A stretch of 36,511 nucleotides of DNA from a bacterium. GTDB taxonomy: Bacteria; Patescibacteriota; Patescibacteriia; UBA9934. Under the pieces are notes generated by a model. The model was not told the DNA's origin. It ran no database searches and saw only the letters and a program-made list of their open reading frames with translations. The DNA is taken from NCBI GenBank assembly GCA_020053275.1, contig JAGVNL010000028.1:1-36511 (forward strand). The letters run 5' to 3'. Positions 1 through 36,511 of the stretch are shown one piece after another (the first letter of the stretch is position 1; the number at the start of each line of letters is the position of its first letter). The position numbers were made by a program, and so were the translations under genes.

Positions 1-113
1 CTGGCATCCTTTAGGCATACGGGGCAAATTATGTCCCGAAAGGCTTGTCGCCGCTACCTCAATGATTACAGGGTGGTGCTATGTGGTTTGAACTCACCAG
101 ATTTTAGTTGTAT

Positions 114-154
114 TTGACTCAGTTATTTTGTATAGTATAATTGTTGTATTATAC
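114..154 (+). promoter_or_regulatory. Sigma70-type promoter with overlapping palindrome
   Basis: TTGACT at 114-119 and TATAAT at 136-141 are separated by 16 bases, giving a near-consensus promoter reading toward the ATPase gene at 192. The -10 box is the left arm of an inverted repeat: GTATAAT (135-141), six-base loop, ATTATAC (148-154). A repressor bound there would cover the -10 box and the transcription start, so autoregulation is a reasonable inference. Bases 1-113 hold only a short open stretch in frame 1, ending in TGA at 115-117, which I do not recognise. Confidence 0.6.
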
Positions 155-191
155 AAAAAAGATGATTTATGACTAATATAGTCAAAAATTT

Positions 192-545
192 ATGTTAAAA
201 ACCACTATTTTACGCCAAAAACAAGAAAAAGAACGATTATTAGCCCTTCCTTATATTAAACGGGATAAATTTGATGATGCTAAAAAATGGTTAGAATCTG
301 ACCTAATTAAGGTAGTTTTGGGCCCACGCCGTGCCGGTAAATCAGTTTTTTGTTTGTCACTTTTGAAGGATAGGCCTTTCATGTATTTTAATTTTGATGA
401 TGAATCCTTGCCTTCAGTCGGCATCGATACTGAAGAATTAATGCGTGGATTACATTCTGCTTATGGTCCTACTAAAACTATCCTATGGATATGGCACCAG
501 ATCCTGATGACGGCACCAAGCTACGAAAGGAATATCAACCTTTAA
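192..545 (+). pseudogene. AAA ATPase (AAA_14/DUF4143 type), 5' fragment
   Basis: The product starts like the AAA_14/DUF4143 family of ATPases. A lysine-rich N-terminal helix is followed by the P-loop GPRRAGKS at about residues 45-52, then the YFNFDDESL segment that follows strand 2 in this family. Homology stops after TKTIL near residue 97 (base ~480), exactly where the Walker B motif should begin (family pattern TILFDEIQN). The last ~20 residues are out-of-frame sequence of the next gene. Family members are about 350-450 residues long, so this 117-residue product lacks Walker B, the sensors and the C-terminal domain and should not hydrolyse ATP. It has a good promoter but no evident ribosome binding site. 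It is best read as the surviving 5' part of a gene cut by recombination, or as an assembly join. Confidence 0.7.
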
Positions 546-1861
546 TGCAGGCATTTACTGGGTTTGACGGACCATGGCAGGCGGAACCTTCATTTACAAT
601 AGGTAGAGTTGCCCGTTTTGATGAATCCGGTCGCTTGGGCAAAAAAGCATACGCTATTATCAAAGACGCTCGTCAGAAGAAAGCCGGTGACGATTTTTAT
701 GGCAAACCAGTTCTGCCAGGTGCATCTGCCATTTGGACAACTAACCCTGTGGGTATGCGCTACCCAGACCGACATCCTGTTGATCCTGCCATGCGCCGTG
801 AAATAGCTGAAATCTATGTTGACTATCCAGAACAGTCAGCCGTCCAACCAGAGCTCTTTGACTTCATGACTTCAGCACTATTTGATGAGAATAAGCATAT
901 TACGATAGCGGAACAAGAATTGGCGCCTGCTTACACCAAACGAGATCTAGCTGCGGAAGAGCGTTATAAACTACCAGATGGTAGCACGGTTATCGGTTAT
1001 GATGAATTAATCGCTAATAAGGCAGATAAGCGTCATGGCAGTTCGTGGCGCCTAGCTAACGCAGTTAAAGCATTGGAGAATAGTTTTATTTATGGTAATA
1101 AGTTGCCAAAAGATATTCCTGACGACGCTTTACGCTATAAAGAAGATGACAAGGGAAATATAACACTAAGTGAGACAGACGGAGGCTTATTAACATTGGA
1201 ATCATCTACTATAACCCTTGGTGAAGTTAGGAGTTGGATGACTGGTTTTAGGGATCGCCTCCAAAAACAAAATGAAGCATTCCAAGTAACCTCATTCGCA
1301 GAATGGATAAAGATGAAGATAGAGATTTATCTAAAACAGGTCGACAGCGCCGACAAAGAAAAAGCTCGTGCAATTTTTGAATACTTTCATTTACTCGATG
1401 CCGAAATGCCAGATCTGAGCGACGCTACTCCCATTACGCCGCAGCGTACTGGGTACCTTTCACCCAGGGTTCCTCGCCCATTGTACACAGAAGCTCCAGC
1501 TGTAGAAACCGTAGCTACACAAGAAGTAGCTGAGGCTAACAAACCCATTGAGCAATATACTACCTATGAAGTTACTCTAGAGAATGGGGAGAGTGTTATG
1601 CTTCGTAAAGGAACGCAAACGCTGCACACGGCCGTTACTTCTGAGTTGGTTATGAACACAAAAACAAGGTTTACTGTAGGCAGAGATGATTTTTCATTTG
1701 CTGGCACACAGGAAAATGATGGTCGTGGAGTAGGCTCGTTCATTTCAGAAAAAGATCTTCATAAAATCTTTACCAACGAAGAAATAGAAAAAGGAATGAT
1801 TGAGTATACCTGTAAAGACCAAGAAAAAGATGTGGAATCATGTTGTACTAGTAATGTATGA
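485..1861 (+). pseudogene. MoxR-like AAA+ ATPase, 3' fragment (P-loop half missing)
   Basis: The 458-residue frame begins in the middle of an AAA+ domain. It has the sensor 1 stretch AIWTTNPVG at about residues 83-91, followed by RYPDRHPVDPAMRREI with the arginine region typical of MoxR-like ATPases, but no Walker A or B. The remaining ~340 residues form a mostly helical, acidic region and a C-terminal domain with no family I recognise. MoxR-like proteins act as chaperone ATPases, so without the P-loop half this fragment should be inactive. Its first codons coincide with the point where the AAA_14 fragment loses homology. Its stop overlaps the next start as ATGA (1858-1861), so the 3' end is probably in its original place and the 5' end was replaced. 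Base composition is AT-richer than in the genes downstream. Confidence 0.65.
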
Positions 1862-2883
1862 CCCTCTGGTGGTTCCTCCCAATCCTAGCAGCCTGGCTGT
1901 TGAGTCTCGTACTCACAGCTATTGTTCGCCATCTTGCACTTCGCCATAATCTTGTCGACGCTCCAGACGGCGGCCGTAAACTGCACTCGTCAGCTCTGCC
2001 GTTTGGCGGGGGAGTCGCCATTTATTTGGCTTTCACCATCCCAAGCTTCGCCGTCCTCTTCTCGACTAATCATTTTACGAGCGGCGCTATCAAACCACTC
2101 GCCTTCGTCGGTCTTCTTCTTGGCGGCCTCGTCCTCACCTTGGGCGGCCTGCTAGACGACCGTTACCGCCTGCCAGCAAAAAAATCCATCGTCTTCCCAG
2201 TCCTCGCCGCCTTAATCGCCGTCGCTTGCGGGATTGGCGTTACTAAGCTAACAAATCCTTTCGGTTCACCCTTCTTGCTACCAGCCGCCATCTCCTCGAT
2301 CTTTACTTTCTGCTGGTTACTCGCCACCACCTACACCACCAAACTCCTCGACGGCTTGGACGGCTTGGCCACCAGCATCGCCAGTATCGCCGCCTTACTA
2401 ATCATGGTTCTTTCGCTCTCAGCAAAGTTTTGGCAGCCTGATGTCGCCTTGCTTGCCGCCATTGCAGCTGCCGCCATGCTCGGCTTTTTACTCTGGAATT
2501 GGCATCCTGCTCGCATTTTTTTAGGAGAAGGCGGTAGTACACTACTCGGTTTTTTGGTTGGTGTACTGGCTGTTATTTCCGGCGGTAAAGTTGCCACTGC
2601 GCTCCTCGTTCTTGGCATTCCAGCCCTTGATGTCGTCTTCGTTATTATCCGCCGCCTTGCCCGCCGCCAAAACCCCTTCACCGCCAGTGATCGCGACCAT
2701 CTGCATTATCTTCTCCTGGACCACGGCCTGTCAGCGCGCCAAGTCGTTCTGTTCTATGTCGTCTTTGCCCTCATCTTCGGCGTCACCTCGCTCTTTCTGG
2801 TTAGTTGGCAAAAACTCATAATCCTTGCTATTCTGGCACTAGTTGCCAGCATTATGGCTATTTCTTTACACCGTACCAATTAA
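1858..2883 (+). CDS. Polyprenyl-phosphate HexNAc-1-phosphate transferase (WecA/TagO family)
   Basis: Integral membrane enzyme of glycosyltransferase family 4 (the MraY/WecA/TagO superfamily). It would transfer a sugar-1-phosphate from a UDP-sugar, probably UDP-GlcNAc, to undecaprenyl phosphate to start a surface polysaccharide. About ten hydrophobic segments are visible. Family motifs occur in order: an N-terminal DAPDGGRKLHSS loop, LGGLLDDRYRLPAK (Mg-binding aspartates), KLLDGLDGLA, ARIFLGEGGSTLLGF, and a DRDHLHYLLL histidine loop near the C-terminus. At 341 residues it is full length. LGEGGS replaces the more common G-D-x-G-S, a conservative change. The start overlaps the upstream stop (ATGA), and the residues after it match the family N-terminus. 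The sugar specificity and the WecA/TagO/WbpL assignment cannot be read from sequence. It probably feeds the glycosyltransferase locus at 24.7-28.2 kb. Confidence 0.9.
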   Translation: MTLWWFLPILAAWLLSLVLTAIVRHLALRHNLVDAPDGGRKLHSSALPFGGGVAIYLAFTIPSFAVLFSTNHFTSGAIKPLAFVGLLLGGLVLTLGGLLDDRYRLPAKKSIVFPVLAALIAVACGIGVTKLTNPFGSPFLLPAAISSIFTFCWLLATTYTTKLLDGLDGLATSIASIAALLIMVLSLSAKFWQPDVALLAAIAAAAMLGFLLWNWHPARIFLGEGGSTLLGFLVGVLAVISGGKVATALLVLGIPALDVVFVIIRRLARRQNPFTASDRDHLHYLLLDHGLSARQVVLFYVVFALIFGVTSLFLVSWQKLIILAILALVASIMAISLHRTN

Positions 2884-2886
2884 TTT

Positions 2887-3360
2887 ATGTCAAAACTCAA
2901 ATACCTTCTTGCCCTCATTGTCATCGTCTTCGTCGGCTACCTCGTCTATGCTGGCGTTACCGGTCATCAAACAGCCACCTTCCAGGTCGGCGCTGATCCA
3001 GCAGATCTCCATATCGCCAAAGTTGCAGATAACCCACTAAAACGGGCTAAAGGGCTGTCAGGCCTAGCCCTCGAGAGTCTCAAGGAAGACGGCATGTTGT
3101 TCATTTTTGACACCTCCACCGTCCAGTCGTTCACCATGAAGGGCATGGAGTTCAACCTTGACCTTGTCTGGATAAACAACGGTAAAATCATGAAAATAGA
3201 CAAAAATGTGACTGCTCCTGTAGCTGGCACCCCAGCCCAAGAAGTCAGCTCAACACCACTTAAAGTTGACATGGTACTGGAACTTCCAGCAGGCAAGGTC
3301 AATCAATACGGCTATATTATGGGCCAAGATATTCATATTAACCTTGACGGTGCTAAGTAA
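2887..3360 (+). CDS. DUF192 family membrane-anchored protein
   Basis: A single N-terminal hydrophobic helix (about residues 5-23) is followed by a compact extracytoplasmic beta-rich domain. The segments RAKGLSGLALESLKEDGMLF, F-T-M-K-G-M near residues 84-89, DLVWINNGKI and VLELPAG are hallmarks of DUF192 (PF02643). The length of 157 residues is usual. The biochemical role of the family is unknown; the core has the shape of a small binding domain facing the cell surface. It follows the WecA-like gene by three bases, suggesting cotranscription. No Shine-Dalgarno sequence precedes the start. Confidence 0.88.
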   Translation: MSKLKYLLALIVIVFVGYLVYAGVTGHQTATFQVGADPADLHIAKVADNPLKRAKGLSGLALESLKEDGMLFIFDTSTVQSFTMKGMEFNLDLVWINNGKIMKIDKNVTAPVAGTPAQEVSSTPLKVDMVLELPAGKVNQYGYIMGQDIHINLDGAK

Positions 3361-3420
3361 AACTGTTACTGTCCTCCCGTTATCGACTCTTAAATCGCCA
3401 TGTGTAAGGCTCGCAAGTCT

Positions 3421-3455
3421 CTGTGCAAACGGGGCGCCTGAACAGGCAAACACAG
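3421..3455 (+). promoter_or_regulatory. Possible hairpin leader of rplU
   Basis: Immediately upstream of rplU, CTGTG (3421-3425) can pair with CACAG (3451-3455), enclosing a second stem, GCCT (3436-3439) with AGGC (3444-3447). The structure ends one base before the start codon and would hide it. L21 leaders exist in other bacteria, so autogenous control is possible, but I cannot match this to a known consensus. Confidence 0.3.
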
Positions 3456-3456
3456 T

Positions 3457-3768
3457 ATGTACGCAATTATAGTTACCGGCGGCAAGCAGTATCTTGTCAC
3501 CGAAGGTCAAAAGCTACAGGTGGAAAAGCTGGAACTCGCAGTCGGCGCTACTCTCAACCTAGACTGCCTCCTCGTTTCTGACGATTCTGGCGAGTCGGTC
3601 AAAGTCGGCACTCCTCTGGTGGCGGGCGGTCAAGTCACAGCCAAGGTGGTCGCCCAAGACAGAGCGGACAAAGTCTCCGTTATCAAATACAAGCGCAAGG
3701 TGCGTTACCGTCGCAATGTCGGTCACCGTCAGCCTTTCACGGAAATCCTCATAGAAAAGATTGTTTAA
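3457..3768 (+). CDS. rplU: Ribosomal protein bL21
   Basis: Component of the large ribosomal subunit that binds 23S rRNA. The start MYAIIVTGGKQY and the C-terminal signature KRKVRYRRNVGHRQPFTEILI are diagnostic, and 103 residues is the normal length. There is no Shine-Dalgarno sequence. In most bacteria rplU is followed directly by rpmA (bL27), which is not here: a long palindrome and then a protease gene follow. Confidence 0.98.
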   Translation: MYAIIVTGGKQYLVTEGQKLQVEKLELAVGATLNLDCLLVSDDSGESVKVGTPLVAGGQVTAKVVAQDRADKVSVIKYKRKVRYRRNVGHRQPFTEILIEKIV

Positions 3769-3773
3769 AAGTT

Positions 3774-3809
3774 ATCCCCGACACCTGGTGTACACCAGGT
3801 GTCGGGGAT
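3774..3809 (+). terminator. 36-base perfect palindrome after rplU
   Basis: The arm ATCCCCGACACCTGGTGT is followed directly by its exact reverse complement, then by the pyrimidine stretch TCTTCTTTC. As RNA it gives a very stable stem and probably ends rplU transcription. It also sits just upstream of the promoter of the S41 protease gene. The absence of a spacer between the arms is unusual for an intrinsic terminator. Confidence 0.65.
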
Positions 3810-3819
3810 TCTTCTTTCA

Positions 3820-3828
3820 TGCTAAACT
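3820..3828 (+). promoter_or_regulatory. Extended -10 promoter of the S41 protease gene
   Basis: TGCTAAACT matches the extended -10 pattern TGnTAnnnT. It ends ten bases before the ATG at 3839, so the transcript would begin at or within a few bases of the start codon. A very similar stretch, ATTCTTCTCATGCTATACT, precedes the gene at 17955. No clear -35 box is present. Confidence 0.5.
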
Positions 3829-3838
3829 ATGCAGAGCT

Positions 3839-5035
3839 ATGTTTCATAAATCATATTCAGAAGATATCACCCTCGGCACCTGGCTCAAACGGCTACTGGC
3901 CCTCATAATTATTGCCGCCATTTTCATTTTTGGTTACAGCCTCGGGGCAGCCAAAGTGACGAGTGGCAGCCTAGTGGATAGCACAGCTCAAGCCGACATG
4001 AGCACTTTTTGGCAGGTCTGGAACCTCGCCAAAGCTAATTATGTTGACCAACCAGTTGATCAGCAAAAACTCATGGACGGTGCCATGCAAGGCATGGTCT
4101 GGGCGCTCGGCGATCCTTATTCCTCATACTTCACTGCAGCAGAAGCCCAGGAGTTCAACAGTACCTTGAGCGGTACCTTCTCTGGCATCGGTGCAGAAAT
4201 CGGCGAACGCACAGCCGGCATTACCGTCGTCGCCCCCTTGCCAAACAGCCCAGCCGCCGCTGCTGGTGTGCAAACCGGCGACATTATTGCTGCTATAGAC
4301 GGCACAACTACCGCCGGCATGTCAGCGGACGGCGCCGTGCACCTCATTCGCGGTGATGCTGGTACCACGGTTGTCCTCTCCATCATCCGCGGCACCACCG
4401 AACCTCTCGAAATCAGCATCGTTCGCGCGGACATCAAAATCGAAAGCGTTACTTGGGACATTCGTGACGATGGTATTGCCGTTGTTACCATTAGCATTTT
4501 TAACGACGACACCGTCCCACTCTTCGCCGCTGCGGTCGACGCTATCACCAAAGCCAAGGCCAAAGGTATCGTAGTCGACTTGCGTGGCGATCCGGGTGGC
4601 CTCCTCACAGCCGCCATTGATGTCGCCTCATACTGGGCTGGCGACAAAACAGTTGTCATCGAAAAGTTCCGCGATCACGAAAATCCTTACCGCGGCAGTA
4701 CGGCAGCTTTGCTCGCCAACCTGCCAACCGTCGTCCTCGTCAACGGTGGCTCCGCTTCTGCTTCAGAAATCCTAGCCGGTGCCTTGCAAGATTATGGTTT
4801 GGGCGTCATTATGGGGGAAACAACCTTCGGTAAAGGTTCAGTCCAAGAATATTACGATCTACCAAGCGGTGGTGCGACCAAAATCACCATCGCCCGCTGG
4901 CTCACGCCAAATGGTCGTACTATTCACGAAGTCGGCATTACGCCAGACATCATAGTTAATGAAACTCTAGAACAAATTCATGCTGGGGCAACGCCACAAA
5001 TGGACGCGGCGATCAGTCACCTCGCGCAAAAGTAG
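3839..5035 (+). CDS. S41 family C-terminal processing peptidase (CtpA-like)
   Basis: Membrane-anchored serine protease that would cleave surface proteins near the C-terminus on the outer side of the membrane. The order is: a transmembrane helix at about residues 19-37; the helical region LAKANYVDQPV and ALGDPYSSYFT typical of S41; a PDZ domain (about 100-185, with GIGAEI and the hydrophobic groove); then the protease core with GIVVDLRGDPGGLL, the nucleophile motif GGSASASEILAGALQDY and the catalytic lysine in TFGKGSVQ. About 398 residues is normal. I chose the start at 3839 because it lies right before the helix and just after an extended -10 box; the frame is open back to 3761, but through the palindrome. 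The catalytic motifs are intact. Confidence 0.93.
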   Translation: MFHKSYSEDITLGTWLKRLLALIIIAAIFIFGYSLGAAKVTSGSLVDSTAQADMSTFWQVWNLAKANYVDQPVDQQKLMDGAMQGMVWALGDPYSSYFTAAEAQEFNSTLSGTFSGIGAEIGERTAGITVVAPLPNSPAAAAGVQTGDIIAAIDGTTTAGMSADGAVHLIRGDAGTTVVLSIIRGTTEPLEISIVRADIKIESVTWDIRDDGIAVVTISIFNDDTVPLFAAAVDAITKAKAKGIVVDLRGDPGGLLTAAIDVASYWAGDKTVVIEKFRDHENPYRGSTAALLANLPTVVLVNGGSASASEILAGALQDYGLGVIMGETTFGKGSVQEYYDLPSGGATKITIARWLTPNGRTIHEVGITPDIIVNETLEQIHAGATPQMDAAISHLAQK

Positions 5036-5615
5036 CGGCGAGCGTGAAAGGCATCGCACCGAAGTCTCGGCCGGAGGACTGGTGTTCAAACGCCAGCGCG
5101 GGGCGATCTATTTTGCGATGGTCGTGGATAGCTACGGCAAGTGGGCTTTTCCCAAGGGCCATGTCCGTGACGGCGAGAGTTACCGCCAAGCCGCGGTGCG
5201 TGAAATCGGCGAAGAAATGGGACTCAACATTCTCCGTTATGTCGCCAGGCTCGACACCATAGACATCTGGTTCCGTGATCGTTTTGTTCACAAAGGCGAA
5301 CTCATTCACAAATACATTCACTACTTCATGTTCGAGGCATTGCCCGACGCCAACCTTACCAAACCAATCATCGAGGCTGAAGGTGAACGCATTCAATCAG
5401 TTTCCTGGGTCAACGCCAACGAGTTATCAAAAAGATCAAGCTACCCAGACATGGTAGCCACGATCACCAAAGCACTAAATCTATGCAAGTTATCCTCCTC
5501 CAAAATGTTGCCGCGCACGGGCTTAAGGGTGCCGTCGTGGAAGTATCGGAAGGCTATGCTCGTAACTTCCTCTTCCCGGCCCACTTTGCCATCGAAGCCA
5601 GCCCCAAGGCCTTAA
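4980..5615 (+). CDS. Nudix hydrolase with 3' extension overlapping rplI
   Basis: The complete Nudix box (G-x5-E-x7-REUxEExGU) is present at about residues 60-82, starting GHVRDGESYRQAAVREIG. Nudix enzymes hydrolyse nucleoside diphosphates linked to another group; the substrate cannot be told here. The domain starts at VSAGGLVFKRQ and ends near residue 167. The only in-frame ATG, at 4980, overlaps the protease gene by 56 bases and gives a basic N-terminal tail; no start codon lies nearer the domain. The last ~44 residues overlap the 5' end of rplI in another frame and look like shadow translation, so an original stop near 5480 has probably been lost. There is no Shine-Dalgarno sequence. Confidence 0.85.
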   Translation: MLGQRHKWTRRSVTSRKSSGERERHRTEVSAGGLVFKRQRGAIYFAMVVDSYGKWAFPKGHVRDGESYRQAAVREIGEEMGLNILRYVARLDTIDIWFRDRFVHKGELIHKYIHYFMFEALPDANLTKPIIEAEGERIQSVSWVNANELSKRSSYPDMVATITKALNLCKLSSSKMLPRTGLRVPSWKYRKAMLVTSSSRPTLPSKPAPRP

Positions 5616-5917
5616 AAGACAAAGCCGACCAAGAAAATCGCGCGGTCAGTAAGGCCACCAAAATCAGCAAGGAAGACCGCCAGTTGGCTTCCAAACTAGA
5701 CGGCTTGGAAATAATGATCACCGCCAAATCTGACGGCGGCAAACTGTACGCCAGCGTCGGCCCGAAAGATGTCGTTGCAGCTTTGCAAGAACTCGGTTTC
5801 AAGGTTAGCGACGATCAAGTAGAAATGACGCCAGTCAAGGAAGTCGGCACCAGCACGGCTATCATAAACTTCCCGAGCGGTTACGAAGCCACCCTCTCAA
5901 TAATTATCGACGCTTAA
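5483..5917 (+). CDS. rplI: Ribosomal protein bL9
   Basis: Large-subunit protein that binds 23S rRNA near the L1 stalk. The N-terminal domain MQVILLQNVAAHGLKGAVVE with GYARNFLFP is diagnostic. A linker helix and a C-terminal domain containing GKLYASVGPKDVVAAL follow. At 144 residues it has both domains. bL9 is among the ribosomal proteins reported as patchily missing in CPR lineages, so its presence has some taxonomic value. The start lies inside the 3' end of the Nudix frame, with no Shine-Dalgarno sequence. Confidence 0.97.
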   Translation: MQVILLQNVAAHGLKGAVVEVSEGYARNFLFPAHFAIEASPKALKDKADQENRAVSKATKISKEDRQLASKLDGLEIMITAKSDGGKLYASVGPKDVVAALQELGFKVSDDQVEMTPVKEVGTSTAIINFPSGYEATLSIIIDA

Positions 5918-5926
5918 CTTTTTAAT

Positions 5927-7630
5927 ATGAAACATCGTTTTATTTTCGTGGTTGGTGGCGTCATGAGCGGCGTCGGTAAAGGCACCTCAACTGCCTCGCT
6001 CGGCCTCATCCTTCGTTCCAAAGGCTATACCGTTACCGCCATCAAAATTGATCCGTATGTCAATGTCGACGCTGGCACCATGAATCCAGTGGAGCACGGT
6101 GAAGTTTTCGTCACGGTTGACGGCGACGAAACAGACCAGGACATTGGCAACTATGAAAGATTCCTTGACATCAACATTACCAAAATTAACTACATGACCA
6201 CCGGTCGTGTCTATCAAACCGTCATTGACCGCGAACGCCACGGCGGTTATCACGGCAAGTGCGTGGAAGTAGTACCGCGCGTTCCAGAGGAAGTTATTGC
6301 TCGCATCGACGCCGCCGCCAAAGCCGCCAAAGCCGACTTCGTGCTCATTGAAATCGGCGGTACGGTGGGCGAGTACGAGAACATTCTTTTCCTCGAAGCC
6401 TTGCGCATGATGCGTATTCGAGCTGTGGATTCTGTGCGCACAATTCTCGTTAGTTATTTACCAGTGCCACCATCAATCGGCGAGATGAAAACCAAACCAA
6501 CCCAACATGCCGTGCGCGAAATCAATCGCGTTGGCATTGCACCAGACTTCATAATCTGCCGCAGTGAGCAAGCACTCGACGCTCCACGGCGTGAAAAGCT
6601 CAGCCGTTTTTGTGGCGTCGCCGAAGACCACATTATTACAGCCGCCAACGCGCGCAGCATTTACGAAGTGCCAATGTCATTTGAAGCGCAGCATTTTGCG
6701 GACACCGTCCTCAAGTCATTCCGCATGAAAGCACCGCCAACTAATCTCGCACAATGGGCAAAGTTGGTAGACCGTATTGCCAGCGTCAAAGAAGAAGTAA
6801 AAATCGGCGTCATTGGCAAGTACTTCTCAACTGGCGACTTCACTCTTTCCGACGCCTACATTTCCGTCCTCGAAGCTATCAAACACGCCGCCTGGGCAAC
6901 AGGTCAAAAACCAGTCATTGAATGGCTCAACTCTGAGGCTTACGAAACAGATCCATCATTGCTCGCCGAACTCAAAAACTACGACGGCATTCTTATCCCA
7001 GGCGGATTTGGTTCTCGTGGTGTGGAGGGCAAAATCGCCGCCATCGCCTACGCCCGTAAACACAAAATCCCTTACTTTGGCATTTGTTACGGTATGCAAT
7101 GCGCCGTCATTGAGTTCGCTCGTTCAGAGCTAGGTTTTGCGGACGCCAACACCACAGAAATCGACGCCAAAACCAAGCATCCAGTTATTCACATCATGAA
7201 AGATCAAACAGCCAAGCTGAAGGGTGCAGGCATTGGCGGCACACTGCGTCTCGGTTCATACCCGTGCGACTTGGCTCCCGGCAGTCAGTCGCGCAAAGAA
7301 TACGGCGCCGTCTCGATCAGCGAACGCCACCGCCATCGCTACGAATTCAACAACGACTATCGTGCAGATCTGGAAGCCGCCGGCCTCGTTATCGCCGGCA
7401 CCTCGCCCGACAACCGCCTGGTGGAAATCGTTGAGGTCGCCGACCACCCATTCTTTGTGGGCGTCCAATTCCACCCCGAGTTCCAGTCCCGTCCCCTCAC
7501 TCCTCACCCTCTCTTCCTCGGTTTCCTCAAAGCCGCCAAAGCCCAGCGAAGAGATCGAATAAGTGACACTTCTCTTGCAAAAATCGCTATCGCTCGCAAT
7601 GCTCCAGACGAAGATTTCGTTAATATCTAG
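5927..7630 (+). CDS. pyrG: CTP synthase
   Basis: Makes CTP from UTP, ATP and glutamine in the cytoplasm. The synthetase domain opens with VGGVMSGVGKGT, a variant of the usual GGVVSSLGKG phosphate loop, followed by KIDPYVNVDAGTMNPVEHGEVF and TVGEYEN. The class I glutamine amidotransferase domain begins near residue 290, with PGGFGSRGVEGK, catalytic Cys387 in GICYGMQ, and His516 and Glu518 in VQFHPEF. GICYGMQ has tyrosine where leucine is usual. The length of 567 residues is slightly above the typical ~540 because of a charged C-terminal tail. It lies nine bases after rplI with no Shine-Dalgarno sequence. A UMP kinase gene further on belongs to the same pathway. Confidence 0.97.
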   Translation: MKHRFIFVVGGVMSGVGKGTSTASLGLILRSKGYTVTAIKIDPYVNVDAGTMNPVEHGEVFVTVDGDETDQDIGNYERFLDINITKINYMTTGRVYQTVIDRERHGGYHGKCVEVVPRVPEEVIARIDAAAKAAKADFVLIEIGGTVGEYENILFLEALRMMRIRAVDSVRTILVSYLPVPPSIGEMKTKPTQHAVREINRVGIAPDFIICRSEQALDAPRREKLSRFCGVAEDHIITAANARSIYEVPMSFEAQHFADTVLKSFRMKAPPTNLAQWAKLVDRIASVKEEVKIGVIGKYFSTGDFTLSDAYISVLEAIKHAAWATGQKPVIEWLNSEAYETDPSLLAELKNYDGILIPGGFGSRGVEGKIAAIAYARKHKIPYFGICYGMQCAVIEFARSELGFADANTTEIDAKTKHPVIHIMKDQTAKLKGAGIGGTLRLGSYPCDLAPGSQSRKEYGAVSISERHRHRYEFNNDYRADLEAAGLVIAGTSPDNRLVEIVEVADHPFFVGVQFHPEFQSRPLTPHPLFLGFLKAAKAQRRDRISDTSLAKIAIARNAPDEDFVNI

Positions 7631-7661
7631 CTGCTGTACCACCAGTAGATTAGTAAATATC

Positions 7662-9062
7662 ATGCCTAAAGTCATCACCGAGCGCAGCTTTTACAAGTAC
7701 CTCAAATGCCCATCGTGGATTGCCCACGAAGTAAAAGAGGAACAACTCGTGGAAGATTCATTGCGCGTAAAATTGCAGGACGACGGTTTAATTCGTGAGC
7801 GTCAACTCGCCTTATTAGCGAACCGCCCCATAGTCGAGGTCGTTACCGAGGACCAAGACGAAGCCATGATTAAAACCGTGGATCTCATGGCCGAAGGCGT
7901 GCAAACCATTTACCGCCCCGTTCTCGCTCATCACCATTGGATTGCCCGGCCCGACATTCTCGAGCGCGTCGAGGGCAAGTCGACACTCGGCGACTATTAC
8001 TATGTCGCTTGTGACATCAAGCGCTCCCGCCGCCTTAAAGATGAATACTGTTTTCAGGGCTCCTTCTACGCCCTTTTGCTGGCGGAAGTGCAGGGGACTA
8101 CACCGATTCAAGGTTATGTCATGCATCCCGACGGCGTCGTGGAGGGCTACTTGCTCGAAACCTACACCACCAAATTTCACCTCACTATGGATGCCATCGA
8201 GCGCATCCTAAACGGTGAGGAAGAACCGCATTTCCTAACGAGCGATTGCAAGCAGTCGCCCTGGTTTCATGTTTGCAAGCATGGCAGCGCAGCTTGCGAC
8301 GACCTCTCGCGCCTCAATCGCGTTTGGCGGAGCGAGGTCAAAGCAATTGACGAATCTGGTATTCACACCGTTACCGACTTCGCCAAAACCACCAAAGAAT
8401 ATCTAGCCGCCCATGTCAGCGGCATTCCAACCGACCGCCTCGCCTTTTTACAGGAGCAAGCCAAAGCCCTCATTGACGACCGCATCATCACTCTCGGTGC
8501 TGTCGACTTTGATCCCGGGGCTGACGCTCTCATCATTGATGTCGAAAGCGATCCGCTCCGCAATGACTTTCATTACCTAATTGGCGTTCTAGAAGTCCAC
8601 GGCGTCGTTCAGTCATTCCACTCCTTCCTCGCCAAAAAGCCAGATGAAGAGGCGGCTATGTGGCAAGAGTTCTGCGCCTACCTCGCCAGCAAACCAGCCA
8701 TGCCCATCTATCATTACGGTTATTTTGAGGTAGATGTCATAAAAACTTTAGCCGAACGCCACGGCGTCTTTCACGACATGACGCCAGCCATGATTATGCC
8801 ACGCATGGTAGATGTCCTCACAAAACTGCGTGACCGCGTTATTTTCCCACTCTCATTCTACTCACTAAAAGATGTTGCCAAATACCTCGGCTTTCACTGG
8901 CGTACCAGCGAGGCAAGCGGCATGGACTCTATTAGTTGGTACGAAGATTGGCTGCAACACGGCAAACAGGAGGACTTAGAACGCATCGTGCAGTACAATG
9001 AAGACGATGTCCGCGCCACTTGGCACATCGTGGAATGGGCTAGGAGTCAAGGTAAAAAATAA
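7662..9062 (+). CDS. TM0106-family RecB-like nuclease with RNase H-like domain
   Basis: The first half (about residues 1-215) is a PD-(D/E)XK RecB-type nuclease module. ARPDILERVEG and the catalytic core VACDIKRSRR carry the acidic residues and lysine, and YCFQGSFYALLLAEVQG follows. A short helix-hairpin-helix-like linker comes next (ESGIHTVTDFAKTT). The C-terminal part (about 285-465) resembles the RNase_H_2 exonuclease fold, with ALIIDVESDP, YHYGYFEVDVIKTL and a YNEDDVRATW motif. Together these match the TM0106 type of predicted nuclease; its substrate is not known. The ATG at 7662 was chosen because upstream codons do not resemble the family, although the frame is open from 7563. There is no Shine-Dalgarno sequence. 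Confidence 0.88.
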   Translation: MPKVITERSFYKYLKCPSWIAHEVKEEQLVEDSLRVKLQDDGLIRERQLALLANRPIVEVVTEDQDEAMIKTVDLMAEGVQTIYRPVLAHHHWIARPDILERVEGKSTLGDYYYVACDIKRSRRLKDEYCFQGSFYALLLAEVQGTTPIQGYVMHPDGVVEGYLLETYTTKFHLTMDAIERILNGEEEPHFLTSDCKQSPWFHVCKHGSAACDDLSRLNRVWRSEVKAIDESGIHTVTDFAKTTKEYLAAHVSGIPTDRLAFLQEQAKALIDDRIITLGAVDFDPGADALIIDVESDPLRNDFHYLIGVLEVHGVVQSFHSFLAKKPDEEAAMWQEFCAYLASKPAMPIYHYGYFEVDVIKTLAERHGVFHDMTPAMIMPRMVDVLTKLRDRVIFPLSFYSLKDVAKYLGFHWRTSEASGMDSISWYEDWLQHGKQEDLERIVQYNEDDVRATWHIVEWARSQGKK

Positions 9063-9064
9063 AT

Positions 9065-9982
9065 ATGCTCGGTAAATTTCTCTTGCCAAAACCAGGCCCT
9101 CGCAAGTACCAGCCGTGGCACGGCTATCTTGTCCTCGCGGTCATTGCTGTGGCGCTCGTGCTCGGCGTCGTGAATTATTTTGGCGGCCCAAAAACGCCAA
9201 CCAGCACCGTACCCTCCCAAACCTGGCGTGACTTAAACATCGACGCCATCGCCCAGCCTGTCGTGACACCCAACCCCGTAGTGACGCAAGACCCCGCAGT
9301 GACGCCCACACCAGCAATCGTCGAACCAACTCCAACCACTGTCACCGAGCCCGAGCCAAGTCAAAGCTCAGCTTTGACCGCAAACAAAACAACCGAGCTG
9401 AGCTCGGCAAATCTAGCCGTCCCCTTCACCAGCCAAGCGCCAACCGGCGTCTGGGACGCTTTACACGAAGACGCCTGCGAAGAAGCCAGCATTTACATGG
9501 TGCACGAATACTTCGCCGGAGTTTCCGCAATAACTAAGATCGACTCCACCACCGCCGACACAGCCATCATCAGCATCGTGAACTACGGCGAGACCAACTT
9601 TAACTACGGCTTAAGCATCGACGCTAGCCAAATTGCGGCGTTGATCGAAAAATATTACCCAACCTTCCAGGCCACCGTCACTGACAACCCAACCGTCGCT
9701 GACATCAAGGTCGCCATCGACGCTGGCCATCCAGTCATCGTACCAGCCGCTGGCCGCTTGCTCGGCAACCCGAACTTTACAGGTAGTGGCCCCTTGTATC
9801 ACATGCTCGTCATCCGCGGCTACGATGCCACGCACTTCATCACCAACGACCCCGGTACTCGCCTCGGTCAAAACTACAACTACACCCAATCCGTTTTAAT
9901 GACCGCCATCCACGACTGGAATAACGGCGATGTTATGAGTGGTACTCCTCGCATCATCATCATGACGCCAAAATCCCAATAA
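9065..9982 (+). CDS. Membrane-anchored C39-like papain-fold peptidase
   Basis: One transmembrane helix (about residues 19-41) is followed by a Pro/Thr/Val-rich stalk (48-110) with repeated TPNPVVTQDPAVTPTP-like segments, then a peptidase_C39_2-type domain. The catalytic cysteine is Cys138 in HEDACEEAS, the histidine is His246 in YHMLVIRGYD, and TNDPGT (Asn261-Asp262) provides the third residue. The domain would sit outside the cell on the stalk. The family includes cysteine peptidases of unknown substrate; peptidoglycan cross-links or surface proteins are candidates. It starts two bases after the nuclease stop. A weak purine stretch (AAGG) is too far upstream to be a convincing ribosome binding site. 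Confidence 0.88.
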   Translation: MLGKFLLPKPGPRKYQPWHGYLVLAVIAVALVLGVVNYFGGPKTPTSTVPSQTWRDLNIDAIAQPVVTPNPVVTQDPAVTPTPAIVEPTPTTVTEPEPSQSSALTANKTTELSSANLAVPFTSQAPTGVWDALHEDACEEASIYMVHEYFAGVSAITKIDSTTADTAIISIVNYGETNFNYGLSIDASQIAALIEKYYPTFQATVTDNPTVADIKVAIDAGHPVIVPAAGRLLGNPNFTGSGPLYHMLVIRGYDATHFITNDPGTRLGQNYNYTQSVLMTAIHDWNNGDVMSGTPRIIIMTPKSQ

Positions 9983-9995
9983 AAGTTTTGTTTTA

Positions 9996-10031
9996 GTGTC
10001 TACCTCGAGGGTATACGCTCGAGGTAGACAC
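9996..10031 (+). terminator. 36-base inverted repeat between the C39 gene and xseA
   Basis: GTGTCTACCTCGAG (9996-10009) pairs perfectly with 10018-10031 across an eight-base loop. No T-tract follows on either strand. It resembles the palindromes at 3774, 15055 and 19631 in length and in lying just upstream of the next transcription unit. Confidence 0.55.
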
Positions 10032-10052
10032 ACTTATCCACAGCACTAAAGT

Positions 10053-11255
10053 ATGGTCGTACCTGCAATCTCCGTCAGCGACTACCTAGGTCTCATCAAT
10101 CTCGCCTTGGGCACCATTCCCGAGGAGGTTGTAGTTGAAGGCGAAATCGTTGAGTACAAGGTCAGCCAAGGCAAGTGGATCAACTTCGACCTCAAAGATG
10201 AAAAGGCCGACGCCAAAATAAGCTGCTTCGCTACCATCTTTCAGCTCACCACACCACTGGCCAGCGGCATGCGCGTGCAAGCCCGTGGCTACGCCAAAGT
10301 TTTCGAACGCTTCGGCAAACTCTCGTTCAATGTAGAAGAAGTAACGCCAGTGGGGGAGGGCGCACTCCAAAAAGCCTATCAACTCCTCAAGGCCAAGCTC
10401 CAAGCCGAGGGCCTTTTTGACGCACCTCGTAAGCGCGCCATTCCCAGGTTCCCAAACACCATCGGCCTCATTACCTCCCGCGAAGCAGCCGCTTACGGCG
10501 ACTTCCTCCGTATCCTGGGCAATCGTTGGCGTGGCGTCACCGTTATCCACAGCCCAGTTACCGTGCAGGGTAAATCTGCCGTCGCTGAAATCCTCGCCGC
10601 CTTTACCATCTTTAACGCCATGCCAGCCGCCGAGCGCCCAGAAGTCATTGTCCTAACTCGTGGTGGCGGCAGCCTGGAAGACTTGCACGCCTTTAACGAC
10701 GAGCAAGTTGCCCGCGCCGTTTTTGGCAGCGCTGTACCTGTCGTGGTCGGCGTTGGCCACGAGCGCGACGAATCACTCTGCGACTTTGTGGCGGACATCC
10801 GCGCCTCCACCCCGAGCAACGCTGCCGAACGAGTTGTGCCAGACCATCTGGAAATCGAGCGTGCTATAACAGCAGCCATGGATCGTGTCACCATGCAGCT
10901 GGAACGCACCGTCGAGCGCCGCAGTAACAATATCGACTACGCCGTCCGCGTCATCGATCGTTTCATGGCCGACAAAACTCCACAATTAAACAGAATGACG
11001 GAAGTCATAGAACAACGATTTTCTTTTTTACTCAGCACTCGTAACGCTCGCCTCACCTCTGCGGAAAAATTTCTAGCTAGCGTCGACCCCAAACGAGTTC
11101 TCGAGCGCGGCTACTCAATTGTTCGTCACCGTGGTACCGTAATGCGCAACGCTAGCAGTTTAGCAGACGGTGACCTTTTACAGCTGCAATTTGCTCACGG
11201 CGAAATTGCTGCAGTCGCCAAGGCAAGCGGCAAGATTCAAGATAAATTGCTATAA
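10053..11255 (+). CDS. xseA: Exodeoxyribonuclease VII large subunit
   Basis: Catalytic subunit of exonuclease VII, which degrades single-stranded DNA in both directions in the cytoplasm. An OB-fold occupies about residues 1-105 (VVVEGEIVEYKVSQGKWINFDLKD), then the catalytic domain with IGLITSREAAAYGDFL, VIVLTRGGGSLEDLHAFNDEQVARAV and PVVVGVGHERDESLCDFVADIRASTPSNAAE. Coiled-coil helices follow and a short C-terminal segment, VLERGYSIVRH. At 400 residues it is complete but compact. The ATG at 10053 immediately precedes the OB-fold; there is no Shine-Dalgarno sequence. xseB follows with a one-base gap. Confidence 0.97.
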   Translation: MVVPAISVSDYLGLINLALGTIPEEVVVEGEIVEYKVSQGKWINFDLKDEKADAKISCFATIFQLTTPLASGMRVQARGYAKVFERFGKLSFNVEEVTPVGEGALQKAYQLLKAKLQAEGLFDAPRKRAIPRFPNTIGLITSREAAAYGDFLRILGNRWRGVTVIHSPVTVQGKSAVAEILAAFTIFNAMPAAERPEVIVLTRGGGSLEDLHAFNDEQVARAVFGSAVPVVVGVGHERDESLCDFVADIRASTPSNAAERVVPDHLEIERAITAAMDRVTMQLERTVERRSNNIDYAVRVIDRFMADKTPQLNRMTEVIEQRFSFLLSTRNARLTSAEKFLASVDPKRVLERGYSIVRHRGTVMRNASSLADGDLLQLQFAHGEIAAVAKASGKIQDKLL

Positions 11256-11256
11256 T

Positions 11257-11454
11257 ATGAGCAAGAAACCAAACTTCTCCGAAGCCTTTGCCGAACTCGA
11301 AGCCATCACCGAATGGTTTGAGACTGGCGAGGTGGACCTGGACGAAGGCCTCAAAAAATTTGAACGCGGCCTCGAGCTAGCGCAAATTTGCAAAGCCAAG
11401 CTGGCGGATGTTGAAAATAAAGTTATTGAGCTTAAAAAGAAATTTAACGCCTAG
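11257..11454 (+). CDS. xseB: Exodeoxyribonuclease VII small subunit
   Basis: A 65-residue, two-helix protein with the family pattern FSEAFAELEAITEWFETGEVDL and LDEGLKKFERGLELAQICKAKL. It binds XseA. The ATG at 11257 follows the xseA stop by one base. The junction TGCTATAATATG also reads as an extended -10 box, but within an operon this is probably chance. The frame is open upstream to 11170, but that part lies inside xseA in another frame. Confidence 0.95.
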   Translation: MSKKPNFSEAFAELEAITEWFETGEVDLDEGLKKFERGLELAQICKAKLADVENKVIELKKKFNA

Positions 11455-11457
11455 CCT

Positions 11458-11805
11458 ATGAAATTTTTACTCAAGTGGCTCATCAACGCCCTCGCCCTCA
11501 TTGTCATCACCAAACTCGTTGCTGGCTTTCATGTCGACACCTTCTATAGCGCCTTGGTTGCCGCCCTCATCATCGGTCTCCTAAACGCTCTCATTCGTCC
11601 AGTCCTCATTATTCTCACCCTCCCAGTTAGCATAATTACCCTCGGCCTTTTCACCTTCGTCATCAACGCCTTACTAATCTGGTTCACTAGCACCATCGTC
11701 AAAGGTTTTTCGGTCGACGGTTTCTGGCCTGCGCTTTTGGCAGCACTTATCCTCTGGGCGGTCAGCACCATCACCGCCTGGGTCATGCATAGGGAAGAGG
11801 CCTAG
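11458..11805 (+). CDS. Small four-helix membrane protein (phage holin 4_2 / PF04020 family)
   Basis: A protein of 115 residues with four hydrophobic segments. The pattern GLLNALIRPVLIILTLPVSIITLGLFTFVINALLIWF is typical of the PF04020 family. Despite the family name these are chromosomal membrane proteins of unknown function in many bacteria, and nothing here indicates a prophage. It lies in the same run as xseAB and the UMP kinase gene, with gaps of three and four bases. Confidence 0.88.
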   Translation: MKFLLKWLINALALIVITKLVAGFHVDTFYSALVAALIIGLLNALIRPVLIILTLPVSIITLGLFTFVINALLIWFTSTIVKGFSVDGFWPALLAALILWAVSTITAWVMHREEA

Positions 11806-11809
11806 CCTT

Positions 11810-12520
11810 ATGCCGAACATGAAACTCGCCGCCAAGGAACCAATCGTCATCTCGCTCGGTGGCTCCCTCATTGTTCCTGACGGTGGCCCAGACATCCATT
11901 TTCTCACCGCCTTCCGTAAATATATTTTAGAGTTGGTAAAGAGCGGCCATAAAATTGTCATCGTTTGTGGTGGCGGCAAAACAGCCAGGCATTACATCAA
12001 CGCCGCGAACGAGGTCATTCATAACATCGACCCTGAAGATCTGGACTGGTTGGGTATTCACGCCACGCGCCTCAATGCGCATCTACTCCGTACACTTTTT
12101 CGTTCAGTCGCTCATCCGAATGTCATAAAACACCCAATGCGCACGCCTCGTCATTGGCACGAAAAAGTATTAGTCGCCGCTGGTTGGAAACCAGGTTGGA
12201 GCACAGATTATGTTGCTTGCCGCATTGCTGGCCTCCTGAAAGTAAAACATATCATCAACGCCAGTAACATTGAATTCGTTTATACCGCAGACCCTCGCAC
12301 CAACCACGACGCCAAGGCAGTCAAGCAAATGAGTTGGGCTGACTACCGCAAAATGGTTGGCAGCGTTTGGTCGCCAGGTCTCTCCGCACCATTTGACCCA
12401 GTCGCCGCCAAATACTGTTCGGGCCACGATATTTCTGTCGCCATCGTCGACGGCCGCAACCTCGTCAACCTAGAAAAAGTTGTCACTGGCGCCGATTTCA
12501 AAGGCACCTTGCTTTCGTAA
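11810..12520 (+). CDS. pyrH: UMP kinase, archaeal-type amino acid kinase family
   Basis: Phosphorylates UMP to UDP for pyrimidine nucleotide synthesis. The N-terminus VISLGGSLIVPDG is the amino acid kinase phosphate-binding segment. IVIVCGGGKTARHYINAA is the second glycine-rich loop, and VYTADPRTNHDAKAVKQMSW matches the nucleotide-binding end region of UMP kinases. At 236 residues with a GGGKTAR loop it looks closer to the archaeal/CPR form than to the E. coli type. The chain ends GTLLS without extension. GAGG lies 11 bases before the start, a weak ribosome binding site at best. Aspartokinase-like relatives are less likely because of the DPRT motif and length. Confidence 0.88.
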   Translation: MPNMKLAAKEPIVISLGGSLIVPDGGPDIHFLTAFRKYILELVKSGHKIVIVCGGGKTARHYINAANEVIHNIDPEDLDWLGIHATRLNAHLLRTLFRSVAHPNVIKHPMRTPRHWHEKVLVAAGWKPGWSTDYVACRIAGLLKVKHIINASNIEFVYTADPRTNHDAKAVKQMSWADYRKMVGSVWSPGLSAPFDPVAAKYCSGHDISVAIVDGRNLVNLEKVVTGADFKGTLLS

Positions 12521-12530
12521 AAAAACAACG

Positions 12531-12550
12531 CTCCCCCAGTTATGGGGGAG
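12531..12550 (-). terminator. Intrinsic terminator of the small gene at 12585-12860
   Basis: CTCCCCCA (12531-12538) pairs with TGGGGGAG (12543-12550) around a four-base loop. Read on the minus strand, the hairpin is followed within three bases by a T-run, so it is best oriented to end the island 1 transcript. It may also act as a weak barrier for pyrH read-through on the plus strand. Confidence 0.75.
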
Positions 12551-12584
12551 GTGGAGGGGGTCGCAGCGAGCCAGCGGGCTCAGC

Positions 12585-12860
12585 TTATTTTTTCTTCGCT
12601 TGCAGCAGGATGCCGATGGCCGCCTGCACGATTTCACGGATGTCATCAGTCGGCCTCATGACGGTCACCGCATCGATGAAGCCCGTTAGCGCCCGACGAT
12701 CGCGTTCCAGTTTGTCTCCGTCCATCTCGATCACGGCTTTGATGAAAACGGGGTCACCAATGTTGCCATGAACGCTCAGCTGTAACGAGTTGGGCGGCAG
12801 GGTCGTAACCGTCGCCCTACCGTCATGAATTGCCACTGCGAGAATCATCGTTGCTGACAT
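12585..12860 (-). CDS. Island 1 small protein A, unknown function
   Basis: A 91-residue product starting MSATMILAVAIHDGRATVTT. The start is fixed by a strong Shine-Dalgarno sequence, AAGGAGG, seven bases before the ATG at 12860, although the frame is open to 12938. No signal peptide or membrane helix is seen. The chain alternates beta-like and helical segments and ends in a helix, VQAAIGILLQAKKK. I do not recognise a family. The segment VHGNIGDPVFIKAVIEM-DGDKLER faintly resembles VATGNPGLTGIVEYY-ADKLER of gene D (14085-14384), which occupies the same place in the other cassette copy. It shares the upstream element at 12883-12951 with gene D and is the last gene downstream of the promoter at 13533-13561. 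Confidence 0.65.
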   Translation of the reverse strand: MSATMILAVAIHDGRATVTTLPPNSLQLSVHGNIGDPVFIKAVIEMDGDKLERDRRALTGFIDAVTVMRPTDDIREIVQAAIGILLQAKKK

Positions 12861-12882
12861 GGGAACCTCCTTGTGAAATGTA

Positions 12883-12951
12883 GATGCCCTCACAATCCTC
12901 AACGATAATTGCGTTAAAAACTTTGGGGGCACCGGCAACTCTTACGAGCTG
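12883..12951 (-). promoter_or_regulatory. Conserved intergenic element, copy 1 (upstream of gene A)
   Basis: Read on the minus strand it contains box 1, CAGCTCGTAA (12942-12951), as part of an eight-pair hairpin with a GTAA loop; then a small hairpin, AACG-loop-CGTT; then box 2, CGTTGAGGATTGTGAGGG and four more bases (12883-12904). The same order occurs upstream of gene D at 14418-14506, with box 1 identical and box 2 matching at 20 of 22 bases, while the sequence between differs. This points to a structured RNA leader or a recombination site rather than coding sequence. Confidence 0.55.
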
Positions 12952-13002
12952 CCAGTACGGGGCGACGGGGAAGTGCGTTCCCTCATCGCAAGTCGCTGCC
13001 GA

Positions 13003-13476
13003 TCAGCCGAACTGGGCCATGTCGTCATCATCGGCGAGATCGACGGTGATGTAGCTCACATCATCACCATCATCCTCATCGGAGGAACTGACGAGCTCGC
13101 GCCAGTCGGCACCGTGCCACTCGCTGCGCGGGATGTCGAGGCTGATGTCGAGCGCGCTGACCACGGCGTGCTCGTCGAGCAGTCCTGTGGCCAGGGCCTC
13201 GTGCTTGGTGACGATGACGCTGAGGCCTTCGCAAGTCGCCTCGAGGCACAGCAGACCGAGCTGGTCGAGCGTCGGGCTGTCTTCGGTGGTCAGCCAATTG
13301 CCTTCATGGCGATCGATGAAAGCGACAGCGACTGCGCCATGCCTGTTGTCGAAGAGGGTGTAGACAAGCCCATGTTCGGGTTTGGCAATTTCAGCGAACC
13401 GTTGGGCGGCGAACTGAGCGATGGCGGCCTGGGCGGCGGTGGTGGGGGAGAGAGACGGGTCGTGGACGGTGAGCAT
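13003..13476 (-). CDS. Island 1 protein B, unknown function
   Basis: A 157-residue acidic protein. The ATG at 13476 is preceded by GAGGT at eight bases, and a strong promoter lies at 13533-13561. Visible parts are an Ala-rich helix, TTAAQAAIAQFAAQRFAEI (residues ~12-30), a beta-rich middle, a second helical part around LGLLCLEATCEGLSV, and a very acidic tail, SSSDEDDGDD followed by ADDDD. There is no signal peptide. The helix and the order of segments match protein E (14538-14918): TTxAAQAAI and the later LGL segment align, so the two are probably distant paralogs. Acidic tails of this kind occur in DNA mimics and in chaperone-bound proteins, but that is only a thought. The plus-strand frame over the same DNA is a GC-driven shadow. 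Confidence 0.65.
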   Translation of the reverse strand: MLTVHDPSLSPTTAAQAAIAQFAAQRFAEIAKPEHGLVYTLFDNRHGAVAVAFIDRHEGNWLTTEDSPTLDQLGLLCLEATCEGLSVIVTKHEALATGLLDEHAVVSALDISLDIPRSEWHGADWRELVSSSDEDDGDDVSYITVDLADDDDMAQFG

Positions 13477-13532
13477 TGAACGGACCTCGGTGGGGGTTTT
13501 GAGAGGGTGCGGAATCGCAACAACTCGCCATC

Positions 13533-13561
13533 AAGATAGCCCAAAACCTCTCGTTTGTCAA
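13533..13561 (-). promoter_or_regulatory. Sigma70 promoter of genes B-A
   Basis: On the minus strand TTGACA (13556-13561) and TATCTT (13533-13538) are separated by exactly 17 bases. The -35 box lies in the 82-base repeat; the -10 box lies outside it. The inverted repeat GCTAA-CA-TTAGC (plus-strand reading, 13582-13593) is centred about 60 bases upstream of the expected transcription start, a position typical of activator sites. Confidence 0.75.
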
Positions 13562-13635
13562 GCTCACACTCACATTATTCTGCTAACATTAGCCTTTTCA
13601 GTTCAACCCTTAGGGTTGACCAACCCTAAGGGTTG
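13554..13635. repeat. 82-base direct repeat R, copy 1
   Basis: Matches 15005-15086 at 81 of 82 bases. It holds, in minus-strand order, a 32-base palindrome (arms 13621-13635 and 13604-13618, each arm itself a palindrome around one base), the GCTAA/TTAGC inverted repeat, and the -35 box of the promoter of gene B. Confidence 0.95.
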
Positions 13636-13644
13636 AGTTCACAA

Positions 13645-13699
13645 AACCCGTAGCCGGAGCCACGGGTTGTGTGAATTGTGCTCGACCACGAGGTCGAGC
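13645..13699 (-). terminator. 3' hairpins ending gene C transcription
   Basis: Downstream of gene C on the minus strand come GCTCGACC/GGTCGAGC with a four-base loop (13680-13699), then AACCCGT/ACGGGTT (13645-13668) followed by TTTGTG. A small GAGTC/GACTC stem (13710-13723) overlaps the gene C stop. The second hairpin with its short T-run is the likely terminator. Confidence 0.55.
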
Positions 13700-13720
13700 A
13701 ACGGCGGCGAGTCACAGGAC

Positions 13721-14023
13721 TCAGCTCGGTTGCACTCTCGGCACGATGCCGATGGTCAGAATGACCGGCGGCGGGTGGCGTGTCTGCAGGTTCTGGATCT
13801 CCTCAAGGACGATCCGCCGCAGTCCGATACCCTCACCCTTGGCCTGGCGCCAGTGAATCGCCATGATCAGCTCCTGTTGACGGAACTCGACGGCCTCGAG
13901 GCTGCCGCGCACGAAGGCCATCAGCACATCCTCCTCGGCGAAGCCCTGAGGCCTCTGGCCGGAGTTGCTCACCAGCGTCATGAATCTACCTTCGCAAAAC
14001 ATGACATAAAGAATCCAGGGCAT
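13721..14023 (-). CDS. Island 1 protein C, unknown function
   Basis: A 100-residue protein starting MPWILYVMFCEGRFMTLVSN. The start at 14023 is supported by AAGGAG eight bases upstream. A beta-like N-terminal strand and a long central helix (EEDVLMAFVRGSLEAVEFRQQEL) are visible, then a second amphipathic segment and a hydrophobic C-terminal strand, PPVILTIGIV. There is no signal peptide and no recognisable family. It follows gene D by 61 bases on the same strand and has no counterpart in the other cassette copy. Stacked hairpins follow its stop. Confidence 0.6.
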   Translation of the reverse strand: MPWILYVMFCEGRFMTLVSNSGQRPQGFAEEDVLMAFVRGSLEAVEFRQQELIMAIHWRQAKGEGIGLRRIVLEEIQNLQTRHPPPVILTIGIVPRVQPS

Positions 14024-14084
14024 CGTAGTCTCCTTATGGGTTATTGGGGGTGAAAAACTCCTAGAATAACAGCAGCGAATTAGA

Positions 14085-14384
14085 TCAGCTGCCGATAGCT
14101 AACTCATCCCTGACTGTCAGGTAGAAGTCGTCGCCGTCGCGCACAACATCCAGGCCGAGATCGTCTATCGTCGTACCTAGCGTCATGTGGCGGGTAGTAC
14201 AGCCATCATCATACCTGAACCACAACTTAGTCCGCTCAAGCTTATCGGCGACACTAGAGAAGTAGTACTCGACGATTCCGGTCAGTCCCGGATTACCCGT
14301 TGCTACGAAATCTGTGACTACCAACCCCGCCTCTTCAGACGGGATGATGTGCTGAGTGGCAACTACCATCAAATTCTTGTACAT
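14085..14384 (-). CDS. Island 1 protein D, unknown function
   Basis: A 99-residue acidic protein starting MYKNLMVVATQHIIPSEEAG. The start at 14384 has AGAGGT a few bases upstream. Alternating short strands predominate, ending GDDFYLTVRDELAIGS. No family is recognised and there is no signal peptide. Position, upstream element and a weak match around DKLER link it to gene A; the protein similarity is too weak to prove common origin. It lies downstream of E, with the conserved element at 14418-14506 between them. Confidence 0.6.
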   Translation of the reverse strand: MYKNLMVVATQHIIPSEEAGLVVTDFVATGNPGLTGIVEYYFSSVADKLERTKLWFRYDDGCTTRHMTLGTTIDDLGLDVVRDGDDFYLTVRDELAIGS

Positions 14385-14417
14385 GTTGACCTCTGAGTAT
14401 AGTGCAGCGCTGTATGC

Positions 14418-14506
14418 GATGCCCTCGCAATCCTCGACGAGTCAAACTCGTACAAGAACTCTGAGGGTACCACCGGTCGAACTTAATCGACCGGCGTTAC
14501 GAGCTG
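14418..14506 (-). promoter_or_regulatory. Conserved intergenic element, copy 2 (upstream of gene D)
   Basis: On the minus strand it begins with box 1, CAGCTCGTAA (14497-14506). A hairpin CCGGTCGA-loop-TCGACCGG and a hairpin ACGAGT-TTG-ACTCGT follow. It ends with box 2, CGTCGAGGATTGCGAGGG plus four bases (14418-14439). Boxes 1 and 2 match the copy at 12883-12951, and the hairpins differ in sequence but recur in position. Confidence 0.55.
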
Positions 14507-14537
14507 AAAGACGAAACTCTATCAGCTATAGCGACGA

Positions 14538-14918
14538 CTACTCGCCAGCCCAGTCGATGTCGTAGCAGCCGCCGACGAGCCTGCCCATCTGATAGCGTGC
14601 TACGCTGGCTTCAGCGGAGATGTCCCTGACGATCTCACGCATCGTCTCGATGAGGCAGCTGCCGCCAGCCCGCTTTGAGGCAACGAGCCCCAGCGCCGAC
14701 ACGCTGACGCAGCGCTCGTTCTTGCCGACGGGCCAGCGGTCCTGCTCGGCCTCGTTGTAGAACGAGATGGTGGCATCTACCCAGTCACCGTCGAAGTTCA
14801 GGTAGAACATCACGAACGGCAGGCTGCGGTACATCCGCGCGACATACGCTTCGATGGCGGCCTGAGCTGCGTTGGTGGTGAGGGTGTTGTTGATGTTGTG
14901 AGCGACTATCGGGTACAT
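14538..14918 (-). CDS. Island 1 protein E, unknown function
   Basis: A 126-residue protein starting MYPIVAHNINNTLTTNAAQA. The start at 14918 has GAGGT five bases upstream and a consensus promoter at 14984-15012; the frame is open to 14993. It has an N-terminal helix, TTNAAQAAIEAYVARMY, a beta-rich middle (FVMFYLNFDGDWVDATISFY) and a helical stretch, SALGLVASKRAGGSCLIETMREIVRDI. Protein B has the same order, TTxAAQAAI and an aligned LGL segment. No known family, signal peptide or catalytic motif is recognised. Confidence 0.65.
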   Translation of the reverse strand: MYPIVAHNINNTLTTNAAQAAIEAYVARMYRSLPFVMFYLNFDGDWVDATISFYNEAEQDRWPVGKNERCVSVSALGLVASKRAGGSCLIETMREIVRDISAEASVARYQMGRLVGGCYDIDWAGE

Positions 14919-14983
14919 GAAAACCTCGTTTGGGGGGTTGTGGGTGGAAAACTTGAGCGCCGTTAGAGCCTTCTCAAGGTCAA

Positions 14984-15012
14984 ATAATAGCAAAAAAACG
15001 CCTTTTTGTCAA
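14984..15012 (-). promoter_or_regulatory. Consensus sigma70 promoter of genes E-D-C
   Basis: On the minus strand TTGACA (15007-15012) and TATTAT (14984-14989) are spaced by exactly 17 bases. This is the strongest promoter match in the window. The -35 box belongs to repeat R. The transcript would start near 14977, leaving a leader of about 58 bases before gene E. Confidence 0.8.
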
Positions 15013-15086
15013 GCTCACACCCACATTATTCTGCTAACATTAGCCTTTTCAGTTCAACCCTTAGGGTTGACCAACCCTAAGGGTTG
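15005..15086. repeat. 82-base direct repeat R, copy 2
   Basis: Second copy of the 13554-13635 repeat with one substitution. Its palindrome (15055-15086) also contributes TTGACC to a plus-strand promoter for the HlyD-like gene, so in this copy R lies between two divergent promoters. Confidence 0.95.
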
Positions 15087-15095
15087 GTCTAAACT
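15067..15095 (+). promoter_or_regulatory. Promoter of the HlyD-ABC-permease operon
   Basis: TTGACC (15067-15072) lies in the centre of the palindrome, and TAAACT (15090-15095) follows after 17 bases. The -10 box ends nine bases before the ATG at 15105, so the mRNA would have almost no leader. Repeat copy 1 lacks an equivalent -10 box. Confidence 0.5.
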
Positions 15096-15104
15096 CCCCT
15101 TACT

Positions 15105-16001
15105 ATGAAAAAAGCCTTGAAAATCGTGCTCGCCATCATCGCCGTTCTCATCATCGCCGCCATTCTCTTCGCTATCTTCAGTCCCAAACCATTGCCGCAA
15201 ATGACCACCGCCGTCGTCGAGCAGGGCACCGTTACTCAAACCATCGACCTCTCGGGAAACCTCGCTTATCCCCAAACCCGTCAAGTCGCTTTTACGCAAT
15301 CTGGCCAGGTTGACGGCGTTTATGTTGCGCTCGGCAGCATCGTTTTTGAGGGCGACATCCTAGCCAAGTTCGCGGACGGCGCAACCAAGCTCCCAGACGG
15401 CAGCACCGTCACCACCACGGGCCTTTTAATCACAGCTCCAATCAGCGGCGTCGTCACTGGCGTCCTGGCTACTCCAGACACTTTGGTTGCAGCTGGTCAG
15501 CCAGTTGTCGTAATTGACGGCCCAACCCGTTCATTCCAGGTTCACGCCCAAGTCACCGAGTCGGATGTTGTCACTCTTTCCATGCAAGCATTTGACGCCA
15601 CAGTCACCGTCGACGCATTGCCGGGCGTTACCTTCGCTGGCTTCGTCACCTCCATCGCCCCCTCCGCCATTCCTCTACAAGGCGTAGTTTCTTACGACGC
15701 CATCATCACCCTCGACCATATCATCACCGATGGCAAGGGCGGTTTCGACGACCTCCGCGCCGGCATGTCGGCTAGTGTCAGCGTCATTACCAAAACCATC
15801 AGCGACGCCATACACATTCCACAACGCGCCGTTCTCACACACGACGACGGCAGCAAATTTGTCCGCGTAATTTCCGATAATAAAGAATTCGGTTACGACG
15901 AGCGCGCAGTCATAGCCGGCTTGCGTGGCGACAACGGAATCATAGTCATCACGGACGGCCTGGCAGTTGGCGAACCAGTCGTCGTCAGTATCAAAAAATA
16001 A
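15105..16001 (+). CDS. HlyD/MacA-like efflux adaptor protein
   Basis: Membrane-fusion-type subunit of an ABC exporter. A hydrophobic N-terminal helix (about residues 5-24) anchors it. The beta-barrel and lipoyl-like segments follow: TTAVVEGTVTQTIDLSGNL-like start, GQVDGVYVALGSIVFEGDILAKF, LLITAPISGVVTGVLATPDTLVAAGQPVVVID, then a barrel and C-terminal domain with IHIPQRAVLTHDDGSKFV and DGLAVGEPVVVSI. At 298 residues it is shorter than proteobacterial MacA and lacks a long coiled-coil hairpin, as is usual in organisms with one membrane. An ABC ATPase and an FtsX-type permease follow directly, so the three form one exporter. The substrate is unknown. Confidence 0.88.
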   Translation: MKKALKIVLAIIAVLIIAAILFAIFSPKPLPQMTTAVVEQGTVTQTIDLSGNLAYPQTRQVAFTQSGQVDGVYVALGSIVFEGDILAKFADGATKLPDGSTVTTTGLLITAPISGVVTGVLATPDTLVAAGQPVVVIDGPTRSFQVHAQVTESDVVTLSMQAFDATVTVDALPGVTFAGFVTSIAPSAIPLQGVVSYDAIITLDHIITDGKGGFDDLRAGMSASVSVITKTISDAIHIPQRAVLTHDDGSKFVRVISDNKEFGYDERAVIAGLRGDNGIIVITDGLAVGEPVVVSIKK

Positions 16002-16004
16002 TTT

Positions 16005-16667
16005 GTGTTACTTTCCTTGCGCGACATCACTAAAAACTACACCAACGGTGACATCGTAACTCCAGTGTTGCGCGGCATTTCTCTTGATATTGCTGCCGGC
16101 GAATTTGTCGCACTCATGGGACCCTCCGGCAGCGGCAAGTCCACCCTCATGCACATTCTCGGCTTGCTCGACCAGCCAACCAGCGGCAGCTATTTCCTTG
16201 ACGGCTTTGACGCCAACGCCTTAACCGACGACGCCAGCGCCAAAATGCGTGTGCAGCAAGCAGGTTTCGTCTTTCAAGCCTTTCATTTATTACCACGACA
16301 AACCGCCCTCCAAAATGTCATGTTGCCACTTCTTTATGCGGGCTCAAAAGTGGCCGACCGTCAAGCACTGGCCACTCAAGCACTCGTCGCCGTCGGCTTA
16401 AGCGACCGCCTCAACTTCCTACCAAACCAACTTTCCGGCGGGCAAAAACAACGCGTCGCCATCGCTCGCGCCCTGGTGAACAATCCAAGCGTCATCTTTG
16501 CGGACGAACCAACCGGCAACCTCGACTCCGTGGCCAGCGCCCAAGTCCTCGAACTGTTGCGCTCACTTAACCGTGCTGGCAAAACAATCGTTATGGTCAC
16601 GCATGAGGCCGACGCTGGAGCCTACGCCTCGCGTATTATTCGTTTGAAAGACGGTCTCCTCGTATGA
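16005..16667 (+). CDS. ABC exporter ATPase (MacB/LolD type)
   Basis: Cytoplasmic ATPase of the exporter, 220 residues. Walker A GPSGSGKST at 39-47, Q-loop VFQAFHLL, signature LSGGQKQRVAIARAL, Walker B VIFADEPTGNLDS and the switch histidine in VTHEAD are all present. The sequence pattern is that of the MacB/LolD/FtsE group, which energises extrusion or mechanical release rather than transmembrane import. The start codon is GTG, three bases after the adaptor stop. The gene overlaps the permease start by four bases, which suggests translational coupling. Confidence 0.95.
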   Translation: MLLSLRDITKNYTNGDIVTPVLRGISLDIAAGEFVALMGPSGSGKSTLMHILGLLDQPTSGSYFLDGFDANALTDDASAKMRVQQAGFVFQAFHLLPRQTALQNVMLPLLYAGSKVADRQALATQALVAVGLSDRLNFLPNQLSGGQKQRVAIARALVNNPSVIFADEPTGNLDSVASAQVLELLRSLNRAGKTIVMVTHEADAGAYASRIIRLKDGLLV

Positions 16668-17896
16668 TTTTTACCGACACAATTTTTACCGCTAGCCAAT
16701 CATTGCGGCGCAATCCATCGCGTTCACTTTTGACTATCCTCGGCATTGTCATCGGTATCGCCGCCGTCATCATCATGCTCTCCATCGGGCAGGGCGCGCA
16801 ACGCTATATTCTTGATCAAGTCTCCTCACTCGGTAGCGACCAGATGTTTGTGCAGTCAGGTAGCGGCGACTCTCAAGGTGGCGGCAATCCATATATTGCG
16901 CAAACACTCACCATGAAAGATGTCGCGGCGCTCGAAACAAATAATCGCTTTACCGCCGTCTCACCAGTGTTAATGTCAAACGAAGCAGTCAAAAATAGTG
17001 ACGGCGATGTTGTTCATGCAGATGTCATGGGCGTCACGCCAGACAATCTTCTGGTACAGCCAAGCGAAGTCGTGGACGGCCGTTTTGTTGACGACGACGA
17101 TGTCGCTGGCGGTTCTCGCGTCGCTGTTCTCGGCAGCGAAATCGCCGCTACCTTATTTCCAAACAGCGAACCTGTCGGCCAAACAATCAAGCTCCGCACC
17201 ACTTCTTTCCGCATTATTGGCGTGCAAGCACCGCAAGGCACACAGTTTTTTTCTAACCTCGACAATCAAGTCTTGTTACCAATCACCACCATGCAACACG
17301 AGCTGCTCGGCGTCGATTATGTAAATTATATTGCGCTCCGTGCGCCAGGCGATATCGATGACGCTAAGGACGAGGCTCGTTTTGTTCTGCGCGACAGCCA
17401 CAACATCGACAATTCAAACGGCGACCTCTCTCTCGACGATTTCCAAATTTCCTCACAAGCCGACGCTATACAAATCATCGGCGTAGTCGGTTCCGTACTC
17501 TCCGCCTTACTCGCCAGTATCGCTGCCATTTCTCTCATCGTCGGCGGCATTGGTATTATGAACATCATGCTAGTTTCCGTGACTGAACGCACGCGAGAAA
17601 TTGGTCTCCGTAAAGCCATTGGCGCAACTTACCGCGAAATCCTCCAGCAGTTCCTCGTTGAATCAATCTTGCTTACGCTGGCTGGCGGCATCTTGGGCAT
17701 TCTCTTGGGCGTCGGCGTTACGCTTTTACAAGGTGTCATCGTGCGGCACTTTATTGCCGGCTGGAGTCCTACCGTTCCACTCTTCGCTATCATACTCTCC
17801 GTCGTTGTATCTTCCGCTGTCGGCCTCATCTTCGGCATTTACCCAGCGCGCAGTGCCGCCAAACTCGACCCTATCGAAGCGTTGAGATATGAGTAA
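16664..17896 (+). CDS. MacB-like FtsX-domain permease
   Basis: 410 residues: an N-terminal transmembrane helix after SLRRNPSRSLLTILGIVIGIAAVI, a large extracytoplasmic MacB-PCD domain (about residues 45-255), and a C-terminal FtsX domain of three helices containing GGIGIMNIMLVSVTERTREIGLRKAIGA and IYPARSAAKLDPIEALRYE. This is the complete MacB permease pattern. MacB systems export peptides, siderophores, toxins or antibiotics, and the substrate cannot be inferred from the protein. The position between two islands of small unknown genes makes their products worth considering as cargo. Confidence 0.93.
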   Translation: MIFTDTIFTASQSLRRNPSRSLLTILGIVIGIAAVIIMLSIGQGAQRYILDQVSSLGSDQMFVQSGSGDSQGGGNPYIAQTLTMKDVAALETNNRFTAVSPVLMSNEAVKNSDGDVVHADVMGVTPDNLLVQPSEVVDGRFVDDDDVAGGSRVAVLGSEIAATLFPNSEPVGQTIKLRTTSFRIIGVQAPQGTQFFSNLDNQVLLPITTMQHELLGVDYVNYIALRAPGDIDDAKDEARFVLRDSHNIDNSNGDLSLDDFQISSQADAIQIIGVVGSVLSALLASIAAISLIVGGIGIMNIMLVSVTERTREIGLRKAIGATYREILQQFLVESILLTLAGGILGILLGVGVTLLQGVIVRHFIAGWSPTVPLFAIILSVVVSSAVGLIFGIYPARSAAKLDPIEALRYE

Positions 17897-17917
17897 CTAC
17901 CATCTACATTCTTCTCA

Positions 17918-17926
17918 TGCTATACT
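17918..17926 (+). promoter_or_regulatory. Extended -10 promoter
   Basis: TGCTATACT, in a context (ATTCTTCTCATGC) nearly the same as that of the promoter at 3820. It supports the start at 17955 for the next gene, giving a leader of about 20 bases. Confidence 0.5.
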
Positions 17927-17954
17927 TCAATCATATTTATTTTTTAACTCGAAT

Positions 17955-18134
17955 ATGAAAAAGAAACAGTCACAAATGTTCAGCCTCTTCATCCCAGGCG
18001 TTCTCCTCGGCGCAGTCATCGGTTTCATCTTCGGCTCACTCCTCGTCGCTCAAATGGCCGACGACATCACTACCTCTAAAATCATTGCGAATGACGCCGC
18101 CCCAATCACCACCGGAGTACAAGTGACGCCGTAG
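17955..18134 (+). CDS. Small single-helix membrane protein
   Basis: A 59-residue protein: a lysine-rich start, MKKKQSQ, one hydrophobic helix (about residues 9-31, FIPGVLLGAVIGFIFGSLLV), then a short polar tail, ADDITTSKIIANDAAPITTG. The positive N-terminus predicts the tail outside the cell. The frame is open to 17889, but the promoter at 17918 and the positive start favour 17955. No family is recognised; similar glycine-zipper-like helices occur in many small membrane proteins. It may accompany the exporter but has its own promoter. Confidence 0.6.
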   Translation: MKKKQSQMFSLFIPGVLLGAVIGFIFGSLLVAQMADDITTSKIIANDAAPITTGVQVTP

Positions 18135-18205
18135 CAACCCTGAGCCCTAACGAGCCGACATCAGATGTAGACTCTGTCTTCCTCGGATGTCAACAGTACA
18201 AGCCC

Positions 18206-18243
18206 AAAAAAAGAGAAGCGCCGTCCAGGTTTCCCTGGGCGGC
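18206..18243 (-). terminator. Intrinsic terminator of the minus-strand gene F
   Basis: GCCGTCCAGG (18220-18229) pairs with CCTGGGCGGC (18234-18243), with one wobble, around a four-base loop. On the minus strand a T-run corresponding to 18206-18212 follows. The stretch between the small membrane protein and gene F holds nothing else I can identify. Confidence 0.75.
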
Positions 18244-18267
18244 ATTTACGATGACGGTCTCGTGTCA

Positions 18268-18654
18268 CTATTGCACCTTCTTTTCGTCGAGACCAGCCCA
18301 CACATCTACTTCGCTTGGCTCAGCTGATACTACCGAGTCGCCTCTGAACGCCTCCCGGTAGGCCGAGTTGCGTAGCAGGATCATATGGAGGTCGTACACC
18401 TCCTGATCATGGCAGTCATCACGGATGATGAGCAGCATTAGCTCAGCTAGGTTTTGCCAAATCTCCCAGGCCTCGCGTTCAGTCCCGAGCCTGGTGCAGC
18501 GCACAGCGAGCACGAACGCGTTACCTTTTGGGCTATCCGACATCTTCTCAATAGCCGCGAGTTCCGCTAGGTACCGCTGCGTGAGCTTGCGTCCGTTTAT
18601 CTTGCCGTCGAACATCTGGCCTAGGGCAAAGAGAATCGCAGGATACGGGTTCAT
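18268..18654 (-). CDS. Island 2 protein F, unknown function
   Basis: A 128-residue, mostly helical protein starting MNPYPAILFALGQMFDGKIN. The start at 18654 is set by AAGGAG six bases upstream; the frame is open to 18840 but would cross the divergent promoter region. The helices LTQRYLAELAAIEKM, EAWEIWQNLAELMLLII and EVYDLHMILLRNSAYREAF are visible, followed by an acidic tail. There is no signal peptide and no family I recognise. It diverges from gene G and has its own terminator. The strong ribosome binding site groups it with the island 1 genes rather than with its housekeeping neighbours. Confidence 0.65.
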   Translation of the reverse strand: MNPYPAILFALGQMFDGKINGRKLTQRYLAELAAIEKMSDSPKGNAFVLAVRCTRLGTEREAWEIWQNLAELMLLIIRDDCHDQEVYDLHMILLRNSAYREAFRGDSVVSAEPSEVDVWAGLDEKKVQ

Positions 18655-18705
18655 GACGACTCCTTGGGAAGTTTGAGGTGGACTTCCTTTATGGTAGGAC
18701 AAAAC

Positions 18706-18734
18706 TTGACTAATAGCCAGTTTTGAGCTATAAA
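18706..18734 (+). promoter_or_regulatory. Sigma70 promoter of gene G
   Basis: TTGACT (18706-18711) and TATAAA (18729-18734) are spaced by 17 bases. Transcription would start near 18741, leaving a leader of about 45 bases before the ATG at 18786. Confidence 0.75.
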
Positions 18735-18785
18735 ATCCCCTCACCTTAGCCACCTCCCAGTCGTTTCTTGCTTTAAGAAGCCACC

Positions 18786-19550
18786 ATGAGTCGGCTAATC
18801 CCTGCCTACTCGAACACTCAAAAGCCCTCACTAGAGGCAAAAAGGAACAAGTTGGAAACTCGCAAACTCATCGCCAAATCTGCCAGCGATCTCGCCTTCC
18901 TCTGCATCGTAGATGTGCAGGAAGGAGACGGCCTCGTCACCCCGCCTGCCGGCGTCACCCTCAAGGCCGGCACCTACCAGCTGTTCATGGAGGAGGGTGC
19001 GCCGCAGCTCGGCACCTTCACGGTCGCCGAGGACGGCACGATCGGCGAGGCCGAGCCGTTCATGCCGCCCGCCTTCGAGGCCGCCGTCAAGCGCATCCTC
19101 GGTGCCATCCTCTACCAGCCGACCCAGGCTGAGCGGTTGAACAGCAAGCTCGACATGCTGGAAGCGGCAGCCGAGGCACTCGACGGCAAGCTGGTCTGCG
19201 ATCACTGCGGCGAGAAGCACAGCTGCGAGGACTTCGGCCACCCGAGGAGCGAGGTGTTGCAGGAGCTCGAGCAGGAGCTCGAGCAGGAGCTCGACGCGCT
19301 GGCCAAGAAGGGGACTCTCTACATCCTGACCGGCCTGCTCGCTGCTCACTCGGAGGTCCTCGACAACTACGGCTACCAGGACAAGACAGAGATCGAGCGC
19401 CAGATCGCCCGCATCCAGGCTCTCCTCGCCTGGCGGCCGCAGCCCGTCGCCGCCGCCGAGCAGCCCGCACCGTCCACCGAGCCTCCGCCGGTCGACGACG
19501 AGGAGTCTGGTCGCCGCAACCCCGACACTGAGGACAGCCCCTCGGTCTAG
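18786..19550 (+). CDS. Island 2 protein G, unknown, with Cys/His cluster
   Basis: A 254-residue protein with a basic N-terminus and a beta-rich part (GVTLKAGTYQLFMEEGAPQLGTFTV). A helical region holds a possible metal site, VCDHCGEKHSCEDFGH (C-x2-C-x4-H-x-C, residues ~138-153). A glutamate-rich coiled coil with the repeated unit ELEQ follows (coded by 12-base repeats at 19263-19294), then two further helices. The C-terminal tail is disordered and rich in Pro and acidic residues. It has a good promoter and terminator but only a weak AAGAAG ribosome binding site. The DNA is clearly GC-richer than the flanks and shows strong GC bias at third positions, which suggests a different origin and also opens long false frames on both strands. 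No family is recognised. Confidence 0.65.
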   Translation: MSRLIPAYSNTQKPSLEAKRNKLETRKLIAKSASDLAFLCIVDVQEGDGLVTPPAGVTLKAGTYQLFMEEGAPQLGTFTVAEDGTIGEAEPFMPPAFEAAVKRILGAILYQPTQAERLNSKLDMLEAAAEALDGKLVCDHCGEKHSCEDFGHPRSEVLQELEQELEQELDALAKKGTLYILTGLLAAHSEVLDNYGYQDKTEIERQIARIQALLAWRPQPVAAAEQPAPSTEPPPVDDEESGRRNPDTEDSPSV

Positions 19551-19559
19551 GCCCACGCC

Positions 19560-19620
19560 TCATGCGGCGACTTCGCATGACCTTACTGTCCGCTCCCTCG
19601 AGGGCGGCAGTTTTGTTTTA
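19560..19620 (+). terminator. Terminator of gene G
   Basis: A seven-pair hairpin (TCATGCG 19560-19566 with CGCATGA 19574-19580) is followed by a second one (CCG-CCC/GGG-CGG, 19590-19607, with a two-base bulge) and then TTTTGTTTTA at 19611-19620. The second hairpin with its T-run is a normal intrinsic terminator. Confidence 0.7.
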
Positions 19621-19630
19621 CGGTCGCATC

Positions 19631-19664
19631 ACCCAGAAGCCCGGCTTAAGCCGGGCTTCTGGGT
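19631..19664. repeat. 34-base perfect palindrome upstream of rplJ
   Basis: The arm ACCCAGAAGCCCGGCTT is followed directly by its reverse complement. No T-run lies on either side. It sits between the gene G terminator and the rplJ promoter, like the palindromes at 3774, 9996 and 15055. Confidence 0.85.
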
Positions 19665-19680
19665 CAACTAATACAAAAAG

Positions 19681-19709
19681 TTGACGCAAAACCCCACTTC
19701 GGCTACTCT
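19681..19709 (+). promoter_or_regulatory. Promoter of rplJ-rplL
   Basis: TTGACG (19681-19686) and TACTCT (19704-19709) with a 17-base spacer. Transcription would start near 19716, giving a leader of about 130 bases. Confidence 0.6.
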
Positions 19710-19715
19710 ACAGGC

Positions 19716-19847
19716 ACCAATCGATCCGCAAACACTCTGGTGGCCGTCAAAAGCCGTAAGTCCAGGTGTAGGTCGTCAACAAATTTGTTGATTTATCCTA
19801 TGTTTGCGGCCTGAAAGGGCCGTTTATTTGTTACTAAAAGCGAACCT
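19716..19847 (+). promoter_or_regulatory. Ribosomal protein L10 leader with attenuator hairpin
   Basis: Between the predicted start of transcription and rplJ lies a structured leader. It ends in CGGCC (19807-19811), six-base loop, GGCCG (19818-19822), then TTTATTTGTT, which is an intrinsic-terminator shape just before the gene. The upstream part contains a GTAAGTCCAGGTGTAGG stretch that may form the alternative fold or L10 binding site. L10 autogenous control through such leaders is established in other bacteria; the exact fold here is inferred. Confidence 0.6.
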
Positions 19848-20372
19848 ATGCCAAAGACTCGTGCTGAGAAAGCCGAGATCGTAGCCAAGGTCGCCGACCG
19901 CTTTAAGAGCATGAAAGCAGCTGCTTTCTCGTCAGTTACGGGCTATACCATGGTCCAAGCCGACGCACTCCGCGAACAAGCCCGAGCAGCCAATGTCGAT
20001 GTCTTCGTGACAAAAAAGACATTGCTCCGCCTCGCGGCCAAGGAAGCTGGTTTGCCAGAACTTTCTGCGGACATTCTTGACGGGTCTGTTCTCACCGCCG
20101 TTGCCTATAACGACGAGGTGTCAGCCGCCAAGCTCTTAAAAGCATTGACCAAAGAGAACGAGGGCATGGCCCTCCTCGGCGGTATCCTCGAAGGCCTGGT
20201 AATCGACGCCGCTGGTGTCAATCGCCTCGCCGCTTTGCCAACCAAACAGCAGTTGCTTGGTCAGCTCGTGGGTGTTCTCAATGCTCCGGTTAGCGGGTTT
20301 GTCACCGTTCTCGCAGGTAACCTCCATGGTTTGGTCACTGTAATGACCGCCATCAAAGATAAAAAAGTTTAA
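19848..20372 (+). CDS. rplJ: Ribosomal protein uL10
   Basis: Forms the base of the ribosomal stalk and binds the L7/L12 dimers. The start MPKTRAEKAEIVAKVADRFKSMKAAAFSSVTGYTM, the central VFVTKKTLLRLAAKEAGL and the C-terminal helix for L7/L12 binding are clear, and 174 residues is normal. rplL follows after nine bases. There is no Shine-Dalgarno sequence. The leader upstream suggests feedback control by L10 itself. Confidence 0.97.
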   Translation: MPKTRAEKAEIVAKVADRFKSMKAAAFSSVTGYTMVQADALREQARAANVDVFVTKKTLLRLAAKEAGLPELSADILDGSVLTAVAYNDEVSAAKLLKALTKENEGMALLGGILEGLVIDAAGVNRLAALPTKQQLLGQLVGVLNAPVSGFVTVLAGNLHGLVTVMTAIKDKKV

Positions 20373-20381
20373 TATATCACT

Positions 20382-20786
20382 ATGTCCGACGAAACAAAGA
20401 CCGTCGAGGTACCTGCCAAGTTCCAGGCCCTCGTCACCGAGATTGAAAAAATGTCCGTCCTCGACCTTTCCGAGCTCGTTCATGTCCTCGAAGAAAAGTT
20501 CGGTGTCTCAGCCGCTGCTCCTGCCATGATGATGGCCGCCCCAGCCGCTGGTGGCGCTGCCGCCGTGGAAGAGAAGTCCGCCTTCGATGTTGAAATCACC
20601 AGCTTCGGTGACAGCAAGATCAATGTCATCAAAGTTGTTCGCGAAATCACCGGTCTTGGCTTGAAGGAAGCTAAGGACATCGTCGACGCCGCCCCCAAGG
20701 TCGTCAAGGAAAAAGCTTCTAAGGCAGAAGCCGACGACATGAAGGCCAAGCTCGAAGCAGCCGGCGCCACCGTCACCATCAAATAA
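20382..20786 (+). CDS. rplL: Ribosomal protein bL12 (L7/L12)
   Basis: Stalk protein that recruits translation GTPases. The N-terminal dimerisation helices (residues ~1-40), the Ala/Met/Gly-rich hinge ([20 protein letters not shown]) and the C-terminal domain ([39 protein letters not shown]) are all complete. The 134 residues include a slightly long N-terminal end ([12 protein letters not shown]). A terminator follows. Confidence 0.98.
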
Positions 20787-20805
20787 CTTTCACCACACAA
20801 AACAT

Positions 20806-20846
20806 CTCCCGGTGGCGCGCAAGCCCTCCGGGAGTTGTTTTTATTT
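20806..20846 (+). terminator. Intrinsic terminator of rplJL
   Basis: CTCCCGG (20806-20812) pairs with CCGGGAG (20828-20834) across a 15-base loop, followed by TTGTTTTTATTT. The T-run overlaps the 3' end of the convergent hicA gene. Confidence 0.85.
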
Positions 20847-21071
20847 CACAGCCGCCAAAAACTCCTCTCGTGAACAACCTGTTTGCTTAATGATACTTGT
20901 AATCGTCTTGCGTTTCAGGTCGCCAGAATGTACAGGAATAGTCACGATATGTTTGGTGAAAGGGTGACGATAGAAGGCATGACTTCCGCGCTGGCGATCA
21001 AGTATAAAACCGAGATGTTCAACAGCCTTCATGGCTTGACGAGCATTTAAGTTTGGGAAAGATTCGGTCAC
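20841..21071 (-). CDS. hicA: HicA-type mRNA interferase toxin
   Basis: A 76-residue double-stranded-RNA-binding-fold toxin that cleaves mRNA in the cytoplasm. The signature RQRGSHAFYRHP carries the catalytic histidine after Gly-Ser, followed by VTIPVHSGDLKRKTITSIIKQTG. The length is usual. The gene overlaps the antitoxin by four bases on the minus strand, antitoxin first. The active-site residue is intact, so the pair looks functional. Confidence 0.93.
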   Translation of the reverse strand: MTESFPNLNARQAMKAVEHLGFILDRQRGSHAFYRHPFTKHIVTIPVHSGDLKRKTITSIIKQTGCSREEFLAAVK

Positions 21072-21319
21072 AGGGTAACTGGTATCAAGGTTGTAATTGA
21101 GCTGATTATTCGCTCCGGAGATTCTTGAGGGATATCGTCGCCGTGAGCCGCTAACACTTCCAAATAACCCTCAATCGCCTCGTGGATATTTTGTTTAACT
21201 TGTTCAAAGGTCTCACCTTCGCTAACGCATCCCGGCAAACTTGGCACCGAAGCTACATAGCCACCTTCCTCAGCAGGCTCAAAAACTACCATGTAAGTCA
21301 TCATTTTTGCTGTCTTCAT
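21068..21319 (-). CDS. hicB: HicB-type antitoxin
   Basis: The partial RNase H-like fold is clear: YMVVFEPAEEGGYVASVPSLPGCVSEGETFEQVKQNIHEAIEGYLEVL. With about 83 residues it lacks a separate C-terminal DNA-binding domain, as in the short HicB forms. Start choice: the ATG at 21319 lies eight bases after an extended -10 box, TGCTATCGT (minus strand, 21328-21336), so it may be translated from a leaderless mRNA. The frame is open to 21340, and an internal MMTY start is also possible. The protein would neutralise HicA and may repress its own promoter. Confidence 0.9.
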   Translation of the reverse strand: MKTAKMMTYMVVFEPAEEGGYVASVPSLPGCVSEGETFEQVKQNIHEAIEGYLEVLAAHGDDIPQESPERIISSITTLIPVTL

Positions 21320-21344
21320 ATAAGTAAACGATAGCATCATTTAA

Positions 21345-23504
21345 CTACTTCAACAAATGCGTCGCTGCAAAGCTCCAAATACTGGTCGGCGTGGCGAACA
21401 TGATTTGCTTCTCCGCCTCGCGCACTACAAACCCGACCGCGTTCGCCAGCTCTGGTGTTTTGTATTGCGTTACTAGCTTGCCCGTTTCTTTATTATAAAC
21501 AATAATCCTTCCTCCTTCATCCTTAGTCAAAATATACAAGTACGGCGACTCCAAGCTCGTCCAAACATCTATCGCCTGGCTAAGCGTTGGGTCAAGTGCA
21601 TCGTGCACCCACGGCACTTCACGACCACTCTTGAAGCGCACCACATCCTTGTCTGTCAACACCCACAAGTCGCCGTCAATCGCCAACGCTTTAGCGCTGG
21701 TCAAGTCGCTCGCCCTATCCGAAATCCAAGCGGTGCCACCTTCATAGTTTGTGCCCTGCGCCCGCATTTTTACAATCTGCTGGCTGCTAGCAGACAGTAC
21801 ATACAAGGCGTCATTGTAAAGCGCGATATCTTCCACGCTGGCCATGCCTGTCGTGCCACTGCTTATTGGGTTCAGCGACTTTGCCGTAACATCGGCCCGT
21901 CCCAGCTGGCGGTTCGCATCAATCAGTAACAAATTATTCCCCTCACTGGCGGCCTTAACTATCTGGCCGATGGTACCTACAGTCGCACTCTGATCCTCGG
22001 CCGTATTGTTTAACTCGTTAATTCTGAAAAGCTGGTTACTGGCGCTAATTCCATACAGCGTCGTACCAGCCAAACTAATCGTCGACAATTTAGTACCGTC
22101 AGGCAACGCAGCCACAGTAGTTGGCGTAACAATCGCGATATGTCTTATTTTACCAAGCGCCTCAGTCAAGCCAGTTTGCAATTTATTAATCTTGTCCTGA
22201 TGACTTCGACTGTCCGCCGGCAAAGTTTCTAGCAGCGTAGCCGCCTCTGTTAGTAGGTTACGAGCTTGGTTGGTGTCGTTGTAAATCAAGCTGGCTTCAG
22301 CCGCTGTAGTTTTTTCAGCCACCGCGCTGGCCGCCGCCGCAAAAATCTCTTCATGTTTCTTGTTAGCTCCAGCTCGGGTCATAAATAACACGGACCCAGT
22401 TAGCACGACGACCACTGCCAAAATACCAAAAATTAGCATCTTACTCGACTGTGGCAGCGCTCTAAACTTATTAACGGGCTGCAATATTTTTTGCTTTAGC
22501 TGGAACTCGCCAGTGTCGTCTTGTCGACGCAGGCGCTGCGCAATTTTGATAACAAGCTTGCCAAGTAATTTGCCGCCTTCAACAATCCCAACCGCCAACG
22601 CTGCCAGTATTTGCACCACAGTTCGCAGCGTCCGCTTAGCCATTGCCTTGTAACCGCGAGCTCCAGGTGAGGCCAGCTCCGCGGTCAGGGAATTAGCGAA
22701 GCGCTTAATTGCGCCGCTAATGTTGGTACTCTGCTCGCCTAGCAGATCGGCGGTATTACTCTTCGTCAGGCCAAGTTCGGTCAGTGACGCTATTGGATCC
22801 ATCATCCTGGGCGCTCCGCTTTTAACATCAGAGGCCACATGAAAACACAGCGCGCCATATTGCTGCTCGTGCGGCAAAAACTGCACAATCCGTTCCAGCG
22901 CGCCTTGTGGTGGCAGCGTAATCAAAATATCCTGCAGCTCACCTTGGGCAATACTGCCGTTTGGCGTACGGGTCGCCACATAAAAAATATCGCCAGGTTG
23001 TAGCTCACCGTCGAGCACGGTTATGAATGGCTTATCCCAGGTAGCTTCCGTATCCGTGCGGAACTGTTCGTTCAGCTCGTAAATAACAAATCTGCGGTCA
23101 GTAGTTTGGTGTAAAAATATCGCCAGTAAATTACCAAGACCGCTAATAAATAATTGCGTGCCAGTCAAAACGCCAACCACTGCTTCAAAATTGTTCAGCT
23201 TTAAAGCAAACTCACTAGCTGCTTCCGCCAGCGACGCATTGACCTCCGCTAAGACAATTTCAAACCTGCGAGGAATATTCGTCTCGCCGCCCATACTCTG
23301 CGCCGCTTGCTCTAAATGGCCGCGTAAAATTTGCGTAATAATTTCAGTCACCTCTGGCCGTGCGTCAACAATGGCACATAATCCAAAAACAGTCGCCTTG
23401 CCATCGTCGACTGGTACCATGAGCGGCGTAACCAGAAGTGTCGCTCCAGTTTTAGCTGGCGTGGCATGGAGGGCGGCCTTAATTGCGAACGGTTGAGGCA
23501 TCAT
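21345..23504 (-). CDS. Large membrane protein: PP2C-like N-domain, helix, propeller-like C-domain
   Basis: 719 residues. The N-terminal ~220 residues resemble the fold pattern of PP2C-type phosphatases (CAIVDARPEVTEIITQILRGHL, ISGLGNLLAIFLH, LQPGDIFYVAT), but the metal-binding aspartate motifs are not evident, so activity is doubtful. An amphipathic helical part (~285-325) follows, then a transmembrane helix near 356-377 (MLIFGILAVVVVLTG), an alanine-rich helical stalk (~385-450) and about six beta-repeats likely to form a propeller (LYGISASNQLFRIN, LYVLSASSQQIVKM, LWVLTDKDVVRFKSG, LYILTKDEGGRIIVYN). The arrangement predicts a cytoplasmic N-domain and an external propeller. It diverges from the winged-helix gene across a 69-base region with face-to-face promoters. 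Similar proteins occur across CPR genomes without known function. Confidence 0.7.
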   Translation of the reverse strand: MMPQPFAIKAALHATPAKTGATLLVTPLMVPVDDGKATVFGLCAIVDARPEVTEIITQILRGHLEQAAQSMGGETNIPRRFEIVLAEVNASLAEAASEFALKLNNFEAVVGVLTGTQLFISGLGNLLAIFLHQTTDRRFVIYELNEQFRTDTEATWDKPFITVLDGELQPGDIFYVATRTPNGSIAQGELQDILITLPPQGALERIVQFLPHEQQYGALCFHVASDVKSGAPRMMDPIASLTELGLTKSNTADLLGEQSTNISGAIKRFANSLTAELASPGARGYKAMAKRTLRTVVQILAALAVGIVEGGKLLGKLVIKIAQRLRRQDDTGEFQLKQKILQPVNKFRALPQSSKMLIFGILAVVVVLTGSVLFMTRAGANKKHEEIFAAAASAVAEKTTAAEASLIYNDTNQARNLLTEAATLLETLPADSRSHQDKINKLQTGLTEALGKIRHIAIVTPTTVAALPDGTKLSTISLAGTTLYGISASNQLFRINELNNTAEDQSATVGTIGQIVKAASEGNNLLLIDANRQLGRADVTAKSLNPISSGTTGMASVEDIALYNDALYVLSASSQQIVKMRAQGTNYEGGTAWISDRASDLTSAKALAIDGDLWVLTDKDVVRFKSGREVPWVHDALDPTLSQAIDVWTSLESPYLYILTKDEGGRIIVYNKETGKLVTQYKTPELANAVGFVVREAEKQIMFATPTSIWSFAATHLLK

Positions 23505-23505
23505 A

Positions 23506-23537
23506 TTGTAAGCTCAGGCATTTTTAGCTACAGTATA
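23506..23537. promoter_or_regulatory. Overlapping divergent promoters
   Basis: Plus strand: TTGTAA (23506-23511), 17 bases, TACAGT (23529-23534), reading into the winged-helix gene. Minus strand: TATACT (complement of 23532-23537), reading into the large membrane protein gene. The two -10 boxes overlap, so use of one should hinder the other; the winged-helix protein could act here. Confidence 0.5.
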
Positions 23538-23573
23538 GCGGAAGTGCACTTAAGGACAAGCAACCAAATCATT

Positions 23574-24251
23574 ATGGCTACACTGATCAACCTGCCTGCC
23601 GCCCAAAATGTGCCTGACTTTCGCATAGAACAACTCTTTGGTTCTAAAACGAGAGCCCGTTTGCTCAGCCTGTTTTTTGAGAACCCCGAACGAGCCTTCT
23701 ATGTTCGCGAGCTAACTAGGCGAATTGACGCCCAACTTAACTCCGTCCGTCGTGAACTCAAAAATCTCGTCGACTTGGGCATGGTTTTGGAGGTCGAGGG
23801 CAAGATTTTACCCACCGAGCGCGAGTCAGAAGAGCCGGTCGAATCCAAAGAAGGCGCCAAGTTTGAAAAAAAGAAATATTACCAAGCGCAAGTTTCGTTC
23901 CCACTTTTTGCGGATCTGCGTAATGTCATGAAAAAGGCCGCCGTCCTCATGAACAACCGCCTTGTCCACGACCTCGGCGCTAAAGGTAAGTTGGAACTCT
24001 TGTTGCTGACCGGCCGTTTTGCGGAAAACCAAACAGTCGCTACCGATGTCCTCATCATCGGTGATCAAGAAGTCGGCCTAGTCGCCGAGGTTATCAAAGC
24101 CTTTGAGACAGACATCGGCCGCGAGGTCAACTACACCTTCATGCCAAAGGAAGAGTTTTTGTACCGTCGTGAAGTCGGTGACCGTTTTCTCGCATCTATC
24201 TTGGAAGCTAAGAACATTGTACTTGTCAACAAACTCGGCAGCTCAGTTTAA
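23574..24251 (+). CDS. Winged-helix transcription regulator with NTase-like C-domain
   Basis: 225 residues. The N-terminal winged helix (about residues 15-85: IEQLFGSKTRARLLSLFFENPERAFYVRELTRRIDAQLNSVRRELKNLVDLGMV) is clear, with the recognition helix at LNSVRREL. The C-terminal half, FPLFADLRNVMKKAAVLMNN...LLLTGRF...TDVLIIGDQEVGLVAEVIKAFETDIGREVNY, resembles the nucleotidyltransferase-like domain joined to winged helices in many CPR and archaeal regulators, though the usual G-S motif is not clear. The start at 23574 fits the promoter at 23506-23534; the frame is open upstream to 23466. There is no Shine-Dalgarno sequence. It is probably an autoregulator or regulator of the divergent gene. 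Confidence 0.75.
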   Translation: MATLINLPAAQNVPDFRIEQLFGSKTRARLLSLFFENPERAFYVRELTRRIDAQLNSVRRELKNLVDLGMVLEVEGKILPTERESEEPVESKEGAKFEKKKYYQAQVSFPLFADLRNVMKKAAVLMNNRLVHDLGAKGKLELLLLTGRFAENQTVATDVLIIGDQEVGLVAEVIKAFETDIGREVNYTFMPKEEFLYRREVGDRFLASILEAKNIVLVNKLGSSV

Positions 24252-24256
24252 GTGCT

Positions 24257-24676
24257 ATGATTTTGTTTATTGACGGTAGCGACATCAATCATCTCACCCT
24301 CGGCCGTGCCAGCATCATTGGCAACCAGTGGAGCCTCCTATCTTCCAAGCTTATCGAAACTCGTCCTGAAGGTTATCTAGCCGCCATCGATGCTTTCCTC
24401 GCAAATGAAGAAATCGACAGCATCATTGCCATTACCGGCCCTGGCTCCGCCACCTCCTTACGCACCAGCCTCGCCATCGTGAACAGCCTCGCCCTCGCCA
24501 AATCAATCAAACTCTACGGTGTCCTGGCCGATGCAATAGGCGGGGTCTCCCCGCAAGGCGAGGACAGGCCAGCCCCCCGCCAAATAACCGAGCCAAATAA
24601 TACTCTTTTACCACTCTATCACCACGATCCAGTTATCACGGTCAGTACTCGCGACGCCTTACTTAGGTCATTATAA
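24257..24676 (+). CDS. TsaB-like protein (short form)
   Basis: 139 residues with the TsaB pattern: an N-terminal ILFIDGSDINHLTLGR strand pair, then ITGPGSATSLRTSLAIVNSLALAKSIKLYGV, which corresponds to GPGSFTGLR of TsaB, the scaffold partner of TsaD in making the t6A base of tRNAs. TsaB proteins usually have ~220 residues; here the second actin-like lobe is mostly missing. Such short forms are seen in CPR genomes. Whether it still binds TsaD is open. It starts five bases after the winged-helix gene. Confidence 0.65.
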   Translation: MILFIDGSDINHLTLGRASIIGNQWSLLSSKLIETRPEGYLAAIDAFLANEEIDSIIAITGPGSATSLRTSLAIVNSLALAKSIKLYGVLADAIGGVSPQGEDRPAPRQITEPNNTLLPLYHHDPVITVSTRDALLRSL

Positions 24677-24685
24677 CCAAAAACT

Positions 24686-26167
24686 ATGGCCACAACCTTC
24701 GGTCAATACGGCCATCATCGTGTGTTCGAAAGTATCCCCGGCCTAATTGTCTGGGCGACTTTTATTCTGGCCATCATCACCTCGTTTCTAGCGCCCACCA
24801 TCGCCATTATTTTTATTATCATCTTCGACCTTTACTGGTTACTGCGCGTGTTCTATTTCATTATTCACCTGCTCGCCTCCTACGGTGAGTATCGCCGTAC
24901 TCTTGCCATCAACTGGTACGCGGAACTGGCCACACTACCAAACTGGGAACGCATCTACCATGTTGTCATGCTACCAACCTACAAAGAAGATTTAAGCATT
25001 TTGCGCGAAGCCTTGCACGCCGTCCAGAACACACCATACCGCCAGGATAGATTCATCGTCGTCCTAGGTGGGGAGGAAGGCGATGCCGTAAACTTTGCCG
25101 AATACCAAAAAATTCTCGCTACAGAATTCGCTGGTGCCTTCGCGGATCTTATTTTTACAACACACCCAGCCAATCTACTGGGCGAAATACCAGGCAAGGG
25201 CAGCAACTTGCATTTCATGGCCGGCGTCGTCAAGCAACACATCGACGCTAAAAACATTCCTTACGACGACATCATTGTCTCCGCTTTTGACATTGACACC
25301 ATTGTTCACGAGCAATATTTTTCGCGCCTCGCCTATCTCTTCCTCACCGTGCCCAACCCGACGCGTTCTTCCTATCAGCCCGTCACTCTCTTCTCGAACA
25401 ACATCTGGACGGCCACCGCACCAGTCCGTATTTCCGCCTTCGGTACCACCTTCTGGTTGCTCTCAGAACTCGTTCGTCCAGAACGCCTTTGGACATTCTC
25501 CTCACATTCTATGCCGTGGCGCATGCTGGTCGATGTCGGTTTTTGGGAGCCAGATGTAGTTAGCGAAGACTCCCGCATTTTCCTCCAAGGCCTCTTGCAT
25601 TACGAGGGCGACTACCGCGTCACGCCACTTTTCCTCCCGGTTTCTATGGACACGGTAACCGGCAAAACATATCTGCAAAGCCTCGTCGCACTTTATAAAC
25701 AGCAACGCCGCTGGGCCTGGGGAGTGGAACATTTTGCCTACATGATGACGCAGTTTCCCAAGCACCCAAAAATTTCTCGGGCTATTAAATTCAAATACCT
25801 CTTCAATCAAATGGAAGGTATGTACACCTGGGCCACCGCCCCAATTCTTATTTTCATTCTTGGTTACTTGCCATTCTGGGTTGTTGGTAATAGCCAGAAC
25901 GCCTTTATTGCCAACTCACCCTTCACCCTGCAATGGATTATGCGCATCGCCACCGTCGGCGTTTTTGTCACTGGTGCCATGAGTCTTGTCATCCTCCCAC
26001 GCCGCAAGTCAAAAGCTACTCCGCTAAACTGGTTGGTGATGATCGCCCAGTGGGTACTGCTCCCTGTCACCTCCATTCTCTTCAGTGCCTTCCCAGCTAT
26101 CGACGCCCAAACCCGCTTTATCTTCGGCAAGTACCTCGGCTTTAATGTCACTACTAAACACCGGTAA
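24686..26167 (+). CDS. Membrane-bound family 2 glycosyltransferase
   Basis: 493 residues: two N-terminal transmembrane helices (about 17-60); a glycosyltransferase A-fold catalytic domain with VVMLPTYKEDLSILREAL, an acidic DIDT motif near residue 202 and the QQRRW motif near residue 339 typical of processive or membrane-bound enzymes; and four C-terminal helices. It would transfer sugar to a lipid or growing chain at the membrane. A TATAAC box eight bases before the ATG (24672-24677) may give a leaderless transcript, but no -35 box is seen. It heads the surface polysaccharide locus. Confidence 0.88.
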   Translation: MATTFGQYGHHRVFESIPGLIVWATFILAIITSFLAPTIAIIFIIIFDLYWLLRVFYFIIHLLASYGEYRRTLAINWYAELATLPNWERIYHVVMLPTYKEDLSILREALHAVQNTPYRQDRFIVVLGGEEGDAVNFAEYQKILATEFAGAFADLIFTTHPANLLGEIPGKGSNLHFMAGVVKQHIDAKNIPYDDIIVSAFDIDTIVHEQYFSRLAYLFLTVPNPTRSSYQPVTLFSNNIWTATAPVRISAFGTTFWLLSELVRPERLWTFSSHSMPWRMLVDVGFWEPDVVSEDSRIFLQGLLHYEGDYRVTPLFLPVSMDTVTGKTYLQSLVALYKQQRRWAWGVEHFAYMMTQFPKHPKISRAIKFKYLFNQMEGMYTWATAPILIFILGYLPFWVVGNSQNAFIANSPFTLQWIMRIATVGVFVTGAMSLVILPRRKSKATPLNWLVMIAQWVLLPVTSILFSAFPAIDAQTRFIFGKYLGFNVTTKHR

Positions 26168-26168
26168 T

Positions 26169-26279
26169 GGTTGGTAGTTAGTAGTCTGTAGTCGGTAGCT
26201 TACTTCATTCAGAAAACTGCCACTATCTGTCTCCGAGCCTTCCCAACTACCAACTACTAACTACCCAACTACCAACTTT
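26169..26279. repeat. Intergenic inverted repeat of GTAGTTG-type units
   Basis: The left arm, GGTTGGTAGTTAGTAGT (26169-26185), is matched in reverse by ACTACTAACTACC (26253-26265, 13 bases exact). The right side is built of repeated CAACTAC units up to 26277. This fills the 120-base gap between two glycosyltransferase genes. The low-complexity pyrimidine/purine asymmetry is unlike terminators. Confidence 0.7.
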
Positions 26280-26286
26280 CATACTT

Positions 26287-27333
26287 ATGAAAACCGCCAT
26301 CCACATCTTAACCTGGAACGACCGGCGTTACTTGCCGGAACTACTAGCCTCGCTGGCTGCGCAGGATTTTCCTGGCTTGGTGGTGCGTATTCTCGACAAC
26401 GGCAGCACGGACGATACGGTTCAGTATTTGCAAGAACACTTGCCGCAAGTCGTGGTGGCTCGCAATGTTCGTAACCTCGGCTTTGCTCCAGGTCACAACC
26501 AACTCGTTCGTTATACCCTCGAACATTTGCCGCCGGACCAGCTGGACGACTGGACCATTCTTTTCATGAACTCAGACATGATGCTCGACCCGAAATGTGT
26601 CAGCACACTTGTCGCCGCCTTAAACGCCGACGCCCATGCAGACATTGTTCAACCTAAAATCTACCGTGCTTTTGGCGAGCACATCGGCGACGAAACAATG
26701 GAGGAAACCGTTCGCTCTGACATTTTAGACAGCACTGGCCTTCGTGTTACAAAAGGTTGGCGTATGGTAGAACGAGGCGCTGGTGAGATTGATCACGGCC
26801 AGTTCGACGCCTTACGCGACATTTTTGGCCCCTCTGGTGCCTGTGCTATGTTCCGTGCCAGCACCGTCCGCGATTTATTAGTTCAAGGTGAACTTTACGA
26901 CGGCGACTTTTTTGCTTACCGCGAAGATTGCGACCTGGCTTGGCGTGCTAGGGGAGCAGGGAAGCGCACAGCGTTTATTCCAGCCGCCAAACTCTGGCAC
27001 TACCGCGGCCTTTATGGCGCAGAAAAACAAACTCTCTGGCAACGCCTAACAAACCGCAAAAGGCAGCGCCCACAATTTGCCGCGCTCGGTACTCGCAATC
27101 AATTTTTCGTCCTCTTACAAAACCTTACCTGGAGCGACTTATTATTAGCTTGGCCATGGATTTTGTTTAACGAAAGCGGCCGCGTTCTTTACGGTTTGCT
27201 TTTTGAGCCAGCTACGCGCAAAGTCCTACTTGCCGCACCCAAAATGTTGCGCTCGGCCTGGCGTCGGCGTCAAGAAGGCATGGCGCTGCGTCAAGAAACT
27301 CCAGCCAAACTTCGTGAATATGTCGCTCGTTGA
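26287..27333 (+). CDS. Family 2 glycosyltransferase (rhamnosyltransferase-like)
   Basis: 348 residues, soluble with a peripheral C-terminal helix. IHILTWNDRRYLPELLASL, VRILDNGSTDDTVQYL, VARNVRNLGFAPGHNQLV and LFMNSDMML (catalytic Asp97) are the sugar-nucleotide and metal-binding motifs; FFAYREDCDLAWRARGAG gives the acceptor-side ED motif. The pattern matches the WbbL/rhamnosyltransferase group, but the donor sugar is not determined. The next gene overlaps by 14 bases. Confidence 0.9.
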   Translation: MKTAIHILTWNDRRYLPELLASLAAQDFPGLVVRILDNGSTDDTVQYLQEHLPQVVVARNVRNLGFAPGHNQLVRYTLEHLPPDQLDDWTILFMNSDMMLDPKCVSTLVAALNADAHADIVQPKIYRAFGEHIGDETMEETVRSDILDSTGLRVTKGWRMVERGAGEIDHGQFDALRDIFGPSGACAMFRASTVRDLLVQGELYDGDFFAYREDCDLAWRARGAGKRTAFIPAAKLWHYRGLYGAEKQTLWQRLTNRKRQRPQFAALGTRNQFFVLLQNLTWSDLLLAWPWILFNESGRVLYGLLFEPATRKVLLAAPKMLRSAWRRRQEGMALRQETPAKLREYVAR

Positions 27334-28174
27334 TGTCAGCATCATAATCGTTCACACTTTTGAGCAACGCTTGGTTCGCCAAACGCTGCGCTCTTTGCGT
27401 CGGGCTGCTCCACAACTTTCCTATGAAGTCATCATCGTCGACAACCGCCCGTTCACCGGCATGCACGAAATCCTAAAAAGCGAATTCCCCGAGGCTCGCT
27501 ACACCGCCATGCCGAGTAATCGCGGCTTTGGCAGTGCCATGAACGCCGGCATAAAACTAGCCAGCGGAAAATATATTCTCATCTTCAACCCAGACATTGT
27601 GGTCGGCGTCGGTTCACTCGAAGCCTTATTCGCCTACATGGAAGCTAATCCAGCCGTCGGCATTGTCGGCCCTCGCCTCAACAATCCAGACGGCAGCCTG
27701 CAGCATTCCTGTTACCGCTACCACGAATTACTAATTCCAGCCTATCGCCGGACACCGCTCGGCCGTTTGCCGTTTGCCAAGCGAGCCATCAACAATTTTC
27801 TCATGGTCGACGCCAACCACGACGCCACGCAAGAAGTCGACTGGCTCATGGGTTCCGCCCTCTTCACTCGCCGTACCGCGCTCGACCAAGCTGGCCCATT
27901 CGACGACCGCTTCTTTATGTACTTCGAGGACACAGATCTGTGCCGCCGTTTTTGGCAAGCTGGTTTCAAGGTTATCTATCACCCAGCGGTTTCCATGGTA
28001 CACTATCATCGTCGCGCCTCGAGTGACGGCAGTTTATTGCGTCAATTACTCGCACCACTCACTCGTGAACATATTAAAAGCGCCCTCCGCTATTTCCTAA
28101 AATATCGCGGTCAAAGTAATCCTCGTTATGGACAACCAGGAATTTCTTCAGTCTCCTCAACCATCATCTCATAG
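27320..28174 (+). CDS. Family 2 glycosyltransferase
   Basis: 284 residues. VSIIIVHTFEQRLVRQTLRSL, VIIVDNRPFTG, MPSNRGFGSAMNAGI, IFNPDIVVG (Asp92) and FFMYFEDTDLCRRFWQAGFKVIYHP are complete family 2 motifs of the same subgroup as the previous gene. The start at 27320 directly precedes the first strand; the longer frame from 27203 lies within the previous gene. The 3' end overlaps the DUF4012 gene by 47 bases. Confidence 0.9.
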   Translation: MSLVDVSIIIVHTFEQRLVRQTLRSLRRAAPQLSYEVIIVDNRPFTGMHEILKSEFPEARYTAMPSNRGFGSAMNAGIKLASGKYILIFNPDIVVGVGSLEALFAYMEANPAVGIVGPRLNNPDGSLQHSCYRYHELLIPAYRRTPLGRLPFAKRAINNFLMVDANHDATQEVDWLMGSALFTRRTALDQAGPFDDRFFMYFEDTDLCRRFWQAGFKVIYHPAVSMVHYHRRASSDGSLLRQLLAPLTREHIKSALRYFLKYRGQSNPRYGQPGISSVSSTIIS

Positions 28175-30119
28175 GTTTAACCAGCGTCGTTTAATTTTCT
28201 TTCTCATCGGCTCACTAATCCTCACCCTCATCACTCTTTCTGCGCTCGCCGCCTATCGCATTATCCCAGCGCTCTCAAACATCAAAACAGCTTCCGCTAG
28301 CGCCGAGAATGCCCTCAAGGCTGGTGACTTTTACGCCGCCAACCAAGCGTTAATCCTCGCTGCCACTGATGTTGATAGAGCGCAGTCTGGTGTCAGTTTA
28401 CTTTTCTGGTTGCGCCCTCTGCCCTGGGTCGGTACGCAACTTAGCGGCCTCACCCTCACCCTCGACGCCGCTGAGCAAACCATCAGCGTGTTGCAAGAAG
28501 CCTCACTCATCGCGCTTGGGATTTCTAATGTCACCTCGGAAGCCAACCAACTCGTCGGCCTAACAGACAGCGATCTGCCGTACAGCGAATTGCCGTCAGC
28601 AACAAAAGTCGCCATGCTCACAGCGCTGCACAACGCTCATCCACAGCTGCTCACCATGCAACTCAAATTAAAAATCGCGCAGGATGACCTCGCCCGGCTA
28701 GCTAACCTTCATGTCGCATCAATAATGACGGACGCCATCAAGCCCTTCGCCGCCGCCATTACACCACTCCAACAAGCCGTAGATATTATCACCCCATTCT
28801 CCGCCGCCATTCCAGAACTTGCCGGGCTTGGTGCAGATAAACAATTTTTGTTGCTCTTCGCTAATGACACGGAACTTCGTCCTGGCGGTGGCTTTATTGG
28901 CATCTTTGGCCTCGCCATTACTCGCGATGGTGAAATTACCAACCTCGTTGCTGCGGACTCCTACAGCGTCGACAATTTAGTCGCGGGTACTGGCTATCAC
29001 TCAACTCCGCCGCCAGCTATGAATAAGTATCTCGGCGCCTCCACCTGGTATTTCCGTGACGCTAACTGGTCGCCAGATTTCCCAACCTCAGCTAAAGACT
29101 CCATTCAGCTCCTCCGTCAGGAATTATCCTACGCTGGCCAGCCCGTGCCAGAAATCCATAGTGCCATGTCGTTTACGCCAACCCTTGTTGGGCGCTTGCT
29201 AGATTTAGTCGGCCCAGTCACCGTCGACAATCAAACTTTCACCGCGGCGAATATTGCGGACAAAATTGAGTACCAAGTTGAGCAGGGCTATGTCGACCTA
29301 GGCCTGCCGCCAGCGCAGCGCAAGGAGATTGTTTCTACTCTAATGAACGAGGTCGTTGCTAAATTACTAAGTTTGCCAACCTCACAATGGCCAGATTTAT
29401 TGACCGTCATGAACGAAGGTTTTGCAGAAAAAGAACTTGCTCTTTGGAGTGCCTCGGCCAGCACTCAAGCCATCTACCACGACGCTGGTTGGAGTGGGGA
29501 AGTCGCACCTTCAGCAACGGCAGACACCCTAATGGTCGTCGACGCCAATTTGGGAGCGATGAAATCTGACCCCGTAGTTGAACGACACATCTCCTACTCG
29601 ATTTCACCTTCCACCTCGGCCGCTGGTGGTTACGACGCTACCGCCTCAATCCAATACACCAACAACGGAACTTACACATGGAAAACTACCCGTTATCGCA
29701 CCTATACTCGGGTTTATGCCCCGCTTGGCAGCACTCTAATCACCTCGAGCGGCAATGTTGTAAACGACCGTTCCTCAACCCCAGGCCAGCCAGGCGAGGT
29801 CATCACCGCCGACGACCTCGGCCTGACGAGTTTCGGTGCCTTTATCACCATCAACCCCGGCGAAACAAAAACCCTTAGCTTCACCTACCATCTCCCATCC
29901 GCAATCACCTCAACTGTCACCTCTGGCGTCTACCAGCTCGACCTTATCAAGCAGCTCGGCGCCATGGATCACGCCCTCACACTCAACCTCAACTTTGCCA
30001 AAAACATCGCCTACGCCATCCCCGCCGAAGCCTCAGCCAATTTCGGCGACCAGCTCTACACCGTCGACACCACGCTCGACACGAACCAAACATTCACCGT
30101 CCGGCTCGACCAGCCATAA
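28128..30119 (+). CDS. DUF4012 family membrane-anchored surface protein
   Basis: 663 residues. One N-terminal transmembrane helix (about 21-43) is followed by a helical region (SASAENALKAGDFYAANQAL) and then the DUF4012 core: FLLLFANDTELRPGGGFIGIFGLAI, DSYSVDNLV, YFRDANWSPDFPTSAKDSIQLL. A beta-rich C-terminal part (ISYSISPSTSAAGGYDATASIQYTN onward) should be exposed outside the cell. The family is widespread in CPR and some Gram-positive bacteria, often next to glycosyltransferases; its core resembles the LytR-CpsA-Psr transfer enzymes in context, but activity is unproven. Here it follows three glycosyltransferases and precedes a giant surface protein. Confidence 0.88.
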   Translation: MDNQEFLQSPQPSSHRFNQRRLIFFLIGSLILTLITLSALAAYRIIPALSNIKTASASAENALKAGDFYAANQALILAATDVDRAQSGVSLLFWLRPLPWVGTQLSGLTLTLDAAEQTISVLQEASLIALGISNVTSEANQLVGLTDSDLPYSELPSATKVAMLTALHNAHPQLLTMQLKLKIAQDDLARLANLHVASIMTDAIKPFAAAITPLQQAVDIITPFSAAIPELAGLGADKQFLLLFANDTELRPGGGFIGIFGLAITRDGEITNLVAADSYSVDNLVAGTGYHSTPPPAMNKYLGASTWYFRDANWSPDFPTSAKDSIQLLRQELSYAGQPVPEIHSAMSFTPTLVGRLLDLVGPVTVDNQTFTAANIADKIEYQVEQGYVDLGLPPAQRKEIVSTLMNEVVAKLLSLPTSQWPDLLTVMNEGFAEKELALWSASASTQAIYHDAGWSGEVAPSATADTLMVVDANLGAMKSDPVVERHISYSISPSTSAAGGYDATASIQYTNNGTYTWKTTRYRTYTRVYAPLGSTLITSSGNVVNDRSSTPGQPGEVITADDLGLTSFGAFITINPGETKTLSFTYHLPSAITSTVTSGVYQLDLIKQLGAMDHALTLNLNFAKNIAYAIPAEASANFGDQLYTVDTTLDTNQTFTVRLDQP

Positions 30120-30156
30120 CTTATCCCCACCACACTCTGGGGGGGGTTGATAGTTA

Positions 30157-30165
30157 TGCTATAAT
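30157..30165 (+). promoter_or_regulatory. Extended -10 promoter of the giant surface protein gene
   Basis: TGCTATAAT, a perfect extended -10 box, ends nine bases before an ATG at 30175. That ATG opens a four-codon frame (M-K-P-V-stop, 30175-30189) placed two bases before the main start at 30192. No -35 box is needed with this motif, and none is evident. Confidence 0.7.
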
Positions 30166-30191
30166 AGGTGCATTATGAAACCTGTTTAGGT

Positions 30192-33100
30192 ATGCGCCGC
30201 TGGCCAAAAATAATTGCTTTAGCATTTTTATTGTGCGCCACCACAAGTGCGGTACTATTAGCTCGTCCGTTCACCGTTCGAGCCGCTGCCTGTACTGTTA
30301 CCACCACCTCCGCCATTGATCAGGCTTTCATCGACGGCAATAACTGCTCCAGTATTGATATTTCTGGCACCATCATGGTCACCTGGTCTGGTACTGTCGA
30401 TTTAGTTGGCGCCGGTACTGTTACTGTGAGCAGCGGTACTGTAACTTTTAGTGGTGCGGTGGTCCTTGGGGCAACGGATAGTATGGTCATTGCGACTGGG
30501 GCAACGGTGACGCATGCGGTTGCGGCTGCAGGTGGTGTAAATATTACTGCTGCAAACCTTACGGTTGCTAGCGGTGGTTTTCTTAATGCCGATGCTAAGG
30601 GTTGTGCTGGGGTAACATCGAGCAATGGTTACGGTCCTAATGGGTCTAATGTTTGTATGGTTACTACCAGTGGTTATGGCTTAGGTGGAAATCCGATTGG
30701 GGCTGGTGGTTCTCATGGTGGCCTGGGAACAGTAGGAGCTGCTGGACTTGGTGGAACCACCTACGATTCAGATGTAACCCCTACTCTTTTTGGGTCAAGT
30801 GGCGGTGAAACGAGCTATAGTCATACGGCTGGAGGTAATGGTGGTGGTTTAATTCGTTTGAATATTAGCGGATCACTAACTAATGCTGGTGCTATTACTG
30901 CCGTGGGTGGTGCTGGTGTGCACTATGATGATCCAAGTGGTGCATACTCTGGTGCTGGATCTGGTGGATCTGTATATGTAACCACTGGTACTCTTGCTGG
31001 TGCTGGTACTATTACGGCGACTGGTGGTGAACGCGGTGGTGCACCAGCTGCTTCCGGTGGAGGCGGACGGGTGGCTGTTTATTACAACACGAATACCAAT
31101 TTCGTCATAAGTAATATTACTGCTGCGGCAGGAACTGGTGCTAGTGCTGGTTCTACATTTATTCTCGATCAAACTAGTGATAATCTCAATATCACCTCCG
31201 GTTTGGATTTTCAATCCGGAAGCGATTATACTCATACGAATATTACAGTTGCTACCGGTGCTAATTTGACTTGCGGTACTTTCGCTACCTTGAATGTGGG
31301 CGCGACCTCTTCGTTTACCTTCACAAATTCTACCTGGGTGTGTGGCAATGTGGATACTATCAATATTTCGGCTGCAACATTCACTGTTGACGGTGGTGCA
31401 AACATCATTTCCCTAAATAAGGCTGGATCCGTTGTCGATTGGAATATTACAAATGATCTTACCTTAACCAACCTTACTTATACTGGCGGGACGGCAGGAA
31501 CAAGTAGTGCTGATGGGGGAGTCTTAAGTATGGACAATGCCATCAATCTCACTTTGGTGAATACAGATTTTAATTCCAGTTTGAATTTTACTAATCTTCT
31601 TTCGGCAAATTTTGACAGTCAGTCCTCTTTTGCAGCTGACGCTAAAGGCTGTACAAGCATAACCGCTAGCGATGGATACGGTCCAAGCGCTGGAATCTGT
31701 ACAGTTACAACTAGCGGCTATGGTCTCAAGGGAAATGCTACGGGTGCTGGTGGATCACATGGTGGATTGGGTACTGCGGGTGCTTCCGGACTTGGTGGAA
31801 CCACCTATGATTCAAATACAGTCCCAATTTTGCTTGGATCAAGTGGTGGAGCTACAACTTATAGTAATACGGCGGGAGCCGCTGGTGGTGGTAAAATTCG
31901 TCTTGATGTAAGCGGTACCCTAACAAATGCGGGTGTTATTTCGGCTACCGGCGGAACCGGTGTTTATTATGGTTCGGGTGGGGCATACTCTGGTGCTGGA
32001 TCTGGCGGATCCGTGTATGTAACAACCGGTACGCTCGCTGGAGCCGGAACAATTAATGCTACTGGTGGTGAACGCGGTGGTGCTTCTGCTGCCTCTGGTG
32101 GCGGTGGACGGGTCGCAGTGTATTATACTGTCAATGACGGTTTCACTATAGGTAATATAACTGCCGCGGCAGGTACTGGGGCGAGTGTGGGATCGGTTTA
32201 TACTCTTCAATATACAGTTCCGGCTACACCAAGCGTTACAACTCCGACAACTGGAATCTACAATGTTAGTGCTACTCCATCCGTTGTTTCATCAACCTTC
32301 TCGGACAACGGTTCGGGCCACTTGTCTTCTAATTGGAAAGTAACTTCAGATATTGGGGGTAGTACTACGGTATGGAGTAAGAATAGCGACGCTGGAAATC
32401 TCACGAGTATTGTCGTCAATGCAGCAAATGGAACATTCTCCGGAGCTCTTTCCGGTCAAACTCAACTGGCCGTAAACACTTTGTATTATATTTTTGTAAG
32501 TTATAACAATGGTGCTGGAACATCTGCATTATCCACTGCTCGTCCTTTCACCACGATAGCCATTTCCAACACTTCTACGAAGACTTGGGACCTTGGTACA
32601 GCCTTGGATTATACCAATAATGTCTCTTATACAACTGTAACCGGTGGACTTGGCAAATTATTAGATTTGGGATCTGGCACATATCAAACAACTGCTTGGT
32701 CAAAGAAAAAGGCTATTGTTATTACTGAGGGTAGCGGCTCTACACTCACAAACTATCAGACTAAAATCACAGTAGCATATGATTCCGACATGAACTTAGA
32801 TTTTAGTGATCTTCGTTTTGTTGACACAGACGGCACGACATCATTGGATTTTTGGGTGGAATCATACACGGCTAGTACCACCGCTGATGTTTGGGTGGAA
32901 ATCCCGACCTTGACAGCTTCTGCCGAGCATACGATTTACATGCAGTATGGAAATTCGACTGCTACGACTGCATCTTCAGGGATTAATACATTTCAATTAT
33001 TTGATGATTTTAGTGGAGCAGGTATTGATGCAGCTAAATGGACTGAGGTTGATGCGGGTAGCAATATTACCCAGGCTGACGGAACGCTGAATGTAAGCGG

Positions 33101-36100
33101 TGGCTCCGGTTGGGGCAATAATGCACTTTACAGTGTGACAAATTTTGCTCGGCCTTTTGTTTTCGAAGTTGATCACAAGCGAACCGGAGGTCAGAATATG
33201 ATGCATGGAATTAAGGATACAGGAGCTGATGCGAGTTATACCAATTACATTCATGCAGGTTTCCCTGTCTATCAAGCCAGTTATCGTCTAAAGGTATATG
33301 AAGATAGCAACGATCGTGGAGATAATTTGAAGGTACTCACCTCAGATATTTGGCAGTATTATAAATTTGCTGTTCTGAGTACAGGAACAAAATATTATCA
33401 TGGTGATTCAACGAGTGCGTATACTTTATACTATGATAGTGTTTATAGTAGTGAGTCTCCCGCTAAGGTTGGTTTCGTTAACGATGATCAGGTTTTCAAT
33501 TGGGATAATGCTCGTATTCGCGCTTACGCCTCTACCGAACCATCAGTGAGTATTGGTGTTGAGTCTGTTCTTCCTGATTACGACCAAGTTTCCATCGTTA
33601 GCGTCATCCCAATCTCACAAGCAATCACACTCGGTACTTTTACAGAAACTCGGGGTGTCACTGGTGGACAAGGGAATACTTACTACAATCTGTCGAAGGA
33701 TGGCACGAACTGGAAATACTGGAATGGAACAATTTGGGCAGCTGCGTCGGCCGGTAATTTCAATGCGGCTTCCGTAGTGAACGACTACCTGCCACAATTT
33801 ACTACAGATATTGGCACCGGCAATCTCTACTTCAAAGCCTTCTTGGTTGGTAATAATCAACCGGTAGAAATTAATACTTTGGCTGCGACTTATTTATCGA
33901 CTCTTGTCTCGTTGACGACGGCCACTCAATCTGCAGCTGAGAGTGTTGGGAGTGTCACGGTAACTGCGCAATTATCTTCCACCAGCGCTGGCGATGTCAC
34001 CATTCCATTTACAGTTTCTGGCACAGCTACGGCTGGTGGGGTGGATCATAACCTAGCTAACGGTAACATTGTTGTTACGGCTGGTGATCTTACTGGGACA
34101 ACTTCATTCTCAGTCATTAATGATTCACTCGATGAAAATGATGAGACGGTTATCGTTACCCTCGGCACGCCAGATGTCGGTGCGTTGTCCGGCGTCACAG
34201 AACAAACCATCACCATAACGGACAACGACACCGCAGGCATTACCGTTGGAACCATCTCTGGTGCGACAACCGAGGCAGGCATTACAGCTACAGCAACTAT
34301 CGTCCTCACCAGCCAGCCAACTGGGGATGTCGTAATCGGCCTCACTAGCTCGGACACCACTGAAGGCACCATCTTACCAGCCTCATTTACCTTCACCTCC
34401 GTCAACTGGGCAACACCACAAACCGTCACAGCAACTGGCGTGGACGATGTCATAATTGACGGCAATATTGTCTACTCAATTATTACCGCCGCTGCCACTT
34501 CGGCTGATCCAAATTATAGTGGAGTAAATCCCGGCAACATCGCCGTCACCAACAATGACAACGACACCGCCGGCGTCACCATCACCGAATCTGCCGCCTC
34601 AACCAATGTCGTTGAAGGCGGTGCAACAGATACCTATACAGTTGTTCTTACAGCTCAGACAGACGAGAATGTTACTGTTAATGTAACTGGCGATGCTCAA
34701 GCCTCGGTCAGCGCCGCTTCGTTAACTTTTATTCCAGCTGAATGGAATATTCCACAAACTATTACCGTCACCGCCGTAAATGACGCTATCGACGATACCG
34801 TTAGCACTGGTACTATTACTCATACTTCCACCTCCAACGATGCTCTCTTCAATGGTCTTACCATTACTTCCGTTACCGCAAATATCACCGACAACGACAC
34901 TGCTGGCATTACCGTTGGTACTATCTCCGGTGCTACTACCGAGGCTGGTGGTACGGCTACGGCAACCATAGTTCTTACCAGCCAACCAACCAGCGATGTC
35001 GTAATCGGCCTCACGAGTTCCGACACCACCGAAGGCACCGTTTCTCCAGCCTCATTCACCTTCACCTCCGTCAACTGGGCAACACCACAAACGGTCACTG
35101 CCACTGGTGTCAACGATGATGTAGATGACGGCAATATTGTCTACTCAATTATTACCGCAGCCGCGACTTCAACCGATCCAAATTACAGCGGATTCACCGT
35201 CGCCGACATCTCCGTCACCAACACAGACAACGACACCGCCGGCATTACGGTTAACGAAATCACCAACATCACTACTGAAGCTGGTGGTACTGCGACATTT
35301 TCTCTTGTGCTCACCAGTGAACCAACCGGGGATGTGGTAGTCGGGCTTTCTAGCTCCGACACCACTGAAGGCACTGTTTTACCAGTCTCTGTTACATTTA
35401 CCTCCGTCAACTGGGCAACGCCACAAACGGTTACCGCCACTGGTGTCAACGATGATGTGGATGACGGAAATATTGTCTACTCCATTATTACTGCTACTGC
35501 CACTTCAACGGATGGTAACTACAGCGTTATTGATCCAGCCAATGTCTCCATGACTAACACAGACAACGACACCGCCGGCATTACCGTCGGTACAATTTCT
35601 GGCGCTACCACCGAAGCTGGTGTTACAGCTACCGCAACCATTGTCCTCACGAGCCAACCAACTGGTGATGTCGTCATTGGCCTCACGAGTTCCGACACCA
35701 CCGAGGGTACAATCTCACCATCGTCATTTACTTTCACCTCTGTCAACTGGGCAACACCCCAAACCGTTACTGCAACTGGCGTGGACGATGTAATCATCGA
35801 CGGTAATATCGTCTATGCTATCGTGACTGCTGCCGCGACTTCAACTGATCCAAACTACAGTAGTCTTGCTGTTGCAGATATTTCAGTGACAAACAACAAC
35901 AACGACACCGCCGGCGTCACCATCACCGAATCTGCAGCCTCAACCAATATTGCTGAAGGCGGTGCAACAGATACCTACACCGTGGTTCTCACCGCGCAAC
36001 CATCCGAGACTGTTACGGTTACTGTAACTGGCGATGCTCAAGCCTCGGTCAGCGCCGTATCATTAACCTTCATCCCAGCTGAATGGAATATCGCCCAAAC

Positions 36101-36511
36101 CATCACCGTCACCGCCGTAAATGACGCCATCGACGAGGTACTAAACACCGGCACCATTACTCACGCTTCTGCCTCCACCGACGCTCTCTTTAACGGTCTC
36201 ACAATCAGCAGTGTTACCGCCAATGTCACAGACAACGACACTGCTGGCATTACCGTCAGCGGCATCTCTACTGCCACCACAGAAGCTGGAGGTACAGCCA
36301 CATTCTCCATTGTCCTCACCAGCGAACCGGTCGGCGATGTTACTATCGGTATTACGAGCTCAGACACGACCGAGGGCACAGTTGCGGTGTCCACTATGAC
36401 ATTTACGAGCGTTAACTGGAATGATACTGGTGCTCACACTATTACCGTGACTGGTGTCAACGATTCCATGGATGATGGTAATATCGCTTATACAATTGTT
36501 ACTGGTACCTC
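30192..36511 (+). CDS. Giant secreted repeat protein (DUF2341, concanavalin-like, Calx-beta repeats), 3' end outside window
   Basis: The frame is open for over 2100 codons to the window end. A signal peptide (RRWPKIIALAFLLCATTSAVLLA, residues 2-24) is followed by beta-rich, glycine-rich sequence with two related ~190-residue segments beginning ADAKGC (residues ~134 and ~483). A DUF2341 domain starts near residue 838 (KAIVITEGSGSTLTNYQTKITVAYDSD) and a concanavalin/LamG-like region lies at ~937-1124 (FDDFSGAGIDAAKW). A Calx-beta domain occupies ~1230-1345. From residue 1347 at least seven units beginning TAGITV or TAGVTI recur every 111 or 112 residues. DUF2341 and Calx-beta domains are typical of adhesins and matrix proteins; Calx-beta loops often bind calcium, and DNDTAG motifs fit this. 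The protein is probably a surface adhesin, perhaps for contact with a host cell. I chose ATG 30192 for the signal peptide. Confidence 0.88.
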   Translation, partial: MRRWPKIIALAFLLCATTSAVLLARPFTVRAAACTVTTTSAIDQAFIDGNNCSSIDISGTIMVTWSGTVDLVGAGTVTVSSGTVTFSGAVVLGATDSMVIATGATVTHAVAAAGGVNITAANLTVASGGFLNADAKGCAGVTSSNGYGPNGSNVCMVTTSGYGLGGNPIGAGGSHGGLGTVGAAGLGGTTYDSDVTPTLFGSSGGETSYSHTAGGNGGGLIRLNISGSLTNAGAITAVGGAGVHYDDPSGAYSGAGSGGSVYVTTGTLAGAGTITATGGERGGAPAASGGGGRVAVYYNTNTNFVISNITAAAGTGASAGSTFILDQTSDNLNITSGLDFQSGSDYTHTNITVATGANLTCGTFATLNVGATSSFTFTNSTWVCGNVDTINISAATFTVDGGANIISLNKAGSVVDWNITNDLTLTNLTYTGGTAGTSSADGGVLSMDNAINLTLVNTDFNSSLNFTNLLSANFDSQSSFAADAKGCTSITASDGYGPSAGICTVTTSGYGLKGNATGAGGSHGGLGTAGASGLGGTTYDSNTVPILLGSSGGATTYSNTAGAAGGGKIRLDVSGTLTNAGVISATGGTGVYYGSGGAYSGAGSGGSVYVTTGTLAGAGTINATGGERGGASAASGGGGRVAVYYTVNDGFTIGNITAAAGTGASVGSVYTLQYTVPATPSVTTPTTGIYNVSATPSVVSSTFSDNGSGHLSSNWKVTSDIGGSTTVWSKNSDAGNLTSIVVNAANGTFSGALSGQTQLAVNTLYYIFVSYNNGAGTSALSTARPFTTIAISNTSTKTWDLGTALDYTNNVSYTTVTGGLGKLLDLGSGTYQTTAWSKKKAIVITEGSGSTLTNYQTKITVAYDSDMNLDFSDLRFVDTDGTTSLDFWVESYTASTTADVWVEIPTLTASAEHTIYMQYGNSTATTASSGINTFQLFDDFSGAGIDAAKWTEVDAGSNITQADGTLNVSGGSGWGNNALYSVTNFARPFVFEVDHKRTGGQNMMHGIKDTGADASYTNYIHAGFPVYQASYRLKVYEDSNDRGDNLKVLTSDIWQYYKFAVLSTGTKYYHGDSTSAYTLYYDSVYSSESPAKVGFVNDDQVFNWDNARIRAYASTEPSVSIGVESVLPDYDQVSIVSVIPISQAITLGTFTETRGVTGGQGNTYYNLSKDGTNWKYWNGTIWAAASAGNFNAASVVNDYLPQFTTDIGTGNLYFKAFLVGNNQPVEINTLAATYLSTLVSLTTATQSAAESVGSVTVTAQLSSTSAGDVTIPFTVSGTATAGGVDHNLANGNIVVTAGDLTGTTSFSVINDSLDENDETVIVTLGTPDVGALSGVTEQTITITDNDTAGITVGTISGATTEAGITATATIVLTSQPTGDVVIGLTSSDTTEGTILPASFTFTSVNWATPQTVTATGVDDVIIDGNIVYSIITAAATSADPNYSGVNPGNIAVTNNDNDTAGVTITESAASTNVVEGGATDTYTVVLTAQTDENVTVNVTGDAQASVSAASLTFIPAEWNIPQTITVTAVNDAIDDTVSTGTITHTSTSNDALFNGLTITSVTANITDNDTAGITVGTISGATTEAGGTATATIVLTSQPTSDVVIGLTSSDTTEGTVSPASFTFTSVNWATPQTVTATGVNDDVDDGNIVYSIITAAATSTDPNYSGFTVADISVTNTDNDTAGITVNEITNITTEAGGTATFSLVLTSEPTGDVVVGLSSSDTTEGTVLPVSVTFTSVNWATPQTVTATGVNDDVDDGNIVYSIITATATSTDGNYSVIDPANVSMTNTDNDTAGITVGTISGATTEAGVTATATIVLTSQPTGDVVIGLTSSDTTEGTISPSSFTFTSVNWATPQTVTATGVDDVIIDGNIVYAIVTAAATSTDPNYSSLAVADISVTNNNNDTAGVTITESAASTNIAEGGATDTYTVVLTAQPSETVTVTVTGDAQASVSAVSLTFIPAEWNIAQTITVTAVNDAIDEVLNTGTITHASASTDALFNGLTISSVTANVTDNDTAGITVSGISTATTEAGGTATFSIVLTSEPVGDVTIGITSSDTTEGTVAVSTMTFTSVNWNDTGAHTITVTGVNDSMDDGNIAYTIVTGT

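Follow-up and report, generated by a model that had tools for sequence, protein, structure and literature searches.

Intercistronic hairpins give segmental mRNA stability in the Rhodobacter puf operon, and the early mRNA of phage T7 carries intercistronic RNase III sites. The locus described here resembles both in placing strong hairpins directly 3' of a cistron within a polycistronic unit, but differs in that its element, known here from sequence alone, has a recurring architecture with near-invariant letters in the P3 hairpin and is common to genera and to unrelated cargo. Like REPs and REPINs with their RAYT (Y1) transposases (PMC3116915, PMC2817692), the tip of its non-coding R module is a dispersed double inverted palindrome, two copies of which flank a Y1_Tnp gene; unlike REPINs (PMC3116915, PMC2817692), the palindrome is low-copy and only one component of R, and the RNA element is distinct from the palindrome repeat. 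As in integron attC cassettes, an ORF with variable cargo is followed by a structured 3' site, whereas here attC boxes are missing, gene order is conserved and the covariation is of an RNA type with G-U pairs. The element is also like Rfam families in being a covariation-backed structured RNA near protein genes, although the entire window returned no Rfam match at gathering score.

Two small-gene operons with fast-evolving proteins

The window, a stretch of 36,511 nucleotides, comes from the 786-kb genome of Candidatus Uhrbacteria, a tiny, uncultured bacterium. Five small minus-strand ORFs at 12585-14918 lie where the original prediction had placed them, and the layout it described, with a promoter for each unit and intergenic boxes, is present throughout:

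14984 to 15012, minus strand: unit 1 promoter, TTGACA-17-TATTAT, its -10 preceded by TG; on reading the sequence, almost the same in the sister species
14538 to 14918, minus strand: gene E (126 aa), the first in unit 1; family F1, a helix followed by a beta sheet; ortholog E' (about 60% amino acid identity) at L049:7275-7679
14085 to 14384, minus strand: gene D, 99 aa, weakly F1-like; counterpart by position is sister gene G
13721 to 14023, minus strand: gene C (100 aa, family F2), the last in unit 1; ortholog C' at L049:6006-6299
13638 to 13700, minus strand: double hairpin 3' of gene C, closing unit 1; a similar pair follows sister C' and A' on reading the sequence
13533 to 13561, minus strand: unit 2 promoter, TTGACA-17-TATCTT
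13003 to 13476, minus strand: gene B (157 aa, family F1), the first in unit 2; ortholog B' (48% amino acid identity) at L049:4558-5073
12585 to 12860, minus strand: gene A (91 aa, family F2), the last in unit 2; syntenic match A' at L049:4138-4416
12531 to 12550, minus strand: intrinsic-terminator-like site 3' of gene A from the terminator scan, closing unit 2

E and B had been thought alike only through a TTxAAQAAI helix and a few segments, and D had been paired with A; neither view held. We observed that E matches the sister-species B' at 32% over 88 aa (E 6e-8 in a 13-sequence comparison) and that E and B match profile to profile at 1e-4, and on these alignments the two are diverged paralogs, homologous along most of their length. 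Judged by profile-profile comparison of A with C (6e-4), the counterpart of A is C, the last gene of the other unit, and not D, which is weakly like E and B and probably belongs to family F1. The split between E and B is older than the split of the two species.

The island genes have dN/dS values of 0.5-1 as against 0.05 for the neighbouring kinase-like gene. Mismatches between E and E' fall evenly across codon positions, which is atypical for a coding gene, though the indels are in-frame. The five proteins proved as unrecognisable as expected: A to E had no HMM match in Pfam, NCBIfam, PHROGs or PADLOC, the island proteins had no match among PDB sequences, E had no relative in viral contigs, and a fold search with the AlphaFold models of E (pLDDT 68) and C (pLDDT 80.7) gave no significant match. 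As part of an explanation that we favor modestly as a whole, these would be fast-evolving, lineage-restricted small genes in two adjacent operons (F1: E, B and probably D; F2: C and A).

The R module and its operator-like box

15005 to 15086, minus strand: R module copy 1; palindrome 15055-15086, operator-like box 15033-15044, -35 at 15007-15012
13554 to 13635, minus strand: R module copy 2; palindrome 13604-13636, operator-like box 13582-13593, -35 at 13556-13561

The 82-nt module predicted at these two minus-strand sites is there, its copies identical at 81 of 82 positions (99%) with similarity extending to 100 nt at 92%. As a single conserved module, however, it does not stand: R is a composite of a REPIN-like dispersed palindrome, which makes up its first 33 nt (minus strand, 5' to 3') and has more genomic copies, the operator-like box GCTAANNTTAGC and the -35. 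The proposed search with the 82-base module found the palindrome recurring, but the complete module has no third copy in the 786-kb genome. At the tip of R, short palindromes form an inverted pair that is dispersed in the genome, the arrangement of a REPIN, and palindrome copies at C5:9274 and C5:9846 flank a linked RAYT/Y1 gene (Y1_Tnp, C5:9274-9849; PF01797, E 2.3e-9).

In the sister genome G003 the promoter of B' has neither box nor palindrome. Because this promoter lacks R, the R copy at B postdates the parting of the two species and came about by local copying, which explains why R is near-identical beside old, diverged genes. Read from these comparisons, the identity of R is recent local copying or conversion. 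A single duplication with all modules held alike does not fit this history, in which the E/B split predates the species split and the R copy at B postdates it. Local copying would equally account for the identity of R if nothing special had happened at the locus, that is, if an old tandem duplication were followed by recent promoter gene conversion and the hairpins were by-products of GC-rich DNA; the dispersed nature of the palindrome, found also beside a Y1 transposase gene, suits that account. We nonetheless regard it as very improbable given the fold scores against dinucleotide shuffles, the compensatory changes, seen also in copies not chosen by a model, the blind recovery of one copy (X3), and the elements in other genera behind unrelated genes, all described below.

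Each unit has a good sigma-70 promoter, and 5 promoter-like sites were found compared to 0.9 in shuffles. Across related genomes, 15 of 19 distinct promoters have the GCTAANNTTAGC box at a distance of exactly 20 nt to the -35; the backward control pattern gave 0 matches. This palindromic box is centered near -62, which is the usual position for a class I activator. A palindromic operator-like box at this fixed spacing 5' of the -35 fits a class I activator-dependent regulon; the spacing is read directly from the promoters and activation is what we infer from it. The operator-box promoter also drives unrelated orphan small genes at other sites of the genome.

A structured intercistronic RNA element

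14417 to 14528, minus strand: RNA element W2, hairpins P1-P2-P3 3' of the E stop codon; P2-P3 core 14420-14503; fold z -7.2; 76.5 bits with covariance model R1
12882 to 12993, minus strand: RNA element W1, 3' of the B stop codon; P2-P3 core 12885-12961; fold z -6.1; 83.6 bits with model R1

Together the intergenic boxes make up a single long hairpin, each box being one arm. They exist as predicted, but the reported match at 30 of 32 bases was optimistic, with the 3' arm matching at 21 of 23 and the entire elements of about 110 nt at about 70%. Each element comprises about 80-110 nt with P1, P2 and a long P3 that contains a conserved mismatch, and all seven copies in the window and the sister species fold with z-scores of -4.7 to -7.4 against dinucleotide shuffles. 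An alignment of six copies not chosen by a model (A5) holds nine double-change pairs and is 91% paired, compared to 83% when shuffled and 28-53% when slid. With nine copies, double-sided changes occur in 15 of 26 pairs and 93.9% of cells are paired (81% shuffled, 31-53% slid). Among 20 distant copies all 26 pairs show double changes, although these copies were picked by the covariance model, which biases their pair statistics in favor of the structure, and the scores of many are just 26-40 bits. Model R1 recovered X3 at 67 bits, a copy that had been left out of its construction.

Sense-strand scores with R1 (67-88 bits) exceed antisense scores (18-34 bits), as conserved G-U pairs predict, which argues that the element acts as RNA. 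The elements resemble each other through purifying selection on their RNA structure. Rfam matches at E up to 1 in the island, sister and distant loci were of chance level only, and no paper describing an element of this kind turned up in the open-access literature. Collectively, the element appears to be an undescribed RNA family alongside interchangeable gene cargo across related bacteria.

Strong hairpins between genes, together with terminator-like hairpins at the end of each unit, could suggest that the elements are partial terminators or attenuators grading expression along the operon. We consider this unlikely: the seven copies of the window and the sister species all lack a U-run after P3, which led us to reject an intrinsic terminator, the terminator scan did not call the elements, and termination does not need conserved P3 letters. 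Those letters, around the mismatch, are near-invariant (A at column 62 in 20 of 20 copies; columns 64, 72, 85 and 93 nearly so) while the remainder covaries, which suggests a recognized site. Together with the many elements lying 35-70 nt 5' of the next start, this makes a cis-regulatory RNA conceivable, riboswitch-like or a regulatory-protein site, perhaps for an encoded small protein, that controls translation or stability of neighboring cistrons. This reading is possible but doubtful, since the copies at operon ends (X2 and the second G010 copy) are followed by no further cistron of their unit, no alternative pairing of a ribosome-binding site stood out in the folds, and multiple copies per operon are atypical of riboswitches.

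Placement, variable cargo and a proposed role

Copies lie 3' of a same-strand ORF in 26 of 28 cases, and X2 and the second G010 copy terminate an operon; because the element follows a stop codon and these two copies stand at an operon end, it belongs to the upstream gene. The distance from stop to element varies from about 0 to 140 nt, and for one match (G049) the surrounding region shows no clear ORF upstream. The element is missing at the D-C junction and after the last genes C, A, C' and A', where terminator-like hairpins stand instead. The sister species carries five copies within an orthologous, larger island, behind most of its upstream genes. Further copies occur in Uhrbacteria and one other family, other genera included, where the genes that precede them are small, GC-rich and unrelated; the scans at family and class level were prefiltered with few candidates scored per genome, so this distribution is a lower bound. 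The same DHH-like cargo adjoins elements in G001 and G348, and a search of viral contigs, plasmids and phages gave no match for the G001 cargo. Three viral contigs contained the exact P3 core pattern but were discarded when the covariance model gave no support.

The gene sets in the chromosomal slot of the island, which extends from the kinase-like gene to rplJ, differ between sister species, and one of them (G002) has a single unrelated small gene there. The search of related genomes yielded more element copies with different cargo, and the expectation that non-coding parts recur with different cargo was borne out by the elements behind unrelated small genes, the operator-box promoter elsewhere and the differing slot contents. 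Sister gene J shares only its last ~45 coding nt and the element with B', which looks, from the alignment, like the front of a gene exchanged against a retained 3' module. This common 3' end, the cargo varying between sister species and the order of one ORF then one structured site would suit folded-DNA recombination sites like integron attC, with the genes as mobile cassettes shuffled by a recombinase. We rejected this hypothesis on the box test and on element orthology and hold it to be extremely improbable: none of the seven copies has RYYYAAC/GTTRRRY boxes, orthologous elements are nearest each other (85 and 88%) with gene order kept, and the strand asymmetry and conserved G-U pairs point to RNA. 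The original proposal that selection or recombination keeps the modules alike survives as selection on RNA structure and local copying of R; site-specific cassette shuffling left no sign in element orthology or attC boxes.

The explanation that we lean toward, with somewhat better than even confidence, is that the island consists of small-gene operons that are driven by promoters and carry variable cargo, with a new RNA family between cistrons; its probable role in mRNA processing or protection is one that we infer from position and shape. Each operon would be transcribed from its strong sigma-70 promoter behind the operator-like palindrome GCTAANNTTAGC, and the adjacent P2-P3 hairpins in the polycistronic mRNA would form an intercistronic 3'-end module. 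By stopping or directing RNases, this module may allow each cistron to be processed or protected separately, and such separate handling would let new cargo be added without redesign of the operon.

A broader and tentative idea, which we think may well be wrong, is a Patescibacteria expression-cassette system of small, fast-diversifying, partly horizontally exchanged genes, arranged in operons under one operator-controlled promoter type and each with an RNA cap bound by a dedicated protein or RNase, in which cargo would be swapped at fixed slots while expression is kept. If true, it could serve variation of proteins facing the host or rivals, a possible reason for the fast evolution of the cargo. 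A large part of what Patescibacteria genomes encode is lineage-restricted and lacks an explanation, and the RNA element and the operator-defined promoter would be handles for finding and grouping such genes by regulatory parts and not by protein similarity. As a new RNA family with strong covariation, the element is open to direct test, and if it does process or protect each cistron, it would be a modular part explaining the gain and exchange of small genes in reduced genomes.

Genomic slot and age of the duplication

The source genome comprises 786 kb in 39 contigs, of which contig 1 is the window. Island 1 adjoins a gene (11810-12520) that, from our own reading of its sequence, we take to be kinase-like and whose best named relatives are in Candidatus Uhrbacteria, Patescibacteria. 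In G003, a sister genome of the same genus, a larger island on the minus strand (locus L049) comes after the same gene.

12585-15086, minus strand: island 1, in the order promoter, E, W2, D, C; promoter, B, W1, A (A-E, small genes; W, copies of an intergenic RNA element)
L049 of G003, minus strand: promoter, F, X5, E', X4, G, X3, H, C'; promoter, J, X2; promoter, B', X1, A' (X, copies of the same element)
L027:3774-4349, that is contig 5 of the source genome, 9274-9849: Y1 transposase gene (Y1_Tnp) flanked by the palindrome of the R module

Between the kinase-like gene and rplJ, the window contains, besides island 1, an HlyD/MacB-like efflux set and, ahead of rplJ, a second island (18268-19550) consisting of two orphan genes in opposite orientation, the 254-aa one with CxxC pairs. 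This second island is missing from the same slot of the sister genome G002, where a single unrelated gene of 78 aa, on the minus strand, separates the kinase-like gene from rplJ and rplL. The promoter of the 78-aa gene is similar to the island type and has a different double palindrome upstream (L054:3200-3245, AACGTCACTTGGTGACGTT plus a near copy). Genus g7 has, next to the same xseB/holin neighbours, a unit of small genes that contains elements.

The two copies of the 82-nt non-coding R module upstream of the units (15005-15086 and 13554-13635) are identical at 81 of 82 positions, as originally predicted, and a search of the 786-kb genome located the whole module only there. The prediction also saw a paradox under neutral duplication, with conserved non-coding modules beside diverged proteins. 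E' and B' are orthologous to E and B, so E and B had already diverged when the species separated, and only later did the R copy at B arrive. The identity is real; the paradox dissolves for R and is mostly resolved overall.

No cargo protein matched Pfam, NCBIfam, PHROGs, PADLOC or PDB. E, B and F belong to a single family and C and A probably to a second, and the placement of D and G is weak; J and B' are alike only over the element and the final ~45 nt of coding sequence. Between the window species and G003, dN/dS (NG86) was 0.57 for E, 0.50 for B, 0.69 for C and about 1 for A, values made rough by codon bias (GC3 0.64-0.85) and saturation, and 0.05 for the kinase-like gene. Mismatches between E and E' (14538-14918 and L049:7275-7679) are even across codon positions (0.25/0.27/0.25) with indels in frame; the kinase-like gene has the usual pattern (0.14/0.06/0.50).

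Palindrome and promoter of the R module

R begins, read on the minus strand, with a 33-nt palindrome (CAACCCTTAGGGTTGGTCAACCCTAAGGGTTG) that is dispersed: other copies occur in the source genome and in its relatives. Two copies flank the IS200-like, RAYT-like Y1 transposase gene on contig 5, the same layout as that of REPINs and RAYTs (PMC3116915, PMC2817692). Another copy (contig 22, position 1621; L028) lies inside an apparent open reading frame, apparently in frame.

The palindrome is followed by GCTAATGTTAGC, 20 nt upstream of TTGACA. Searching ten family genomes for GCTAANNTTAGC-N17-23-TTGAC returned 24 placements in seven of them, and the control, the same pattern read backwards, returned none. 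Among 19 distinct promoters having a -10, the box-to-TTGACA spacing is exactly 20 nt in 15, and an extended -10, TGcTAT, is common to nearly all. Downstream of these promoters lie small orphan genes and also, in three of the genomes, mutually similar proteins that we read as 3D-domain proteins. We infer that the box is an activator site centred near -62. The G003 island has it only at the first promoter (C27:42270-42306), and both box and palindrome are absent from the B' promoter.

A structured RNA element among variable small genes

Hairpins P1, P2 and P3 fold in W1, W2 and X1-X5 (z -4.7 to -7.4 for each copy). Across six copies, both sides changed in 9 of 26 pairs, and 91% of cells were paired, compared with 83% in shuffled controls and 28-53% in slid ones. 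A covariance model built from these six recovered the left-out X3 at 67 bits (antisense strand, <=34 bits), and the element had no Rfam match. Related copies turned up with this model in G010 and G049; a second model detected copies in G348, from another family, and in G029, G001, G031, G022, G046, G018 and G055, plus weaker ones. Double-sided changes at all 26 pairs in 20 distant copies support the structure without proving it, because a model selected those copies.

Upstream of 26 of the 28 copies examined there is an ORF on the same strand, in most cases a small one rich in GC (about 0.52-0.69), and many copies sit 35-70 nt ahead of another small ORF. A different small-gene unit, on contig 18 of the source genome, combines an operator-box promoter with a similar three-hairpin spacer (z -5.2). 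In G001, small GC-rich ORFs follow one another over 8 kb, with several element-type spacers among them. One of these ORFs is a DHH-like gene that was assigned by motif, had no Pfam match and has a relative, 49-65% identical, adjoining elements in G348. Several small ORFs in that stretch (L189, C13:4500-15500) carry CxxC pairs, and its long structured spacers are partly near-identical. Elsewhere, ~2.3 kb of G049 (C5, L068:838-3110) contains a promoter, numerous hairpins and hardly any convincing ORFs; it may be one large structured RNA or a series of tiny genes. In an element-like spacer of G029 (L155:1895-2010), P3 is seemingly invaded by a CTCCCCCTTACCAAGGGGGAGG-type repeat common in that contig.

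The position after the upstream stop, the copies at some operon ends, the lack of a U-run and the G-U pairing jointly disfavour a riboswitch, a terminator or an attC site, and favour an intercistronic end module that, within the mRNA, would direct processing or block decay. A protein-binding regulatory site is a close rival to such an end module. Collectively, these data show a conserved RNA structure 3' of genes, on the coding strand, recurring with varying cargo behind promoters of one shared type. The predicted cassette system is partly right. The element is real and constitutes an apparently undescribed RNA family of variable small-gene operons.
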